DNA from: Formosa sediminum
GTDB taxonomy: Bacteria > Bacteroidota > Bacteroidia > Flavobacteriales > Flavobacteriaceae
DNA length: 64,000 bases
Reading direction: 5' to 3'
NCBI RefSeq assembly: GCF_007197735.1
Contig: NZ_CP041637.1
Location: forward strand, 1,488,001 to 1,552,000
This document shows positions 1 to 64,000 of the stretch, one piece after another; positions within the stretch are counted from its first letter, which is position 1, and each line of letters opens with the position of its first letter. The notes below the pieces were generated by a model. That model saw nothing but the letters and a program-made list of their open reading frames with translations. It did not search any database and was not told the DNA's origin. Both the position numbers and the translations under genes were made by a program.

Positions 1-753
1 GAACCAATTTTTGCTGTAGACTATAATAATTTTGAAGCTGAAGATAATGCTTACGATCAAACTGCTCCTATGACAGGTATTAGAGGAGACGATAGAAACC
101 TTGGTGGTGGATGGTCTGTAGCGGTACCTACACTTGCAGTATATACAACTTGGGATGAAGGAGATTACAGAAGAGCTGTAAGTTTAGACGACAGAGCTTC
201 AATTAATGGTACAGTTGTAGATTATACAGAATTTGATATTAGCGGACATGAATTTGCTAAAAACGTACCTTACATTGCTAAGTATATGCGTTACCCAGGA
301 CCATTTGCTCGTGCAAACGCTAGAGCAACTAGCCACAATAACTCTATGATTCGCTATGCAGAAGTATTATTAATTGCAGCCGAAGCAGCAGTAGAATTGG
401 GTAATAACGATGCAGCGCTTATGTATGTTAATCAGGTTAGAGCTAGAGCAAGACTTGGTGGAGCAACTAAAACTGGAGCAGATGAAGAGTATACGTTCCC
501 ACCAAGTGCTGTGCCAGCAGATCTTACAGGAACTGTAACTGTAGATGATATCTTAGAAGAGCGTAGATTAGAATTTGCTTTTGAAGGTATTAGATGGTAC
601 GATATTGTTAGAAGACAAATAGGAAATGAAGTATTTAACTCAAGTGGATTAGAAGGTGATAAGCCTTTCTTTACTTCAGATGACTACTTGTTACCATTAC
701 CAGAAGATGAGTTAGAAAGAAATCCTAACTTAACACAAAACCCTGGTTACTAG
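1..753 (+). CDS. SusD/RagB-family nutrient-binding outer-membrane lipoprotein (3' part only)
   Basis: The reading frame is open from base 1, so the N-terminus, including any lipobox, lies outside the window; about 250 C-terminal residues are visible. SusD proteins sit on the cell surface, bind oligosaccharides and cap a SusC TonB-dependent channel. The visible part has the usual C-terminal half: a TPR-like helical stretch (RYAEVLLIAAEAAVELGN, then VNQVRARA), the conserved ILEERRLEFAFEGIRWYDIVR segment split over two helices, and the typical family end LLPLPEDELERNPNLTQNPGY, which closes almost every SusD. The following genes encode a transporter-like membrane protein and a phosphomannose isomerase, so this is probably the end of a glycan-utilisation operon. 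A hairpin terminator follows about 55 bases after the stop. The family call is secure; the substrate is unknown. Confidence 0.93.
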   Translation, partial: EPIFAVDYNNFEAEDNAYDQTAPMTGIRGDDRNLGGGWSVAVPTLAVYTTWDEGDYRRAVSLDDRASINGTVVDYTEFDISGHEFAKNVPYIAKYMRYPGPFARANARATSHNNSMIRYAEVLLIAAEAAVELGNNDAALMYVNQVRARARLGGATKTGADEEYTFPPSAVPADLTGTVTVDDILEERRLEFAFEGIRWYDIVRRQIGNEVFNSSGLEGDKPFFTSDDYLLPLPEDELERNPNLTQNPGY

Positions 754-806
754 GTGAAATAGTATAAAGTAGATATACTTTTATATATAAATTTTGTTGT
801 TGAATA

Positions 807-843
807 AATACTGGTCTAAATTATAGGCCAGTATTTTTTTTTT
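807..843 (+). terminator. Rho-independent terminator after the SusD gene
   Basis: The arms ATACTGG (808-814) and CCAGTAT (828-834) can pair, with extra inner pairing CTA/TAG, and are followed at once by a run of about ten T. It ends the SusD transcript before the Nramp-like gene. Confidence 0.85.
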
Positions 844-1179
844 GATCTTAGTTTAAAATTAATTCTCTATAAAGTAACGGTCTTTATAACAAAAACTCGA
901 GTATTTAACTACCTAAAAAGAATTGTTTTAAACCTTAAATTTTGTAAAAAAAATCTTTCTTTAAATCAGTCGTTTTTTTAAAGATTAATTGCCTAAATTT
1001 ATGGAGCTATATACTTTTAATGCCAGTAACCACGGCAGTTAATAGGGTTGATTTGTGTTACGGAGTAGTGAATATTTTTATTATCTATCTTACTTATAAC
1101 ACAAAGTGATTTAACTTGTTAATAAAGAGTGTGTAAGCTTCTGTAAAACTAAACTAAATTCTAAAACTACTAAATATTC
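844..1179. other. Intergenic leader with two inverted repeats
   Basis: There is no convincing gene in this stretch. Two inverted repeats are visible: TATAAAG (868-874) with CTTTATA (882-888), and an 8-bp stem at 958-965 with 977-984. No good TTTG/TAnnTTTG promoter pair was found. I see no recognisable riboswitch, and in particular no manganese-riboswitch core, although the next gene is an Nramp homologue. Confidence 0.4.
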
Positions 1180-2430
1180 ATGACATCAACTCAATTATCA
1201 TTTAAGGATAAAATTAAAAAAGGATTAAAGGATTTTGGACCTGCATTCTTTATTATTGGTTATGTAGTTGGCACAGGAAGTGTAACCTCAATGGTTGTTT
1301 CTGGGGCTAATTACGGTTTAAGCCTTTCTTGGGCTTTATTATTATCTTGTTTTTTTACATACTTTTTACTTGTCTCTATTAGTAAATTAACAATTGTTTC
1401 TGGAGATACGCTTATGTATAATTTTAAAAAAGCATTTGGTAAGCCTGTTACTATTTTTATTATTGTAGCTCTGCTGGTTTCAATAGTGTCTTCTGTAATA
1501 GGTGTTATGGGAGTTGTGGCCGAGGTTACAATGGAATGGATTTCTGTAAAAACATCTATATCATTTCTTAATGCTCCAGCAGTTTCTATTTTCTTTATTT
1601 GTTTACTAATTGGATTATTCTGGACGGGAAAACATGAGAATTTTATAAAGGCAATGAGTATTATGGTTGGATTTATGGCACTGTCTTTTATTGCAACTAG
1701 TGTAATGGTTGTAAAAGAAACAGTAACTAATATATCTGATTTCTTTCCAGAATTGCCGCATGGCGATAATTCTGGTCTTGTTATTGCAGGTATTGTGGGT
1801 ACTACTATGGCTGGTGTGTGTTTAGCATCAAGAAGTATCTTAGTGCAAGAACAAAAGTGGGGAATAAAAGATTTAAAAACAGAAAATAGAGATGCCATGT
1901 CGTCTATGGCCTTAACGTTCTTTATTAGTTTAGCTATTATGATTAGTGCAACGGGAACTTTATATTTTCAAGGTATTAAGGTTAATGACGCTACAGATAT
2001 GATGAGTGCATTGGGACCATGGGCAGGAGATTTTGCACTTACGTTATTTACCCTAGGAATTATTGGAGCAGGATTGTCTTCTATTTTTCCTAACTTACTA
2101 TTGTTTCCTTGGTTAATAGCAGATTATACTGGAACAGAGCGAAACATGAAAAAACCATTGTTTAAAGCCTTAGTGGTTATCGTAGCTTTAAGTGGTGCAA
2201 TTGTTCCATTTTTTGGAGGAAAGCCTGTATGGATTTTAATAGCTTCTCAAGCATTAAGTCCATTTGTAATGCCTTTAATTACACTGTTTTTAATTATTTT
2301 ATTAAACAAGACAGAAGTTATGAAGGAATATAAAACAAGTATATGGATGAATATTGCATTAGGTGCAACTTTAATTTTTAACATATACATGTTGTATGTT
2401 GCCTTAACTGGATTTATGGGGTACTTTTAA
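1180..2430 (+). CDS. Divergent Nramp-fold membrane transporter
   Basis: The 416-residue protein is hydrophobic throughout, with about 11 membrane segments. Its N-terminal GPAFFIIGYVVGTGS aligns in style with the first helix of Nramp/MntH metal transporters (GPAF...DPGN). The metal-coordinating DPGN of helix 1 is replaced by GTGS (residues 31-34), and the MPH motif of helix 6 is replaced by a stretch reading GTTMAGVCLASRS (207-219). Classical Mn/Fe transport is therefore doubtful even though the fold looks the same. It sits between a SusD gene and a phosphomannose isomerase gene, 51 bases before the latter. That context suggests uptake of a sugar or another organic solute across the inner membrane, which is inference. 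The ATG at 1180 gives a normal start just before a cytoplasmic KDKIKKGLKD segment. Confidence 0.75.
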   Translation: MTSTQLSFKDKIKKGLKDFGPAFFIIGYVVGTGSVTSMVVSGANYGLSLSWALLLSCFFTYFLLVSISKLTIVSGDTLMYNFKKAFGKPVTIFIIVALLVSIVSSVIGVMGVVAEVTMEWISVKTSISFLNAPAVSIFFICLLIGLFWTGKHENFIKAMSIMVGFMALSFIATSVMVVKETVTNISDFFPELPHGDNSGLVIAGIVGTTMAGVCLASRSILVQEQKWGIKDLKTENRDAMSSMALTFFISLAIMISATGTLYFQGIKVNDATDMMSALGPWAGDFALTLFTLGIIGAGLSSIFPNLLLFPWLIADYTGTERNMKKPLFKALVVIVALSGAIVPFFGGKPVWILIASQALSPFVMPLITLFLIILLNKTEVMKEYKTSIWMNIALGATLIFNIYMLYVALTGFMGYF

Positions 2431-2481
2431 TCATAACCTTTTTTAATTTTCTAATACATATTAAAATATAAATAAGAAATC

Positions 2482-3576
2482 ATGAGTGATCACTTACAAA
2501 AATATGCACATATGCCTTTAAAACAACTTCATAATAGAGTGTGGAGAACGTATGAAGGCGGTGCATTGATTGATAGATGGAAGCAAACAACTCCTGAAAC
2601 AGACGGAAGCATGCCAGAAGAATGGATTATGTCTACCGTTACAGCACGCGGGAATAATAGACCTGCAGATGAAGGTTTATCGCTTATAGATACAGAAGAA
2701 GGTACTATACCTTTAAAAGAATTAATACATTCTAATCTGGAGTTGTATTTAGGAGAAACTCTTGCCGAAAAATTTGGAACTACAGGTGTCCTTATTAAAA
2801 TGTTAGATTCTAAAGAACGTTTAACAGTTCAAGTACATCCAGATAAAAACTATGCAAAAACTGTTTTTAATTCAGAATTTGGTAAAACAGAATCTTGGTA
2901 TGTTTTAAATACTCGAGAAATAGACGGCGAAAAAAGTGTCGTGTACATGGGCTTTAAAAAACATGTTACCCGCGAAGAGTGGCGTACTCATTTTGAGAAT
3001 CAGAACATTCAAGGCATGTTAGATTGTTTGCATAAAATTGAAGTCAAGCCAGGAGATGCTTTCATGATTTATGGTGGTGTCCCACATGCCATTGGTGCAG
3101 GTTGTTTTTTAATGGAAGTTCAGGAACCTACAGATTACACCATGCGTGTTGAAAAAACAACACCTAATGGCTTAACAATTGGACCAGAACTTATACATCA
3201 AGGTGTTGGTGAAGAAAAAATGTTAGAGTGTTTTCATTATGATAATTATACGTTACAGGAAGCGCTTGATGCATGGAAAATTACACCAGAGATTTTAGAT
3301 AGTTCGGAAGAATTTACATTAAGAACATTATTTAATGCCAAGCATACAAATTGTTTTGGGTTAAGTGAATTGCTACTAGATGGGAGTCATAAAATTAAAG
3401 GTAACGGTGCCTTTTATGTAGCTGTTATTTATTCTGGTGAAGGTGTAATGACGTGTAATGGTAAAGAATATAGCTATGCTCAAGGTGATGAGATTTTTAT
3501 CTCTGCTGCGATTTCAGAACTTACATTTAAATCGAGTACGGCTTCAAAGATATTATTATGCTATCCTCCAAGTTAA
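2482..3576 (+). CDS. manA: Class I mannose-6-phosphate isomerase
   Basis: This cytoplasmic zinc enzyme interconverts mannose 6-phosphate and fructose 6-phosphate. The sequence carries the class I cupin motifs in order. LTVQVHPDK at 114-122 gives zinc ligands Gln117 and His119, GKTESW holds Glu137, and GGVPHAIGAG holds His202. EVQEPTDYTMRVE follows around 212. At 364 residues it has a normal length with a complete C-terminal cupin domain. It follows the Nramp-like gene by 51 bases and probably shares its transcript. It could feed mannose from the adjacent glycan-utilisation locus into glycolysis, or supply mannose 6-phosphate for GDP-mannose and hence the GDP-fucose genes near 47 kb. The enzyme family is clear; which physiological direction dominates is inference. 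Confidence 0.9.
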   Translation: MSDHLQKYAHMPLKQLHNRVWRTYEGGALIDRWKQTTPETDGSMPEEWIMSTVTARGNNRPADEGLSLIDTEEGTIPLKELIHSNLELYLGETLAEKFGTTGVLIKMLDSKERLTVQVHPDKNYAKTVFNSEFGKTESWYVLNTREIDGEKSVVYMGFKKHVTREEWRTHFENQNIQGMLDCLHKIEVKPGDAFMIYGGVPHAIGAGCFLMEVQEPTDYTMRVEKTTPNGLTIGPELIHQGVGEEKMLECFHYDNYTLQEALDAWKITPEILDSSEEFTLRTLFNAKHTNCFGLSELLLDGSHKIKGNGAFYVAVIYSGEGVMTCNGKEYSYAQGDEIFISAAISELTFKSSTASKILLCYPPS

Positions 3577-3615
3577 GTAACTTAAGTTTAAAGTATACAC
3601 TAATATTATAAGATT

Positions 3616-3656
3616 AAGGCTTCATCTTTTCAAAAACAAGGATGAAGCCTTTAATT
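3616..3656. terminator. Bidirectional terminator between convergent genes
   Basis: The 11-bp arms AAGGCTTCATC (3616-3626) and GATGAAGCCTT (3641-3651) pair perfectly around a 14-base loop, with T-rich sequence after and some A-rich sequence before. It can serve manA on the plus strand and the DUF3037 gene on the minus strand. Confidence 0.75.
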
Positions 3657-3676
3657 TTGTTAAGCCTTAACTAATT

Positions 3677-4072
3677 TTATAAAACCAACTCTTCAAATAA
3701 GCGTTGCGAAGTCTTTTCGAGGTGATAACACATGCCTGGATGAGGTCTGGAAGTTTGTATAGCGGAGCTTCTAATTGCTGTTAACCAACGAAAACGAGAT
3801 GGTATATCCATATGTGCAATAGGGCTATCTGTACAAGTCCCTTTAGCTATAGTTTCAAAAGCTTTTATGTTTAAAGCTAATTGGTCCACATCAAAATCTT
3901 CAGCAAATAGTTTTATTTTTTTAAAAGGTATATCATATAAAACTGTAATAAATTTAGCCTGTTTACTAAAAAGTATAATGCCTATATTTATAAACTCTTC
4001 GCGTTCTAACTTTGGTACTACTCGTATTATAGCATATTCGTATAGTTTAAGATCTTGCATGTTCAATTTCAT
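3677..4072 (-). CDS. DUF3037 family protein
   Basis: This 131-residue soluble protein opens with KLYEYAIIRVVPKLEREEFINIG, a pattern I associate with DUF3037 (residues around 9-31), and contains a conserved FRWLTAIRSSAIQTSRPHPG near 93-112. It has no signal peptide or membrane segment. Its start lies inside the 3' end of the HipA-like kinase gene, overlapping by 26 bases, so the two are translationally linked. A second in-frame ATG four codons later is possible. DUF3037 genes are commonly found beside HipA-like kinases, as here, and the function is not established. A partner or regulator role for the kinase is inference. Confidence 0.75.
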   Translation of the reverse strand: MKLNMQDLKLYEYAIIRVVPKLEREEFINIGIILFSKQAKFITVLYDIPFKKIKLFAEDFDVDQLALNIKAFETIAKGTCTDSPIAHMDIPSRFRWLTAIRSSAIQTSRPHPGMCYHLEKTSQRLFEELVL

Positions 4073-4832
4073 TTACAAAAATTTCTGAATGGTCTAAACG
4101 CGTCACTAAAAAATTATAATACACCTCTCGAATGGCATTTGGAGAGCTATCTATATCTTCTCTTTGCAACCATGCTTCAGGAATAGAATTTACGATGTCT
4201 CTTATTATTTCTGGTGTTAATATTGCTTTAAATTCAGCATCTATAGTTTTAATTTTAGATGCTTGAGGTAGTAATACATGATCTTTAATAAGCTTAAAAG
4301 GACTCTTTGCAGATTGTTCCCAATTGCTCCACGAATGATGAAAGTATAAACATGCACCATGGTCTATTAACCATAGCTCTTTATGCCACATAAGCATATT
4401 TGTGTTTTTAAAGGTACGGTCTACATTGGTAATAAAAGCATCTAACCATACAATTTTAGAGGCTAAAGTCTCATCTATAGTTGTAACAGCGGGATCGAAA
4501 GTTATAGCTCCAGATAAAAAATGAAGTGCTAAATTTAAACCTTGGCTGCCTTGTAATAAATCCTGAATTTCTTCATCGGCTTCTGTTCTTCCAAAGGCTT
4601 CATCTAAATGTGCAAAAACTAGTTCAGGTAACTGTAAGTTTAACGCTTTTGCTATCTGTCCGCCAATAAGTTCAGCAATTAATGCTTTTGGGCCATGTCC
4701 TGCGCCTTTAAACTTTAAGACATACTTAAAATCGTCGTCGGCTTCTGCCAATGCAGGCAGCGAACCTCCTTCTCTTAAAGGCATCATATACCGCGTTACA
4801 TGTACGTGCCTTAATTCAAAATTATTTGTCAT
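4047..4832 (-). CDS. HipA-like kinase domain protein (HipA_2 type)
   Basis: The 261-residue protein has features of the small stand-alone HipA-like kinase family. A lysine-containing strand YVLKFKGAGHGPKALIAE (residues 37-54) is a probable nucleotide-binding lobe. NVDRTFKNTN (136-145) resembles the HipA catalytic loop, and LIDHG (155-159) occupies the place of the metal-binding DFG-like motif. HipA proteins are serine/threonine kinases known from persistence toxins. This member lacks the HipB-type DNA-binding antitoxin next to it and is instead coupled to the DUF3037 gene, which overlaps its end. The family call is good. A toxin role is not shown by the sequence. Confidence 0.75.
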   Translation of the reverse strand: MTNNFELRHVHVTRYMMPLREGGSLPALAEADDDFKYVLKFKGAGHGPKALIAELIGGQIAKALNLQLPELVFAHLDEAFGRTEADEEIQDLLQGSQGLNLALHFLSGAITFDPAVTTIDETLASKIVWLDAFITNVDRTFKNTNMLMWHKELWLIDHGACLYFHHSWSNWEQSAKSPFKLIKDHVLLPQASKIKTIDAEFKAILTPEIIRDIVNSIPEAWLQREDIDSSPNAIREVYYNFLVTRLDHSEIFVNEIEHARS

Positions 4833-4910
4833 ACGTTTAATACTAGATTGTAAATTTAGTGATTAGTTGTATGCTATGGTTAGAGTATACCAATTTTTGA
4901 TTTATAAGGT

Positions 4911-7208
4911 TTAAAACGGATATCCTATTGCAAAGTTAAACGTGGTTTCTTTATACTGAAACTCATACCGTTTACCTTCTTCTAAAGCGAGGTCATGAAT
5001 TGGCGTGGCAAAATCAAATCTAATTACAAAGCCTTGTACATCTACACGAAGACCAACACCAACACCAATACCTAATTCTTTAATAAAATCTGAGCTAAAT
5101 TTTCCGCCAGGTACATCTTCTATTTCTGTAGAATTCCATACGTTTCCAGCATCTGCAAATACAGCACCTTTAAAGTATGAGAATAATGGAAAACGATATT
5201 CTAAATTTGCTTCTAATCTAATATTTCCAGTTTGGTCTATATAATAATCATCATCTGTATCCTCTTCGCTTACATATGTTCCTGGACCTAAAGATCTAAT
5301 TCTAAAAGCACGAACGCTATTTGGACCACCAGAATAGTACTGTTTAATATATGGCATATATTCTGAATTTCCATAAGGGATACCGTAGCCAGCAAATAGT
5401 CTGGTAGCGAGTTTGTTTTCGTTATCAAAGTTAAAATGATAACGGAAATCAATATCGGCTTTAACATACTGCGCATATTCTAGTCCAAAAATAGTTTGAG
5501 TTTCATTGTTGTTTTTTGAGTCGAATAAACTAAGGGCATTTCCTGCAATGTCAAAAGTTACGTTGGTGTATAACTGGTGTTTTTTAGAAGTATTTATCAT
5601 TTCATTATATATAAATGAATAGTTTAAACCCGCAATAAACTGTTGTTCGAAACTTTGTTCTAAATACGAGTTTTCATCTAAAATGGCTTCAAATTCATCA
5701 GACGTATTAATTAAGTTATTATAATTTATAGAGAACGGATTTATCTCGTGTGTGGTGTATCTGTTTGCATTCCACGAATACCCAAATTCGGCCGTTCCAG
5801 ATAATAATGTATATAATTCTGTACGGTTTAAATAATCTATACCGATACTGGTTTTAGTTTTAGGAATAGAATATTCAAAAAAATCTTCATTAATCTTTAT
5901 CGGAAAAATAACTCGCGGTAATATCAATTCAGATTTCAGACCTAAAGAAGTATTGCTAATAGAATTACCACCACCTACCTGAAGCTCGTAACCAATATTA
6001 GCACTAAGACTTAAGATTTCTCCACCGTTAAAGATATTTCTGTTATTGTATGAAAACTCTAAAGCTGGCCCTGCAAAATTATTTGACTTTGTTACAGCCT
6101 GCAATTCTGCTCTTAAGGACCTTTTATTTAGCGGTGATAAGTAAATGTTAGCATCTACTACTTTAGAACTGTCTGTTAGCGTGCTGTCTTGCTCTTCGTA
6201 CTGAATATTTACAAACTTATAGGTACCTATGGTGGAAAGGCGTCTTGCCGTATTTCGTGATGCTTCTGGGTCGTATAATTCATTTTCGTTAAGGGTAATA
6301 AACGGATCTAAGTGCCTTAATTTAAAAAATTCTTCGTCTTGAATATAGCTTTTATTATTGTAGCGTGTAACGGTTTGTTTAACGCTGTCTTTTTTTATGT
6401 CGTAATTGGTGTAAATATTTATTTTACCAATCTTGTAAGGCAATGTAGCTGCTTTGGGAACAGATGATTTGAGCCTTAGATATAAATCGAATTTTTTATT
6501 AGTGTAGCGGGTAGTATCTGCTTCAAAAATTAAAAACTCCGAATTAAAATTGTAATATCCAGCTTTCTTTAAATCTGAATCTATGCGTAATCGTTCTGTT
6601 TTTAAATAATCTAAATCAAAACGTATACCTGGTTTAAACTCGGTATTAGCTACACTTTTTTTTATCTCTGAGAATATGGGATCGGGTAAAGAATCTACTT
6701 TATAAGTGCCCATTATATAAGGTTGTTTTATGTGTGCGTTATAGGCAATAGAAGATTTACTGTTGTCTTCGTCTTCTAAAATTTCAGAAGAAGCACTGCT
6801 ATAGAAAAATCCATGGTTTTCTAATCGGTTTACTAATATATCTTCCACTTCAAAAGTCTCGATAGAAGATTGGTAAACAGGTTCTTCTCCTATCTTTTTG
6901 TATAGCCAGCGGTTAATAAACCCTGGTTTTTCTTTCTGATTTTTATAGTAATAATATAACCCCGGATACATGCCTAAAAATTTGGTGTTAGGAACAGGAC
7001 GTATTGTAGATTCTAACTCGGATTTGAGTTCGCTTTTGTTTTCTATAATAGAATCTGTTTCTAAGGTTAGACTAGCACCGGTATATAATAATTCGTCTTC
7101 AGGGATATATTTAGCAATGCTACAGGATTGAAAATAGACAATACTGAGCAATACAAATATATATTTGAAGCACGCATTTATAGAGCCAAAGTTGATCTTA
7201 TTTTTCAA
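4911..7208 (-). CDS. tamL: TamL, lipoprotein BamA/TamA-type outer-membrane assembly protein
   Basis: This 765-residue Omp85-superfamily protein has a lipoprotein signal peptide with a probable acylated Cys29 (FQSC), which separates TamL of Bacteroidota from proteobacterial TamA. POTRA-like domains fill roughly the first 380 residues (for example LPYKIGKINIYTNYDI). The remainder is a beta-barrel with the conserved bacterial surface antigen motif YYSGGPNSVRAFRIRSLGPG, which is the lid-lock VRGF-like region, and an aromatic C-terminal strand ending NFAIGYPF. With TamB it forms a periplasm-spanning system for outer-membrane assembly. The gene starts five bases after the tamB stop on the minus strand, so the pair is one operon. 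Identification rests on the architecture plus this linkage. Confidence 0.9.
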   Translation of the reverse strand: MKNKINFGSINACFKYIFVLLSIVYFQSCSIAKYIPEDELLYTGASLTLETDSIIENKSELKSELESTIRPVPNTKFLGMYPGLYYYYKNQKEKPGFINRWLYKKIGEEPVYQSSIETFEVEDILVNRLENHGFFYSSASSEILEDEDNSKSSIAYNAHIKQPYIMGTYKVDSLPDPIFSEIKKSVANTEFKPGIRFDLDYLKTERLRIDSDLKKAGYYNFNSEFLIFEADTTRYTNKKFDLYLRLKSSVPKAATLPYKIGKINIYTNYDIKKDSVKQTVTRYNNKSYIQDEEFFKLRHLDPFITLNENELYDPEASRNTARRLSTIGTYKFVNIQYEEQDSTLTDSSKVVDANIYLSPLNKRSLRAELQAVTKSNNFAGPALEFSYNNRNIFNGGEILSLSANIGYELQVGGGNSISNTSLGLKSELILPRVIFPIKINEDFFEYSIPKTKTSIGIDYLNRTELYTLLSGTAEFGYSWNANRYTTHEINPFSINYNNLINTSDEFEAILDENSYLEQSFEQQFIAGLNYSFIYNEMINTSKKHQLYTNVTFDIAGNALSLFDSKNNNETQTIFGLEYAQYVKADIDFRYHFNFDNENKLATRLFAGYGIPYGNSEYMPYIKQYYSGGPNSVRAFRIRSLGPGTYVSEEDTDDDYYIDQTGNIRLEANLEYRFPLFSYFKGAVFADAGNVWNSTEIEDVPGGKFSSDFIKELGIGVGVGLRVDVQGFVIRFDFATPIHDLALEEGKRYEFQYKETTFNFAIGYPF

Positions 7209-7213
7209 AATAT

Positions 7214-10200
7214 TTATTCGGTTGTTTCCTGTGGTTTTTCAATTTCTTCTTTGCGTTTACGGCCGCGTTTACCTCGTGTTTTTTCTTTTTCAGTATTAAG
7301 TAATGCAGACCATAATTCTTTAAACTTATTAAATTCTTTAGTAAAAATTAAAGCGAGTCCACTTACTGTGGTTTGACCATCTATAACAGATTCAAATTCG
7401 TTTTTCTGAAAGGCCTTTACTCTATATTTTCCGCTAGGTGTAATTAAGTATTCTAAACTTACATCACCAATTAGTGGTGTTTCTTCTCCAGAAGCACTAC
7501 TTCCTTCGATATCTACATCACTTCCTACACGAACAATAACCCGATCATTAAATAGTTTTTTTTGTGCGGCTACTTCTAATTGTGTGCGTTGTTGAGAGGA
7601 GTCGCCTTGATAATCTGTAAAGCTATTTAATCCAAAATCGAGTTCTACGCCAGAGCTTCCTAGTAATTTATCTGAAAACATATTGAGCTGATCTGAGATC
7701 GCATCATTTAAATTATCTCTAGCAATAGAAGCAAAGCCACCACTGCTACCATCGCTTCCAGATTCTGGGTAAAAACGATTCATGACTAAAAGTGAAAATA
7801 CTTGTCGGTTTAGTTCGCCTTCTTGTTGGTTAACTTGTTGTAAACGCCCATATACTTGTCCGCTTACAGCTCCTTGTTCTTCTTCAGGCATATCTAAGTT
7901 AAAAGATATTTTAGGATGCATGAGTTCGCCATCTACATTTAAATAGACCTCAAAAGGTAATGTTTGTTTAAATTCGTTTTGTGTAGAACTGCTTGAACCA
8001 GAGATCTGAGCAGCCATTAAGGCCGATGCTGAGGTTTCTACATTGTATAAGGCTTGTATATCTAGATTCGCATCAAAAGGGTTTCCAGACCAAGTAACTT
8101 GACCGCCAGAAACCAGTTCGAATTTACGTTTTACAATTTCATATAGGCTCATCTCGTAATGCCCGCTAGATACTGTATATACGCCTGAAAGATTCATCCG
8201 GCCGTTAGTTTCCATTTTAAATAAAAATTTACCTTCACCAGAAGTTGTAAAGTTGTCTCCTGTATTTTTATCGATAACCAATGTGGCTTTAGCTTCTTTT
8301 GGAATAGAAAAATTTGCTGTGATATTAAAACCAGTTACCTCAGTCATGTCTTCTTGATTTCTAGTTAAAATAGCATCCGGATTATCTCTGTTTACAAATA
8401 TGACTACACCGTCACGATCTTCAATATTTACAGTAGAAGAAGGCATTACATAGGTTATATTTGTTTTAGGACTCACACCGGCTTTAATGTTTATAATAGG
8501 GACATTTAAATCGCCTTTAATTGTGCCATCAGCTTTAAAAGCTAAGAATCCATAAAGCATATCATTATCTTCTTTAGTTGCATTTAAAACTTGAAAATTA
8601 TTTGCTTTAATCTTTAAATCGAACTTTGGATTAATTAAAGATTCGGTGTCTATAAAACCATCAAGAATAAAAGCACTATTGTTTTCGTCGTTAATCGTGA
8701 AATTAGTCATGCTAATCCCCGAATTATCTATATTTAAAGTTTCATTAGGAAGCTCAAAAAAACTATTGAGTTTAGTGACTTTAAATCTTGTTTTGTTAAA
8801 CACTAAATCGCCTTTATATTGCGGAGCATTTAACGCTCCATTAATGTTAAATTGGCCATTAAAAGAACCGGAAGTCTCTGTTAGTTCTCCTAAAGATAGC
8901 CCCTCGAGTGCTTTTGTTTTAAACGTATTAATATTTATATCTGCATCAATATTTGAATTGGTTTCTGATGCGGTGTAAACGCCTGAAATATCTAGATCTG
9001 CATCTCCTTCTTTTGTAGATAAACTAAAGTTATATTTTGCGTTCGTTTCAGAATCGCCTTGTAATGTTAGTGTGCCAAAATTAGTGTTTAATACATTAAA
9101 TTTATTAATTGTTAAATTGGCTAAATAGCCCCGGTCGCTAAAAGGGTTTTGTACTGTTAAGTTTCCGTTTAAAATACCCTGAGCTAATTCTTGTTCGGGA
9201 TTTAAGTAGTTTAAAAACTCAATTAAATTAAAATTTTCGAAGGCTATAGAAAAATTATCTATGTTAGTCTCTGTAGTTGTTGTATTAGTAAATGCGATAA
9301 ACTGATTGTTTTTTGTGAAATTAAAATTGTTAAAGGTGAGTTTATCTGTGCCGTAAGAAGCATAATTATCTTCAGGTATTTTCCAAGCCAATTTGTTTAT
9401 AATAAGATCTTCTGGCAAGAGGTGTAATATGAAATTATTGTCTTCTTTTTTTATTTTAGATTTTAACTGCATAAGGAGGTCTTCCTCATCGTACGCATAC
9501 ATATCTAAATTTAATTCTTTGTTTAAGACTTGTCCTGTTATTTCCGTACGTTTTAAAAATATGGGATTTGCATGAATGTTATTAAATCCGAAATTAAATT
9601 TAAATAGGTCTGGAGCAGTATTAAACGTTAAAGCTAAACTATCTATAGTGTTTCCTCCATAATTAATGTGCGGTGCTAGTATATTAGCATCCAATATTTT
9701 TTCAGATTCATTAAAATTTATGCCTATATCTATAGTGTCAATTTGTTTTAAACTTGGTAGGAATATGTCTGTTAATATTGGATCTTCACTAAGTTTTCCT
9801 GTGAATTTTAAATGTACCGGCGTATAGTCTTTTGAAATGGTAAGTGTAGAATCGGGTGAAAAATAACTTGACATGTGTTGCTCTAAAGCGTTACTAAAAG
9901 TTTGCGGGTTGGCATTTGATGCAAGCTCTAAGTTTAATAATTTATTAGTAAGACTTACATAGGTCGAATCTGTATTAACATAAGCTTTAGCATTTACATC
10001 GCCCAACAAATAAGTTTTATTATCATAAACAATAGTGCCTTCGTCTATAGAGCTCGTTAAATTAAAACGGTCTGCATTTCCTTTAAAATTAGCATTAAGT
10101 TTAAGTTTAGCACGTATATCTTTTTCTACAAGCCCAAGAGCAAGCAAATCTGCTCCTATAATATTTAAATTGGCATTAATTTCTGGCGATATACTATCTA

Positions 10201-12259
10201 AAACAACATGTGTTTGGAGTTCTAGATTTATGTTTTTGTCTTTGTAATTAGAATTTATATCTCCTGTTCCATTTTTTATGTCACCGTGTATGGGTAAATT
10301 TAAAATTTCATAAGAGTTTAGTTTAAAACTAGAAAGCATTGCGTCTAGATTTGCATCTAGAGTATTTATATTTTTTCCTGATCCGCTAGCTTTAACAGTT
10401 AGACTAAGGGCTCCTAAGTTTTCATTTAATAAAAGTTCGTTTAGCTTAAAATCTTCAATACTCAAATCGGAAGTGAAACCTAAAGTATCATTATCTGTAT
10501 AAGTTGCGTTTAAATTGGCTATACCCTGAGATGTATTAAGTTTTGCTGTAGTTTCTAAATTATTTAAATTCCCTTTTAGTATGGCAAGTAAAGTAACTTG
10601 TTCTGGGAGGTTAATGCCTAATGTTTTTTCGTCTATAAATTTAAGAAGGTCTGGTTTTGACGTCTCTGCTTTAAAATTTGAAATATTGAAACTTAAAAGA
10701 TCCGGATTTGTAGCATTTTCAATTAAGCCTGTAGTTGCAATATGGGTTGTTTTACCCCAGTTTAAAGTTGTGTTTTGTAATGCTATTGAAGCTAAATAGC
10801 CATCGGCATAGAGTTGTCCTGTAATTACTTTCTGACTTAAACTGTCTAGATACGGATTGGATTTTAAATCAGGTTGAAACCTATAAGCATCTTTAAGGTC
10901 TACTTGAAAATGGGGTAGTTTTAAGCTAACTTTAGAGGTTTCGGGTGTGTTTACTAAAGCAGAAATACCGTTATAATCTAAACGACTGTCTCCTTGAATA
11001 AGATTATTATTTAAAGCTAATTTTAGATCTTCAATTAAAAGTTTGTTGTCTGTAGCTTCAACTTTTACTTGTCCTTGTTTTAGGTGTAATCCTGAGCCTT
11101 CATTAAAAGACAATGTATTAAGATTTAGACCGGCAGTTTTATCTAAAAGATAGATGTCTTTGATATTTAAGTTAAAATCTTCTAGAACTAAAGCGTCTGC
11201 GTTAAAAGTATTTGGAGTAGGTATTTTTTGATTAACTAGGTATTGTACGGTATTGTTTGCAAAGTCTATAGCATTAATTTTTACAACCATTTCTGGCCAA
11301 GCTATAGGAGAAGAAGATGGTGCTTCATTTTGTGGTTCAGGCGTAGCTGTATCACTAGACAAAATCGCTATGTCAGAATTTTTTAACCCTACAGCATCAA
11401 TAATAAATGTGTCTTTTGGTAAGTCGATACTTGCATTTTCAATATAAAAATCTGAAATGTTGGTGTTGAGTGTTATGCCGTTTTCTTCTGCAGAATAATT
11501 TACTTTTAAATTTTTAATTTTAAAATCATCTATATCTATATATGGTAAACTTGTAGTGGTTGTATCTGTACTTGGAGCTACAGGAGTTTGTATATAAGTA
11601 ATATTAGAATTAGAAATAAGAGCTTCAGAAACCTTAAAATCCATTGTCTCTAAATCAAAAGTATCAAACTCTAAGTTAAATACTCCTAATTTGCTTTTAC
11701 TGGCAATACCTAAAACAGCATCATTAAAATCTACGTCAAAATCTTTTAAATGAATATCTTCTACTATTATTTTCATAGGATTACTATCCGTTTCAGTAGT
11801 TGTAGCAGTTAATGTGTCTGCTGTAGCAAAAGCATCAATTAAAAATTGAAAATTGTAGCCTTGTATCGAATCTTTTCTAACAATGTTGGCACGAAAGCCT
11901 TCCCATTCTATGGCTTCTATGCCTATTCCTTTTCCTGTAATGGCAGGCCAAAGTGGTAAATCGGCCTCTAGAGATTTAGAGTATATAAGCGTATCTCCTT
12001 TGGTATCTTCTAGATATAGTCCGTTTAATTTAATATCGCCTCCAAATGTAATATAGAGTTTTTCAATTTCAACCTTAGTATGCGTTTTGTTAGAAACAAA
12101 AGTGGTTGCATAATTTATAATAATGTTTTGTCCCCAAGAACTTCTAATAAATAAGATTATGGCTAGGAATAAAACAAAAAAGACTATACCTATAATCTTT
12201 AGAATTTTAAAAACCTTATGTTTTTTAGCGTTTTTATTATGTTGTTTTTTGTCTTCCAA
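7214..12259 (-). CDS. tamB: TamB/AsmA-like translocation and assembly module protein
   Basis: The 1681-residue protein has one N-terminal membrane anchor (about residues 20-42, IIGIVFFVLFLAIILFIRSS) followed by a very long, beta-rich periplasmic region. That region is full of repeated short strands, as expected of the hydrophobic-groove TamB/AsmA fold. The C-terminal third carries the DUF490-like TamB domain, with FNITANFSIPKEAKATLVID, SGGQVTWSGNPFDANLDIQA and LDFGLNSFTDYQGDS as recognisable patches. It ends in a basic Lys/Arg-rich tail (GKRGRKRKEE). TamB works with TamL, encoded immediately downstream with a 5-base gap, in moving lipids or proteins to the outer membrane. The length is within the range of Bacteroidota TamB proteins, which exceed the E. 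coli protein. Confidence 0.9.
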   Translation of the reverse strand: MEDKKQHNKNAKKHKVFKILKIIGIVFFVLFLAIILFIRSSWGQNIIINYATTFVSNKTHTKVEIEKLYITFGGDIKLNGLYLEDTKGDTLIYSKSLEADLPLWPAITGKGIGIEAIEWEGFRANIVRKDSIQGYNFQFLIDAFATADTLTATTTETDSNPMKIIVEDIHLKDFDVDFNDAVLGIASKSKLGVFNLEFDTFDLETMDFKVSEALISNSNITYIQTPVAPSTDTTTTSLPYIDIDDFKIKNLKVNYSAEENGITLNTNISDFYIENASIDLPKDTFIIDAVGLKNSDIAILSSDTATPEPQNEAPSSSPIAWPEMVVKINAIDFANNTVQYLVNQKIPTPNTFNADALVLEDFNLNIKDIYLLDKTAGLNLNTLSFNEGSGLHLKQGQVKVEATDNKLLIEDLKLALNNNLIQGDSRLDYNGISALVNTPETSKVSLKLPHFQVDLKDAYRFQPDLKSNPYLDSLSQKVITGQLYADGYLASIALQNTTLNWGKTTHIATTGLIENATNPDLLSFNISNFKAETSKPDLLKFIDEKTLGINLPEQVTLLAILKGNLNNLETTAKLNTSQGIANLNATYTDNDTLGFTSDLSIEDFKLNELLLNENLGALSLTVKASGSGKNINTLDANLDAMLSSFKLNSYEILNLPIHGDIKNGTGDINSNYKDKNINLELQTHVVLDSISPEINANLNIIGADLLALGLVEKDIRAKLKLNANFKGNADRFNLTSSIDEGTIVYDNKTYLLGDVNAKAYVNTDSTYVSLTNKLLNLELASNANPQTFSNALEQHMSSYFSPDSTLTISKDYTPVHLKFTGKLSEDPILTDIFLPSLKQIDTIDIGINFNESEKILDANILAPHINYGGNTIDSLALTFNTAPDLFKFNFGFNNIHANPIFLKRTEITGQVLNKELNLDMYAYDEEDLLMQLKSKIKKEDNNFILHLLPEDLIINKLAWKIPEDNYASYGTDKLTFNNFNFTKNNQFIAFTNTTTTETNIDNFSIAFENFNLIEFLNYLNPEQELAQGILNGNLTVQNPFSDRGYLANLTINKFNVLNTNFGTLTLQGDSETNAKYNFSLSTKEGDADLDISGVYTASETNSNIDADININTFKTKALEGLSLGELTETSGSFNGQFNINGALNAPQYKGDLVFNKTRFKVTKLNSFFELPNETLNIDNSGISMTNFTINDENNSAFILDGFIDTESLINPKFDLKIKANNFQVLNATKEDNDMLYGFLAFKADGTIKGDLNVPIINIKAGVSPKTNITYVMPSSTVNIEDRDGVVIFVNRDNPDAILTRNQEDMTEVTGFNITANFSIPKEAKATLVIDKNTGDNFTTSGEGKFLFKMETNGRMNLSGVYTVSSGHYEMSLYEIVKRKFELVSGGQVTWSGNPFDANLDIQALYNVETSASALMAAQISGSSSSTQNEFKQTLPFEVYLNVDGELMHPKISFNLDMPEEEQGAVSGQVYGRLQQVNQQEGELNRQVFSLLVMNRFYPESGSDGSSGGFASIARDNLNDAISDQLNMFSDKLLGSSGVELDFGLNSFTDYQGDSSQQRTQLEVAAQKKLFNDRVIVRVGSDVDIEGSSASGEETPLIGDVSLEYLITPSGKYRVKAFQKNEFESVIDGQTTVSGLALIFTKEFNKFKELWSALLNTEKEKTRGKRGRKRKEEIEKPQETTE

Positions 12260-12798
12260 TGTTTATCTAAAAATAGATGCTAAAATATTATAATTAATGT
12301 TGACGTATTAACTCTAAATAATTCAATATTAAACCAAATGTAATCATAAAGTGCTATTACTTTAAAGTACAATATATGTTCTCCCTAAATTATTTAAGTT
12401 AATATAACAGATTTTGGTAAAAAACTACAGTTTTTAACGAGCACTTGAAATCGAAATTTAATCTAAATTTTGGACTTCATGGGTACATCAAAACAGTCAA
12501 TTTATAGTTAAAAATGAAAATTTTGGCAAGAAAAAACTTACATAGTGTTAAAATTTAGTGTATTTTATCGATAAATAGTGCTTTTTAACGTTTGCTTGTT
12601 TGGTGGTTACAAAAAAAAATGCATATATTTGACCTGTAACTAGTTCATATAGTTGCAATTAATTGTTGTCTAGACTCCCTGTATTGTTATTTCTGGTATT
12701 TTAAATGATTTCCAAAGGCTATTTTATGTCTTATATTTTGGAAAATGATGAATACCATGTACTAAAATTTATCCTTTATAACCTAAAAAATTTAAATT
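12260..12798. other. Divergent intergenic region between tamB and the repeat lipoprotein
   Basis: This 539-base, strongly A+T-rich spacer must hold the leftward promoter for tamB and the rightward promoter for the small lipoprotein. The rightward promoter is visible at 12599-12631. A possible hairpin lies in the leader, with TTTCCAAA near 12710 facing TTTTGGAAA near 12739. No gene was seen on either strand. Confidence 0.5.
12599..12631 (+). promoter_or_regulatory. Bacteroidota-type promoter for the repeat lipoprotein
   Basis: TTTG at 12599-12602 and TATATTTG at 12624-12631 are separated by 21 bases, matching the -33 TTTG and -7 TAnnTTTG elements of the Bacteroidota primary sigma factor. The start of transcription would be near 12637, giving an unusually long leader of about 160 bases before the ATG at 12799. 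Confidence 0.55.
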
Positions 12799-13038
12799 AT
12801 GAAATTCTTAAAAATTACTTTATTCGCTGTATTATTATTTGGATCTTTAACTGCTTGTGTAAATGAAGAATTAGACGACGATATGTTAATAGCTAGTGAT
12901 GATCTTGAAACAGATGCAACTGGTGGTGGTGTAGATGAAAGAGATACAGAAGCAACCACTTTTACAGGAGGTGGTGTAGACGAAAGAGATACAGAAGCAA
13001 CTACTTTTACAGGAGGTGGTGTAGACGAAAGAGACTAA
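12799..13038 (+). CDS. Small lipoprotein with C-terminal 15-residue tandem repeats
   Basis: This 79-residue product is not a family I know. Residues 1-20 form a type II signal peptide ending in GSLTAC, so Cys20 should be acylated. An acidic linker (VNEELDDDM and on) leads to residues 41-79, which are two and three-fifths copies of a 15-residue unit: TGGGVDERD at 41-49, 56-64 and 71-79, with TEATTF at 50-55 and 65-70 between them. At DNA level this is a 45-bp tandem repeat (12919-13035) with only a few synonymous changes, so copy number can easily change by slippage. The protein stops exactly at the end of the third TGGGVDERD. It has its own promoter and a strong terminator, and is followed by a two-component pair. 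It is probably surface- or periplasm-exposed; its role is unknown. Confidence 0.75.
   Translation: MKFLKITLFAVLLFGSLTACVNEELDDDMLIASDDLETDATGGGVDERDTEATTFTGGGVDERDTEATTFTGGGVDERD
12919..13035 (+). repeat. 45-bp in-frame tandem repeat, 2.6 copies
   Basis: The units start at 12919, 12964 and 13009, and the last is a 27-base partial copy. Copies differ only at a few third-codon positions, such as GAT/GAC in the Asp codon and ACC/ACT in a Thr codon. This implies recent duplication or selection to keep the peptide sequence. Confidence 0.9.
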
Positions 13039-13060
13039 ACTTAAAAAGTACCTTATATAG

Positions 13061-13096
13061 AGCCTTTATCTGTTAAGATAAGGGCTTTTTGTTTTG
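13061..13096 (+). terminator. Terminator after the repeat lipoprotein
   Basis: AGCCTTTATCT (13061-13071) pairs with AGATAAGGGCT (13076-13086), with one G-T pair and a 4-base loop, followed by TTTTTGTTTT. It separates the lipoprotein transcript from the histidine kinase gene. Confidence 0.85.
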
Positions 13097-13170
13097 TGTT
13101 AAATCAAAAATTATAGATACTTTTGAGATTATTAATATAAAATATTTCGATTATTCTACAGAAAGTTTTA

Positions 13171-15168
13171 GTGTTAGTCAGTTTAGTATTTAGCCTGCAA
13201 AGTGTTGCACAGGTAAAACAGCTTGACTCTATACATTTGCTTTTAGATAAGGCATCTAATCGTAAAGATTATACCTTTAACGAAAGGTATTCTTTTGCAT
13301 CAGAAGGCGAGGGACTAGCTAGGCAACTTCAACAAGACTCTTTGGTTCTTATGAGCCAATTTAAAATTTCTGAATTATATTATGAAAAGCAATGGTTTGA
13401 TTTGTTTTTAAAAACAAATCGTATAAATATTCGAGATGCTAAACGTATTGATAACCCTCAATTATTAGCAAAAATTTACACCCTTCGTGCCGATTATTTT
13501 TATAACCGAACTTCAGATAGTGCTTTTTATTATTACGATAAGGCAGAAAAAATATATACAAAACTAGACGATGCTTTTAATAGGACTTCAATGCTATTAA
13601 ATATCGCAATAATTCAAAAAAATGAAAAAGATTTTGTGGGTAGCGAAGTGTCTTCTTTTGAAGGGATAAAGTTATTAGATTCTTTACCATTAGAAAATGA
13701 TGTCATTAAAAAAAAAGCTTTTCTATATAATAATTTAGGACTTGTTTATGATCAATTAGAACAATATGATGATGCAGTAGAGTATCATAATAGATCGCTA
13801 AATTTAAAACGTCGACTCAAAGGTGATACTAAAGCGACTATAGATAATTCGTTAAATAATTTGGCGTTAGCATATAAAAATTCAGGTAATTATAATATTG
13901 CTTTAAGCTATTATAACGATGTGTTAAAGAAGAATACAAGGTTGAAATTTGAACGTCCAGATTTTTATGCTTTAGTCTTAGATAATTATGCACATACACG
14001 TTACCTAAATAAAAATGAAACAGCACTTCCTGAGTTGTATCTAGAGGCTTTACATATTTGTGATTCTATAGGAGCAACTTATAATTCAATTATAATTAAT
14101 CAGCATTTGGCAGAGTTCTATAATGATAAAAATAAAAAAGATTCTGCAAAATATTATGCTTACGCAGCAAAAGATATTTCAACACAATATCATAACGACG
14201 ATTTATTAAAATCACTATTATTATTAACTACTATAGAGTCTGATAGTATTGCGGTAAAACACTATAAAGACTATATCGCTTTAAATGATAGTTTGCAAAA
14301 AACGGAGCGCTCAATTCGAAATAAGTTTGCAAGAATTAGTTATGAGACCAAAGAAATTGAATTAAAAAATGCCAAAATTACTAGAGAGCGACTTTTATTT
14401 ATGATTTTATCTGTTGGTTTATTTTTTACTGCCTTTTTAATATTTGTAATTGTATCACAAAGAAGTAAAAACAAGTCGTTACAATTTAAACAAATTCAAC
14501 AACAAGCTAACGAAGAAATTTATAACTTAATGCTGTCACAACAAGATAAAATTGATGAAGCAAGAATGTTAGAAAAGCGAAGAATATCTGAAGAATTACA
14601 TGATGGTATTTTAGGGAGACTCTTTGGGACACGTTTAAGTTTAGATAGCTTAAATGGAAGTAAGGAAGACCATGCCATTAAAACCCGAAGTAGTTATATT
14701 GAAGAACTAAAGGCTATAGAATTTGAAATTAGAAGAGTATCACACGATTTAAATATTGATTTTGTCGCCAATTCTGGTTATATTGATATCATTAAAGCAT
14801 TGCTTGAAAAACAATCTTCGGCTTACAATTTAATGTGTCATTTAAAATATCAAGATAAGATTAATTGGGACGACATTTCTAACAAAACCAAGATTCATTT
14901 TTATAGGATTATCCAAGAGGCTTTACAAAACACATACAAACATGCAAAAGCCGATAATATTTATATAAACTTTTATACTAAAGATGACGATATATGTTTA
15001 GAAATTAAGGATGATGGAATTGGATTCGATCTCTCAAAATTAAGAAAAGGAATAGGATTAAAAAATATGACATCCAGAGTACATGAGATAAATGGGTTTA
15101 TTACCATTACTTCAGAAAAACAAGAAGGTACTAAGATTTCTATAAGAACACCAATTTATAATAAATAA
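13171..15168 (+). CDS. TPR-containing membrane sensor histidine kinase (HisKA_3 type)
   Basis: A hydrophobic export segment ending SLQSVAQ is followed by a periplasmic TPR-rich sensor region (roughly 20-400, with repeats such as YNNLGLVYDQLEQYDDAVEYH at 186-206). A single membrane helix (408-429), a coiled coil (435-470), the HisKA_3 dimerisation helix with His477 in EELHDGILG, and a C-terminal ATPase domain complete it. The ATPase domain has N box EALQNTYKHAKA, G1 box DDGIGF (614-619) and GIGLKNM (627-633). It would autophosphorylate at His477 and pass phosphate to the response regulator that begins 16 bases after its stop. No ATG fits: the indicated start is GTG at 13171, while an in-frame ATT near 13144 would add residues including a lysine and give a more normal signal peptide. 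The ligand is unknown. Confidence 0.85.
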   Translation: MLVSLVFSLQSVAQVKQLDSIHLLLDKASNRKDYTFNERYSFASEGEGLARQLQQDSLVLMSQFKISELYYEKQWFDLFLKTNRINIRDAKRIDNPQLLAKIYTLRADYFYNRTSDSAFYYYDKAEKIYTKLDDAFNRTSMLLNIAIIQKNEKDFVGSEVSSFEGIKLLDSLPLENDVIKKKAFLYNNLGLVYDQLEQYDDAVEYHNRSLNLKRRLKGDTKATIDNSLNNLALAYKNSGNYNIALSYYNDVLKKNTRLKFERPDFYALVLDNYAHTRYLNKNETALPELYLEALHICDSIGATYNSIIINQHLAEFYNDKNKKDSAKYYAYAAKDISTQYHNDDLLKSLLLLTTIESDSIAVKHYKDYIALNDSLQKTERSIRNKFARISYETKEIELKNAKITRERLLFMILSVGLFFTAFLIFVIVSQRSKNKSLQFKQIQQQANEEIYNLMLSQQDKIDEARMLEKRRISEELHDGILGRLFGTRLSLDSLNGSKEDHAIKTRSSYIEELKAIEFEIRRVSHDLNIDFVANSGYIDIIKALLEKQSSAYNLMCHLKYQDKINWDDISNKTKIHFYRIIQEALQNTYKHAKADNIYINFYTKDDDICLEIKDDGIGFDLSKLRKGIGLKNMTSRVHEINGFITITSEKQEGTKISIRTPIYNK

Positions 15169-15184
15169 AGACCCCAAAAAAAAC

Positions 15185-15862
15185 ATGGAAAATAACCTTA
15201 TTAGAATATTAATGACAGATGATCATCCTATGATTATAGAAGGCTATCAAAATACATTATTATCTACTAAGAAACCCGAACAAAACTTACACATAGACAC
15301 TGCAAATAATTGCGATGAATCTTTAGAAGCTATGTTGTCTAGTATTAGAAGGGAAGAACATTATGATGTATTATTTATAGATATTAAAATGCCGCCTTCT
15401 TCAGATGGTAAATTTACTAGCGGAGAAGATTTAGCCAGACATGCAAGAAAGATATTGCCTAAAGCTAAAATTGTAATTTTAACAATGTTTAATGAAACCT
15501 ACCGCATACATAATATTGTTGAAGAAATTAACCCTGAAGGGTTTTTAATTAAAAGCGATTTAACTTCTAGTGAGCTGGCTAGTGCCTTTCAAGCCATATT
15601 AAATCACCCACCATTTTATAGTGGTACAGTGAGTAAGTATTTAAAACAAACTTTAACTTCAGATATCTATTTAGACGATAAAAATAGACGTATTTTATAT
15701 TTACTCTCTCAAGGGATAAAAACTAAAAATTTAGCAGAGCATATAGATTTATCCTTAAGTGGTGTTGAAAAACGTAAAAAACAATTAAAAGTTATATTTA
15801 ACATTGAAGATGGACAAGATGAATCTTTAATTAAAGAAGCAAGAAAATTAGGATTTATATAG
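15185..15862 (+). CDS. LuxR/NarL-type response regulator
   Basis: This 225-residue protein has an N-terminal receiver domain with acidic pair Asp12-Asp13 (TDDHP), phospho-acceptor Asp66 (LFIDIKMP), Thr100 and Lys123 (LIKSD). A C-terminal helix-turn-helix of about 60 residues follows (NRRILYLLSQGIKTKNLAEH onward). It starts 16 bases after the sensor kinase stop and must be its cognate partner. The receiver contains an extra loop (PPSSDGKFTSGED) after the phosphorylation site. Receiver plus LuxR-like output makes DNA binding likely. Targets cannot be told from sequence, though the repeat lipoprotein upstream is an obvious candidate. Confidence 0.88.
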   Translation: MENNLIRILMTDDHPMIIEGYQNTLLSTKKPEQNLHIDTANNCDESLEAMLSSIRREEHYDVLFIDIKMPPSSDGKFTSGEDLARHARKILPKAKIVILTMFNETYRIHNIVEEINPEGFLIKSDLTSSELASAFQAILNHPPFYSGTVSKYLKQTLTSDIYLDDKNRRILYLLSQGIKTKNLAEHIDLSLSGVEKRKKQLKVIFNIEDGQDESLIKEARKLGFI

Positions 15863-15906
15863 ATGAGACTAATTAAAACAAGCATCAAAAATGCAAAAAA
15901 GTGCAA

Positions 15907-15929
15907 ATATTACGGTTTTACCGTAATAT
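15907..15929. promoter_or_regulatory. Perfect 9-bp inverted repeat, possible operator or hairpin
   Basis: ATATTACGG (15907-15915) and CCGTAATAT (15921-15929) surround TTTTA. No T run follows, so it is not a simple terminator. It lies 45 bases after the response regulator stop. Confidence 0.4.
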
Positions 15930-16024
15930 CATTTTAAATATTGTGCTTATATTTGTTATTGTATCAAACAGATATATGATTAATTAATCCCTCATGTAAT
16001 TAATTGTTGATAATAGCAAATCAT

Positions 16025-16058
16025 AAAAAACCTTAAGATCTATATCTTAAGGTTTTTT
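16025..16058. terminator. Bidirectional terminator
   Basis: A 15-bp stem pairs AAAAAACCTTAAGAT (16025-16039) with ATCTTAAGGTTTTTT (16044-16058) around a CTAT loop. Its A and T ends let it serve the response regulator gene (+) and the DUF456 gene (-). Confidence 0.88.
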
Positions 16059-16567
16059 TAGAATGTAATTATACCGTCTTTAAACTTCCAAAATAAATTT
16101 ATAAATAGTCCGAAATACACAACAGATACAATAAATTTCAATAAAGTCCCTGTTATAAAACCTAAAAAAGAACCAAATGCAGCTCGCATGGCTGTTTTAT
16201 GATTGGCTTTATAAATCATCTCTCCAACAAAAGCTCCAATAAAAGGCCAAATAATAATACCGAGAAGTCCTAAAACAGGAAAAATCATAGATACTACTAA
16301 GCCTACAGTAGTCCCAATTACACCATATTTACTACCTCCAAATTTCTTGGTCCCCATGGCAGGAATGGCGTAATCTAAAATTACAATAACAATTGCTATA
16401 AGCAAAGTAATCCCTAAAAGAGTCCAATCGTTCGGAATGGTTCTGGTTAAATACAGCAATAACAAACCTACCCAAGATATTGGAGGCCCTGGTAATACGG
16501 GTAAAAAACTACCCAAAAGCCCAACAATCATACATATAAAACCGAGTATAATAAGTAAGATATCCAT
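16058..16567 (-). CDS. DUF456 family membrane protein
   Basis: This 169-residue inner-membrane protein has about five hydrophobic helices. The N-terminal signature GLLGSFLPVLPGPPISWVGL (residues 17-36) is typical of DUF456 (YdfK/YqgC-like), and the Gly-rich helices GLLGIIIWPFIGAFVGE and AAFGSFLGFITGTLLK match the family pattern of paired GxxxG segments. The function of the family is not established. It is transcribed divergently from the BlaI-type regulator gene, and the triple operator lies in the 116-base spacer, so cross-regulation is possible but unproven. Confidence 0.82.
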   Translation of the reverse strand: MDILLIILGFICMIVGLLGSFLPVLPGPPISWVGLLLLYLTRTIPNDWTLLGITLLIAIVIVILDYAIPAMGTKKFGGSKYGVIGTTVGLVVSMIFPVLGLLGIIIWPFIGAFVGEMIYKANHKTAMRAAFGSFLGFITGTLLKFIVSVVYFGLFINLFWKFKDGIITF

Positions 16568-16619
16568 TTGTAATATTTTAAGTTTTTGCGAAGTTACATA
16601 TTTAATTTATTGTTTTTGT

Positions 16620-16681
16620 AACTAAAAAATTAGTTCAAACTAAATATTTAGTTATATTTGTAATGAACTAAAAACTTAGTT
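16620..16681 (+). promoter_or_regulatory. Three palindromic BlaI-type operators over the blaI-like promoter
   Basis: Three 16-bp palindromes of form AACTAAnnnnTTAGTT occur at 16620-16635, 16638-16653 and 16666-16681. A TATATTTG -7 element at 16653-16660 lies between the second and third sites, so a repressor bound here would cover the promoter and the start of the transcript. The third site ends two bases before the ATG of the regulator gene. Autoregulation by the encoded BlaI/MecI-type repressor is the natural reading. Confidence 0.85.
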
Positions 16682-16683
16682 GA

Positions 16684-17043
16684 ATGAAGGCGTTAACAAA
16701 AGCAGAAGAAGAAATTATGCAAGTGCTTTGGCAATTAGAACATGCCAATGTAAAGGCTTTAATAAAAGAGTTGCCAGAACCTAAACCTGCATATAATACT
16801 GTATCTACCATAGTGCGTATTTTAGAAAGTAAAGGTTTTGTAGATTATGAAAAGCAGGGGAAAGGTCATATTTATTTTCCGTTAATTTCTAAACAAGACT
16901 ATAGTAACCAATCATTAAATACATTGGTGGATAATTATTTTCAAGGATCGTTTAAAAGCTTAGTGTCCTTTTTCGTAAAGAAGAATGATGTGAGTTTAAA
17001 TGATTTAGAAGCTGTTATGAAGGAAATCGAAAAAAACAAGTAA
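16684..17043 (+). CDS. BlaI/MecI/CopY-type transcriptional repressor
   Basis: The 119-residue protein has an N-terminal winged helix with KALTKAEEEIMQVLWQLE and PAYNTVSTIVRILESKGFV, the signature of the penicillinase-repressor family (residues about 2-60). A C-terminal dimerisation region contains the cleavage-prone linker area. In the known systems the repressor is inactivated by proteolysis once the BlaR1/MecR1 membrane peptidase senses its signal. That peptidase is encoded three bases downstream here. The leaderless-like start lies next to three palindromic sites that it very probably binds. No beta-lactamase or penicillin-binding protein gene is nearby, so the signal need not be an antibiotic. 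Confidence 0.92.
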   Translation: MKALTKAEEEIMQVLWQLEHANVKALIKELPEPKPAYNTVSTIVRILESKGFVDYEKQGKGHIYFPLISKQDYSNQSLNTLVDNYFQGSFKSLVSFFVKKNDVSLNDLEAVMKEIEKNK

Positions 17044-17045
17044 TT

Positions 17046-18410
17046 ATGCTACACTACATTTTACAAACCATAGCGTTCCAGTTGTTCTTTTTATTGGTTT
17101 TCGATTTATTTTTAAAACACGAAACCTTTTTTAATTGGAACCGATTTTACTTATTATTTACGCCAATAGCTTCATTAATTTTGCCCGTAATTAAGATAAA
17201 TTCTTTTAAACAATTGGTCCCACAATCGTATGTAATCCAATTGCCAGAAGTTATTTTAAATCCCGATGCAAACACCTTACAAACGCAATTATTGCCAACT
17301 GTTTACCTTAAAAACAGCACTTCGTTTTGGTCTTGGGAAACTATACTTTATTTAGGTGTTGTTGTGGCGGCAGTCATTTTTTTGGTTAAAATATACAGAC
17401 TTATAAAAACCATTGTAAACAGCTATAAAAACGAGGAGAACGGACTCACTATTGTAACGATAAAAAACAGTACAACCGCATTTTCATTCTTTAATTATGT
17501 GTTTCTAGGGGACTGCATTCCAAAACATACTTATGCTACAATTTTATCTCACGAGAGTGTACATATAAAACAAAAACACAGTATCGATTTATTATTATTC
17601 GAGCTGCTTCGAATCCTATTTTGGTTTAATCCGTTAGTGTATATGTACCAAAATAGAATGGTTACACTTCACGAATATATTGCCGATGCATTGGTGGTAA
17701 AACATCAAGATAAAACAACTTACTATCAAAACTTGTTAAGTCAGGTTTTCGATGTCAATCATATTTCATTCATCAATCCATTTTTTAAACAATCATTAAT
17801 CAAAAAACGAATCATTATGTTAACAAAATCGAAATCAAAACAAATTCATTTATTAAAGTACGCCTTACTTGTTCCTATGGTGTGTAGTATGTTACTGTAC
17901 ACGTCATGTGATAAAGAAGCGGACAATTCTGAATCTACCGAAATGAAAACAAGTGAAGAACAGCTTCAGGAAAAAATAGATAAGCTTATGGAGGAGAATC
18001 CAAATGTGAAAATTGAAATTAGTGATGTAGAGTCTACCTCAGATGTAGATGTAGAAGTGCCTTATAGCGTTGTTGAACATCCACCGGTATTCTCTGGATG
18101 CGAAGACGTGCCTACAGCGGAACAAAAAAACTGCTTTTCTGGGAAAATTTCTCAATTTGTAGGACAGAATTTTAATACTGATTTAGCAACAACATTAGGG
18201 CTTTCTGGAAGACAACGCATTAGTGTGTTGTTTAAAATTGACAAAAGTGGAGATATTAAGGATGTAAAAGCAAGAGCACCGCACCCTGAATTAGAAGCGG
18301 AGGCTATTCGTGTTATTAATAAATTACCTAAAATGCAACCCGGTAAACAAAAAGGGAAAGAGGTTACTGTGCCCTATGTATTACCTATAGTATTTGAAGT
18401 GCAAGAATAG
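17046..18410 (+). CDS. BlaR1/MecR1-like M56 membrane metallopeptidase with TonB-like C-terminal domain
   Basis: The 454-residue protein has membrane helices near residues 5-22, 35-50 and 98-120, then a cytoplasmic zinc protease domain with HESVH (169-173) and downstream LHEYIADA (third ligand Glu210). A further helix lies around 271-285 (LLKYALLVPMVCSMLLY). The exported remainder is an acidic Glu/Asp-rich linker and a TonB C-terminal-like domain (about 345-454: HPPVFSGCED, then RQRISVLFKIDKSGDI, AIRVINKLPKMQPG). The usual BlaR1 penicillin-binding sensor is absent. M56 proteins with TonB-like tails are a Bacteroidota variant. It sits three bases after the repressor gene and should cleave or trigger cleavage of that repressor. 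The sensed signal is unknown. Confidence 0.9.
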   Translation: MLHYILQTIAFQLFFLLVFDLFLKHETFFNWNRFYLLFTPIASLILPVIKINSFKQLVPQSYVIQLPEVILNPDANTLQTQLLPTVYLKNSTSFWSWETILYLGVVVAAVIFLVKIYRLIKTIVNSYKNEENGLTIVTIKNSTTAFSFFNYVFLGDCIPKHTYATILSHESVHIKQKHSIDLLLFELLRILFWFNPLVYMYQNRMVTLHEYIADALVVKHQDKTTYYQNLLSQVFDVNHISFINPFFKQSLIKKRIIMLTKSKSKQIHLLKYALLVPMVCSMLLYTSCDKEADNSESTEMKTSEEQLQEKIDKLMEENPNVKIEISDVESTSDVDVEVPYSVVEHPPVFSGCEDVPTAEQKNCFSGKISQFVGQNFNTDLATTLGLSGRQRISVLFKIDKSGDIKDVKARAPHPELEAEAIRVINKLPKMQPGKQKGKEVTVPYVLPIVFEVQE

Positions 18411-18428
18411 AAAAAATAAAAAGTTATG

Positions 18429-18463
18429 AAAAAACCGAAGCTAATCCCTTCGGTTTTTTGTTT
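18429..18463 (+). terminator. Terminator after the BlaR1-like gene
   Basis: AAAAAACCGAAG (18429-18440) pairs with CTTCGGTTTTTT (18448-18459) around a 7-base loop and runs into GTTTT. Confidence 0.9.
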
Positions 18464-18565
18464 TAAGGTATAATATACCTGTCTTTAAGCATTTTCAATT
18501 AAGAATTGGTCTGGAAAAAGTGTTAAATTATAAAAATATTGTATTTTCGATTTTCATCTTGAACT

Positions 18566-19042
18566 ATGAAGCATTTCGTATTTATTCTAGCATTACTATT
18601 AATCTGCGCTTGCGATGATTTAAAGGTGAAAAAAACATCTACAGAAGCCATTTTAAATGAAGAATTAAAATCGTTTAAATGGAATGAAGTCGATGAATAT
18701 CCAACCTTTATCACTTGCGAAACCTCAGGCACCCAACAAGATCGAAAATTGTGTTTTGAGCAAACTTTGGCTGCTGTAATTTTAAAACGTATGCAAGCCG
18801 AACGTATTATTGTTAATAAAGATGTATTAGATACGGTACTTATTAAATTTAAAATTTCAGATGAAGGCCATTTAAGTTTATTAAACTTTAAGGTAGATTC
18901 GCTTACCCAAGCAGAAATCCCGAATATAAAATTTTTAATTACTTCTAGTTTAGATAGTCTTCCTAGTATAGAACCAGCAATTAAACGCGGACAAAAAGTG
19001 AATTCTGAATTTACACTACCTATTATAATAAAAGCAAATTAG
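18566..19042 (+). CDS. Small lipoprotein related to the TonB-like tail of the upstream peptidase
   Basis: This 158-residue protein has a type II signal peptide (FILALLLICAC, with acylation at Cys14 or Cys16). The mature part parallels the C-terminal domain of the preceding BlaR1-like protein. A YPTFITCET segment stands where that protein has PPVFSGCED, followed by RKLCFEQTLAAVILKRM, a strand LDTVLIKFKISDEGHLSLLNF, and a basic FTLPIIIKAN end. I read it as a stand-alone TonB C-terminal-like domain on a lipid anchor. Its stop codon overlaps the stop of the opposing glycosyltransferase gene by four bases (TTAG shared), so the two transcripts converge with no terminator between them. Function unknown; the relation to the neighbour is by eye. 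Confidence 0.65.
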   Translation: MKHFVFILALLLICACDDLKVKKTSTEAILNEELKSFKWNEVDEYPTFITCETSGTQQDRKLCFEQTLAAVILKRMQAERIIVNKDVLDTVLIKFKISDEGHLSLLNFKVDSLTQAEIPNIKFLITSSLDSLPSIEPAIKRGQKVNSEFTLPIIIKAN

Positions 19043-20169
19043 CTTTTAAATACACGATCTTTCCATGTGTAAGATGTTAACATTGAAGATACAGCAACAT
19101 ATGTGCAAAATAGAGGATATAATAAAGCGACTATAGCATACCATTTTAACCCTTCTTTCTGATTAAAAAACAAAGCAGTTTTATAGATAATTAAAAAGTC
19201 TACATAAAATTTTATAAGACTAATAACTGTAAAGTATAGCGGTGAAAAAGCCCTAATACACATTAAGGTAAATAAGCAAATTAGTAATGCATTCATACTT
19301 AATACTAATAGTCCTGTAATCTTACTAAACGTGTTTTTATATGCCTTAGTTTTAGAAGCCCAACGTTTACGCTGATTAATTAAATCTGAGAACGTGGGTT
19401 GTGCATGGGTATAAATTACTGCTTCTTGAGATTTTAAATACCTAACGCTTTCAGGAAATTTATCACTTACTTTTTCAAGTAAAAATATGTCGTCGCCACT
19501 CGCAATGGTATTGTTTTCGGCAAACCCATTTACAGTATAAAAAGCGTTTTTTGTGTAGGCTAAATTGGCACCGTTACATAAAAAAGGTTTATTAATACCA
19601 AATCCACCAATGGTTGCACCTTGTAAACTCATTACATCAAACCACTGGAACACATTTAAAAATTTTCTGGTTGTAATATAAGTAATTGGAGCAACAATAA
19701 ACTGAGACGTGTTATGCGCTTTAATAAACGTATTAAAGCTATGTAACCAAGTTTTAGGCAATATACAATCCGCATCTGTGGTTATTAACCATTCAAATTT
19801 AGATTTAGAAATAGCTAGAGTAATTGCATCTTTTTTTGGTGAATTAGAATAGCGTTTGTTTTGTAGTAACGTAATATTAAGCTGAGGTTGTGTTTCAATA
19901 AAATGCGATATAATAGCTTCAGAAGAATCCCTAGACCCATCATTAACTAATAATATTTCAAACATTTTTGGATCATAATCTAATTCTGAAATGGATTGTA
20001 ATAATTGTGGTAAATGTACAGCTTCATTTCTAAATGGGATGATAATAGAAAAACCAACATGATGATGTGTGCTAGTTGGTTTAAATATTTCAAGCTTTTT
20101 AAAACCTAAGTTTAAGCGTCCAATGAGACTAACATAGAGAATTACAATAATAACACTGAACACAACCAT
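19039..20169 (-). CDS. Membrane-anchored family 2 glycosyltransferase
   Basis: The 376-residue protein has one N-terminal helix, then a GT-A domain: FSIIIPFRNEA (about 40-50), ILLVNDGSRDSS, TTDADC as the metal-binding DxD, GDDIFLLEK as the probable catalytic acidic region, and QRKRW as the Q(R/Q)xRW motif of processive-type enzymes. Three C-terminal helices follow. It should transfer sugar from a nucleotide donor to a membrane or polysaccharide acceptor on the cytoplasmic face. It directly follows the flippase-like gene (three-base gap), so the two probably act on the same product, perhaps a glycolipid. Donor and product are not recognisable. Confidence 0.87.
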   Translation of the reverse strand: MVVFSVIIVILYVSLIGRLNLGFKKLEIFKPTSTHHHVGFSIIIPFRNEAVHLPQLLQSISELDYDPKMFEILLVNDGSRDSSEAIISHFIETQPQLNITLLQNKRYSNSPKKDAITLAISKSKFEWLITTDADCILPKTWLHSFNTFIKAHNTSQFIVAPITYITTRKFLNVFQWFDVMSLQGATIGGFGINKPFLCNGANLAYTKNAFYTVNGFAENNTIASGDDIFLLEKVSDKFPESVRYLKSQEAVIYTHAQPTFSDLINQRKRWASKTKAYKNTFSKITGLLVLSMNALLICLFTLMCIRAFSPLYFTVISLIKFYVDFLIIYKTALFFNQKEGLKWYAIVALLYPLFCTYVAVSSMLTSYTWKDRVFKS

Positions 20170-20172
20170 ACA

Positions 20173-21135
20173 TTAAGATTTTATGAATTTAAAATGCATA
20201 ATATAATAACAACCTAGAAGACTTGGGATAACAACATTAAATAGCCACATAATAGTAATGCAACTTAAAATAATAGCTTCAGAAATATTAAAAAACGAAA
20301 ATAAATATACTGCGATACCACCTTTTAAAACTACGTCAAATATAAAAATGCTAGGTAAAACAGAGACTAAAAGATACATGCTAGAAATAATCATCATAGC
20401 GTTTGCATAACTTAAATTAACACGAAATAAGTCTAATAAAACATAAAATTGAAATGAAAAGATTAAATATCGTATTACAGAAAATAAAAATGTCTTAAAA
20501 AATAAAGATGGTGAAATTGAAGTTATAAAATGTTTTGTTTTGCCTATCCAAGTGTCAGTTTTTTTATAATGGATTAACACCGTAAATAGTAAGAAAATAA
20601 AGCTTATAAAAGCAGATAGCGTTATCCAATTTAAGGTTTTTAAATGTATTTGTAACTTAAAATTAGAAAATAAAAATAACAGACCAATACTTCCAAATAT
20701 AGTTGTAACCAACATTTGTGCTAGGTTGCCAATTCCATTTAAACCTACAATTTTTATGCGCAGTTTAGACGAAAAATATAAGGCTTTTGCCCCGTAATCT
20801 CCAATGCGGTTTGGAGTAAATATAGAGGCAGTATGGGCTCCTAATGTTTGTTCTATTGCCGTTTTAAATGTTATGTTTTTAACAGTCTGTACAAGATATT
20901 TCCATTTTATAATCTCAAAAAACCAATTTAAACCCGATAATAATGTGATTATAAAAATAGAATTAAGAGAAAATAAATTATTCGTTAAGATAGTTGTGTA
21001 AAATTCAGAAATTGATAAATCATTGTTGTTGAATAGTTTATAATATATAAAGTAAAAACTAAAAACAATAATGCTTATCTTAACAAAGTAAATTAAGAAT
21101 TGATAAGATTTAAAAGTATGTGTTTTAACATGCAT
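20173..21135 (-). CDS. LPG-synthase/flippase-like (UPF0104) membrane protein
   Basis: The 320-residue protein is nearly all membrane, with about eight helices. Patterns of the lysylphosphatidylglycerol synthase TM region (PF03706-like) include FEIIKWKYLVQT, LGAHTASIFTPNRIGDYGAKALYFSSK around 93-119, and a Gly-containing LKGGIAVYLFSF segment. The soluble aminoacyl-transfer domain of MprF is absent, so it is more likely a lipid- or glycolipid-translocating protein than an aminoacyl-lipid synthase. It is co-transcribed with a glycosyltransferase three bases downstream. The start is 27 bases from the divergently oriented outer-membrane protein gene, so both promoters overlap. Confidence 0.75.
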   Translation of the reverse strand: MHVKTHTFKSYQFLIYFVKISIIVFSFYFIYYKLFNNNDLSISEFYTTILTNNLFSLNSIFIITLLSGLNWFFEIIKWKYLVQTVKNITFKTAIEQTLGAHTASIFTPNRIGDYGAKALYFSSKLRIKIVGLNGIGNLAQMLVTTIFGSIGLLFLFSNFKLQIHLKTLNWITLSAFISFIFLLFTVLIHYKKTDTWIGKTKHFITSISPSLFFKTFLFSVIRYLIFSFQFYVLLDLFRVNLSYANAMMIISSMYLLVSVLPSIFIFDVVLKGGIAVYLFSFFNISEAIILSCITIMWLFNVVIPSLLGCYYIMHFKFIKS

Positions 21136-21162
21136 ATTGCAAATTAAACCTTTTATTATAAG

Positions 21163-21813
21163 ATGTCTTCTATTTTAAAACAACAAAAACGTAAAACGCT
21201 CTTCGTTATTTTTTTATTTCTATTTTCTTATTCCGGATTCGCTCAAATTGAAGAAGATGTATTGCGGTTTGAACTGGGTTTTGGATTAAATCAGGCTTTT
21301 AATAACGGCTATCCCGAGACATTTTCTAGTAAAGGACTAAATTTACCTACAATAAATGTGGGTGCCCAATATATGTTTACAGAACAACTTGGAGCAAAAT
21401 TTGATTTAGGTTTTAACCGTTTAAAGGGTGAAGGAAGTACAGATGATTTTAAAATTAATTATACGCGTTTAAACCTACAAGGTGTGTATGATTATACTCA
21501 TATTGTAGGGTTACATGAGGTTAAAAAATTAAAATTTCAAGCACATGCGGGTCCAGGGTTTTCATTTGTTAGGCCTATGAGTATTCCTTATAATAACGAT
21601 CAGAATTTTTTTAACGCCATAATTGGATCAGAATTTTTATACAGATTAAATCAAAATTCGTCAGTATTTTTTGATGTATCTTATATCCATGGCTTTACAA
21701 GTCCTGATAGTTATTTATACCCTTCTGAGGGGTTAGGAGCTTTTAATGGCAGTATACTTACCTTTACAATTGGCATTTCCCTATCTTTGAGCGGATGTTA
21801 TTATTGTAATTAA
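21163..21813 (+). CDS. Outer-membrane beta-barrel protein (porin-like, OmpA-barrel type)
   Basis: The 216-residue protein starts with a Lys-rich N-terminus and a signal peptide ending YSGFAQ. Alternating-hydrophobicity strands follow (LRFELGFGLNQAF, INVGAQYMFTEQLGAKFDLGF, LKFQAHAGPGFSFVRP, SVFFDVSYIHGF, TFTIGISLSL), the layout of an eight-stranded PF13568-type barrel. It ends in an odd Cys-containing tail SGCYYCN. Its stop overlaps the ruvC start by one base (TAATG), so the two are translationally coupled although functionally unrelated. No ligand is suggested. Confidence 0.75.
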   Translation: MSSILKQQKRKTLFVIFLFLFSYSGFAQIEEDVLRFELGFGLNQAFNNGYPETFSSKGLNLPTINVGAQYMFTEQLGAKFDLGFNRLKGEGSTDDFKINYTRLNLQGVYDYTHIVGLHEVKKLKFQAHAGPGFSFVRPMSIPYNNDQNFFNAIIGSEFLYRLNQNSSVFFDVSYIHGFTSPDSYLYPSEGLGAFNGSILTFTIGISLSLSGCYYCN

Positions 21814-22418
21814 TGAGTAAGGAACGTATTATTTTAGGGATTGATCCCGGAACCACAATTATGGGGTTTGGACTTATAAAAGTTGTAGGTAAAACTATGT
21901 CTTTTCTGCAATTGAATGAATTGGATTTAAAAAAATACGATGATCATTACTTAAAACTTAAACTTATTTTTGAACGTACTATTGAACTTATAGAGACGCA
22001 TCATCCCGATGAAATAGCTATCGAAGCGCCTTTTTTTGGTAAAAATGTTCAGAGTATGCTTAAGCTTGGGCGTGCACAAGGTGTCGCTATGGCAGCTGGT
22101 TTATCTCGAGAAGTACCAATTACAGAATATTCTCCTAAAAAAATTAAAATGGCTATTACCGGAAATGGTAATGCTAGTAAAGAACAAGTTGCAAGAATGT
22201 TACAGAGTGTGTTAGGTTTAAAATCGCTACCTAAAAATTTAGACTCTACAGATGGACTTGCAGCAGCAGTGTGCCATTTTTATAATGAAGGTCGTGTAGA
22301 AGTTGGTAAAAACTATACGGGTTGGGCTAGTTTTGTTAAGCAAAATGAATCACGAGTTAAATCGCCTACTACAAAAAAAACAACAATTAAGTCGGGAGTA
22401 AAACAGATTAAAAAATGA
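21813..22418 (+). CDS. ruvC: Holliday junction resolvase RuvC
   Basis: RuvC cuts four-way recombination junctions as a dimer with RuvAB. All four catalytic acidic residues are present: Asp11 in GIDPGTT, Glu71 in AIEAPFFG, and Asp144 and Asp147 in DSTDGLAAAVCH. The family loop LGRAQGVAMAA is also intact. The 201-residue length exceeds the about 173 residues typical of the E. coli protein because of a basic Lys/Thr-rich tail from about residue 178. It overlaps the upstream barrel gene by one base and the downstream hemW by four (ATGA), so it sits inside a tightly packed operon. Confidence 0.96.
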   Translation: MSKERIILGIDPGTTIMGFGLIKVVGKTMSFLQLNELDLKKYDDHYLKLKLIFERTIELIETHHPDEIAIEAPFFGKNVQSMLKLGRAQGVAMAAGLSREVPITEYSPKKIKMAITGNGNASKEQVARMLQSVLGLKSLPKNLDSTDGLAAAVCHFYNEGRVEVGKNYTGWASFVKQNESRVKSPTTKKTTIKSGVKQIKK

Positions 22419-23581
22419 ATTTAAAACCACAGACGAGCTCTTCTAATCAGTCAGAACGTGTTGGCATTTATATTCATATTCCATTTTGTAAACAAGCTTG
22501 TTTTTATTGCGATTTTCATTTCTCTACATCCTTAAAAAAAAAGGATGAATTAATAGAAGCTTTAATTGTAGAATTAGACATCAGAAAGAACGAGTTTAAA
22601 AACAGTACTGTAGCAACTATTTATTTTGGAGGAGGTACACCAAGTGTATTAACATTACATGAAATTGAATCTATTTTAGATGCTGTATTTTTACATTATA
22701 CTGTTGTTGATGATCCCGAAATTACATTAGAGGCTAATCCTGACGATCTTACAGCGTCTAAGATTATAGAGCTTTCTAAAAGTAAAATTAATCGTTTAAG
22801 TATTGGTGTGCAATCCTTCTTTGAAGCCGATTTAAAACTCATGAATCGTGCACACAATGCCGCAGAAGCTAAAAAGTGTTTAACCTTGGCCACACAGTAT
22901 TTTAATAATATTTCTGTCGATTTAATTTATGGTATTCCAGGGGGTACAAATCAGCAATGGCAAGAAAATATTCAAACGGTATTAGATTTTAATATTCCAC
23001 ATATCTCAAGTTATGCACTAACTGTAGAACCCAAAACAGCATTAGATGCCTTAATAAAAAAAGGCAAAATAGAGGATGTAAACGAGAGGCAAGCCGAAAC
23101 CCAATTTCGTGTATTAATAGAGCAATTAACAGCTCACGGATTTAAGCATTATGAATTGTCTAATTTTGCAAAACCCGGATATTACAGCATTAATAACTCA
23201 GCCTATTGGCAAGGTAAAAAATATATTGGGATTGGTCCTTCTGCACATTCTTTTACAGGGAACTCCAGAAGTTGGAATGTTGCTAATAATTCAAAATATA
23301 TTAAAGCTTTAGCTTCTAAAATATTACCAAGTGAAGTCGAATACTTGTCTGTAAACGATAAGTATAACGAATATGTAATGACTGGACTGCGTACCATGTG
23401 GGGGCTCTCTTTACCATTTGTAGAAACCCAATTTGGATTAGATTTTAAATTGTATGTATTAGAACAATCTAACAAATATATAGAAGACGGTTTATTGTAT
23501 ATAGAAGCCAATTGCCTCAAAGTAAGTGATAAAGGCAAATTTTTAAGTGATGGCATTGCGTCTCATTTATTCAAAATTTAA
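22415..23581 (+). CDS. hemW: Radical SAM heme chaperone HemW (coproporphyrinogen dehydrogenase-like)
   Basis: The 388-residue radical SAM protein has the cluster motif CKQACFYC (Cys25, Cys29, Cys32) preceded by GIYIHIPF, then YFGGGTPS, the SAM-binding glycine motif, and a C-terminal HemW domain. Its N-terminal hallmark HIPFC with a following Cys three residues on distinguishes HemN/HemW. HemW acts as a heme-delivery chaperone rather than the anaerobic oxidase. Conserved SIGVQSF and DLIYGIPG are also present. The four-base overlap with ruvC indicates coupled translation. HemW is favoured over HemN because HemN proteins are longer with a different N-terminal extension. Confidence 0.93.
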   Translation: MNLKPQTSSSNQSERVGIYIHIPFCKQACFYCDFHFSTSLKKKDELIEALIVELDIRKNEFKNSTVATIYFGGGTPSVLTLHEIESILDAVFLHYTVVDDPEITLEANPDDLTASKIIELSKSKINRLSIGVQSFFEADLKLMNRAHNAAEAKKCLTLATQYFNNISVDLIYGIPGGTNQQWQENIQTVLDFNIPHISSYALTVEPKTALDALIKKGKIEDVNERQAETQFRVLIEQLTAHGFKHYELSNFAKPGYYSINNSAYWQGKKYIGIGPSAHSFTGNSRSWNVANNSKYIKALASKILPSEVEYLSVNDKYNEYVMTGLRTMWGLSLPFVETQFGLDFKLYVLEQSNKYIEDGLLYIEANCLKVSDKGKFLSDGIASHLFKI

Positions 23582-23593
23582 AACATATAAAAA

Positions 23594-24349
23594 ATGATTG
23601 CAAGTATTCAAACCAATTCAAAAAAATATAAAATAGATCTTACTAAGCCTATTGATATTTCTATACCATTACGCGGATCGCATACTAATGTATCTGCATG
23701 GTACGTAGATCCTCCAAAAATGGAAGCGGTAAAAGACGATAGTGGATTCTCTGCTCGCGTATCTGAAGGAGCAGCATTCAATTTTAATAATATTTCATTT
23801 AATCCGCATGCACATGGTACACATACAGAATGTGTAGGATATTTAACACGTAAATTTAACTCTATAAACACAAGTTTAAAGCAGTTTTTTTTCTTAGCAG
23901 AAGTGATTACTGTTGCCGTAGAAAAATTAGAAGACGATTTAGTTATTTCTAAAAAGCAATTACAGTTTGCTCTAGGAAACAAAAAACGTAAAGCAGTTGT
24001 TATAAGAACTATTCCCAATACAACAGAAAAATTAAATCAAGACTACGCACATACAAACCCACCGTATTTAATGGAAGATGCAGCCCAATACTTGCGTGAA
24101 AAAGGTGTGGAACATTTGTTAGTAGATTTGCCTAGTTTAGATAAAGAAAAGGATAACGGAGAATTACTTGCGCATCATGCTTTTTGGAATACCAAAGGAC
24201 AGATTAGAAAGCAAGCCACTATTACAGAGCTAATATATGTTCAGAATTTTGTTCAGGATGGAACATACTTTTTAAACTTGCAAATTGCACCTTTTGAAAA
24301 TGATGCAACACCAAGTAAACCTGTATTATATGAAGTTATTACATCTTAA
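23594..24349 (+). CDS. Cyclase-family (kynurenine formamidase-like) hydrolase
   Basis: The 251-residue protein belongs to the PF04199 cyclase family, metal-dependent hydrolases that include bacterial kynurenine formamidase and isatin hydrolase. The opening LTKPIDISIPLR and the metal motif HAHGTHTECVGYL (residues about 75-87, family form HxGTHxD) are visible, as are VRTIPNT, a strand HLLVDLPSLDKEKDNG and a later HHAFW. In the metal motif Glu-Cys replaces the usual Asp-containing end. It follows hemW by 12 bases. The substrate cannot be told; no tryptophan-catabolism genes are nearby. Confidence 0.82.
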   Translation: MIASIQTNSKKYKIDLTKPIDISIPLRGSHTNVSAWYVDPPKMEAVKDDSGFSARVSEGAAFNFNNISFNPHAHGTHTECVGYLTRKFNSINTSLKQFFFLAEVITVAVEKLEDDLVISKKQLQFALGNKKRKAVVIRTIPNTTEKLNQDYAHTNPPYLMEDAAQYLREKGVEHLLVDLPSLDKEKDNGELLAHHAFWNTKGQIRKQATITELIYVQNFVQDGTYFLNLQIAPFENDATPSKPVLYEVITS

Positions 24350-24389
24350 ATTACCTAAATTCCCTTTAAACGTAAATTTAGTTTGACTT

Positions 24390-24755
24390 ATGAAATCTAT
24401 TCTAAAATTAGAAGAAATAGCCATGTTTGCAATCTCACTATGGTTATTTAGTTTGTTGTCCTTTAATTGGTGGTGGTATGCTGTGTTATTTTTTATGCCA
24501 GATTTAAGTTTTGTAGGGTATGCTGTAAATACTAAAATAGGTGCTATGTGTTACAATATATTACATCATAAAGGATTGGCTATCTTATTATATTTAACTG
24601 GTGTATATTATAATATAGAAAGTTTACAATTAGTAGGTGTTGTAATGTTTGGTCATGCCGCATTCGATCGTGTATTCGGGTATGGACTAAAATATAAAGA
24701 TAGTTTTAATCATACACATTTAGGGGTTATCGGAAAAACTTCAGATTTAAAATGA
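24390..24755 (+). CDS. DUF4260 family membrane protein
   Basis: The 121-residue protein has about four short membrane helices and the signature of DUF4260 (YvrG-like): LEEIAMF at the start, FFMPDLSFVGYAVNTKIGA around 33-51, YNILHHKG, and a C-terminal GHAAFDRVFGYGLKY with SFNHTHLG. Conserved His and Asp in the last helix are typical of the family, whose function is unknown. Its stop overlaps the next gene start by four bases (ATGA). Confidence 0.85.
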   Translation: MKSILKLEEIAMFAISLWLFSLLSFNWWWYAVLFFMPDLSFVGYAVNTKIGAMCYNILHHKGLAILLYLTGVYYNIESLQLVGVVMFGHAAFDRVFGYGLKYKDSFNHTHLGVIGKTSDLK

Positions 24756-25117
24756 ATATAGAGCAGCTTTACAAATACTGTCAGACCAAGAAAGGTGTTA
24801 CCGAGACTTTTCCATTCGATAATACAACATTAGTTTTTAAAGTTTTAGGTAAGATGTTTTTGTTAACCTCCTTAAAAAGTTGGGAAGAAGGTGAGCCTGC
24901 AATAAATTTAAAATGCGATCCTATAAAAGCAGAAACCTTAAGAGCTAATTACCAGAGTATAATTCCGGGTTACCACATGAGTAAAAAACATTGGAATACC
25001 TTACAATTAAATCAAGGCGATTTAGATACACCTTTAGTTTTAAGTCTTATAGATCATTCTTACGATTTAGTGGTAGAGGGATTACCTAAAAAGTTGCGAG
25101 ATAGTCTGACGAGGTAG
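24752..25117 (+). CDS. MmcQ/YjbR-family protein
   Basis: This 121-residue soluble protein has the CyaY-like fold signature of MmcQ/YjbR: YCQTKKGVTETFPFDNTTLVFKVLGKMF (residues 9-36), an INLKCDP strand, GYHMSKKHWNTLQL, and LIDHSYDLVVEGLPKKLR at the end. Members may bind DNA and their physiological role is unsettled. It shares a transcript with the preceding DUF4260 gene. The following 262-base spacer has a weak hairpin at 25201-25225 and no clear promoter pair. Confidence 0.9.
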   Translation: MNIEQLYKYCQTKKGVTETFPFDNTTLVFKVLGKMFLLTSLKSWEEGEPAINLKCDPIKAETLRANYQSIIPGYHMSKKHWNTLQLNQGDLDTPLVLSLIDHSYDLVVEGLPKKLRDSLTR

Positions 25118-25379
25118 TAATATAATTTAGTTTTTACTTCCGTAAATTATGGTTTTATAATATTCACAACACATCAAATTATGCCATCCATTTTAATACT
25201 TTGGTAAGAGAAAGGCTTCTCCCAATGGATTATCTTATCTTTGAATTTGTAATTATGCTATCTCTCTAAATACAATACGATATTTCTAAGGTTAGATATC
25301 TTAAAATTCAATATGTTTTACATCCCCAAAAAATACACCTTTAATTTAGATAACTCTCATCTAAACAAAATTATATAAC

Positions 25380-26678
25380 ATGAGATACAAACAAATTTCA
25401 AACACACTTTTTATCAATAATAGAAGTCGTTTTACGGCTAAAATGAAACCTAACACCATTGCCATTTTAACGTCTAACGATATTAAACATAATAACGCAG
25501 ACGATATGATGGGCTTTACTCAAAATAACGATCTGTTTTATCTCTCCGGAATCGATCAAGCAGAAACTGTTTTGGTATTGTATCCAGATGCTGTAAAACC
25601 CGAACATAGAGCAATTCTCTTTGTAACCGAAACCTCTGAACAAATTAAAATTTGGGACGGCGATAAACTCACCAAAGCACAAGCTTCAGATATATCCGGA
25701 ATTAAACGCGTAGAATGGATTCAAGATTTTGAGAAAACATTACAACTTATGGCGTTTGAAGCCGATGGTTTTGTACTCGGACATAACGAACATATTAAAC
25801 GTATAACATATAATCAGCAAACACAGCAGGATCGTATGATTGTATGGATTAAAGAAAAATATCCATTGCATGATTTACACCGCGTTGCCACAATAACACG
25901 AGAATTAAGACCCGTAAAGTCAGACATAGAAATAGACTTAATGCAAAAAGCAGCAGATATTAGTGTAGAGAGTTTTAAACGTGCATTAAGAGCTACAAAG
26001 CCTGGGATTATGGAGTACGAAATTGAAGCAGAGCATATGTATCATTTAACAAAATCTGGAGGTTTAAGGCATGCCTTTAAACCCATTATTGCCTCTGGGA
26101 AAAATGCGTGTGCTTTACATTATAACACCAATGATGATGTGTGTAAAGACGGCGATATGATCCTTATGGATTTTGGTGTGTGTTATGCCAATTACAATAG
26201 CGACACAACACGATGTTTTCCTGTAAATGGCACATTTACTGAAAGGCAGAAAGAAGTATATGCTGCAGTATTACACTGCTTAAAAGAGGGTGCAAAATTA
26301 TTAAAACCAGGGACCCTATCTGCAGAATACGAGAAACAAATGGGAAAGTTGGTTGAAGAGCAATTAATAAAAATAGGGTTATTACAAGCAGAAGACGTTG
26401 CTAAACAAGATCCAGAACAACCCTTGTATAAGAAATATTATATGCATAATTCTGCGCACCATATTGGTTTAGATGTGCATGATGTTGGGTTGTATTCTCG
26501 ACCATTTGAGGTCGGGATGGTACTGACTTGTGAACCCGGAATATATATACCGGAAGAAGGTATTGGGTGTCGTCTAGAAAATGATTATTTAATTACAGAG
26601 GATGGTAATCGTAACCTAACAGCAGCGATGCCAATTGAAATAGAAGACATTGAATTAATAATGAAAAAAAACAATTAA
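25380..26678 (+). CDS. Xaa-Pro aminopeptidase P (M24B)
   Basis: The 432-residue enzyme has the N-terminal aminopeptidase P domain (QNNDLFYLSGIDQAETVLVLYP) and a pita-bread catalytic domain. The dimetal ligands are visible in MDFGVCYANYNSDTTR (two Asp), HNSAHHIGLDVHD (His), CEPGIY (Glu) and GCRLEND (Glu). It releases an N-terminal residue preceding proline in the cytoplasm. A second M24 peptidase gene begins three bases later, so the pair is one operon for proline-peptide turnover. Length is normal and nothing is missing. Confidence 0.93.
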   Translation: MRYKQISNTLFINNRSRFTAKMKPNTIAILTSNDIKHNNADDMMGFTQNNDLFYLSGIDQAETVLVLYPDAVKPEHRAILFVTETSEQIKIWDGDKLTKAQASDISGIKRVEWIQDFEKTLQLMAFEADGFVLGHNEHIKRITYNQQTQQDRMIVWIKEKYPLHDLHRVATITRELRPVKSDIEIDLMQKAADISVESFKRALRATKPGIMEYEIEAEHMYHLTKSGGLRHAFKPIIASGKNACALHYNTNDDVCKDGDMILMDFGVCYANYNSDTTRCFPVNGTFTERQKEVYAAVLHCLKEGAKLLKPGTLSAEYEKQMGKLVEEQLIKIGLLQAEDVAKQDPEQPLYKKYYMHNSAHHIGLDVHDVGLYSRPFEVGMVLTCEPGIYIPEEGIGCRLENDYLITEDGNRNLTAAMPIEIEDIELIMKKNN

Positions 26679-26681
26679 ACG

Positions 26682-27902
26682 ATGATGACATTAGGATTAG
26701 GAGGCTCTACAATTGAAGCCGAATTAGCAGCAATACAACCTAAAGCACACACCGTGCAACCCATACAAAGTGATGCTTACCCAAAGCGTATAAAACGCGC
26801 TTTAGAACTCATGGCAACCCAAAATATCTCGGCCATGTATTTAAACGCAGGTACAAACTTATATTATTTTACAGGAACAAAATGGAGTGCTAGCGAGCGT
26901 ATGGTTGGAGCTTTACTATTGCCGGATGGTACAATTCATTATATAGCGCCTCATTTTGAAGAAGGTACCATTTTAGATTTTATGGAATTTGAAGGGCCAA
27001 TTCATGGGTGGGAAGAACATGAAAGTCCGTTTGAGTTATTAATTTCCATTTTAAAAGAAAACGGAATTAGCAATGGCAAAATAGCTATGGATGAAGTAAC
27101 GCCATTCTTTATTATTGATGGTGTTTTAAATTGTCAATCAGATTATACATTAGTTAACGCGAAACCCATTACAGCAGGTTGCCGAATGATTAAATCTGAT
27201 GAAGAAATTGCAATTATGCAGGTGGCTATGGATATTACTATGGAAATTCATAAGGCCGTGGCACGTATTTTAAAGCCTGGTATAGCAGCCCAAACGGTAG
27301 TCGATTTTATTAATGAAGCGCATAAACGCTACGGGGCTCCTGCAGGATCTTATTTTTGTATCGTGTTGTTTGGCGTAGATACATCATTTCCTCATGGTGT
27401 GAAAAAACCAAAAGATTTAGAAGAAAATGATGTTGTTTTAATAGACACGGGGTGTATGCTTCACAACTATATTTCAGACATAACAAGAACGTATGTTTAT
27501 GGTGATATAACCGATGAACAACGTCGTATTTGGAATTTAGAACGAGAGGCTCAATTTTCGGCTTTTAATGCAGCTCAATTAGGACAAGCATGTGGTTCAA
27601 TAGATGTGGCGGTGCGAAAAACATTAGAAGAAAATGGTTTAGGACCAGATTATAATTTACCAGGATTACCGCATAGAACAGGACATGGTATTGGGTTAGA
27701 TATTCACGAATGGCCTTACCTTGTAAAGACAGATAAAACCATTTTAAAACCCGGCATGTGTTTTAGTAATGAACCTATGTTGGTGGTTCCAAATGCATTT
27801 GGTATTCGTTTAGAAGATCATATTTACATGACCGAGCAGGGACCAAAATGGTTTACAGAACCAGCCTATAGTATTGAAGATCCCTTTGGACTTTCAAAAT
27901 AA
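26682..27902 (+). CDS. M24-family Xaa-Pro peptidase (prolidase-like)
   Basis: The 406-residue metallopeptidase has a creatinase-like N-terminal domain (MYLNAGTNLYYFTGTKWSAS) and a catalytic domain with ligands in IDTGCMLHNYISDITR, HRTGHGIGLDIHE, NEPML and GIRLEDH. It is only distantly similar to the preceding aminopeptidase P, so the pair is not a recent tandem duplication. The start ATGATG at 26682 leaves a three-base gap to the upstream gene. A short upstream segment before the family core (about 30 residues, TIEAELAAIQPKA) is unremarkable. A strong terminator follows. Confidence 0.9.
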   Translation: MMTLGLGGSTIEAELAAIQPKAHTVQPIQSDAYPKRIKRALELMATQNISAMYLNAGTNLYYFTGTKWSASERMVGALLLPDGTIHYIAPHFEEGTILDFMEFEGPIHGWEEHESPFELLISILKENGISNGKIAMDEVTPFFIIDGVLNCQSDYTLVNAKPITAGCRMIKSDEEIAIMQVAMDITMEIHKAVARILKPGIAAQTVVDFINEAHKRYGAPAGSYFCIVLFGVDTSFPHGVKKPKDLEENDVVLIDTGCMLHNYISDITRTYVYGDITDEQRRIWNLEREAQFSAFNAAQLGQACGSIDVAVRKTLEENGLGPDYNLPGLPHRTGHGIGLDIHEWPYLVKTDKTILKPGMCFSNEPMLVVPNAFGIRLEDHIYMTEQGPKWFTEPAYSIEDPFGLSK

Positions 27903-27918
27903 TTATAGGATTACATAT

Positions 27919-27957
27919 AAAAAGCGGTAGTTAAAACATTTAACTACCGCTTTTTTA
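27919..27957 (+). terminator. Terminator after the M24 peptidase pair
   Basis: AAAAAGCGGTAGTTAA (27919-27934) pairs with TTAACTACCGCTTTTT (27940-27955) around a 5-base loop, followed by T. Confidence 0.93.
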
Positions 27958-28041
27958 GGTAATAGGCACGAGTTTAAAACTAAGCTTTATTTGTGGTAAA
28001 TGGTTTTAAACTGTATTTTCGCAAAACTAAAAATTAAAATC

Positions 28042-28620
28042 ATGAGTGTACTTCAAATGTTACAGGAGCGCAGTAATTCAACTTGCGAATTCTGTGGTTC
28101 AAAAGATCAATTAAAACAATATATTATTCCGCCATCATTAAACGAAAATGTAGACAACAGTGTATTGGCTTGTAATACATGTTTAGATCAGATTGAAGGA
28201 CATACAGATATGGATGTAAACCACTGGCGTTGTTTAAATGACAGTATGTGGAACGAGCATGTGGCGGTACAAATTACGTCTTGGAGAATGTTACAGCGTT
28301 TACGTGAAGAAGGTTGGCCAAAAGATTTAATAGATATGATGTATCTAGACGATGAAGCTATGGCTTTAGCCCGTGCTACTGGCGAACATGAAGATGAGAG
28401 TGCTAAAATTATCCATCGCGATGTAAATGGTATTGTTCTAGAAACTGGAGATGCTGTAGTGTTGGTAAAAGACCTAAAAGTAAAAGGATCAAGTATGGTT
28501 GCTAAACAAGGTACTGCCGTGAGAAATATTCGTTTAGATCATGAAAATGCTGAGTATATAGAAGGGAAAGTCGATGGGCAGCAAATTGTAATAATTACTA
28601 AATATGTGAAGAAACTTTAA
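28042..28620 (+). CDS. PhnA-domain protein (YjdM-like)
   Basis: I place the start at the ATG at 28042 (192 residues). An upstream in-frame ATG at 28000 would add 14 residues with no family match. The N-terminal zinc ribbon has CEFC and CNTC pairs (residues 15-18 and about 41-44), and the C-terminal PhnA domain shows VLVKDLKVKGSS, KQGTAVRNIRL and IVIITKYVKKL. Despite the historical name, E. coli PhnA is not a phosphonate-degrading enzyme and the family function is unclear. The middle section (about 60-120) with DVNHWRCLNDSMWNE is the extension seen in longer members. The gene is monocistronic with a strong terminator. Confidence 0.88.
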   Translation: MSVLQMLQERSNSTCEFCGSKDQLKQYIIPPSLNENVDNSVLACNTCLDQIEGHTDMDVNHWRCLNDSMWNEHVAVQITSWRMLQRLREEGWPKDLIDMMYLDDEAMALARATGEHEDESAKIIHRDVNGIVLETGDAVVLVKDLKVKGSSMVAKQGTAVRNIRLDHENAEYIEGKVDGQQIVIITKYVKKL

Positions 28621-28640
28621 TATATTTTGATTTCACAATA

Positions 28641-28686
28641 AAAACACACAGGCTGTAACATTATGTTGCAGCCTGTGTGTTTTATT
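28641..28686. terminator. Bidirectional terminator
   Basis: AAAACACACAGGCTG (28641-28655) pairs with CAGCCTGTGTGTTTT (28669-28683), with further inner pairing. It serves the PhnA gene (+) and the DUF4407 gene (-). Confidence 0.92.
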
Positions 28687-29785
28687 ATATAATAGATTTC
28701 TGTTTTTTATAAAACGCTTCGGCTTGAAGCTGCATCAATTCCCGTGATTTTTTCTTTTTAAACTGATAATATTCGTCATCTTTTGCTATATCTGTATACA
28801 CCTTATCATTTATGGCAGCATTTGTTTTTAATTGTAATTCTCGTTCGTAAACATGTTGAGCGACGACACTTTTCAATGCGGTTTCTTCATCTTCTAATTT
28901 AAAATCATACTCGCCCTTTTTTACTAATAATTTTGATAAAATTGGAGCGGTTTCAATACATAGAAACAGTAAAAATATAAAGAAAGAAGGAAGCCAAGGT
29001 AAAGTGTTTAAAGCTGTAATACGCGCCATTAGGCCTCCGTATTGGTCAAGAATAGGTTGAGAGTTTTTTACCTGCTCTTGATAAGCGGTTTGCAAGGCTT
29101 TAATGTCAGATTCAATAGCAGTGATTTTATGAGTATGGGTTGTTTTTAATTGTTGTAATTCTGCTAATGCAGCATCGTGTTTCTCTCGTTTTTCTTTATA
29201 AACAGGCCCTTTTCCTAGTTTATTAGTTCCTGAAGTGCCTTCGGCTTCTGTAATATATGTGTTGTAAAGCACATTAACCTCGGCTTCCTTATTGTCAATT
29301 TCAGCTGTAAGTGCCCCTATTTGAGCTTTTAAAGCCTCAATTTGAGGTGTGTACTGATTGGCTATTTGGTTTTTGTTAGCTAAGGTTAAATCGTTTTTTT
29401 GTTCTAATAATACTTGGTTTATTTCTTTCTCAAAAATCTTTAATTCTAAAGGTTTCGAGATAACTATGGCAATAATTAAGGCTAGAACTAATCGGGGTAA
29501 GACTTGGAGAAATTCATCTAGAAAAGAGGTTCTTTTTTTTAAGGTAGATACTATAAAACGGTCTAAGTTAAAAATTAGTAAACCCCAAATAAGTCCAAAT
29601 ATGATGGCGGTTATTGTATTTTCGAACACCATTTGTAGCGCAAAACCTGCAGCTATACTAGCCATAAGCGCTGTAAAAAATACGGTGGCACCTATGCCGG
29701 CATATTTGTTTTGCTCGCCATTAGAACACGTTTTTAAAATGGTTTGATCGGCTCCAGAACAGAGTATAAAGAATTGTTTTAACAT
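28685..29785 (-). CDS. DUF4407 family membrane protein
   Basis: The 366-residue protein opens with FFILCSGADQTILKTC, typical of DUF4407. It has two N-terminal membrane helices (about 29-50 and 58-75), another at 90-110, a long periplasmic coiled coil (about 115-245, with ALKAQIGALTAEIDNKEAEV), a further helix (about 262-282, LPSFFIFLLFLCIETAPIL) and a charged cytoplasmic tail. NLDRFIVS and PRLVLALIIAIVISKPLELKIF are also family-typical. The role is unknown; the coiled coil between helices suggests a membrane-tethered structural or sensory part. The gene stands alone between a shared terminator and a 185-base divergent spacer. Confidence 0.87.
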   Translation of the reverse strand: MLKQFFILCSGADQTILKTCSNGEQNKYAGIGATVFFTALMASIAAGFALQMVFENTITAIIFGLIWGLLIFNLDRFIVSTLKKRTSFLDEFLQVLPRLVLALIIAIVISKPLELKIFEKEINQVLLEQKNDLTLANKNQIANQYTPQIEALKAQIGALTAEIDNKEAEVNVLYNTYITEAEGTSGTNKLGKGPVYKEKREKHDAALAELQQLKTTHTHKITAIESDIKALQTAYQEQVKNSQPILDQYGGLMARITALNTLPWLPSFFIFLLFLCIETAPILSKLLVKKGEYDFKLEDEETALKSVVAQHVYERELQLKTNAAINDKVYTDIAKDDEYYQFKKKKSRELMQLQAEAFYKKQKSII

Positions 29786-29970
29786 GAGATTGATTTGATT
29801 GATGATTGCTATTAGAACGCGATTTTATACTAAATGTTACACGTTTAAGTCTTAATTTTTAAAATGTTATAAAAAAAGAAAGAAGTTTCAAGTGTTAGAA
29901 ATGTTTTAATAGACTTAAGAATACTTTAATTGTACTATCTTTATGTGTTTTATTTCTATTAACTTTTTTT

Positions 29971-31338
29971 ATGAAAAAATTATACTATAGTCTACTTTTT
30001 CTTCTTTTTAGTAGTGCGCTTGGTTATAGCCAATCGGTTGCAGATATTATAAATGCAGTAAGTTTAGATTCTCTCTCGCAAACGGTAAAAGAATTTTCTG
30101 GGGAAGTCCAAACGGTTGTTGGTGGGAATACGGTTACGATTTCAAATAGAAATTATAATAACAACAATTTGGCTGCGCAATATTTATTTGAAAAATTTGA
30201 GAGTTTAGAGCATACCACTGTAACTTATCAGTTAATGAATGGAGATGATAATAGACGAAATGTTATTGCCACACAATTGGGGACAACCCATCCAGAACGT
30301 GTTTATATGATATGCGCACATTACGATACGGTTAACGATTATTGTGCAGATGATAATGCAAGTGGAGTAGCTACTATTTTAGAAATAGCAAGATTGCTCT
30401 CTGGCCAATGTAAAGAGAATACTATTATCTATGCTCTTTGGGATGAAGAAGAGATTGGATTAATAGGCTCTAAATATTATGCTGAATTAGCAGAGAGTAA
30501 CGGAGAATCTATTTTAGGGGTTTATAATATTGATATGATAGGTTATGATGGTGATGATGATGAAAGCTTTGATATTGATGTTAAGAAAGATGATACAGGC
30601 TCTCAAGCCATGAGTGATGATATTGTTGAGGTACTAAATACCTATCCATTTAAATTAAATGTAAATATTGTTATTCCAGGTACAGAATATAGCGATCATT
30701 CTAGTTTTTGGAATCGTGGATATCCTGCGGTATTGGTAGGAGAGGCTTGGTCTGAAAATGATCAGAATCCAAAATATCACTCTAAAGACGACAGATTTGA
30801 GTTATTTAATTTAGAGTATTATCACGAATTATCTAAACTGTCTGCGGCATATATGGCTACAAAAGCGGGCTTAACAGGTGTAGATAATACAGTAACCCTT
30901 AGTAATAATAGTCTTGTTGCTAATCAGGATAATGCAACTTACCAATGGTATAATTGTACGACTGGCAGTGCAATTCCAGACGCTACATCTCAAACCTTTG
31001 TCCCAACTTCTAATGGGAGTTATAGGGTAGAAATTACTTCTGGAAGTTGTGTTGAAGTGAGTACATGTTATGAATTTGCTACTTTAAGTTTACCAACATT
31101 TACAGATCTAGAATTGTCTGTGTTTCCTAATCCAGTACATTCGGTGTTAACGGTAGAAAGATCTACCAATGAAAAGGCAGAAATTATTTTGTATAATGTG
31201 TCTGGAAAACGCATTTTAAACGTGACCTCTACTACACAAAATACTCAATTAGAAATGGGGAGCTTGACTAGAGGAATATATTTTTTAAGTGTTGAAAGTG
31301 CAAATAAATCAGGGATGTTTAAGATTGTTAAAGATTAA
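29971..31338 (+). CDS. Secreted M28 zinc aminopeptidase with T9SS sorting domain
   Basis: The 455-residue protein has a signal peptide (residues 1-20, ending LGYS). An M28 catalytic domain follows with its five zinc ligands and base: His117 in AHYDT, Asp128 in CADDNASG, Glu160/161 in WDEEEIG, Asp188 in NIDMIGYD and His243 in YSDHSSF. An Ig-like stretch (about 305-370, TYQWYNCTTG) and a T9SS type A C-terminal domain (about 380-455, LSVFPNPV onward, ending MFKIVKD) complete it. It should be exported by the type IX system and released or attached at the surface, where it digests peptides. Its dedicated transcript ends near a structured element at 31375-31530. Confidence 0.93.
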   Translation: MKKLYYSLLFLLFSSALGYSQSVADIINAVSLDSLSQTVKEFSGEVQTVVGGNTVTISNRNYNNNNLAAQYLFEKFESLEHTTVTYQLMNGDDNRRNVIATQLGTTHPERVYMICAHYDTVNDYCADDNASGVATILEIARLLSGQCKENTIIYALWDEEEIGLIGSKYYAELAESNGESILGVYNIDMIGYDGDDDESFDIDVKKDDTGSQAMSDDIVEVLNTYPFKLNVNIVIPGTEYSDHSSFWNRGYPAVLVGEAWSENDQNPKYHSKDDRFELFNLEYYHELSKLSAAYMATKAGLTGVDNTVTLSNNSLVANQDNATYQWYNCTTGSAIPDATSQTFVPTSNGSYRVEITSGSCVEVSTCYEFATLSLPTFTDLELSVFPNPVHSVLTVERSTNEKAEIILYNVSGKRILNVTSTTQNTQLEMGSLTRGIYFLSVESANKSGMFKIVKD

Positions 31339-31374
31339 TTTTTTTATGATTTTATAAAGTTGAATAAGACACGG

Positions 31375-31530
31375 ATGGTTGCGTTAGCGATTGCAGTGGC
31401 ATCCTTTTTATGAGCCTATAACAACATATTTAGTATGCAACCGAAGCCTTTGTTTAGGCTAAAAATATCTAAAGAGTGAAAATGAAATAAAAAGATATAA
31501 CGGAAAGCGCGACCTTTAGGTAACGCCCAA
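31375..31530. other. Structured intergenic element, candidate repeat or RNA
   Basis: GCGTTA (31381-31386) can pair with TAACGC (31521-31526) to close the element. Inside, ATCCTTTTTAT (31401-31411) can pair with ATAAAAAGAT (31487-31496), and AGCCT/AGGCT (31445-31449 and 31456-31460) forms a hairpin. ACCTTTAGGT near 31512 is a short palindrome. It is far more G+C-rich than nearby spacers. From memory, unverified, its layout resembles an intergenic element that recurs in many Flavobacteriaceae genomes. It could be a mobile or REP-like repeat or an RNA. Confidence 0.45.
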
Positions 31531-31542
31531 ATTGGTATAAAT

Positions 31543-31580
31543 AAAAAATCCGTTCGAAACGTTATTGAACGGATTTTTTT
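31543..31580. terminator. Bidirectional terminator
   Basis: AAAAAATCCGTTC (31543-31555) pairs with GAACGGATTTTTT (31567-31579) around an 11-base loop. It ends transcripts from the M28 peptidase (+) and the M20 dipeptidase (-). Confidence 0.92.
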
Positions 31581-31594
31581 ATGATAATAGGTCT

Positions 31595-32986
31595 TTATTT
31601 TTTAGACAATGCTGTAAAATGTTTGTAGAACATTGGGATGGTTTCTATGCCTTTTAGGTAGTTCCAGATTCCGAAATGTTCGTTTGGCGAGTGAATGGCG
31701 TCGCTGTCTAATCCGAATCCCATTAAAATAGTTTTGCTTTGTAATTCGTCTTCGAAAAGCGATACAATAGGAATACTTCCGCCGCTTCGTTGTGGAATTG
31801 GCGCTTGCCCAAACGTATCGGTATAAGCTTTAGAGGCCGCTTGGTACCCAATATTGTCTATAGGCGTTACGTATCCTTGTCCGCCATGATGAGGTTTTAC
31901 TTTAACTTTTACTGCATCTGGAGCAATACTTTCAAAATGGTTTTGAAACAATTCTGTAATCTCCTTCCAATCCTGATTTGGCACTAAACGCATAGAGATT
32001 TTTGCAAACGCTTTACTTGCGATAACGGTTTTTGCACCTTCGCCAGTGTAACCTCCCCAAATACCATTTACGTCTAAAGTAGGACGAATAGAGTTACGTT
32101 CGTTAGTAGAATATCCAGCTTCGCCGTAAACAGCATCGATATCTAGCGCTTTTTTATAGCTATCTAAATTAAATGGTGCCTTAGCCATTTGTGCACGCTC
32201 GTCTGCAGACAATTCTTCTACTTTGTCGTAAAATCCAGGAATGGTAATATGATTGTTTTCGTCGTGAAGCGAAGCAATCATTTTGGTTAAAATATTTATT
32301 GGGTTTGCTACTGCACCGCCGTAAAGCCCAGAGTGTAAATCGCGATTTGGTCCAGTAACTTCAATTTCTACATAGCTTAACCCACGTAATCCAGTGGTAA
32401 TTGAAGGCACATCTTTAGCTATCATTCCTGTATCTGATATCAGGATGACGTCGTTTTTAAGTTTTTCGTGATTGTTTTTTACAAAGGTTGCTAGGTTTAC
32501 ACTACCCACTTCTTCTTCACCTTCAATCATAAATTTTACGTTACATGGTAACTCGTCGTTTTTGGTCATGAATTCTAATGCCTTTACATGCATGTACATC
32601 TGACCTTTATCGTCGCACGCACCACGCGCGAAAATAGCGCCTTCGGGATGTGTTTCGGTAGTTTTTATTACAGGTTCGAATGGTGGAGACGTCCAAAGTT
32701 CGATAGGATCGGCAGGTTGTACGTCGTAATGCCCGTAAACAAGCACGGTTGGGAGCGATTTGTCTATGATTTTTTCACCATAAACAATGGGGTGACCATC
32801 GGTTTTACAAATTTCAACGTGATCGCATCCGGCTTCTTCAAGACGTGTTTTAACGATTTCTGAAGTTTTTAATACGTCGTTTTTGTAAGCAGAGTCTGCG
32901 CTAACGGACGGTACTTTAAGTAATTCGATAAGTTCGTTTAAAAATCTATCCTTGTTATTTTCGATGTAAGTCGAGATATTTTTCAT
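31595..32986 (-). CDS. M20-family dipeptidase
   Basis: The 463-residue cytoplasmic enzyme has the M20 metal and catalytic residues: His86 and Asp88 in GHYDVQPAD, Asp125 in RGACDDKGQ, and Glu157/Glu158 in EGEEEVGS. A lid/dimerisation domain with RDLHSGLYGG is inserted, and the final metal histidine lies in LDSDAIHSPNEHFG. This is the carnosinase/CNDP-like subgroup (dipeptidase of 450-470 residues), which splits dipeptides. No signal peptide is present. It is monocistronic, between a shared terminator and the tRNA-Leu region. Confidence 0.93.
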   Translation of the reverse strand: MKNISTYIENNKDRFLNELIELLKVPSVSADSAYKNDVLKTSEIVKTRLEEAGCDHVEICKTDGHPIVYGEKIIDKSLPTVLVYGHYDVQPADPIELWTSPPFEPVIKTTETHPEGAIFARGACDDKGQMYMHVKALEFMTKNDELPCNVKFMIEGEEEVGSVNLATFVKNNHEKLKNDVILISDTGMIAKDVPSITTGLRGLSYVEIEVTGPNRDLHSGLYGGAVANPINILTKMIASLHDENNHITIPGFYDKVEELSADERAQMAKAPFNLDSYKKALDIDAVYGEAGYSTNERNSIRPTLDVNGIWGGYTGEGAKTVIASKAFAKISMRLVPNQDWKEITELFQNHFESIAPDAVKVKVKPHHGGQGYVTPIDNIGYQAASKAYTDTFGQAPIPQRSGGSIPIVSLFEDELQSKTILMGFGLDSDAIHSPNEHFGIWNYLKGIETIPMFYKHFTALSKK

Positions 32987-33047
32987 GTGGAAATTTTGTG
33001 TTTCCTACAAAAATACAAAAATGTTGAATTTTTTTTCGAAAGATATA

Positions 33048-33076
33048 TTGATTATTAAAAGTAATTTTTATATTTG
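33048..33076 (+). promoter_or_regulatory. Promoter of tRNA-Leu
   Basis: TTG at 33048-33050 and TATATTTG at 33069-33076 are 18 bases apart, matching the Bacteroidota consensus. The -7 element ends 11 bases before the mature tRNA start. Confidence 0.7.
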
Positions 33077-33087
33077 CACACCTTATT

Positions 33088-33169
33088 GCGGGCGTGGTGG
33101 AATTGGTAGACACGCTAGACTTAGGATCTAGTGCCGCGAGGTGTGAGAGTTCGAGTCTCTCCGCCCGCA
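33088..33169 (+). tRNA. tRNA-Leu (anticodon TAG)
   Basis: The 82-base gene folds as a class II tRNA. The acceptor stem GCGGGCG pairs with CGCCCGC (33162-33168), followed by discriminator A33169. The D arm has GGTAGA-type sequence. The anticodon stem CTAGA/TCTAG holds loop CTTAGGA with anticodon TAG, which reads CTA leucine codons. A variable arm (GTGCCGCGAGGTGT) and a T arm with TTCGAGTC are present. The CCA end is not encoded. Class II form and anticodon agree on leucine. Confidence 0.97.
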
Positions 33170-33174
33170 CTTTA

Positions 33175-33218
33175 AAAACCCTTGAAAACACTGAGTTTTC
33201 AAGGGTTTTCTTTTTTTC
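33175..33218 (+). terminator. Terminator after tRNA-Leu
   Basis: AAAACCCTTGAAAAC (33175-33189) pairs with GTTTTCAAGGGTTTT (33195-33209) around ACTGA, followed by CTTTTTTT. The stem is perfect over 15 bp. Confidence 0.93.
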
Positions 33219-33605
33219 CGTGTCAAAAACATGTCAAATAATTTTTGAAAATTACTTCTTTTGATTTTAAATTACTTGTTAAGTTGTTGGTAGTTAGTTT
33301 TTTTTGTTTAGATAAGTTGTAAATAGAATATAGATTGTAGAGAATAAATAAATTACACTTATAGCCTTACTAGATTATTCCGGATGTCTAAGGAAATTAG
33401 ATTTTACTATCTTAATTAATGGTTTTTCTTTGGATTTGAATTTCATATGTGTCTCAAATGAAAAATACACACAACTTTTTATTAAATTTATTACAATTAA
33501 ATTTAAATTTTATATATTTGTAGATGTAAAAAAAACTCTGGTGGAACAGAGTTTAATTATGTGTTCTTTGACATTTTGGGTGTTACGTCAAAATTTTGTT
33601 TTTGT
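33219..33605. other. A+T-rich leader region of the accessory island
   Basis: GTGTCAAAAACATGTCAAA begins at 33220, right after the tRNA terminator, and a near copy begins at 35540 on the far side of the two island genes. A possible -7 element TATATTTG lies at 33513-33520 without a clear TTTG partner. It is followed by two hairpins (33533-33554 and 33567-33592). A 60-codon TTG-start frame here has no protein-like features and is not called. Confidence 0.5.
33533..33592 (+). promoter_or_regulatory. Two inverted repeats in the leader of the XRE/ImmA island
   Basis: AAACTCTG (33533-33540) and CAGAGTTT (33547-33554) form a perfect 8-bp hairpin with a 6-base loop. TTTGAC (33567-33572) and GTCAAA (33587-33592) form a second inverted repeat. 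They lie between a possible -7 element and the first island gene, so operator or attenuator roles are possible. The second contains the same TGAC/GTCA core as the flanking TGTCAAA repeats. Confidence 0.45.
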
Positions 33606-34241
33606 ATGGTAACAAAGTTACATAAAAATCCTTTTCCTGCAAATAGAATAGGGAAAAGAAGAGAAGTTCGTAAAAATGAACTTCTATTTGATCTTAAAGA
33701 AAATTTAGAAGAAATTTTCTTTGCCTTCAATAAAGCGGTAAAAAAATTCAATTCAATTTCTGCTCTGTTTCCCCCGGAAGCAAAAGTCAGGTTTGATGCA
33801 AATGTTTTAAATACAGCTATAGTTGAAAGTTTGCAAAATGCATTTCCTACTAAATGGAAATGGGGTAAGTACAAGCGGTTTATTTTAAAATTAGACGATT
33901 ATATTATTTTAATAAAAAAGTTTAATAATAATAATAAACCAATGAATATTAAAACAAAACATGTAAACACGATTTCTAATCAGCAATGTTTACCTCTGTT
34001 TGATAGTGATGTGTATCAGGACGATCCGATACTGTTTTTTGGTTATAAAGTAGATCGTATGGGTGAAATTTATTCACCACAGATAGTCTATATTGATAGC
34101 GACAATGTACAGTGGATTGTTTCTGAAGATGATGTATTTAAGGACAATGAAAAGTCCTTTAATAAAGCTACAGACACAAATTCAGATGTGAAAGTAACTT
34201 TAAAGGTTGTAAATATTAGAAGTAAATCTTCTGATGAATAA
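33606..34241 (+). CDS. Protein of unknown function upstream of XRE/ImmA regulator
   Basis: I do not recognise this 211-residue protein. I chose the ATG at 33606; a GTG at 33561 would add 15 residues that overlap the leader hairpins. The N-terminal half is basic (KLHKNPFPANRIGKRREVRK) and helical (NLEEIFFAFNKAVKKF). It has a segment with FPPEAKVRFDANVLNTAIVE and a probable strand-turn-strand FILKLDDYIILIKKF around 108-122. The C-terminal half is acidic and contains FFGYKVDRMGEIYSPQIVYI. There is no signal peptide or membrane helix. It lies 58 bases before the XRE/ImmA gene and probably shares its transcript, so it may be the effector or target of that regulator. That is inference from arrangement only. 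Confidence 0.65.
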   Translation: MVTKLHKNPFPANRIGKRREVRKNELLFDLKENLEEIFFAFNKAVKKFNSISALFPPEAKVRFDANVLNTAIVESLQNAFPTKWKWGKYKRFILKLDDYIILIKKFNNNNKPMNIKTKHVNTISNQQCLPLFDSDVYQDDPILFFGYKVDRMGEIYSPQIVYIDSDNVQWIVSEDDVFKDNEKSFNKATDTNSDVKVTLKVVNIRSKSSDE

Positions 34242-34299
34242 TGTTTAATCTGTAGCACCCAAAATTCAAAGGCAGTCAATTAACTTAAAAAATTATAAT

Positions 34300-35367
34300 A
34301 TGAGACTTAAAACTTCGCAATTTATTTTTGCAAGGGAGTATAGAGGATTAAGTCAAACAGATGTGTCTAAAAAAATTAAAGGTTTATCTCAGTCGAATTT
34401 ATCGAAATTCGAGAAAGGATTTGATGTCCTTTCAGAATCTGTAATAGAGAGCCTAATAGCTTTATTGAATTTTCCTAAGAATTTTTTTTACAAGGAAATC
34501 AATATAGACATTGAAATAGCACATTACAGGAAAAAGTCGGGGTTATCAAAACAAATCAAAACAGCATTAGAGTCAAATAACAAATTTTTAGGCCATTTAG
34601 TAGATAAATTAAATGAGGCTGTTGATTATCCTGAATTTTCTTTAAGACCATTAGATCCTGAAGAATATTCTCCTGAAGATATCGCAAAACATACCAGATC
34701 TCTTTTAGGTTTAAATAAAAAAGAACCGGTTGTCGATATTTTTAATAAGATCGAAAAAAGTGGAATAGTAGTAATAGAGTTTGATGATGTTACAGAAAAA
34801 TTTGATGGTGTTTCTTTTTTGTCGGGGAACGGAACTCCAGTTATAATAATAAATAAGAATTTTTCTAACGACAGAAAACGATTCACTTTAGCACATGAGC
34901 TTGGGCATATATTGATGCATATTACTGGAGGATTTCCAGTTCCTATGCACCGTACAGAAAAGCAAAAAGAGGATGAAGCTAATAGATTTGCATCTGAGTT
35001 TTTAATGCCGGAGTTAGGGATTAAGAATTCCTTAGTGAACTTAAAACTTTATGATCTAGCTACTCTTAAAAAATATTGGAGAACATCTAAGCAAGCAATT
35101 ATGCGCAGAGCAAAAGATTTAAATTGTATTACAGATAATACTTATAGATATTTAATGATAGAATTAAGTAGGCTAGGAGAGAGAAAGGTCGAAAAAACTT
35201 TAGTAGATATAGATTGTCCTGTAATTTTTGAACGGGCTTATAGATTGCACGTTGATGAACTTAAATATTCAATAGAAGATTTTTGTCAATGTTTTAGTTT
35301 GCCAGAAGACGCAATTAAAAAGTATTTGAATTTTGAAGATCGGTCTAAGCTTAGAGTTTTAGTGTAG
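34300..35367 (+). CDS. XRE-type DNA-binding and ImmA/IrrE metallopeptidase fusion
   Basis: The 355-residue protein joins an N-terminal helix-turn-helix of the XRE/Cro family (residues about 6-62, REYRGLSQTDVSKKIKGLSQ) to an ImmA/IrrE zinc peptidase domain with HELGH at 199-203 and a downstream KEDEANRFASEFLMP around 223-237. A C-terminal region of about 110 residues ends the protein. Such fusions act as antitoxins or as repressors that are removed by proteolysis, as in ImmA of mobile elements and IrrE of the deinococcal damage response. It follows an unrecognised gene by 58 bases in a region next to tRNA-Leu, so a toxin-antitoxin, defence or element-regulation role is likely. It is followed by a clear terminator. 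Confidence 0.9.
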   Translation: MRLKTSQFIFAREYRGLSQTDVSKKIKGLSQSNLSKFEKGFDVLSESVIESLIALLNFPKNFFYKEINIDIEIAHYRKKSGLSKQIKTALESNNKFLGHLVDKLNEAVDYPEFSLRPLDPEEYSPEDIAKHTRSLLGLNKKEPVVDIFNKIEKSGIVVIEFDDVTEKFDGVSFLSGNGTPVIIINKNFSNDRKRFTLAHELGHILMHITGGFPVPMHRTEKQKEDEANRFASEFLMPELGIKNSLVNLKLYDLATLKKYWRTSKQAIMRRAKDLNCITDNTYRYLMIELSRLGERKVEKTLVDIDCPVIFERAYRLHVDELKYSIEDFCQCFSLPEDAIKKYLNFEDRSKLRVLV

Positions 35368-35385
35368 TTAATCATTAAGAAGTTT

Positions 35386-35423
35386 AAAAAAGCACCAATA
35401 TTTAAGTGGTGCTTTTTTGTTTT
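35386..35423 (+). terminator. Terminator after the XRE/ImmA gene
   Basis: AAAAAAGCACC (35386-35396) pairs with GGTGCTTTTTT (35408-35418), followed by GTTTTG. Confidence 0.9.
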
Positions 35424-35903
35424 GTGTTTTATCATAGAAAAACCTTATTCTTTTTTTAATTTTAGATCTTATTCTTGATTTCAAGACGCATAGTATTGGT
35501 AAATTGTATTTTATAATTGTTTTAACTAAAGACTAGTATGTGTCAAAATCGTGTCAAAAAAATATAATATTAACTTTTTTCGTTTTATATGTTCCAGGAA
35601 TTACTCTAAAGTCATACAATAGTCTAGTAAATATAGGTTAGCTTAACACAAAAGTTACTGTAACGGTAGTACCGTTTATAAGAAGGGTTCTCTTTCTAAC
35701 TATGAGTTATTTTATGGTTAATTTTTAAAAGGTCATACTCTTATAATTTATAAAATATTAGTTTTATAAAACCATTTTTAAAATCTAATTATTAATTTTT
35801 TTATTTACTTTTAACATACACTGGGTTATAATTATATCGTAGCTTTTATGAAGTGATATGGCTAGAGCTCACAACTTTATACGTAATAACCAACCTAAAA
35901 CCA
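35424..35903. other. Intergenic region with a TGTCAAA repeat and a palindrome
   Basis: No gene is visible. GTGTCAAAATCGTGTCAAA (from 35540) is a 17-of-20 match to the sequence after the tRNA-Leu terminator. AACGGTA-G-TACCGTT (35662-35676) is a perfect 7-bp inverted repeat around a single base and looks like an operator. The rest is A+T-rich spacer. Confidence 0.5.
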
Positions 35904-36482
35904 ATGAAGGATTACAAAAAGCGCCTAGTAAAACCAAAAAATAAAATTGTAAGCGGGATGATGTATTTGTTACCCATATTTATTCTCTTTATTGTTATTG
36001 AAAAACTATGGTATAAAGTAAGTCATCTTGGAAAAATAGTTGTTCATAATTTGCATTTAGACGATTTTTTCGGAAAGTATTCTTTAACCATTACAACGGG
36101 TTTACTTTTACTATTCATTTTTTATGTGTTTGGTTATTTGGCAACCTTTCCAAAATTTAAGACATTTTATAATTGGTTTGAAGGTATGATGTTAGATGTT
36201 ATTCCAGGATACAGTAAGTATAAAACCGAATTAGAGAATAAAATAAGTCCGAAACCAGATAATAGATTATCTGTATTAGTACATACGCCAATGGGCAATA
36301 AGCCCGGCCTTTTAATTGATGAAAAAGCTAGTAGTTCGGTAGTGTTTTTTCCGAGTACTACAAATGCTTTAGAAGGCGAAGTTTTAGTCGTAGATAATAA
36401 AATGATACAGAAAATAGATTTAGATGCAAAATCTCTTCTTGGAATCATGAAAAAACAGGGAAAAGGTTTGCCAGTGGTTTAG
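35904..36482 (+). CDS. DUF502-like membrane protein
   Basis: I use the ATG at 35904 (192 residues). A GTG at 35853 would add 17 residues without a family match. The basic N-terminus precedes two membrane helices (about 18-32 and 58-75). The periplasmic or cytoplasmic remainder has the DUF502 hallmarks PMGNKPGLLIDE, VVFFPSTTNALEGEVLVVDN and a final LLGIMKKQGKGLP. A GMMLDVIPGYSKYK segment between helices also fits. Family members have no settled function. The gene appears monocistronic, 178 bases before the next one. Confidence 0.75.
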   Translation: MKDYKKRLVKPKNKIVSGMMYLLPIFILFIVIEKLWYKVSHLGKIVVHNLHLDDFFGKYSLTITTGLLLLFIFYVFGYLATFPKFKTFYNWFEGMMLDVIPGYSKYKTELENKISPKPDNRLSVLVHTPMGNKPGLLIDEKASSSVVFFPSTTNALEGEVLVVDNKMIQKIDLDAKSLLGIMKKQGKGLPVV

Positions 36483-36660
36483 GACATTTTCTTTGAAAAA
36501 AAATAGTGTTACTAAAGTAAATTAAGACACATTAAATAAAGAGACTATTAATACAGCAAGGTTAAAATCTGTTTTATAGTTTTTTATATATAAAGTCTAT
36601 TCTTTTTTTATTGAAGCACTATGCTATATCTTATAATTTAATCCTATGAATCAATTCACC

Positions 36661-37461
36661 ATGAAAAAAATTACTGTAACCATTTTTGTCTTCTTAGTGG
36701 CTTTTTTTAAGGCAGCTGCTCAAGATGAATCCAAAACCGAAACAAGCTCAAGTGCAGCTCAAGCCAATAATCCTTTAGCGAATATGACAGCTTTAAGTTT
36801 TCAGAACTATTTAATGCCCACATTAGCTGAAGCTCCAGGAGATGCTTTTATGAATACAACATGGGTTCGTTTTGCAAAGCCCATAGCAAAAGGTAAGTTA
36901 TTACTACGTGCGTCTATGCCATTCTCGACCATTGGATTACCAAATGAAACAGGCGTGGTAAACACGACTAGCGGATTAGGTGATTTTAATGCATTTTTAG
37001 CATATAATTTAGTATCAGACGCGACAACTACTGTTGGTATTGGGCCATCTGTTACTGCTCCAACTGCTTCCGATGATCTTTTAGGTACAGGAAAATGGCA
37101 AGGCGGATTCGCTTTTGTAGCATTCTTTTCTAAATCACCAGTGTTTCAATTTGGAGGATTAATAACTTGGCAAGCATCTTTTGCAGGAGATTCCGATAGA
37201 GATAACACAAATTTAGGAGCTATTCAGCCATTCTACTTTTGGCAACTTGGTAAGGGAACTTATTTAAGAGGTGCTCCAATTTGGGTGTTAGATTTTAAAA
37301 AAGAAGCTTACTCTGTGCCTCTTGCATTAGGTATTGGTAAAGTAGTAAAAGTAGGAGATACGGTATTTAATTTATATATAGAACCTCAATATTCTATTTA
37401 CGTAGAAGGTGTGCAGCCTGTCTTTCAATTATTATCTGGAATAAATTTACAGTTTATGTAA
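36661..37461 (+). CDS. Outer-membrane transporter-like beta-barrel protein
   Basis: The ATG at 36661 gives a standard signal peptide ending AAAQ; a second ATG five codons earlier is also possible. The mature protein (about 245 residues) is a series of amphipathic strands (TWVRFAKPIAKGKLLLRASMP, DFNAFLAYNLVSDATTTVGI, PVFQFGGLITWQ, TVFNLYIEPQYSIYV) ending FQLLSGINLQFM, the outer-membrane C-terminal aromatic pattern. This is the layout of the PF13557 phenol-degradation MetA-like barrel family, with its typical GIGPSVTAPTASDD strand. The transported substance is unknown. A low-complexity Ser/Ala/Gln stretch follows the signal peptide. Confidence 0.75.
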   Translation: MKKITVTIFVFLVAFFKAAAQDESKTETSSSAAQANNPLANMTALSFQNYLMPTLAEAPGDAFMNTTWVRFAKPIAKGKLLLRASMPFSTIGLPNETGVVNTTSGLGDFNAFLAYNLVSDATTTVGIGPSVTAPTASDDLLGTGKWQGGFAFVAFFSKSPVFQFGGLITWQASFAGDSDRDNTNLGAIQPFYFWQLGKGTYLRGAPIWVLDFKKEAYSVPLALGIGKVVKVGDTVFNLYIEPQYSIYVEGVQPVFQLLSGINLQFM

Positions 37462-37966
37462 ATATACTTTTTCTTAAATAATTAAAAGTTGAATTTTTGT
37501 ATAAATAAAAATATGATCTTTTATATTCCCTTATTCGTAGGTTGATTTAATCCCAGTTTCAATCTCATTTATATGCACTTTTCCTCTAAAGTATGTATGA
37601 GTATTTTCTTTTTTTTGAGTTATTTTAATTTTTTGATAAATGATAAGTTTCTTTTAAACTTAAATTACATTTTTTATCAGTTTCATCTATTTAATTAATT
37701 TTACTTTTTTAGCTTAAACTGAAATTGTTAGAATTACAATTAATTACGGTTAGTAATTAATGAACTGTGAATTTATTTAATACGAATTAGTAACTATATG
37801 ATGGTCATCATATGTAAATATATGTTTAGTAAGTGAAGTGTTTATTAGTATTTTAATGTACGCATGAGGGAAAAAGTAATTATTAAATCAAGATCTGTTT
37901 TAACTAAATGTGTTGAAAATATTTATTGTTTGCTATTTCTGTCCTTAATTTAAAGAAAAGAAAGTT
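37462..37966. other. Intergenic spacer between convergent genes
   Basis: These 505 very A+T-rich bases separate the barrel gene (+) and the nucleotidyltransferase gene (-). No gene or perfect terminator was seen. A perfect 8-bp inverted repeat, ATATGATG-GT-CATCATAT at 37796-37813, is the only ordered element noticed. Confidence 0.5.
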
Positions 37967-39031
37967 TTACAATTTAGATTTTATAAGAGCCTTGATTCTG
38001 GACCTATCATTTAAAATATCTCTTCTGTAATCTTTATTTTTAATAAAAAAATAAGTCCTATTAAAAAGTAATTTCAGTAAATCTAAATACGCATGTATTT
38101 TATAAAGCAAAAAGTTAAAGCTATTATATTTATTTTTTAAGTGATAAATAGAAGTGTTGTATTTAATTCTAAGTGTATTTGTAGGTTCAGGAATTTCACT
38201 AAAATATAAATGACCTAAATTAAAATTATTTGATATATGACGATTCTGTAGTACTTGTGTTAGTGTAATATCATTTATACGCGGTAATAACACTAAAGTA
38301 TCGTAACAGTTTTTGAGTCCAATATAGTTATAGTATGAACCAAGGTCGTTAATCTGAAAATTTAATACATTATGTGTTATTAAATGTTTTGGAGAAGGAA
38401 TGGGAAGATGTGTATGATTAACAAATTGTTTGTTATTTAATACATGTTCTGGTTTTAATATCGCTTGATCTTTGTCTAAGAGTTTAAAGTGTACTTCTAC
38501 AGCTCCAATATAATTTTTAGAAGCTAACCTTAATAAATGTTTGTCTTCAAAATATTTGGGGTTTATTGTCGGTGTTTTTGCGTAAGTATACCCTTTGTTT
38601 ATTAAAATTTGAAATGCTTTTTCAGATAGCTCTTTAGGAACTAAAACATCAATATCTCCAAGCATACGTTCTCCTAATAATTCGTAATAATTAGAGGCGA
38701 TCATTGCGGCTCCTTTTAGGAAAACATGTTCAATGTTATTAGCGTTGAACCACGAATTTATAAGTTTTACTTCCTCTAGTAAAAATTTGTTTCGCTCTTC
38801 ATTTAGATTGTAAATATATTTAAGATAATCGTGTAAATCTTGTGGTAGATACTTGAGGAGACCTTTAGACTTTAAACGAGCGTAAATGGTTGGAATAATG
38901 AGGTGTTCACTACCCATTTTTACAATATTCTCCCAGTTGTAGTTCTTAATGTCTGCTTTTAAAAAAGACGCGTCTGTTTTAAAACTTATAATATGGGATA
39001 TATGAGATAATGTAGTATGAGTGGTGTTCAT
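37967..39031 (-). CDS. Nucleotidyltransferase-fold protein of the PF14907 (NTP_transf_5) type
   Basis: The 354-residue soluble protein has the minimal nucleotidyltransferase signature of this family: VFLKGAAMI (103-111), then LGERMLGDIDVLVPKE (119-134) with the DxD Asp126/Asp128, followed by an EVHFKLL strand that should supply a third acidic residue. The N-terminal 100 residues are helical. In other bacteria this family accompanies HprK-like kinases in ribosomal-peptide clusters, where members add groups onto phosphorylated peptide. Here it is the last gene of a set with such a kinase, nine bases downstream of it on the minus strand. Activity here is inferred from context. Confidence 0.82.
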   Translation of the reverse strand: MNTTHTTLSHISHIISFKTDASFLKADIKNYNWENIVKMGSEHLIIPTIYARLKSKGLLKYLPQDLHDYLKYIYNLNEERNKFLLEEVKLINSWFNANNIEHVFLKGAAMIASNYYELLGERMLGDIDVLVPKELSEKAFQILINKGYTYAKTPTINPKYFEDKHLLRLASKNYIGAVEVHFKLLDKDQAILKPEHVLNNKQFVNHTHLPIPSPKHLITHNVLNFQINDLGSYYNYIGLKNCYDTLVLLPRINDITLTQVLQNRHISNNFNLGHLYFSEIPEPTNTLRIKYNTSIYHLKNKYNSFNFLLYKIHAYLDLLKLLFNRTYFFIKNKDYRRDILNDRSRIKALIKSKL

Positions 39032-39040
39032 AAACGATAC

Positions 39041-40171
39041 TTATTCGCCTATAAAGATAGTTGAAAATACCTCAAGAGCATCTTCATTTTTACTGTATGT
39101 TAGTTTAAGAAATTTAACTGTACTAATCCAATTTAGGAAAGCTGCTGCGTTCTCAGTTTGTGGAGAGATCCATGAGTCTGGTATTAATATTTCTAAAGCA
39201 GTTTTTGCATCTATTTTTTCTAAGAGTACTTTAGCTTCAGTTTGATAATTTATTAAAACTATGGTATTGCATGGCACATGTTTTTGATGGGGTATGGGTG
39301 TTGCTACATATTTTATACCTCCTTTATGAGCTCTTAAATAGCTCTCGGGTAAATTTTCAAAATTGGAAATAAAAGGTTTTAATGTAGAGAAGGCTCCTGG
39401 TTTTACAGATATGCCACCAGGGAAGTAATATGTATTAAAATCTGCCCGTAAAATAGGAGTTGTATCATCAGCAATTAAATCATAGCCGTTTTGAGTTAAG
39501 ACCGTAGTTAATGTGCTTTTCCCGCTACCAGAGGTGCCAATAAGCATAACTGAATTTTTGCCATTAGATACTGTTGAGGCATGAAAAAGCCCAATCCAAT
39601 CATGTTCTTTTTTATGGTGCAATCCACAAATTAATTCCATATTAAATTTGCCTTGAAGCTCGTGAAAATTGTATGAATCGCAAGACCTAATAAATTTATT
39701 ATTAGTAAAAAGACTAATAACATTGTCTTTTACTTGAATGTCAAACCAAAAATCAGGTTTATTTTCAGTTGTAGTTTCTAAATGGTGTATTTGTGGATGT
39801 ATAAAATTAATTAATTCTTCTGATTGATAATGAACATTAAAACTTGTTTTTCCTATAGCATATTGTTTAGAGTAAATCCTATTATTATAGTTTAACTTTA
39901 AAATCGGACCAGTTGTTTGTGTAATAAGCGTATTCCTATCATTAAGGAATTCTGTTATATCTAAATATATTGCTTTAGCATCTGCTTTAGTGAGATCAAA
40001 AGTGGCTTGATAAAGGGCTATGCATTCATCAGGATTATCAGACTCAATATAGGTTTCTATACAAAAGAATAATCCGTTATCGATTATTGTATATTGGTTT
40101 GATTTCTCAAACCATAATATCTTAAAATCGATAGCGGATTGTATATATTTAGGAGCTAAGTTAGCTTTCAC
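39041..40171 (-). CDS. HprK-like serine kinase, possibly with a PqqD-like N-terminal domain
   Basis: The 376-residue protein contains an HPr-kinase-like P-loop GTSGSGKST (212-220), preceded by HAST and followed by LIADDTTPI (232-240) and PGGISVKPGAF. This arrangement matches the HprK-related kinases of peptide-modification and exosortase clusters, not the HPr/LacI-fused HprK of sugar control. Residues 46-80 (CIALYQATFDLTKADAKAIY) look to me like a small PqqD-type domain, which would be a precursor-recognition element; this is uncertain. The start is GTG and overlaps the stop of the small peptide gene by one base (TAGTG), so translation is coupled. The substrate is probably that peptide, by inference. 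Confidence 0.8.
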   Translation of the reverse strand: MKANLAPKYIQSAIDFKILWFEKSNQYTIIDNGLFFCIETYIESDNPDECIALYQATFDLTKADAKAIYLDITEFLNDRNTLITQTTGPILKLNYNNRIYSKQYAIGKTSFNVHYQSEELINFIHPQIHHLETTTENKPDFWFDIQVKDNVISLFTNNKFIRSCDSYNFHELQGKFNMELICGLHHKKEHDWIGLFHASTVSNGKNSVMLIGTSGSGKSTLTTVLTQNGYDLIADDTTPILRADFNTYYFPGGISVKPGAFSTLKPFISNFENLPESYLRAHKGGIKYVATPIPHQKHVPCNTIVLINYQTEAKVLLEKIDAKTALEILIPDSWISPQTENAAAFLNWISTVKFLKLTYSKNEDALEVFSTIFIGE

Positions 40172-40446
40172 TAATTACTCTTAATATTGTTGTCTACTTG
40201 AGTTTTTCCTACTTGAGTATTGGTACTAGACGTACTAGGAGTGGTAGTTTCATCCAAAGTTTCATTTTCAGATGTCGTCGTTCTTCCAAAACCTCCCCCT
40301 CCAGGACCAATAGGTTCACTAGTTGTTTGTGCCTTTAGTGGATTTAATACAGCAAACGTACCAATTGCAGTAAAAGCTGCATATTTACCCATTTTTTTTA
40401 CGGCTTCCTTTCTAGTAATTTTTGTATGTTTTGTTTCTTCTTTCAT
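40171..40446 (-). CDS. Small leader-bearing peptide, candidate modified substrate
   Basis: This 91-residue product is not a family I can name. Residues 1-15 are charged (KEETKHTKITRKEAV), then a hydrophobic export-type stretch (YAAFTAIGTFAVLNPLKAQ) resembles a weak twin-arginine or Sec signal with RK rather than RR. The mature part starts TTSEPIGPGGGGFGR, continues as a Thr/Ser-rich tail (many TTT, STSST) and ends VDNNIKSN. Its stop overlaps the kinase start, and the large T9SS protein gene ends 26 bases upstream. Small size, leader-like N-terminus, Gly-rich and Ser/Thr-rich tail and tight coupling to a kinase and nucleotidyltransferase make it a good candidate for their substrate. No experiment or search backs this here. 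Confidence 0.6.
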   Translation of the reverse strand: MKEETKHTKITRKEAVKKMGKYAAFTAIGTFAVLNPLKAQTTSEPIGPGGGGFGRTTTSENETLDETTTPSTSSTNTQVGKTQVDNNIKSN

Positions 40447-40472
40447 AATTAATAGGTTTTTCTGAAATTATA

Positions 40473-42701
40473 TTATTTTAAAATAACACGCTTAGAGATT
40501 TTGTTTCCGTTGTTGTCTATTCTTATTATATAAATACCACTGCTTAAATTTACTGTGTCAATAGTATATTCGCTAACTGTTTGATTTATAGTTGAATAAT
40601 GTATTTGTCTCCCTTGAACATCAAATACACTTAAATGAGTATTTTTATTTAATTGACCTTTTAGCTTAATAGAGTGTTCGCCTGAATAAATCTGTAATTG
40701 GTTTTCTTGAATGTTGTCTTCTATTCCTAGTGACTTTTCATTTGATATATGTAAAACAAAACGTCCTACTCCATTTAAACTTTCGTTTGTGACAAATGTG
40801 TAAGGTGAATCATTTAACAATATCCACTCATCAGTTATAGTATCCTCTAAGTATACTTTGGTTGTGGAATCTAAATTAGTTTCTTTAATACTAATTGATA
40901 TTTTCTTTCCTTCAGGTGCTATTACCCCCAATTGAACTGATACTTCTCCTTCAGATACTTCATCTTGATTTAATGTTTGTATTGCTAATCTATAATTTGT
41001 ATTACCTTCAACTAACTGTGTGAACAATGTGTATCCACTTTCATTAAGTCCGTATATAGAACTATCATATCCTTTATCAAGGTTGTTTGTACCATTTTCG
41101 TTGAAATATAATTGGTTTGAGTGCTTCTCTTTATCGTCTGCATTCAATGCTATATCTAAAAAGTAGTTTGTTTCAGTTCGTCCTGCAATAAAATCATCTT
41201 CATTGTTAAGTCTCATCCAACTACTACGAAATTCTAATTTTCCTAAATTTGCAATATTTTCATTAACAGCTACATAAAAGCCTTGACCTGGAGCTATGTT
41301 TACGGCATTGTTATTATTATAAATGGTCCAATCTGTACCATTGTAAGCATAAACAGCTACTTTGTCTTCCTGAAATAAATCTTGATTAACATTAAGGAAA
41401 GGTGTCATGGTTATGAAGGATGGATATGGATTTCCAACTAAATTCCATTGAGAAGCTAGGGTACTTATGTTAAAATATACATCTGTTTCTACATTTTCTG
41501 TAACTACATTACCTGTATAGGAAAGTAAATTACCACTAACTGTAGATGCTCTGTATCCTACTCCAGATTCTAATATTTCATTGCTGTCATTTATGGCGTG
41601 CCAGTTTGCGTATGAACCACCAACTCCAGCTGTTTTAACAAATGGACCGAATTTTTTTAAATTATTATCATTTTGACTATAGTATAAACTGTCATTATTT
41701 ATACCAGTGGAGCTTGCAAATTCACCAAATGTAATTCCTGAAAGTGGTGCAGAAACTAAATCATTAATACCATCCATCATCGTGAATCTTTCATAGGTAG
41801 CTAAACCTGTGGCTGTTCCATCTACACGAAGAGTACCGTAACTGTCAGATTTTGATGTGATTGTTAAGTTATTGTCTACTAGCAAATTACCGTAAACTCT
41901 GACTCTGCCATTATAATTTATTCTTACATTAGCTTCGCTAGATATGGTCAGGTTATTTACGTTAGTTCTACCTGTAAAAGTGTAAGAGCCATTAATAATT
42001 AAAACATTTTCAGCTGTTGTGCTGTTATCTGGTTCATTGCCATTTTTCCATCCGCCATAATTAATCTCGTCGTAAATTAAACCATCAAATTCTGATTTTA
42101 CTTCTCCTATTAATTCTACATTATCTATCGCTAGATAATTACTTGCAGATGTAGAGATCAATGTAATCTCCATATAAATCTCCTGTATGTCATCTGTCGA
42201 AGCACTTCCTCCAGAAGTAAGTAAGTCAATATTAAAGTTTTGAGGAGCGGAAACTACGCCTGAGGTTGTATTGGCTCCAACTAAAAATGTGTCAGTAATA
42301 TAGTCTAAATTGCCATTTTCATCAACTGTTACAATTGTTATTTCGGCAGATGTGTCGTTAGCGGTTGCTAAACTATATTGAAAATCAAAAGAAATTTCTA
42401 ATGAAGAAAAGTATTGGACATTAATATTTGAAAATTCTATAGTTTTTCTAGATTTACTAGATAAAGGAGCTGAATTATTAAATCCAAGAAATAAATCGTT
42501 TGGATCTGCATTTGAAATTGGACCTAAACTATTATAAGTGCCCCAACTAGTTGAAGAATTCGTATTATCTTCAACAAAATTAGTATCCCAATTAGAGTCA
42601 TTATTTCCATCAAAGTTCTGGCTTGCTACTGTAGCTGCTTGTCCCATACAAACTGATGAAATTGTTAGACATAGTAGGATTAAATAGTAAATTTTTTTCA
42701 T
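40473..42701 (-). CDS. Large T9SS-exported surface protein
   Basis: The 742-residue protein has a signal peptide (1-20, ending VCMG), a beta-rich N-terminal carbohydrate-binding-like region with many Asn and Ser, and a central region with repeated short strands (LTITSKSDSYGTLRVDG). A T9SS type A C-terminal domain covers about 670-742 (LSVFDVQGRQIHYST, YTIDTVNLSSGIYIIRI, ending SKRVILK). No catalytic motif was recognised. It is the first gene of a leftward set leading into the small peptide, HprK-like kinase and nucleotidyltransferase genes, with a 26-base gap to the peptide. It may carry or anchor the modified product, or simply be a surface adhesin. Confident for export, not for role. Confidence 0.82.
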   Translation of the reverse strand: MKKIYYLILLCLTISSVCMGQAATVASQNFDGNNDSNWDTNFVEDNTNSSTSWGTYNSLGPISNADPNDLFLGFNNSAPLSSKSRKTIEFSNINVQYFSSLEISFDFQYSLATANDTSAEITIVTVDENGNLDYITDTFLVGANTTSGVVSAPQNFNIDLLTSGGSASTDDIQEIYMEITLISTSASNYLAIDNVELIGEVKSEFDGLIYDEINYGGWKNGNEPDNSTTAENVLIINGSYTFTGRTNVNNLTISSEANVRINYNGRVRVYGNLLVDNNLTITSKSDSYGTLRVDGTATGLATYERFTMMDGINDLVSAPLSGITFGEFASSTGINNDSLYYSQNDNNLKKFGPFVKTAGVGGSYANWHAINDSNEILESGVGYRASTVSGNLLSYTGNVVTENVETDVYFNISTLASQWNLVGNPYPSFITMTPFLNVNQDLFQEDKVAVYAYNGTDWTIYNNNNAVNIAPGQGFYVAVNENIANLGKLEFRSSWMRLNNEDDFIAGRTETNYFLDIALNADDKEKHSNQLYFNENGTNNLDKGYDSSIYGLNESGYTLFTQLVEGNTNYRLAIQTLNQDEVSEGEVSVQLGVIAPEGKKISISIKETNLDSTTKVYLEDTITDEWILLNDSPYTFVTNESLNGVGRFVLHISNEKSLGIEDNIQENQLQIYSGEHSIKLKGQLNKNTHLSVFDVQGRQIHYSTINQTVSEYTIDTVNLSSGIYIIRIDNNGNKISKRVILK

Positions 42702-42779
42702 AGTATCATGTTTTTAGAGTGAAAGCAAAACCTACTTTTTTTTAAGTAAGTATTTAATTGTTTGATAATTTAGCAGTTG

Positions 42780-42806
42780 CAAATATAAATAAAAATATGT
42801 ACTCAA
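42780..42806 (-). promoter_or_regulatory. Possible promoter of the T9SS/peptide/kinase operon
   Basis: Read on the minus strand, TTG (42806-42804) and TATATTTG (42787-42780) are 16 bases apart. The spacing is slightly short for the Bacteroidota consensus, and the -7 element lies about 80 bases before the gene start at 42701. Alternative sites in this 297-base spacer cannot be ruled out. Confidence 0.4.
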
Positions 42807-42998
42807 TTTTACTATAGCATTAAACTTTGTATTTTTTGCTTAAAAGCATATAATCAAGATAAAATGAAATATTTATATTTATTAAGAGTGTGTTAACGAT
42901 ATTATAGGTAAGATGGTCTAATTGTTGTCTTTATTGTCAGATTATCAGCTTTTTATGTTTAAATTTAATTTGGTTATTATGAATTTAAATCGTTTATT

Positions 42999-43853
42999 AT
43001 GATTAATTTTTTTCTATTTATACAGGATTTTTATATGCCAAGTAAAATTTTCTTGGGTGCTTTCTTTTTATTAGTGCTATTTTTTTTGGTTTACTATGTC
43101 TTTAAATTGGTCGAAATGGTATATGTTATTTACTTTAGAAAGCCAATGTATGTACATTTTTATGTAGCTAAAAAGAAATTAAGTAGTCAAGATAAGCAGT
43201 TATTAAGCGAGCATTTTAATTTTTATAGAAACTTATCTCCTAAACAACAATTGTATTTTGATCATCGGGTAGTGTCGTTTATAAAAGATAAAGATTTTAT
43301 AGGGCGAGATCATTTAGATGTTACTTGTGAAATGAAATTATTGATTTCTGCTCATGCGGTGATTCTTACATTTGGTTTTCGAGACTTTTTTATTGGTTTA
43401 ATAGATAAGATTTTTATTTATCCTGATGCGTTTTATTCTGCAACGTACCATGCTTATCATGCGGGAGAAATAAATCCTATGATGAGAGTATTAGTAATTT
43501 CATGGAGCGATTTTAAACATAGTCTAGATGTTAATGATTTAAATACAAATTTAGGTATATATGAATTCTCTCAAGCCATTCATCTAAATTGTATGAAAGA
43601 ACGTGATGTTAGTTCTACGATTTTTTCAGATACATTTAAAGAATTAGCATCTATGTTAACTCATAATGAATCACTACGTCAAAAACTGATTCAATCTCAC
43701 TTTTTTAGGGGACATGCATCTACCACTCAATTTGAATTTCTTGCAGTAATTTTAGAAACCTTTATAAAAAAACCATCAGAATTCCGACTTGAATTCCCAA
43801 ATGTTTATGCAAAAACTAAACAAATGCTAAATTTTGATTACGCAGGTTATTAG
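42999..43853 (+). CDS. MtfA-like protein with degenerate zinc motif
   Basis: The 284-residue protein has N-terminal membrane segments (about 16-46) and a cytoplasmic part resembling MtfA/M90 zinc peptidases. FRKPMYVHFYVAKKKLSSQD, LLISAHAVILTFGF, IFIYPDAFYS, VLVISWSDF and the final EFLAVILETFIKKP (third-ligand Glu253) all match the family layout. The active motif HEFxH is replaced by YEFSQ at 188-192, losing both zinc histidines. It should therefore be a non-catalytic relative, unless zinc is bound another way. MtfA in enterobacteria binds the Mlc repressor, so a protein-binding role is possible. The gene is monocistronic, preceding the polysaccharide locus. Confidence 0.7.
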   Translation: MINFFLFIQDFYMPSKIFLGAFFLLVLFFLVYYVFKLVEMVYVIYFRKPMYVHFYVAKKKLSSQDKQLLSEHFNFYRNLSPKQQLYFDHRVVSFIKDKDFIGRDHLDVTCEMKLLISAHAVILTFGFRDFFIGLIDKIFIYPDAFYSATYHAYHAGEINPMMRVLVISWSDFKHSLDVNDLNTNLGIYEFSQAIHLNCMKERDVSSTIFSDTFKELASMLTHNESLRQKLIQSHFFRGHASTTQFEFLAVILETFIKKPSEFRLEFPNVYAKTKQMLNFDYAGY

Positions 43854-44043
43854 GGGTGTTTAGTGTAATATAATTCTGAAAATTAATTTAGACAATAATA
43901 ATTTTACTGATTTTAATTGTTGAGAATTTAATAATATTCGATCTTAAAAACTTAAAAAAACACATTCTTAATATATATTGTTAGGGGATCGTTAATTCTT
44001 CTTAGCTAAAACGTTATCGTTAAAAAACAATAGTAAAAAAACT

Positions 44044-44072
44044 TTTGTGTTAAATAAAAAAGAGTAGTTTTG
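44044..44072 (+). promoter_or_regulatory. Promoter of the polysaccharide-locus regulator
   Basis: TTTG at 44044-44047 and TAGTTTTG at 44065-44072 are 17 bases apart. Transcription would start near 44079, which excludes the upstream in-frame start at 44070 and supports the ATG at 44094. Confidence 0.6.
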
Positions 44073-44093
44073 TTACTCGTTTTTAAACTGTTT

Positions 44094-44615
44094 ATGTTAG
44101 AGTCTTTAATTACTTCAAAAACTAGAATACGTATACTTGTTAAGTTGTTTCTTAATGCAAACAATAGTGGGTACTTACGTGGTTTAGCGTTAGAATTTAA
44201 TGAGTCTACAAATTCGGTTCGTAAAGAATTAAATCAATTGTCTTCTGCAGGTTATCTAGGAAAAGAAAAAGAGCGTAATAAGGTTACTTACAAAGCTAAT
44301 ACAAACCATCCGTTATTTAGTTCGTTACAAAATATGGTGCGTAAATACGTGGGTTTAGATACTATTGTTGCTACTGTTTTAGCTAGAATGGGGCATGTGT
44401 CTAGAGTAATAGTAATTGGAGATTATGCAGAAGGTTTGGATTCTGGATTGATAGATGTTGTTGTGGAGGGAAAGGAGTTAAATACGGTGTATATTAATCA
44501 GATGGCAGGTAAAATTGAGTCTGAAATAGATAGAAAAGTTAATTTTACCTTTACTGATTCTTATCAGCATGATAATGGTTTTGTGATATACGACGAATTG
44601 ATAGACAAGTCATAA
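44094..44615 (+). CDS. Winged-helix regulator with degenerate nucleotidyltransferase-like domain
   Basis: The ATG at 44094 gives 173 residues. The N-terminal half is a MarR/ArsR-like winged helix (LITSKTRIRILVKLFLNA, then STNSVRKELNQLSSAGYLGK). The C-terminal half resembles a MNT-type nucleotidyltransferase strand pattern (VIVIGDYAEGLDSGLIDVVV), but Gly-Asp-Tyr and one Asp stand where GSxARG and DxD are expected, so catalysis is doubtful. It stands first in the polysaccharide locus, 148 bases before the nucleotide-sugar dehydrogenase gene, and probably controls it. The tail (FVIYDELIDKS) is acidic. Similar regulators precede surface-polysaccharide loci in other flavobacteria, from memory. Confidence 0.75.
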   Translation: MLESLITSKTRIRILVKLFLNANNSGYLRGLALEFNESTNSVRKELNQLSSAGYLGKEKERNKVTYKANTNHPLFSSLQNMVRKYVGLDTIVATVLARMGHVSRVIVIGDYAEGLDSGLIDVVVEGKELNTVYINQMAGKIESEIDRKVNFTFTDSYQHDNGFVIYDELIDKS

Positions 44616-44635
44616 AAAAGGGAAAAAAAGTATTG

Positions 44636-44643
44636 TATATTTG
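44636..44643 (+). promoter_or_regulatory. Possible -7 element of the polysaccharide operon
   Basis: TATATTTG fits the Bacteroidota -7 consensus and lies about 120 bases before the first biosynthetic gene, but no TTTG sits at the right distance upstream. The operon may alternatively be read through from the regulator gene. Confidence 0.35.
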
Positions 44644-44763
44644 TTATCATATGGAGTTTTAAAATTCTTCATAAAATATAAAATAAAGTCATTATTTAAG
44701 TTTTGATTTGTAGAATCAAATTTATCATAGTTAATGATCTTTTAATAAATTTTTAAAGTAACC

Positions 44764-46080
44764 ATGTATTCTGATTTTGTGGAAAAAGTTTCTGAAAAAA
44801 CCGTAGCCATTATAGGTTTAGGTTATGTTGGTCTGCCTTTGGCTGTAGAATTTGCTAAGCAATATACTACTATAGGTTTTGATATTAATGCAAATCGAAT
44901 CACTGAACTTGCAAGCGGGGAGGATCATACCTTAGAGGTTAGTCCAGAGCATTTAAAAAAGGTGCTACTAGATAGAGATGGATTAGTGTTAGGAGAAAAA
45001 GGTTTTTTTCCAACAAATGATTCAGGTTGTTTAAAAACAGCTAGTATATTTATTGTAACGGTACCAACACCTACAGATAAAAATAATAGACCTGTCTTAA
45101 CACCATTAATACTAGCTTCTGAAACAGTAGGTAAAGTCCTGAAAAAAGGAGATATTGTTATCTATGAGTCTACTGTGTATCCTGGTGTAACAGAAGATGA
45201 ATGTGTGCCGGTTTTGGAGGCGTTTAGTGGTTTAACCTTTAATTTGGACTTTTTTGCGGGGTATTCCCCAGAGCGTATTAATCCAGGAGATAAAGAGCAT
45301 ACAGTTGCAAAAATATTGAAGGTTACATCTGGTTCTACGCCAGAAATTGCAGAAGTTGTAGATCAATTATATCAATCTGTAATTACTGCTGGTACATTTA
45401 AAGCAACGTCTATAAAAGTTGCTGAAGCAGCAAAAGTAATAGAAAACAGTCAGAGAGATATTAATATAGCGTTTGTAAATGAATTGGCTAAAATATTCAA
45501 TTTATTAAATATTAATACGCATGATGTTTTAGAAGCAGCAGGTACAAAATGGAATTTTCTGCCTTTTAAACCAGGCTTGGTTGGCGGACATTGCATAGGT
45601 GTCGATCCGTATTACTTAGCACAGAAAGCTCAAGAAGTAGGTTACCATTCTGAAATTATTTTGGCAGGACGTCGTTTAAACGATAGTATGGGCGATTACG
45701 TGTCTAAAGAAATTGTAAAAGAAATGATTGGTCAGGGGCAATGTATAAAAGGGGCTAAAGCTTTAATGCTAGGAATAACTTTTAAAGAAAATTGTCCTGA
45801 TATAAGAAATACTAAAGCTATTGATATTTACAAAGGACTAAATAGTTTTCATATCGATGTAGATGTGTTCGATCCTTGGGCAAATCCTCAGGAGGTTAAG
45901 CAGGAGTTCGGAATAGATTTAGTAAATAAATTAGAAGAAAACAGGTATCAAAGTGTCATACTTGCGGTGTCTCATAAAGAGTTTTTAACTCTTGAAATAG
46001 AAAAGTTAAAAGCAGCAGATGGAATTATTTACGATGTTAAAGGTATACTTCCTAATAATATAGTAAATAAACGTTTGTAA
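44764..46080 (+). CDS. Nucleotide-sugar dehydrogenase (TviB/WbpA group)
   Basis: The 438-residue enzyme oxidises UDP-N-acetylhexosamine to the uronic acid, by family. It shows the NAD-binding GLGYVGLPLA (about 18-27), TVPTPTD, YESTVYPGVTEDEC, the substrate-loop KVIENSQRDINIAFVNEL, and the catalytic-cysteine segment GLVGGHCIGVDPYYLA. A C-terminal UDP-binding domain with NTKAIDIYKGL follows. Adjacent epimerase and sugar-nucleotide genes suggest UDP-GlcNAc to UDP-GlcNAcA, then UDP-GalNAcA (TviB/TviC route). The next gene is 21 bases downstream. The precise substrate cannot be fixed from sequence alone. Confidence 0.9.
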   Translation: MYSDFVEKVSEKTVAIIGLGYVGLPLAVEFAKQYTTIGFDINANRITELASGEDHTLEVSPEHLKKVLLDRDGLVLGEKGFFPTNDSGCLKTASIFIVTVPTPTDKNNRPVLTPLILASETVGKVLKKGDIVIYESTVYPGVTEDECVPVLEAFSGLTFNLDFFAGYSPERINPGDKEHTVAKILKVTSGSTPEIAEVVDQLYQSVITAGTFKATSIKVAEAAKVIENSQRDINIAFVNELAKIFNLLNINTHDVLEAAGTKWNFLPFKPGLVGGHCIGVDPYYLAQKAQEVGYHSEIILAGRRLNDSMGDYVSKEIVKEMIGQGQCIKGAKALMLGITFKENCPDIRNTKAIDIYKGLNSFHIDVDVFDPWANPQEVKQEFGIDLVNKLEENRYQSVILAVSHKEFLTLEIEKLKAADGIIYDVKGILPNNIVNKRL

Positions 46081-46101
46081 TACATACATTATTAAAGACA
46101 A

Positions 46102-47100
46102 GTGATACAAGAACTCTACATATCTAACTTGAAAAACCATACTGTTTTAGTAACAGGTGGTGCGGGGTTTATAGGTTCAAATTTAGTAGAAGTTTTACTA
46201 GAAAATCATGTAAAAGTTATTTGTTTAGATAACTTTTCTACAGGCTACATGCATAATATAGAGCCCTATTTAAATAATGCTTTGTTTACTTTAATTACCG
46301 GAGATATAAGAGATTTAAATACGTGTAAGTATGCTTGTAATGGAGTGGATTTTGTGTTACATCAAGCTGCATTAGGGTCTGTACCTAGGTCTATTGAAGA
46401 CCCTATAACATCCAATGATGTAAATGTAAATGGGTTTCTAAATATGTTAGTTGCGGCTAGAGATGCAAAAGTGAAACGTTTTGTGTATGCTGCTAGTAGT
46501 TCAACGTACGGCAATTCTGAAGCTTTGCCAAAAGTAGAAAATAAAATTGGTAAACCCTTGTCTCCGTATGCAATTACAAAATATGTAAACGAATTATATG
46601 CAGATATATTTAATGCCACTTATGGTTTAAATACTATTGGTTTGCGATATTTTAATGTATTTGGACGGCGTCAGGATCCTAAAGGTGCTTATGCAGCAGT
46701 TATTCCTTTGTTTGTAAAGCAATTTATGGAACATGAAAGTCCTATAATTAATGGAGATGGCTCTTATTCTAGAGACTTTACATATATAGATAATGTGTTA
46801 CAAATGAATTTGAAGGCCATTTCAACTTCAAATATAAATGCATTAAACCAAGTTTATAATACCGCAGTAGGAGAAAGTACAACGCTATTAGAATTAACAT
46901 CGTATTTAAAAACATATTTGTCTCATTACGATTCAGAAATTGCCAATATAAATATAGTGCATGGGCCTAATCGTGTCGGTGATATTCCACATTCATTAGC
47001 AAGTATTGAAAAAGCACAACAAAAATTAGATTACCAACCAACCCATACCATAAAACAAGGACTTGAAGAAGCTGTAGCTTGGTATTGGGAAAATATATAA
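46102..47100 (+). CDS. UDP-N-acetylhexosamine/uronate 4-epimerase (TviC/WbpP group)
   Basis: The 332-residue SDR enzyme has the Rossmann motif VTGGAGFIGSNL (about 20-31) and the catalytic set Ser-Tyr-Lys (ASSSTYGNS, then SPYAITKYVNE). A substrate-loop segment FGRRQDPKGAYAAVIP is typical of the WbpP/TviC branch. The start is a GTG at 46102, which gives the family N-terminal extension before the Rossmann fold. It follows the dehydrogenase by 21 bases, and the pair predicts conversion of UDP-GlcNAc derivatives to UDP-GalNAcA. Confidence 0.88.
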   Translation: MIQELYISNLKNHTVLVTGGAGFIGSNLVEVLLENHVKVICLDNFSTGYMHNIEPYLNNALFTLITGDIRDLNTCKYACNGVDFVLHQAALGSVPRSIEDPITSNDVNVNGFLNMLVAARDAKVKRFVYAASSSTYGNSEALPKVENKIGKPLSPYAITKYVNELYADIFNATYGLNTIGLRYFNVFGRRQDPKGAYAAVIPLFVKQFMEHESPIINGDGSYSRDFTYIDNVLQMNLKAISTSNINALNQVYNTAVGESTTLLELTSYLKTYLSHYDSEIANINIVHGPNRVGDIPHSLASIEKAQQKLDYQPTHTIKQGLEEAVAWYWENI

Positions 47101-47130
47101 AACGATTATAGAATTTATACAAAATGTACA

Positions 47131-48249
47131 ATGAGTAAGAAAGTAGCTTTAATTACAGGAGTAACAGGACAAGATGGAGCTTATTTAAGTGAGTTTTTAT
47201 TAAAAAAGGGCTATGAAGTTCATGGTTTAAAACGTAGATCTTCATTGTTTAATACAGATCGTATTGATCATTTATATCAAGACCCACACTTGGATGGTCG
47301 TAATTTCTTTTTACACTATGGAGATATGACTGATAGTACGAATTTAATTCGTTTAATTCAGGAAATTCAGCCAGACGAAATTTATAATCTTGCAGCTATG
47401 AGTCACGTACATGTGTCTTTTGAAGTTCCTGAATATACAGGTAACGCAGATGGATTAGGTACATTACGTATTTTAGATGCAGTACGTTTACTAGGTTTAG
47501 AGAAGAAAACGCGTATCTACCAAGCATCAACTTCTGAATTGTATGGAAAAGTACAAGAAGTGCCACAATCTGAAACAACACCATTTTATCCTCGTAGCCC
47601 GTATGCTGTAGCTAAAATGTATGCATACTGGATTACTGTGAATTATCGTGAAGCTTACGGAATGTATGCATGTAATGGTATCTTATTTAACCACGAATCT
47701 CCAATACGAGGAGAAACTTTTGTAACAAGAAAAATTACTAGAGCAGTTTCAAGAATAGCTTTAGGATTACAAGATAAATTTTTCTTAGGAAATCTTGATG
47801 CGCAACGTGACTGGGGTCATGCTAAAGATTATGTAAGAATGATGTGGTTGATTCTTCAAGCAGAAGCAGCAGAAGACTGGGTAATTGCAACTGGAAAAAC
47901 AACACCTGTTAGAGATTTTGTAAAGATGGCTTTTGGTGAACTAGGTATTACATTAGAGTTTAAAGGTGAGGGTGTAGATGAGAAAGCTTATGTTGCAGCT
48001 TGCGATAATCCGGAATTCCAATTAGAAATTGGTAAAGAAGTATTAGCAGTAGATCCTAAATATTTTAGACCTACAGAAGTTGATTTACTTATCGGAGATG
48101 CATCTAAAGCTAATAACAAATTAGGTTGGACACCAGAATACGAATTAAAAGATCTAGTGAAAGACATGATGCAAAGCGATTTAAAATTAATGCAAAAAGA
48201 TCAATTTCTTAAAGAAGGAGGTTATGATACTTTAAATTATTTTGAATAG
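47131..48249 (+). CDS. gmd: GDP-mannose 4,6-dehydratase
   Basis: The 372-residue SDR dehydratase has the NADP-binding [15 protein letters not shown] (about 9-23), [15 protein letters not shown], catalytic [15 protein letters not shown] and [12 protein letters not shown], and [17 protein letters not shown], the signature of Gmd. It makes GDP-4-keto-6-deoxymannose. The GDP-fucose synthase gene follows 23 bases later, completing the two-step GDP-L-fucose route. The G+C level of this gene is closer to housekeeping genes than that of the downstream glycosyltransferases, in line with its wider conservation. Confidence 0.96.
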
Positions 48250-48272
48250 TAAATAAAGAATCATTTACCATT

Positions 48273-49229
48273 ATGGACAAAAAATCAAAGATATATATAG
48301 CTGGTCATCGCGGTATGGTAGGGTCTGCTGTTTGGCGTGCGCTAGAAGCAGATGGATTTACTAATTTAATTGGTAAAACTAGTGCCGAGTTAGACTTAAG
48401 AGATCAGGTGGCGGTCACTCAATTTATAAGTACAGAGAAACCTGTAGTTATTATAGATGCAGCTGCACGTGTAGGTGGAATTTTAGCAAATAATGATTAT
48501 CCATATCAATTTTTAATGGAGAATTTACAAATCCAAAATAACTTAATAGATGCTGCGCATAAACATGGTGTTCAGAAATTTATTTTTTTAGGAAGTTCTT
48601 GTATTTATCCAAAATTTGCGCCTCAACCATTAAAAGAAGAGTATTTACTTACAGATTCTTTAGAGCCTACAAATGAATGGTATGCTATAGCTAAAATTAC
48701 AGGTGTTAAAGCCTGCGAAGCCATAAGAAAACAATATAATAAGGATTTTGTAAGTCTTATGCCTACAAATTTATATGGATCTTATGATAATTTCGATTTA
48801 AAAACATCCCACGTTTTACCTGCAATGTTACGTAAATTTCACGAAGCTAAAGAAAACGGTAATACAGCAGTAACCCTGTGGGGTAGCGGGACGCCAATGC
48901 GTGAATTTTTATGTGTAGACGATATGGCAGAAGCCGTAGTATTTGCCGTAAACAATGTTTTACCAGAACATTTATATAATGTTGGTACAGGTAAAGATGT
49001 AACAATAAAAGAGTTAGCAGAAACCATACAAAATGTGGTTGGTCATACAGGAGAGATTATCTGGGATTCAGAAAAACCTGATGGTACGCCACGTAAACTC
49101 ATGGATGTCTCTAAATTGAAACATGCAGGTTGGGCATATAAAATAGAATTATTAGAAGGCATTAAACAAACATATACTTGGTTTCTAGAAAATCAAACAG
49201 AATTAAAACAAGTTAAATTATCTAAATAA
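48273..49229 (+). CDS. fcl: GDP-L-fucose synthase
   Basis: The 318-residue SDR epimerase/reductase has the N-terminal GHRGMVGSAVWRALE (about 11-25), catalytic GSSCIYPKFAPQPL with NEWYAIAKITG for the Ser-Tyr-Lys set, and the Fcl-specific LMPTNLYGSYDNFDL and VTLWGSGTPMREFL. It converts the Gmd product to GDP-L-fucose. It lies 23 bases after gmd and seven before the UDP-glucose dehydrogenase gene. All diagnostic residues are present. Confidence 0.96.
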   Translation: MDKKSKIYIAGHRGMVGSAVWRALEADGFTNLIGKTSAELDLRDQVAVTQFISTEKPVVIIDAAARVGGILANNDYPYQFLMENLQIQNNLIDAAHKHGVQKFIFLGSSCIYPKFAPQPLKEEYLLTDSLEPTNEWYAIAKITGVKACEAIRKQYNKDFVSLMPTNLYGSYDNFDLKTSHVLPAMLRKFHEAKENGNTAVTLWGSGTPMREFLCVDDMAEAVVFAVNNVLPEHLYNVGTGKDVTIKELAETIQNVVGHTGEIIWDSEKPDGTPRKLMDVSKLKHAGWAYKIELLEGIKQTYTWFLENQTELKQVKLSK

Positions 49230-49235
49230 ATCATA

Positions 49236-50627
49236 ATGAAAATTAAAAACATTTGCTGTATAGGCGCGGGTTATGTTGGTGGCCCAACAATGGCTGTAAT
49301 TGCTCAAAAAAACCCAGGAATAAAAGTTACTGTAGTTGATTTAAATGAAAAACGTATTGCTGCGTGGAATGATAGTAATTTAGGTAATTTGCCAATTTAC
49401 GAACCAGGATTAGATAAGGTTGTAGGTGAAGCTAGAGGAAAAAACTTGTTTTTTTCTACAGAGGTAGACAAAGCTATCGATGAAGCCGAAATGATTTTCA
49501 TTTCTGTAAATACGCCTACCAAAACTTATGGTGTAGGTAAAGGCATGGCTGCAGACTTAAAATATATTGAATTGTGTGCACGCCAAATTGCTCGTGTAGC
49601 TAAAAGTGATAAGATTATTGTTGAAAAATCTACATTACCAGTACGTACCGCAGAAGCTGTGAAAAATATTCTTGATAACACAGGAAATGGTGTGAAGTTT
49701 CAAATTTTATCTAATCCAGAATTTTTAGCAGAAGGAACAGCTGTAGAAGATTTAATGGCTCCAGACCGTGTGCTTATTGGAGGAGAACAAACTCCAGAAG
49801 GATTAGAAGCTATTGATGCTCTAGTTAATGTATATGGCTCTTGGGTTGCTAAAGAAAATATTATTACAACAAACTTATGGTCTTCAGAGTTATCTAAATT
49901 AACTGCGAATGCATTTTTAGCGCAGCGTGTGTCTTCAATAAATTCATTATCAGAATTATGTGAAGTTACTGGTGCCGATGTTAATGAAGTTGGGAATGCT
50001 ATTGGGAAAGATAGTCGTATCGGACCAAAATTCTTAAAATCGTCTGTAGGATTCGGAGGATCTTGTTTCCAAAAAGATATTTTAAACTTAGTATATATTG
50101 CAAAATCATATGGTTTAGATGCAGTTGCCGATTATTGGGAACAAGTCATTATAATGAACGATCACCAAAAACATCGTTTTGCTAAAAACATTGTAAAGAC
50201 GTTGTATAACACCGTGTCTGGTAAAAAAATTGCATTTTTAGGCTGGGCATTTAAGAAGGATACAAACGATACAAGAGAATCTGCAGCAATTTATGTTGCT
50301 GATATTTTGTTAGATGAACAAGCTAATATTGTCGCTTACGACCCTAAGGTAACCGCACAACAAATGTATGGTGACTTAGATTACTTACAAACTAGAGATT
50401 CTGCTTCTAACGAAAAAGGATTAACAGTTGTAAATGATCCTTATGAAGCTTTAAATGGAGCACATGCTATAGCTGTATTGACAGAATGGGATGAATTTAA
50501 AACATACGATTGGCAAAAAGTATATGACAATATGCAAAAACCAGCCTTTGTATTTGATGGGCGTAATGTTTTAGATAAACCGGCTTTAGAAAAAATTGGT
50601 TTTCAAGTTTATGTAATCGGACAATAA
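49236..50627 (+). CDS. ugd: UDP-glucose 6-dehydrogenase (eukaryote-like UGDH length)
   Basis: The 463-residue enzyme oxidises UDP-glucose to UDP-glucuronic acid. Motifs are [17 protein letters not shown] at the N-terminus, [38 protein letters not shown] and the catalytic Cys in [16 protein letters not shown]-terminal UDP-binding domain contains [15 protein letters not shown]. The length and insertions match the longer animal/plant-type branch also found in Bacteroidota. It is distinct from the other dehydrogenase at 44764 in this locus. The next gene starts two bases after its stop. Confidence 0.95.
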
Positions 50628-50629
50628 TT

Positions 50630-51652
50630 ATGGAAAGTAAAACTATTCTTGTTACAGGTGCAGCAGGGTTTATTGGATTCTATGTATCTAAAGAATTATT
50701 AGCATTAGGGCATAACGTAATAGGTATTGATAATATCAATGATTATTACGATGTAAATTTAAAATATGCACGTCTAGCCGAATTAGGAATTCTAAGAGAA
50801 CAAGCAGAGAATGAATTAAACCTAAGTTCAAGTACAAGCTATGGAGATCGCATGCAATTTGTGAGAATGAATTTAGAAGATCGCGAAGCTCTTCCTAATT
50901 TATTTAGATCTCAATCCATAGACTTGGTTTGTAATTTGGCTGCTCAAGCAGGTGTGCGCTATTCTTTAGAAAATCCTAATGCTTATGCCGATAGTAACAT
51001 GATTGGTTTTTTAAATATATTAGAATGTTGCCGTCATAACAACATATCTAAATTGGTTTACGCTAGCAGTTCTAGTGTGTATGGAAATAGCGATGCTGTT
51101 CCTTTTCAAGAGACTGCTAATGTAGATCATCCTATAAGTTTGTATGCTGCGACTAAAAAAGCAAACGAACTTATGGCGCATACCTATAGTCATCTATACG
51201 GTTTTGAAACTATAGGTTTACGTTTCTTTACAGTGTATGGTCCATGGGGAAGACCAGATATGGCCATGTTTTTATTTACGGATGCTATTATTAACGATAA
51301 GCCAATAAAGGTGTTTAACAATGGGAATTTATCAAGAGACTTTACATATATAGGTGATATTGTTTCAGGAGTACTTTCAACTTTGTTGGAACCGTCAGAT
51401 TCTAGTCAGTTATATAAACTATACAACATAGGTAATAGTCAGCCTGTAAAATTGTTAGACTATATAGAAGCAATTGAGGAAGTAATAGGTAAAGAAGCTA
51501 AAAAGGATATGTTACCTATGCAGGCAGGAGATGTTAAGCAAACATATGCAGATGTTTCTAAACTTAAAACACAATATAATTATCAACCAAAAACCAATGT
51601 TAAAGCAGGTGTTTCTGCTTTTATAACGTGGTATAAAAATTATTATAAATAA
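50630..51652 (+). CDS. UDP-glucuronate 4-epimerase-like SDR
   Basis: The 340-residue SDR has TGAAGFIGFYVSKELL (about 9-24), IDNINDYYDVNLKYARLAEL, an AAQAGVRYSLENP segment diagnostic of UDP-GlcA 4-epimerases (CapI/LspL), and catalytic YASSSSVYGNS with SLYAATKKANE. FFTVYGPWGRPDMA is also typical. It would turn UDP-GlcA from the upstream Ugd into UDP-GalA. The two-base spacing to ugd supports coupled translation and a joint pathway. Confidence 0.92.
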   Translation: MESKTILVTGAAGFIGFYVSKELLALGHNVIGIDNINDYYDVNLKYARLAELGILREQAENELNLSSSTSYGDRMQFVRMNLEDREALPNLFRSQSIDLVCNLAAQAGVRYSLENPNAYADSNMIGFLNILECCRHNNISKLVYASSSSVYGNSDAVPFQETANVDHPISLYAATKKANELMAHTYSHLYGFETIGLRFFTVYGPWGRPDMAMFLFTDAIINDKPIKVFNNGNLSRDFTYIGDIVSGVLSTLLEPSDSSQLYKLYNIGNSQPVKLLDYIEAIEEVIGKEAKKDMLPMQAGDVKQTYADVSKLKTQYNYQPKTNVKAGVSAFITWYKNYYK

Positions 51653-51733
51653 GTACGTTATTTTAAATTTTTAAGACACTTAATTTTTTTGATTGATTTC
51701 AACTTTAATAATTGTTAGGATAATAAGAAATAT

Positions 51734-52594
51734 ATGAATTCAAAAATAGAACATCAAAAAATAACAATTTACGAAGCACAAGCGGCTTTATCTTTTAAAA
51801 AACTGTTTAAAGAGATTGTTGCAGATATTACACCTGCTAAAGCGCTTGGGTTACAATTAGCTAAGCGTGATATTAAAGCAGCATACAGACAATCTGTTTT
51901 AGGTATAGTGTGGGCTTTTATTCCTCCTATAATGACGTCTTTAATATGGATTATATTAAATAGTTCTAATACCGTTTCTATAAAAAACACACCTATTCCA
52001 TATCCAGCATTTGTATTAATAGGAACCTTATTGTGGCAAACATTAACAGATTCGATTAACCAACCTTTACGTAGTGTAAATACAGGAAAAAGTATCTTGG
52101 CTAAGTTAAATTTTCCTAGAGAGTCATTATTATTTCATGGTATGTTTACTTTGTTTTTTAACACGTCTTTAAAACTCTTAATTATTTTTGCTGTATTAAT
52201 TGTATTTAAAATAAATCCCGGATTACAAGGACTAGCCATTTTACCCATGATTTTAGGGATAATGATAACAGGATTTACTATAGGCTTATTGCTTATGCCT
52301 GTAGGTATGATGTATGGAGATATATCCCGAATGATTCCTTTTAGTATGCAATTTTTAATGTATTTAACTCCTGTAATATATCCTATGCCAACAAGCGGGA
52401 AATTGGTGTTTTTTAATAAAATTAATCCGTTTACGTATTTAATAGAAACAGCTCGTAATTTATTATCAGCTCAGCCGGTTTCAAATTTAGGATTGACATT
52501 TAGTATACTAGCAATTGCTTTTATAGTTTTATGTTTAGGAGTAATAGTTTACCGTTTTATAATGCCAATAATAATAGAAAGGGTAGGTTCTTAA
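51734..52594 (+). CDS. wzm: ABC-2 polysaccharide exporter permease (Wzm)
   Basis: The 286-residue membrane protein has about six helices and the ABC-2 type features of O-antigen/teichoic-type exporters: ALGLQLAKRDIKAAYRQSVLG before helix 1, LIGTLLWQTLTDSINQPL, LNFPRESLLFHG and QFLMYLTPVIYPMP. It forms the membrane channel for undecaprenyl-linked polysaccharide with the ATPase encoded next. Wzm/Wzt use means the chain is finished in the cytoplasm before export. The gene order after the sugar-nucleotide block is common in such loci. Confidence 0.92.
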   Translation: MNSKIEHQKITIYEAQAALSFKKLFKEIVADITPAKALGLQLAKRDIKAAYRQSVLGIVWAFIPPIMTSLIWIILNSSNTVSIKNTPIPYPAFVLIGTLLWQTLTDSINQPLRSVNTGKSILAKLNFPRESLLFHGMFTLFFNTSLKLLIIFAVLIVFKINPGLQGLAILPMILGIMITGFTIGLLLMPVGMMYGDISRMIPFSMQFLMYLTPVIYPMPTSGKLVFFNKINPFTYLIETARNLLSAQPVSNLGLTFSILAIAFIVLCLGVIVYRFIMPIIIERVGS

Positions 52595-52639
52595 ATTAAA
52601 CCTAATTCTCAATAATAATTTGTAATAATTTTACATAAA

Positions 52640-53845
52640 ATGTCGGAAGTATTAGTAAAAGTAGAAAACGTCTCAAAAAAATTTAGTAAAGATTTTAAAA
52701 AGTCGCTTTGGTATGGGGTTAAGGATATGAGTTCAGCACTCTTCACTAATCAATCTAATCAAAATATATTACGACCATCTGAGTTTTGGGCGGTTAAAGA
52801 TGTATCTTTTGAATTGAGAAGGGGAGAATGTTTGGGATTAATTGGCCATAATGGTGCAGGTAAATCTACATTATTAAAGATTTTAAACGGATTAATCCGC
52901 CCAGATGAGGGTAAAATTACTATGAATGGACGTGTTGGTGCATTAATAGAATTAGGAGCGGGCTTTAATCCTATTTTAACAGGTAGAGAAAATATTTATA
53001 ATAATGGATCAGTTTTAGGCTTTTCTAAAAAAGAAATTGATGCGAAGCTTGAAACAATTATTGAATTTTCTGAAATAGGTGAATTTATCGATGCTCCTGT
53101 ACGTAATTATAGCTCTGGGATGAAAGTACGTTTGGGCTTTGCCGTAGCGGCGCAAATGGAACCAGATATATTAATTATAGATGAAGTTTTAGCTGTTGGC
53201 GATATGAACTTTAAATTAAAATGTCTTCGTACTATTGATGAATTATTGAAAACAACAGCTGTTATTTTCGTGTCGCACGCTATGCCTCAAATTTCAAGAT
53301 TATGTAATAAAATTATTTTAATGGATCATGGAAGTTGCTTATATAATGGTAATGACGTAAGTCATGCTATAGATGTTTATTACTCTAAACTTGCAAATAA
53401 TGGATTGCAATTAGATCTTAAGAATGAGCATGCCGAATTATTGAGTATTTCTATAGGAAATACAAATGATCAGGAATCTATACCTCAGATAAAAAGATTA
53501 GAAGATTTAGTTATAAATTTAGAATGTAAAGTAAAAAAAGAGTATGCTAATCCAATTTGTATTTTAAGTATTTTTGATAATGAACAAAAACCTATTGGTA
53601 CATTAATTAATACAAATGGTTTAAAATCAAATATTTCACATTACGATGATGTTTATAATTTTTATAAAAGCAAAGTGACAATATCACGTATAAATTTAAG
53701 TAAAGGAATATATAGTATTACATTTTTAGTTACAGAGGCTCTTATGTTTAAACCTTTGTTTCGAGTTCAAGGAGTGCAAGACTTTCAAATACTTAGTAAA
53801 ATTGATTTATATCCACCTGTTGAATTTGAGGGTGACTGGGAGTAA
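52640..53845 (+). CDS. wzt: ABC polysaccharide exporter ATPase with C-terminal Wzt domain
   Basis: The 401-residue protein has Walker A GHNGAGKST (69-76 region), the signature NYSSGMKVRLGFA, Walker B ILIIDEVLAVGD, and a switch His in VSHAM. A C-terminal beta-rich domain follows from about 255 (LSISIGNTNDQESIPQ, LVINLECKVKKEY), as in Wzt proteins that recognise the finished chain terminus. The ligand of that domain depends on the capping modification. It is encoded 45 bases after the permease gene and is followed by sulfotransferases that may supply such a cap, which is inference. Confidence 0.92.
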   Translation: MSEVLVKVENVSKKFSKDFKKSLWYGVKDMSSALFTNQSNQNILRPSEFWAVKDVSFELRRGECLGLIGHNGAGKSTLLKILNGLIRPDEGKITMNGRVGALIELGAGFNPILTGRENIYNNGSVLGFSKKEIDAKLETIIEFSEIGEFIDAPVRNYSSGMKVRLGFAVAAQMEPDILIIDEVLAVGDMNFKLKCLRTIDELLKTTAVIFVSHAMPQISRLCNKIILMDHGSCLYNGNDVSHAIDVYYSKLANNGLQLDLKNEHAELLSISIGNTNDQESIPQIKRLEDLVINLECKVKKEYANPICILSIFDNEQKPIGTLINTNGLKSNISHYDDVYNFYKSKVTISRINLSKGIYSITFLVTEALMFKPLFRVQGVQDFQILSKIDLYPPVEFEGDWE

Positions 53846-53876
53846 AATTTATTATGTTGTTTAATAACGAAAACAA

Positions 53877-54797
53877 ATGAAGAAGAATATTTTAGTAACA
53901 GGTTCTCATCGTTCTGGTTCAACATGGACTGGAAATGTAATTGCTAGGGCTCCGAAAGTTAGATATGTGCATGAACCTTTTAATATTAGTATTAAACGAG
54001 ATAATTCTCCTTTTAAGTTTTGGTTTGAGTTCTTAATTGATAGCTCTATTGAACACCAAAAGGATTCTAAAGCATATATAGATTCTTTTTATAAAGTATT
54101 TAATAAAGATTCTTTTAATAAATTATTAAAGACGCGAACGCCAAAAGCTCTTTATCATTATTTGTTAGATTTAAAGTGTAGAAAGGTAAATAGAACTATA
54201 ATTAAAGACCCTATTGCTATTATGTCTACTGAATGGATTTATATGAATTATGATATTGATATAGTTGTTCTAATTAGACATCCAGCTGCCTTTGTTGCAA
54301 GTTTAAAAGTTAAAAATTGGCAATTCGATTTTAATGAATTTTTAAATCAACCTGTTTTAATGAACACTTACTTGAAGGATTATGAAGCTTTAATTAATGA
54401 TTTTTCAAAAAACAAGAAAGACATAATTGATCAAGGTATTTTACTCTGGAATATAATACATGATACAATATTTTTCTATAGAAGAAAATATGAAAATGAT
54501 TGGTGCTTTGTTAAACACGAAGAATTATCAATGAATCCTAAACAAGAATTTAAAAGAATATTCTCAAAAATTGGGTTAACAATGGATTCAAATGTTGAAG
54601 ATTATATATTTCAAACGACGAATGCAAAAGTTGATTTAAAAGTTATAGAAAACTCAACAGAAGTTTTTAATACTAAAAGAAATTCTTTAGAAAATATAAA
54701 AACATGGAAAAAGAGATTATCCAATGATGAAATACAAAAAATAAAAAAGGGAACTGAAAATGTTTGGAAAAAATTTTATGATGAGAAGGATTGGTAA
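53877..54797 (+). CDS. PAPS-dependent sulfotransferase
   Basis: The 306-residue soluble protein starts with the 5'-phosphosulfate-binding loop VTGSHRSGSTWTGNVIARAP (residues 7-26) and has the 3'-phosphate-binding pattern VVLIRHPAAFVASLKVKNWQ. It ends with a helix NTKRNSLENIKTWKKRLS. This matches bacterial carbohydrate sulfotransferases that move sulfate from PAPS onto a glycan hydroxyl. The protein is Lys/Asn/Ile-rich and the gene A+T-rich compared with gmd or ugd, as in other accessory glycan genes here. It stands between the ABC exporter and a second sulfotransferase gene. Acceptor sugar unknown. Confidence 0.87.
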   Translation: MKKNILVTGSHRSGSTWTGNVIARAPKVRYVHEPFNISIKRDNSPFKFWFEFLIDSSIEHQKDSKAYIDSFYKVFNKDSFNKLLKTRTPKALYHYLLDLKCRKVNRTIIKDPIAIMSTEWIYMNYDIDIVVLIRHPAAFVASLKVKNWQFDFNEFLNQPVLMNTYLKDYEALINDFSKNKKDIIDQGILLWNIIHDTIFFYRRKYENDWCFVKHEELSMNPKQEFKRIFSKIGLTMDSNVEDYIFQTTNAKVDLKVIENSTEVFNTKRNSLENIKTWKKRLSNDEIQKIKKGTENVWKKFYDEKDW

Positions 54798-54883
54798 GTA
54801 CTATGCAATTTGAAATTAATCATACAATTATTCGATATTCTATTTTTTATATTATTTAACACAAACAAAAAACAGGTTAATAA

Positions 54884-55723
54884 ATGAAACTTATTAATAT
54901 ATTAAACTTACTTAAAAACCCTAAAAGATACATTGGAAACTTAGTAGATTCTAAAACGAATTCTGTTATAACAAAAATAATAGATGATGAGTTTTTAGAA
55001 GAAATAGATACAACAAAAGTAGATGATGTATTTATTGTTGGTTTTCCTAAATCTGGTAATACTTGGATGCAATCGCTAATGGCAGGAGTTTTATATGGTA
55101 TTGATACAGAATTTATGCCAGATAAATTAGCTCAAGAAATTGTGCCAGATGTACATGCTAGAAAATATTATAAACGTTTTGGTGTTATCAATTTTTTTAA
55201 AACTCATCATCTTCCCAAACCCAATTATAAAAAAGTTATATATTTAGTAAGAGATGGTAGAGATGCTATGGTTTCGTATTATCATTTTAATAAAAATCTA
55301 GGGGTTGATGTTACGTTGGAAGAAATGGTGAAATATGGAAAGAATGTATATCCTGCAAAATGGGTAGAACATGTTAATTCTTGGCAGAAAAACCCTTATA
55401 ATGCAGACATTTTAATAATTCGTTATGAAGATTTATTAAATCAACCTTTAATAGAATTAAATAAAATTTGTTCGTTCGTTAATATTGAAAGATCAGAAGA
55501 ATTGCTAAACAAAGTTATTGTTGGTAATGAAATTGATAAAATGAGAAAAAGAGTTAAACAAACTGGAGGATTAGGAAACAAAATGTGGGAAGGAGATAAA
55601 GGGGTTAAATTTTTCAGAAAAGGAAAGAGTGGCTCATATAAATCAGAAATGCCTTTAGAACTTATCTCTTATTTTAATGAAGAATCTTCTTCTGCTTTAA
55701 AATTATTTAATTACGATGTTTAA
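54884..55723 (+). CDS. Sulfotransferase (PF00685 type)
   Basis: The 279-residue protein carries the 5'-PSB motif FIVGFPKSGNTWMQSLMAG (50-68), the 3'-PB motif VIYLVRDGRDAMVSYYHFNK, and a C-terminal KGVKFFRKGKSGSYKSEMP that matches the RKGxxGxWK-like PAPS-binding end of this family. The acceptor-site His in KTHHLPKPN is a likely base. It differs clearly from the preceding sulfotransferase, so the pair probably acts at different positions rather than being duplicates. It is separated by 86 bases from it and by 88 from the acetyltransferase gene. Confidence 0.9.
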   Translation: MKLINILNLLKNPKRYIGNLVDSKTNSVITKIIDDEFLEEIDTTKVDDVFIVGFPKSGNTWMQSLMAGVLYGIDTEFMPDKLAQEIVPDVHARKYYKRFGVINFFKTHHLPKPNYKKVIYLVRDGRDAMVSYYHFNKNLGVDVTLEEMVKYGKNVYPAKWVEHVNSWQKNPYNADILIIRYEDLLNQPLIELNKICSFVNIERSEELLNKVIVGNEIDKMRKRVKQTGGLGNKMWEGDKGVKFFRKGKSGSYKSEMPLELISYFNEESSSALKLFNYDV

Positions 55724-55811
55724 AATATCTTAATAGATTTTTTAATGTAAAATATAAATTATTCTAATTAAGTTTTTATTTAGAATTAAAACAATAATAA
55801 CTTATTAAATA

Positions 55812-56501
55812 ATGCTATCCACAAATTTTAAAAAAAGAGTAGTACTCATATTAAGAAAATATTTAATAAAAATATTACCCGAAATCTCTAGTGTTTCTAA
55901 ACATGAGCTTCAATTGAATATTATTCAAGGAAGAAAAGTAAATGTATCATTAGGAAAGCATATTAAAATTCAATCGCCTTCTAATATGAAAAATTCAAAA
56001 ATTGGTGATTACACGTACATATCAAAAAAGTCTAATATAATTAATACACAAATAGGTAAGTTTTGTTCTATTGGTCCAAATTTATTGTGTGGTTGGGGCA
56101 TACATCCAACTAATGGACTAAGTACCCATCCTATGTTTTATTCGTCGAAAAAACAAAATGGGATGACTTTTTCTGATCATGATAAAATAGAAGAATATAA
56201 ACCAATCTCTATAGGTAACGATGTGTTTATAGGGGCTAATGTTACTATTCTAGATGGGGTTAATATTGGCAATGGAGCCATTATTGGAGCTGGTGCAGTA
56301 GTTAATAAAGATATTCCAGAATATGCTATTGCGGTAGGTTGTCCTATTAAAGTAATTAAATACAGATTTGAAGAAAATCAGATTGAAAAATTAAACAAGA
56401 TAGAATGGTGGAATTTTAATGAGGAAGAACTTAAAAAAGTCGAAAAATATTTTTGGGAGCCTGAATCCTTTATAACAGAAAACTATAAAACTATAAATTA
56501 A
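55812..56501 (+). CDS. Left-handed beta-helix O-acetyltransferase (CatB-like)
   Basis: The 229-residue protein has hexapeptide repeats (IGDYTYISKKSNIINTQIG, ISIGNDVFIGANVTILDG, VNIGNGAIIGAGAVVNKD), an active-site His in the GWGIHPTNG/STHPMFYSS loop around 97-113, and the family ending VGCPIKVIKYRFEENQIEKL with WWNF. It should add acetyl from acetyl-CoA to a sugar hydroxyl in the polysaccharide. Its stop overlaps the next glycosyltransferase start by one base (TAATG). Confidence 0.9.
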   Translation: MLSTNFKKRVVLILRKYLIKILPEISSVSKHELQLNIIQGRKVNVSLGKHIKIQSPSNMKNSKIGDYTYISKKSNIINTQIGKFCSIGPNLLCGWGIHPTNGLSTHPMFYSSKKQNGMTFSDHDKIEEYKPISIGNDVFIGANVTILDGVNIGNGAIIGAGAVVNKDIPEYAIAVGCPIKVIKYRFEENQIEKLNKIEWWNFNEEELKKVEKYFWEPESFITENYKTIN

Positions 56502-57325
56502 TGTCTGAAATCTATCCTAAAATAAGCGTAATAACTCCTTCATATAATCAAGGTAAATTTATTGAAGAAACCATTTTATCTGTAATAAATCAAGGTTACG
56601 ATAATCTTGAATATATTATAATAGATGGTGGGAGTACAGATAATTCTGTAGATATAATTAAAAAATATGAAGATAAAATCGATTTTTGGGTAAGCGAAAA
56701 AGATAAAGGACAAAGTGATGCTATTAATAAAGGCTTAAATAGAGCTACAGGAGATATTGTATGTTGGCTTAACAGTGATGATTATTTTTTACCAGATGCT
56801 TTAAAAAAAGTAGGCGAGTATAACTGGACAGACGACATTGGTATACTTGTGGGTATTGGCCACAAAGTGAATTTAGATAAAGAAATTATTTACACCCCAG
56901 ATTATTACGAACCTATTACTTTAAAAGATCTTTTTTATTGGAATAAAGGAAAGAATTTTATGCAACCTGCAGCATTCTTTTCTAAAAAAGCCTGGGATAC
57001 TTGTGGCCCATTAAATGCAGATTTAAACATTTGTATGGATGTTGACTTGTGGATTAAAATAGCAAAACAATTTAAGTTTGATAGAATTAAGGAAAGTTTA
57101 GCACATGCTTATATACATGAAGATGCTAAAACAACAGCTTTGATTGATGAAATGATTATTGAAACAAATTTAATGATTGCCCAACATGGCGGATTAAAAG
57201 AGGCGCAAGAAACAATACAAGATTACCTAACTAATAAGATAATTCAAACGAAAAAGATAAATCAAAGTAAAAATGTGTCTTGTAAATCAAAAATAAAACA
57301 ATATATAAAAAGACTTTTTAACTAA
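56501..57325 (+). CDS. Family 2 glycosyltransferase
   Basis: The 274-residue GT-A enzyme has ISVITPSYNQGKFIEETILS (about 8-27), YIIIDGGSTDNSVDI, SEKDKGQSDAINKGL and the metal-binding LNSDDYFLP. This branch, with GGSTDNS and DKGQSDA, is typical of WcaA-like enzymes of colanic-acid-type loci. A C-terminal basic tail (KIKQYIKRLF) probably touches the membrane. Donor sugar is not predictable. It is coupled to the acetyltransferase gene by a one-base overlap. Confidence 0.9.
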   Translation: MSEIYPKISVITPSYNQGKFIEETILSVINQGYDNLEYIIIDGGSTDNSVDIIKKYEDKIDFWVSEKDKGQSDAINKGLNRATGDIVCWLNSDDYFLPDALKKVGEYNWTDDIGILVGIGHKVNLDKEIIYTPDYYEPITLKDLFYWNKGKNFMQPAAFFSKKAWDTCGPLNADLNICMDVDLWIKIAKQFKFDRIKESLAHAYIHEDAKTTALIDEMIIETNLMIAQHGGLKEAQETIQDYLTNKIIQTKKINQSKNVSCKSKIKQYIKRLFN

Positions 57326-57378
57326 TTTAAAAAGCTTAAACAAGCCAGTTAAAGCAGTTTTTTAATACTAAATACGAT

Positions 57379-58488
57379 ATGAAAATACTTATTGTAGAAG
57401 ATTTAGAAGTTCATAAGAGTAATCTATTTGTTAAAGAGTTGGCTATGGGATTAAGTAAGCTAAATCTTGAAGTTATTGTAGATACTGATATGTTTTGGTT
57501 TAATGATACTACACATTTTGATGTTATTCATTTACAATGGCCAGAATCTATATTTAAGTGGAGAAATCCTTCGGATATTGAGTTATATTATTTGCAACAA
57601 AGAATTGATTTCTGGAAAAAAAAATCAAAAATAATTTACACTAGGCATAATAGTTTACCACATTGCAAAGGAGTTGATAACTTATTAAAACTTTATCAAA
57701 TTATTGAAAAGAACAGTAATGCTATTATACATTTAGGGGCTTATAGCAAAGAGGAAATTAAAGATAATAATGCTATTCATACAGTTATAGAGCATCATGT
57801 TTACGATAACACATATACTAATACTAAAGCATTGACTAAGGAAGTTGCTCGTAAAAAACTTAATTTAAAGGAAAAAGATGTTGTTTTCTTAGCTTTTGGA
57901 TCATTTAGAACAAAACAAGAATCTCGGTTAATAACAGAAGCTTTTTCTAAGATTAATATTCCAAATAAGGTTCTTTTAGCACCTCGTTTAGATGTAGATA
58001 TTCCATATACATATTCAAAATCCCTAAGATATATTGACAAGTTTATAATAAATAAAATAAAAAAAATAGCAACTAAAGATAATCGAATAATCTCTAACGG
58101 GGGTAATTTTATAGATGATAATGAGTTACCATATTATTTCGCGGCAAGTGATGCCGTTATTTTACAACGATTAAATACCTTAAACTCGGGTAATTTATCC
58201 ATGGCCTTTTGGTTTGGTAAAACGGTAATTGGACCAAATTCAGGGAATATGAATTCCTTACTTAAGCAAACAAATAATTTAATTTTTAATCCAAATAATT
58301 TAAAATCCACAATAGAAACTCTAGAAAGCATAAGTGCTTTAGATTTAAATCAGATTGGTGAGCGAAATTATGATTATGCTTTAAATAAACTTACGACGGA
58401 AAAAATTGCTGGAAAAATATATGAATTTTATTGTAATGTTTTATCTAGTGATTTAAATTTTAATAAAGCAAAGAAAAATAATGAATAG
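57379..58488 (+). CDS. GT-B fold glycosyltransferase
   Basis: The 369-residue protein is of the GT-B type. FDVIHLQWPESIFKW and KIIYTRHNSLPHCKG stand in the N-terminal acceptor domain, and DVVFLAFGSFRTKQESR with LPYYFAASDAVILQRLNTLNSGNLSMAFWFGK stand in the donor domain, resembling the E-x7-E region loosely. I would place it near family 4 without assigning a clan. It overlaps the next glycosyltransferase start by eight bases (ATGAATAG). Donor and linkage unknown. Confidence 0.78.
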   Translation: MKILIVEDLEVHKSNLFVKELAMGLSKLNLEVIVDTDMFWFNDTTHFDVIHLQWPESIFKWRNPSDIELYYLQQRIDFWKKKSKIIYTRHNSLPHCKGVDNLLKLYQIIEKNSNAIIHLGAYSKEEIKDNNAIHTVIEHHVYDNTYTNTKALTKEVARKKLNLKEKDVVFLAFGSFRTKQESRLITEAFSKINIPNKVLLAPRLDVDIPYTYSKSLRYIDKFIINKIKKIATKDNRIISNGGNFIDDNELPYYFAASDAVILQRLNTLNSGNLSMAFWFGKTVIGPNSGNMNSLLKQTNNLIFNPNNLKSTIETLESISALDLNQIGERNYDYALNKLTTEKIAGKIYEFYCNVLSSDLNFNKAKKNNE

Positions 58489-59695
58489 AAATATTGCCAT
58501 CGTTGTTGTTGCTTATAATAGAGCATCTTCATTAAATCGTGTCTTAAGTAGTTTAAATAATGGAAATTACTTAGATATTGATACTGTAGATTTAATTATA
58601 AGTTGTGATTTTTCAGGTGAAGATGCTTGTTCTGTTTTGGCAAAAGAATTCATTTGGGAATTTGGGAATAAAAAAGTAATTGTGCATAATGAGAATCTAG
58701 GACTTAGAAAACATATTCTTTTCTGTGGAGATTTAGTTAGTGATTATGATGGTCTGGTTATGTTGGAAGATGATTTGTATGTATGCCCTAATTTTTACAA
58801 TTACATATATCAGGCGGATACTTATTTTAAAAACAATAAAAAAATTGCGCAAATATCATTGTATACTAATGAAATAGAGGAGTTTAGTTATTCTCGTTTT
58901 ATGCCATTAAATCAAGAAGCTGATAATTTTTTTATGCAAGTTCCGAGTTCTTGGGGACAATATTGGACTAAAGAGCAATGGTTTAATTTTAAAGAAGCAT
59001 ATATGTCTGGAGAATTAGAAATTACACAAAGTAGCTTACTACCAGATTGGGTAATTAATCATTGGCCAGAGTCATCTTGGAAGAAGTATTTTTATAATTA
59101 TATTATTAAAAATGATTTGTATGTTGTTTATCCTTATAAATCATTAAGTACAAATTTTGGCGATGCAGGTACCCATCATAAAAATCAACACTCTCATAAT
59201 CAATCTGTATTAGATTATTCAATCTCTAATTTTAAATTTTTAGATATAGAAGAGTCTAAGGTAATTTATGATTATAATTATGAATTGCATAAGAACCTTT
59301 TAAATCAATTTTTTGAAAAAGATAGCTTTTATGATGTTGAATTCGATTTAAATGGTATGAAAGACTTAAGTAAAATATCAACTAAATATTTAGTATCTTC
59401 AAAAACTTGCTCTAAACCCATAAAAACATTTGGATGTCATTTACTTCCCCAAGAATTAAATATTAAATTTCATAATAAAGGAGACTTTTATTCATTAGGG
59501 TTAACAGTGAATTTCGATCCAAATATACAGATAGAAAAGATATATAATAGAAATTTAATGTATATACCTTCTATAACTTTAAATAAACTAAGGAATGAAA
59601 TTAAATCTATTTATGCTGATTCTAATTCTTATAAGATTGGTAAAAAAATAACATCTTTTTTTAATCCTATTTTAGGTAAATTTAAAAATTTATAA
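58481..59695 (+). CDS. GT-A fold glycosyltransferase (family 2/GNT-I-like)
   Basis: The 404-residue protein begins IAIVVVAYNRASSLNRVLSS (5-24) and has the acidic metal motif VMLEDDLYVCPNF. SSWGQYWTKEQW stands where GNT-I-like enzymes carry their acceptor loop. A C-terminal section of about 150 residues (from VEFDLNGMKDLSK) has no recognised domain. The N-terminal EDD arrangement is closer to GNT-I/POMGNT-like enzymes than to WcaA. Its start lies in the last eight bases of the upstream gene. The acceptor is unknown. Confidence 0.72.
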   Translation: MNRNIAIVVVAYNRASSLNRVLSSLNNGNYLDIDTVDLIISCDFSGEDACSVLAKEFIWEFGNKKVIVHNENLGLRKHILFCGDLVSDYDGLVMLEDDLYVCPNFYNYIYQADTYFKNNKKIAQISLYTNEIEEFSYSRFMPLNQEADNFFMQVPSSWGQYWTKEQWFNFKEAYMSGELEITQSSLLPDWVINHWPESSWKKYFYNYIIKNDLYVVYPYKSLSTNFGDAGTHHKNQHSHNQSVLDYSISNFKFLDIEESKVIYDYNYELHKNLLNQFFEKDSFYDVEFDLNGMKDLSKISTKYLVSSKTCSKPIKTFGCHLLPQELNIKFHNKGDFYSLGLTVNFDPNIQIEKIYNRNLMYIPSITLNKLRNEIKSIYADSNSYKIGKKITSFFNPILGKFKNL

Positions 59696-59699
59696 TTAT

Positions 59700-60503
59700 A
59701 TGTTAAATCATCCTTTTTTCTCTATAATAATTCCAACATATAATTCTTCAGAAGTTTTAGAAGTAGCTATAAATTCTATAATAAAACAAACCTATAAAAA
59801 TTATGAAATTGTAATAATTGATGGTGGATCAAATGATGGAACTCTTGATTTATTAAAAAACTATGTACTAAAATATCCTAATTCAATTCGATTTAAGTCT
59901 GAAAAGGATAAAGGTATTTATGATGCCATGAATAAAGGTATTAATTTCTCTGAAGGAGAATGGTTGTTTTTTTTAGGTTCTGATGATTATTTTTATTCAG
60001 CAACTGTTTTCCAAGAGCTTCATTCATTTATAAAAAATAACCCTTGTGAAGTTGTTTATGGAGATATTAATGGTGTTAGATTTAATGGTCGCCGTTCAGG
60101 TAATTTTAGTCTTACAGATTTAATTACAAGAAATCTATGTCACCAAGGCATATTTTTTAACAAGAAAGTTTTTTCTAAAATAGGTGTTTTTGACTTAAAA
60201 TACAAAGCTCATGCAGATTGGGACCATAATATGAGATGGTTTTTCAACCCTAAAATTAATAAAAAATATATCCCTTTAATTATTTCAGAATATGCAGATG
60301 GCGGGTTTAGTTCTCTTCATGGAGACCCTGTTTTTGAGTCTGATAAGGATTATAAGATTGTTAAATATGGATGGAAAAGTTTACCTCCAGAAACTATTTT
60401 ATATAGAGCACATGCTATATTTAAAAATAAATCTCTTAATCTATCAACAAGATTAACTGCATTTAGGTGCTGGTTTTTTGTTCAAATCAGAAAAAGATTA
60501 TAG
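59700..60503 (+). CDS. Family 2 glycosyltransferase
   Basis: The 267-residue GT-A enzyme has FSIIIPTYNSSEVLEVAINS (6-25), IVIIDGGSNDGTLDLL, SEKDKGIYDAMNKGI and FLGSDDYFYS, the signature of the WcaA/WbbD-like branch. Conserved HQGIFFNKKVF and HADWDHNMRW appear in the acceptor domain. It starts four bases after the previous stop. Its C-terminal Arg/Lys tail is followed almost at once by the next gene, whose true start I put at 60509. Confidence 0.9.
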   Translation: MLNHPFFSIIIPTYNSSEVLEVAINSIIKQTYKNYEIVIIDGGSNDGTLDLLKNYVLKYPNSIRFKSEKDKGIYDAMNKGINFSEGEWLFFLGSDDYFYSATVFQELHSFIKNNPCEVVYGDINGVRFNGRRSGNFSLTDLITRNLCHQGIFFNKKVFSKIGVFDLKYKAHADWDHNMRWFFNPKINKKYIPLIISEYADGGFSSLHGDPVFESDKDYKIVKYGWKSLPPETILYRAHAIFKNKSLNLSTRLTAFRCWFFVQIRKRL

Positions 60504-60508
60504 TCTAT

Positions 60509-61372
60509 ATGAGTTTAATAGAACAACCCTTAGTTTCAATATGTATTCCTACTTATAATGGGGAAGAGTATTTAGAGGAAGCACTTTACTCTGCAATTAA
60601 TCAGTCTTATAAGAATATTGAGATTGTTATAACTGATGACCAGTCGAAAGATAGAACCGTCGAAATTGTTAATAAAATAAAATCCACTACTAATATTCCT
60701 ATTTATTTACATATTCATAAACCTGAAGGTATCGGTGAAAATTGGAATTATTCAGTAAGGAAGTCAAATGGAGAATATATTAAGTTTTTATTTCAAGACG
60801 ATTTGTTACATGAAACTTGTGTGGAAAAATTATTAAAACCTTTTTTAATAAATAAAAAAATGGGATTGTCTTTCTGTAGAAGAGAGATACTTTTTAACAA
60901 AGATGATATTTTTAATAAGAATTGGGTAAGCAGGTTTAAAGAACTTCACATTAATTGGTCAAAAATCAATTATATGCAAGAAGGGAAAACATTACTAAAA
61001 GATAAAGGCTTTTTGTCCGAACCAAGAAATAAAGTTGGAGAACCAACTTGTGTGCTATTAAAAAAAGAGGTGTTTAATACCGTTGGATATTTTAGAAAAG
61101 ACTTAAAGCAATCTTTAGATTATGAATATTGGTATAGGGTTTTCAAAAAATTTGATGTAGGTTTTGTAGATGAAGAATTAATTGCGTTCAGATTACATGC
61201 TAATCAAACCACAGCAAAAAATTCAAAAATAGAAATATCAGATTATGAGTTATACCCAAAATTAGTATATAAAAATTTATTTTGGTATTTACATCCCACA
61301 CTACAAAAAATACTTTTCTATAAATACAACCGTCTAGGAAAAATCTATAAAAAGTTAAGAAGTTATGTATAG
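60509..61372 (+). CDS. Family 2 glycosyltransferase
   Basis: I place the start at the ATG at 60509 (287 residues). An in-frame ATG at 60467 lies inside the previous gene and adds residues unlike this family. The GT-A motifs are VSICIPTYNGEEYLEEALYS, IVITDDQSKDRTVEI, FLFQDDLL and LDYEYWYRVFKK. The N-terminal DDQS replaces the more usual DDGS. The last eight bases (ATGTATAG) also carry the start of the next gene. Confidence 0.88.
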   Translation: MSLIEQPLVSICIPTYNGEEYLEEALYSAINQSYKNIEIVITDDQSKDRTVEIVNKIKSTTNIPIYLHIHKPEGIGENWNYSVRKSNGEYIKFLFQDDLLHETCVEKLLKPFLINKKMGLSFCRREILFNKDDIFNKNWVSRFKELHINWSKINYMQEGKTLLKDKGFLSEPRNKVGEPTCVLLKKEVFNTVGYFRKDLKQSLDYEYWYRVFKKFDVGFVDEELIAFRLHANQTTAKNSKIEISDYELYPKLVYKNLFWYLHPTLQKILFYKYNRLGKIYKKLRSYV

Positions 61373-62255
61373 AATTCTTACCATCATAGTAACATATAAC
61401 GGAGAAAAATGGGTGAATAAATGTTTTTCTAGTTTAAGAGAATCTACCATCCCTCTTGATATTTTAGTTGTAGATAATGGCTCTACAGATAATACAGTTA
61501 ACAGTATAAAAACTAATTACCCTGAGGTTAAACTCATTGAATCTAAAGAGAATTTAGGTTTTGGAAAAGCTAACAATGTAGGTTTAAAGCAAGTTGTAGA
61601 TAACGATTATGACTTTGCTTTTTTATTAAATCAAGATGCTTGGATAGAGCCAAAAACAATAGAAAAATTAGTAGAAGTTTCTAAAAATAATAAACAGCTA
61701 GGAGTGTTAAGTCCTATTCATTTTAACGGAAAAGGAGATGCTTTAGATAGAAATTTTCATTTCTATTTAGGGCACGATTTTACACCAAATTTTTATTCTG
61801 ATTTACTTTTAAATAAACAATTACAATTCTATATATCTAAATTTGCAAATGCTGCAGCATGGTTAGTAACCAAAGAATGTATAAAAACTATTGGAGGATT
61901 TGATCCATTATTTAATCATTATGGAGAAGATGATGATTATATTTTTAGATTACAAGAATCTGGTTTACAGTTAGCTATAGTGCCTGCTGCAAAAATTTAT
62001 CATGATAGACCTCAAGTGGGTAAAATGAATGAAAAATTTTATGATAGTAAAATGTTAGTTAAAGTTTTATTGGAAGCTAAAAAAGGTAAATTACCAAATA
62101 AATTTTTTGTTTGGCGTAAAATAATAATAGATTATATTACATTATTTTTCTTGTATTTAGGTAAAAATAAAGGCATTAAACAGAATATTAAATACGATTT
62201 CTTAGTTCTAAGATTTAAGGACAAGGTTGATTGTAATCTTTTTCAAAAATTATAA
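61365..62255 (+). CDS. Rhamnosyltransferase-like family 2 glycosyltransferase
   Basis: The 296-residue protein has ILTIIVTYNGEKWVNKCFSS (about 4-23), DILVVDNGSTDNTVNSI, LGFGKANNVGLKQ, FLLNQDAW as its metal site and FGEDDDY-type HYGEDDDYIFRLQESG. These are the features of the WbbL/RfbF-like branch of GT2, whose known members mostly use dTDP-L-rhamnose. No rhamnose pathway is present in the window, so the donor may be another deoxysugar such as GDP-L-fucose. It overlaps the upstream gene by eight bases. Confidence 0.88.
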   Translation: MYRILTIIVTYNGEKWVNKCFSSLRESTIPLDILVVDNGSTDNTVNSIKTNYPEVKLIESKENLGFGKANNVGLKQVVDNDYDFAFLLNQDAWIEPKTIEKLVEVSKNNKQLGVLSPIHFNGKGDALDRNFHFYLGHDFTPNFYSDLLLNKQLQFYISKFANAAAWLVTKECIKTIGGFDPLFNHYGEDDDYIFRLQESGLQLAIVPAAKIYHDRPQVGKMNEKFYDSKMLVKVLLEAKKGKLPNKFFVWRKIIIDYITLFFLYLGKNKGIKQNIKYDFLVLRFKDKVDCNLFQKL

Positions 62256-62272
62256 TATTAAATTTTCATTTA

Positions 62273-63325
62273 ATGCAAAATAATCCTTTAATTTCAATTA
62301 TCATTCCTTTATTCAATCGAGAAGAGTTAATAAAAGATACTTTAAACTCTCTTCTTAATCAAACTTATAATAGATGGGAGTGTGTAATAGTAGATGATGG
62401 ATCAACAGATTTATCTTTCGACGTCGTGAAAAACTTCTGTCACAAAGATTCTAGGATTAGGCTGTTAAAGAGAGATAGATTACCCAAAGGAGCACCAACT
62501 TGTAGAAATATAGCTTTAGAAAAATCTAAAGGCGATTATATAATATTTTTAGATAGTGATGATTTATTAGCAGCGAATTGTTTAGAAAACCGCATTTTAC
62601 GTTATAAAGAGAATCTAGACTTAGATTTTATAGTTTTTAAATCTCTTCTTTTTAATGATTCTAAAAATAAGATGGCTTTTAATAAGTTATGGAATATTTC
62701 AACAGAAGAAGACGATTTATTACGTTTTCTAAGGTTTGATGCAGTTTGGCAAACAGCAGGCCCTATTTATAAAAGAGAATTTGCTTTAAAATTTCCTTTT
62801 ACCGAAGGTTTACCTTTTTTACAGGATGCAGACTTAGGTATTAAAATGCTATTATCTAAACCGGCATATAAAAAGTGTTTTGATGAAGCACCTGACCTTT
62901 ATATACGTTGGGAAAATGAGTCTATTAGTAGAGTTAAAGGTTCTTCTTCGGATCGATTTATTAAAAATTTGGAAGTAATATATAAAATTCAACAGCAAGT
63001 TCAAAAGAATACATACAAGTTTAATTATCAAAAACAATTTGTTTATACATATTATAAACTAAGTAAAGAATCGTTCAATCATAAGAATACTACTAAGCTT
63101 TGTTTAACTTCAATTAATTATTTACTTAAAATCTTCCCATTAGGATATTTATTGTATTTGCCTCTTTTAATAAGTCAAGGTAGTTTATTAATTTTAAGAA
63201 AAACAAATAAAGGTTTATTAGCTAAAATACGTGTTCAGTTGCGTAATAATTTAGACATCATTATACATCGAGTTTTCCATATATCAAAACCAACATTATT
63301 CAAAATACCATATAAAAATGAGTAA
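62273..63325 (+). CDS. Family 2 glycosyltransferase
   Basis: The 350-residue GT-A enzyme has ISIIIPLFNREELIKDTLNS (7-26), CVIVDDGSTDLSFDVV, GAPTCRNIALEKSKGDYIIF and FLDSDDLLAANCL. A C-terminal helical stretch (about 270-320, LLKIFPLGYLLYLPLLISQ) may associate with the membrane. FPFTEGLPFLQDADLGIKML is the probable acceptor-site region. Its last eight bases (ATGAGTAA) contain the start of the WbsX-like gene. Confidence 0.9.
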   Translation: MQNNPLISIIIPLFNREELIKDTLNSLLNQTYNRWECVIVDDGSTDLSFDVVKNFCHKDSRIRLLKRDRLPKGAPTCRNIALEKSKGDYIIFLDSDDLLAANCLENRILRYKENLDLDFIVFKSLLFNDSKNKMAFNKLWNISTEEDDLLRFLRFDAVWQTAGPIYKREFALKFPFTEGLPFLQDADLGIKMLLSKPAYKKCFDEAPDLYIRWENESISRVKGSSSDRFIKNLEVIYKIQQQVQKNTYKFNYQKQFVYTYYKLSKESFNHKNTTKLCLTSINYLLKIFPLGYLLYLPLLISQGSLLILRKTNKGLLAKIRVQLRNNLDIIIHRVFHISKPTLFKIPYKNE

Positions 63326-64000
63326 AAAAATAAGATCGATAGCCATATATTTACCCCAATTTTATCCTATAAAAATAAATGATGAGTGTTGGGGAAAAGG
63401 TTTTACCGAATGGACCAATGTGACTAAGGCTAAACCTTTATTTAAAGATCATTATCAACCACATTTGCCTGCAGATTTAGGTTTTTATGATTTAAGAGTT
63501 CCTGAAGTAAGACAAGAACAAGTAGATTTAGCGAAACAATATGGTATAGATGGATTTTGTTATTACCACTATTGGTTTACTGGTCAGCGTGTATTAGAAC
63601 GCCCATTTGAGGAAGTTTTTAAATCAGGCAAACCCGACTTTCCTTTTATGTTATGTTGGGCCAACGAAAACTGGGCCAAAGTCTGGGATGGTGGAGATCA
63701 GACAGTTATGTGTGAACAACATTATAGTAGAGAAGATCATATTAATCATATCAATTATTTAAAGCCAATCTTTAAAGATGAGAGATATATAAAAATAGAT
63801 GGTAGACCTGTGTTTTCGATTTATAGATCTCAAAATATTCCAGATATTGAAGAAACCATTAAATTATGGCGTACAGAATTAGCTAAAGATGGAATTGATA
63901 TATATATAAATAGATTTGAAAGTTATTCAGAAGGTGGAGAGAATCTTGTGAAAGATGGTTTTGATGCAGCTGTTAGATTTGAACCTTTTAGTACTAGAAA
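63318..64000 (+). CDS. WbsX/GH99-like glycan-processing protein, cut by the window end
   Basis: The ATG at 63318 overlaps the previous stop by eight bases and opens a frame that runs off the window, with 227 codons visible. The protein begins IRSIAIYLPQFYPIKIND and continues with WGKGFTEWTNVTKAKPLF, GFYDLRVPEVRQEQVDLAKQ, YGIDGFCYYHYWF, FMLCWANENW and DGRPVFSIYR. This is the glycosyltransferase WbsX / glycoside hydrolase 99-like family seen in polysaccharide loci. It probably acts in assembly or trimming of the exported glycan. The C-terminal part is not visible. Confidence 0.88.
   Translation, partial: MSKKIRSIAIYLPQFYPIKINDECWGKGFTEWTNVTKAKPLFKDHYQPHLPADLGFYDLRVPEVRQEQVDLAKQYGIDGFCYYHYWFTGQRVLERPFEEVFKSGKPDFPFMLCWANENWAKVWDGGDQTVMCEQHYSREDHINHINYLKPIFKDERYIKIDGRPVFSIYRSQNIPDIEETIKLWRTELAKDGIDIYINRFESYSEGGENLVKDGFDAAVRFEPFSTR

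Follow-up and report, generated by a model that had tools for sequence, protein, structure and literature searches.

A conserved small peptide gene, an HprK-like kinase and a nucleotidyltransferase associated with type IX-secreted surface proteins in Flavobacteriaceae

Main finding

We analysed a window of 64,000 nucleotides from Formosa sediminum (contig NZ_CP041637.1, positions 1,488,001 to 1,552,000), in which a cassette of four minus-strand genes (37967-42701) encodes a T9SS surface protein, a precursor-like peptide, an HprK-like kinase and a PF14907 nucleotidyltransferase (NTase). The association of these four genes is real and exceeds chance. The kinase and the transferase probably decorate a nearly unchanging serine of the exported-looking peptide, and the mostly joint occurrence of the peptide and the enzymes suggests that cell-surface proteins are equipped here by a route not described before. 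We favour, with somewhat better than even confidence, a peptide-modifying system of the Flavobacteriaceae whose enzymes act in trans and which serves some of the T9SS surface proteins.

The cassette and its proteins

The peptide and kinase genes overlap by 1 base and 9 bases separate the kinase gene from the NTase gene, so that the order, strand, overlap and spacing reported in the first-pass annotation agree with the coordinates of all four genes (Table 1). Its naming of the first gene as a T9SS surface protein and of the last as a PF14907-type nucleotidyltransferase is borne out by scores above the respective cut-offs of 23 (TIGR04183) and 31.2 bits (PF14907).

Table 1. Features of the cassette in window coordinates
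Feature	Position	Strand	Basis
T9SS-secreted surface protein, 742 aa	40473..42701	-	TIGR04183 37.8 bits, PF18962 35.4 bits
C-terminal module T9C of the surface protein, residues about 290-660	40722..41834	-	alignment A4, 33 sequences
T9SS type A sorting domain, residues 677-740 of the surface protein	40482..40673	-	Pfam/NCBIfam matches
Precursor-like peptide, 91 aa	40171..40446	-	family of 46 aligned members
Conserved signal-peptide-like leader, peptide residues 10-40	40327..40419	-	46-member alignment, hydrophobic stretch
Ser43 of the peptide, predicted phospho-acceptor	40318..40320	-	S in 45/46, Y in 1
HprK-like kinase, 376 aa, GTG start	39041..40171	-	sub-cut-off HprK matches, active-site alignment
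Predicted RRE/PqqD-like N-terminal domain of the kinase, residues 1-82	39926..40171	-	AlphaFold topology; weak sequence matches
Kinase P-loop GTSGSGKST, residues 212-220	39512..39538	-	G212, S214, G215, G217, K218 invariant 27/27
PF14907 nucleotidyltransferase, 354 aa	37967..39031	-	PF14907 109.6 bits

The peptide matched no family in the Pfam/NCBIfam search, and 30 members of its family gave only stray weak matches. Nevertheless, 46 peptides from distinct places could be aligned over a common signal-peptide-like leader followed by the serine, which is replaced by tyrosine in a single member. The leader holds a 13-residue hydrophobic stretch whose Kyte-Doolittle maximum ranges from 1.3 to 2.2 across the family. 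Among 12 members, pairwise differences in the leader numbered 341, 151 and 986 at codon positions 1, 2 and 3 respectively, and in those close pairs for which both were calculated dN was much lower than dS, with saturation in one. Since the changes fall mostly at third positions and dN is so low, we regard the peptide as the product of a real gene.

A cleavage site is predicted just before the serine, with alanine two residues ahead of it in 36 of the 46 peptides; the Formosa clade has a non-canonical T, E or N there. The segment from the serine to the end is at most 14 residues long in 31 of 46 peptides and 49 in the window peptide. It is constrained, with a proline within four residues and a glycine within ten in 41 of 46 members, and a phenylalanine or tryptophan within fourteen in 41 of 46. 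The first-pass annotation had stressed the Gly/Thr/Ser-rich tail; we rejected this as the functional part, as the tail is variable among members and of a Formosa type, the conserved parts being the leader and Ser43.

Regarding the kinase, the P-loop, His197 and Asp235/Asp236 align with those of solved HPr kinases, which upholds its earlier identification as HprK-like, and the catalytic residues, among them those of the P-loop in Table 1, are invariant in 27 of 27 kinases. The profile scores lie below their cut-offs: 23.6 bits against 33.3 for Hpr_kinase_C, and 51.8 bits over residues 195-371 against a curated 200 for HprK_rel_A (TIGR04352).

The RRE/PqqD fold consists of a three-stranded sheet followed by three helices. 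Residues 9-79 of the kinase form three strands and then three helices in the AlphaFold model (mean pLDDT 92.9), so the topology in a confident model fits the PqqD/RRE domain suggested earlier for this N-terminus, whereas sequence matches are weak: of 27 kinases, 2 matched the NCBIfam model WgkC (E 0.0021 at best), hhalign against a single PqqD gave 8.7% probability, and PqqD was absent among the matches listed (25 of 37 Pfam families).

In the NTase, K106, G107, D126, D128, E179 and H181 are invariant in 28 of 28 sequences. Its model resembles MenT1, LnuA and ANT(2''); comparison with solved structures by sequence gave nothing useful.

Co-occurrence of the peptide and the enzymes

Among 298 genomes of the family Flavobacteriaceae, the kinase was found in 28, the peptide in 31 and both in 27 (Fisher p 5e-33, with relatedness ignored and the peptide profile built from kinase loci). 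Six kinase genomes gave that profile no sequence (G048, G055, G067, G123, G149 and G151), and 5 of them carry the peptide. Occurrence of the enzyme pair without any small leader-bearing gene had been named as what would break the link; with the peptide present in 27 of 28 kinase genomes, the link withstands this check. The NTase occurs in 26 of these 28, on a contig other than that of the kinase in G149 and G055. At two loci (L034 and L038) the kinase gene is split over several frames and the peptide stays open.

Four genomes carry the peptide without a detected kinase, and the NTase is in none of them. One has a peptide copy with in-frame stops; in another the serine is a tyrosine and no ATG, GTG or TTG precedes the leader. 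The remaining two, G136 and G274, are drafts (82-84% complete) with an intact-looking peptide.

In a sample of the phylum (n=296), the full-length kinase was present in 4 genomes and the peptide in the same 4, all from the family of the window. Five genomes outside this family gave kinase-profile matches of 44-58 bits that start at profile position 195 or later and therefore cover the HprK part only, and the peptide profile had no match in these five.

Association with T9SS surface proteins

Upstream sequence is available for 43 peptides, and 37 of them are directly preceded by a T9SS protein with a common C-terminal module, T9C. Among the 13 peptides located away from the kinase, 10 lie directly behind a T9C protein (8 of 9 in kinase genomes and 2 of 4 in genomes without kinase); none of these T9C proteins was used in building the T9C profile. 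In one genome, G382, there are six peptide/T9C pairs and the kinase-NTase pair lies elsewhere; the six peptide copies have a near-identical core. The cell-surface link proposed before is thus stronger than first seen, because peptides adjoin T9SS proteins also in cases where the enzyme genes are located away from them.

At 180 bits or more, T9C was matched in 33 of the 298 genomes, namely the 28 with the kinase and five without it; up to six candidates per genome were scored, and the threshold is a break between 180 and 150 bits among the matches listed, chosen after the scores were seen. A T9C protein is also present in each of the five kinase genomes from which no sequence entered the T9C profile. 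At E 1e-10 the module matches in 167 of 298 genomes and is too broad as a marker, because a looser relative is common. Furthermore, in 14 additional regions containing 17 T9C proteins in all, two of these proteins at contig ends, no peptide lay behind any of the 17; therefore T9C proteins need no adjacent peptide.

Genomic neighbourhood

The first-pass annotation reported no cyclase, leader protease or B-protein, and this holds among the scanned window genes. Neither an asparagine-synthase-like cyclase nor a lasso B-type protein was found among the Pfam-scanned window genes or the scanned neighbours, and the peptidase genes seen in the window belong to the M78, M90 and M20 families, none of the lasso leader-protease kind. 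On the basis of the genes scanned, we therefore rejected a lasso-peptide cluster.

Near the window cassette there are Wzt-type polysaccharide export genes, the ABC genes at 51734-53845 being of the ABC-2/Wzt kind. Across the family, 32 distinct loci were mapped; in 13 of them a sugar-epimerase or UDP-sugar-dehydrogenase gene is no more than eight genes away, and division genes (ftsZ, ftsA and ftsQ families) stand beside the cassette in 9 mapped loci. The scanned neighbour clusters common to at least three loci include genes for division and for polysaccharides, a barrel protein, c14, with no family match, and c16, with a T9SS sorting domain; a peptide exporter was not seen among them.

Proposed mechanism and alternatives

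Gene linkage, co-occurrence, conservation and active-site residues are what the data show directly; the chemical steps, the export of the peptide and its role at the surface are inferred from them as follows. A precursor would be encoded by the small gene that follows a T9C-type surface protein, and its leader may both mark it for the cytoplasmic kinase, through the RRE-like N-terminal domain, and double as a Sec-type signal peptide. The kinase would phosphorylate the conserved serine just past the AxA-like cleavage site, and the PF14907 enzyme would add a nucleotide or sugar group to the phosphate. Along with export the leader would be cut off, and the modified peptide would end up beyond the inner membrane and might there work with the T9C surface protein. 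A single kinase/NTase pair could serve the peptides of a cell.

The modified peptide may be a ribosomal product that anchors T9SS cargo at the surface or acts as its adaptor, joined to T9C proteins or holding them on the outer membrane after its serine has been phosphorylated and extended with a nucleotide, sugar or sugar-phosphate; for instance, it could be an amine acceptor for a PorU-type sortase, replacing the amino-acid-modified sugar of Porphyromonas. We offer this only as a speculative proposal of low probability; if true, one enzyme pair would serve many cargo genes. Alternatively, the peptide could be secreted as a RiPP with a bioactive or signalling role (antimicrobial, pheromone or biofilm factor), and the T9SS protein could be the partner that receives it, displays it or gives immunity to it. 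RiPP clusters are known to contain kinase/NTase pairs, and the frequent closeness to sugar-epimerase and UDP-sugar-dehydrogenase genes recalls the Bacillota system in capsule loci; however, the constraint after the serine, the near-identical cores of G382 and the lack of a peptide exporter among the shared scanned neighbour clusters make this reading rather unlikely. In particular, a freely varying antimicrobial core is improbable because the core is conserved.

It is less probable still that the T9SS protein or a sugar is the substrate of the enzymes, the peptide being a small accessory or regulator such as an inner-membrane anchor. The presence of T9C proteins in all kinase genomes and the polysaccharide genes often found nearby would fit, but in 2 of the 4 kinase-less genomes the peptide has lost its serine or its frame, and a T9C substrate would meet ATP-dependent cytoplasmic enzymes only before its export. 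Finally, a conserved small gene might merely sit between unrelated genes in a frozen order, as the cassette keeps one chromosomal position in many relatives, for example beside the division genes. In G382, G149, G055 and G123, however, the partners lie scattered and are nonetheless found together in the genome; plain coincidence is thus largely refuted, and we give it hardly any weight.

Comparison with known systems

The first-pass annotation suggested that the system could be undescribed. This is true only in part, since the linear polyphosphorylated peptides (LPP) of Bacillota, a RiPP class of similar make-up published in May 2026, already combine an HprK kinase, an NTP transferase and a leader peptide without cyclase (PMC13381572), and the enzyme logic is therefore known; the phylum, the leader, the kinase architecture and the T9SS link differ. 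The LPP genes are LppA/K/B/S/D/N, LppK phosphorylates Ser3 of the LppA core, capsule loci host the system, and it is described as restricted to Bacillota (PMC13381572). The window cassette likewise has an HprK-like kinase, an NTP transferase and a leader-bearing precursor, with no macrolactam cyclase among the scanned genes; its conserved serine is near the core start, as is the LPP phospho-acceptor, and both kinds of loci lie beside polysaccharide genes.

However, the present leader is unrelated and has signal-peptide character, and the LPP precursor motif YxxPxVLxHQxIxFETxxS (PMC13381572) is absent from our alignment. The domain fused to the kinase here is RRE-like in topology; as regards a discrete RRE protein such as LppB, PF05402 had no match in the window's own genome, and no LppB-, LppS- or LppD-like gene, SipW-like peptidase or MsbA-like exporter was found among the scanned neighbours. 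The peptide genes here, from Bacteroidota, form pairs with genes for T9SS surface proteins and in some genomes are scattered.

In the lasso peptides paeninodin and pseudomycoidin, an HprK-like kinase (PadeK, PsmK) phosphorylates a serine, and PsmN, annotated as a nucleotidyltransferase, adds a hexose to the phospho-Ser of pseudomycoidin (reviews PMC8498205, PMC9266682). They differ from our cassette in their cyclase and B proteins, neither of which was found among the scanned neighbours, and their serine is C-terminal, whereas here it is near the predicted mature start. HprK-related kinase A (TIGR04352) resembles the C-terminal half of the window kinase, which has a longer N-terminal half and scores below that family's cut-off.

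Among the open-licence papers searched, none was found that joins 'type IX secretion' with 'HPr kinase' or that names PF14907, although a report elsewhere is possible. As in the PorU anchoring of P. gingivalis, the cargo here is a T9SS protein whose sorting domain is of type A, and Wzt-type polysaccharide export genes lie near the window cassette. The acceptor in P. gingivalis is an amino-acid-modified A-LPS sugar bearing a serine presumably put there by VimA (PMC7468200), whereas the acceptor here would be a putative ribosomal peptide.

The HprK/nucleotidyltransferase tailoring of peptides, seen in lasso peptides and in the LPPs of Bacillota, would extend to Bacteroidota, where one class of type IX-secreted surface proteins would be its defined partner. 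The biological role of LPP is stated as unknown (PMC13381572), whereas this gene pairing suggests a specific function at the cell surface that can be tested, and the unlinked layout of G382, with one enzyme pair and six peptide/protein pairs, makes it testable by single deletions.

Organisation of the cassette

In the window, the four genes lie on the minus strand in the order given by the first-pass annotation: T9SS surface protein, peptide, HprK-like kinase and PF14907 nucleotidyltransferase (NTase). The genome, a single 3.93-Mb contig, has one clear peptide copy. Its closest relatives with names are Formosa strains, which points to a Formosa-like member of the Flavobacteriaceae. It also has one gene of the C25 peptidase family, the family of PorU. 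A polysaccharide locus on the plus strand adjoins the cassette, with UDP-sugar dehydrogenases, epimerases, the exporter, sulfotransferases and glycosyltransferases. The product of the part listed in the table is possibly a sulfated polysaccharide. The neighbouring M90 peptidase gene belongs to neighbour cluster c6, which recurs at 12 of the 33 loci that were mapped.

Features of the window cassette, its surroundings and related loci (window positions unless a locus is named)
Feature	Position	Strand	Remark
T9SS surface protein, 742 aa	first gene of cassette	minus	type A sorting domain
Peptide, 91 aa	second gene of cassette	minus	
HprK-like kinase	third gene of cassette	minus	GTG start, 1-base overlap with peptide stop
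PF14907 nucleotidyltransferase	fourth gene of cassette	minus	9 bases past kinase
M90 (MtfA-like) peptidase	42999-43853		adjoins cassette
ABC-2/Wzt-type polysaccharide exporter, then two sulfotransferase-family genes	51734-55723	plus	
Split kinase	L034:10001-11133		broken across several frames
Split kinase	L038:9233-10367		broken across several frames
Mini-ORF, 77 aa	L101:9664-9897		before peptide
Mini-ORF, 44 aa	L108:10950-11084		before peptide

The kinase was present in 28 of the 298 genomes of the window's family, and the 33 loci mapped (32 distinct, as L036 and L052 are one contig) recurrently showed the four-gene order, some with two protein/peptide pairs. Locus L042 has the kinase and the NTase in reversed order. 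The NTase adjoins a gene for a small barrel protein in 13 distinct loci, in one of which, L057, that gene is on the opposite strand; the one barrel protein scanned belongs to PF13505. The maps of L039, L040, L041, L043, L049 and L055 showed no adjacent peptide ORF; in L041, L043 and L055 the contig ends at the kinase, and in L040 a later profile search gave a peptide match between the T9SS protein and the kinase. In two loci, from Formosa sp. L2A11 (L034) and genome G040 (L038), the kinase gene is split, with peptide and NTase open.

The neighbour clusters vary from locus to locus. Those scanned near at least three loci comprise division genes (ftsZ, ftsA, ftsQ, a Mur ligase), YqeY, NusG-like, M90 peptidase, thioredoxin and polysaccharide genes. 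In relatives, the division gene cluster often ends with the cassette (L037-L038, L047-L048, L052-L053, L055 and L061, the ftsZ, ftsA and ftsQ families being assigned by Pfam on one representative, L036), which is not so in the window.

The peptide family

We aligned 46 members from distinct places along the leader, which is under purifying selection as a protein. Leader R and A occur in all 42 members having the column, and T, L and P in 46/46. The leader ends in AQAx-S in most members, this Ser (Ser43 in the window) being conserved in 45 and replaced by Tyr in one. Ala stands two residues before it in 36 members and four residues before in 39, spacings that correspond to the signal-peptidase site pattern. 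From Ser to the end there are at most 14 residues in 31 of the 46 peptides, the Formosa ones being longer than other members; Pro within four residues together with Gly within ten follows in 41, and Phe or Trp within fourteen likewise in 41. In genome G055, two contigs (L104 and L105) start at position 1 inside the leader, as if several near-identical copies had broken the assembly.

Co-occurrence with the enzymes

The peptide is predicted to depend on the enzymes. Using a profile built from kinase loci, we found it in 31 of the 298 genomes: 27 of the 28 kinase genomes, the exception being G048 (82% complete), and four without detected kinase. Five of the six kinase genomes contributing no sequence to this profile hold the peptide. 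In the phylum sample of 296 genomes, full-length kinase and peptide occurred in the identical 4 genomes, all from the same family as the window. The Fisher values for co-occurrence take no account of relatedness. NTase genes were found in 26 of the 28 kinase genomes, and not in the drafts G067 and G151.

In the four peptide genomes outside the kinase set, the respective profiles found neither kinase nor NTase. The G294 copy has in-frame stops, one of them at the Ser position, and the G282 copy has Tyr for Ser and no ATG, GTG or TTG before the leader. G136 and G274 are drafts, 82-84% complete, and in each of them one copy is intact; a further copy in G274 lacks a start codon.

Pairing with surface proteins

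Counting the decayed G282 copy, 37 of the 43 peptides with upstream sequence start directly behind a protein with the T9C module, the C-terminal module common to peptide-linked T9SS surface proteins. Two others are the second peptide of a tandem, one (L057) has an opposite gene in between and one (L106) has none. The remaining two (regions L101 and L108) are preceded by mini-ORFs that look like a signal peptide joined to the final part of a T9SS sorting domain and are either deletion remnants or real small cargo.

Among the 13 peptides not beside the kinase, 10 also lie behind a T9C protein (8/9 in kinase-bearing genomes, 2/4 in genomes without). Genome G382 has six protein/peptide pairs at four places and its kinase/NTase pair stands alone, therefore the enzymes would act in trans. 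From this arrangement and the position behind T9C proteins, we infer that the peptide belongs with the surface protein, as its partner. Nevertheless, a strict pairing is contradicted by 14 further regions chosen among strong matches, where none of the 17 T9C proteins (two at contig ends) has a peptide behind it. With the T9C profile, also built from kinase loci, matches of at least 180 bits, a threshold picked once the scores had been seen, occurred in 5/5 kinase genomes absent from the profile versus 5/270 genomes without kinase.

Kinase and nucleotidyltransferase

Both enzymes look active, judging by residues and models. The kinase P-loop, H197, D235 and D236, aligned with solved HPr kinases, are invariant in 27/27. 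With a mean pLDDT of 92.9, the kinase model is similar to PEP carboxykinase and to HprK, and its N-terminus forms a three-strand, three-helix domain that is RRE-like in topology. In the NTase, D126, D128 and E179 are invariant in 28/28, and the fold is like MenT1, LnuA and ANT(2''), with weaker likeness to FKRP.

Comparison with known systems

By analogy, the kinase would add phosphate to the conserved Ser, and the NTase would extend it. In pseudomycoidin, according to reviews, a Ser is phosphorylated by the kinase and PsmN, annotated as a nucleotidyltransferase, puts hexoses on the phosphate (PMC8498205, PMC9266682). We propose export by the Sec route, because no exporter was found travelling with the cassette. 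In P. gingivalis, PorU is reported to attach T9SS cargo to a seryl sugar, through the amine of that sugar (PMC7468200, PMC10202324), and our proposal is that a peptide beginning with a modified Ser could take the same acceptor role.

The linear polyphosphorylated peptides (LPP) of Bacillota were described in May 2026; in that account the target of phosphorylation by LppK is Ser3 of the core, removing lppN gave no detectable change, and the describers call the biological role unknown (PMC13381572). The cassette would work in a similar mode, but the LPP leader motif, a separate RRE, and a SipW-like peptidase and MsbA-like exporter in the cluster were looked for in its neighbourhood and not found; therefore, we regard it as a system that probably works like LPP and do not file it as LPP.
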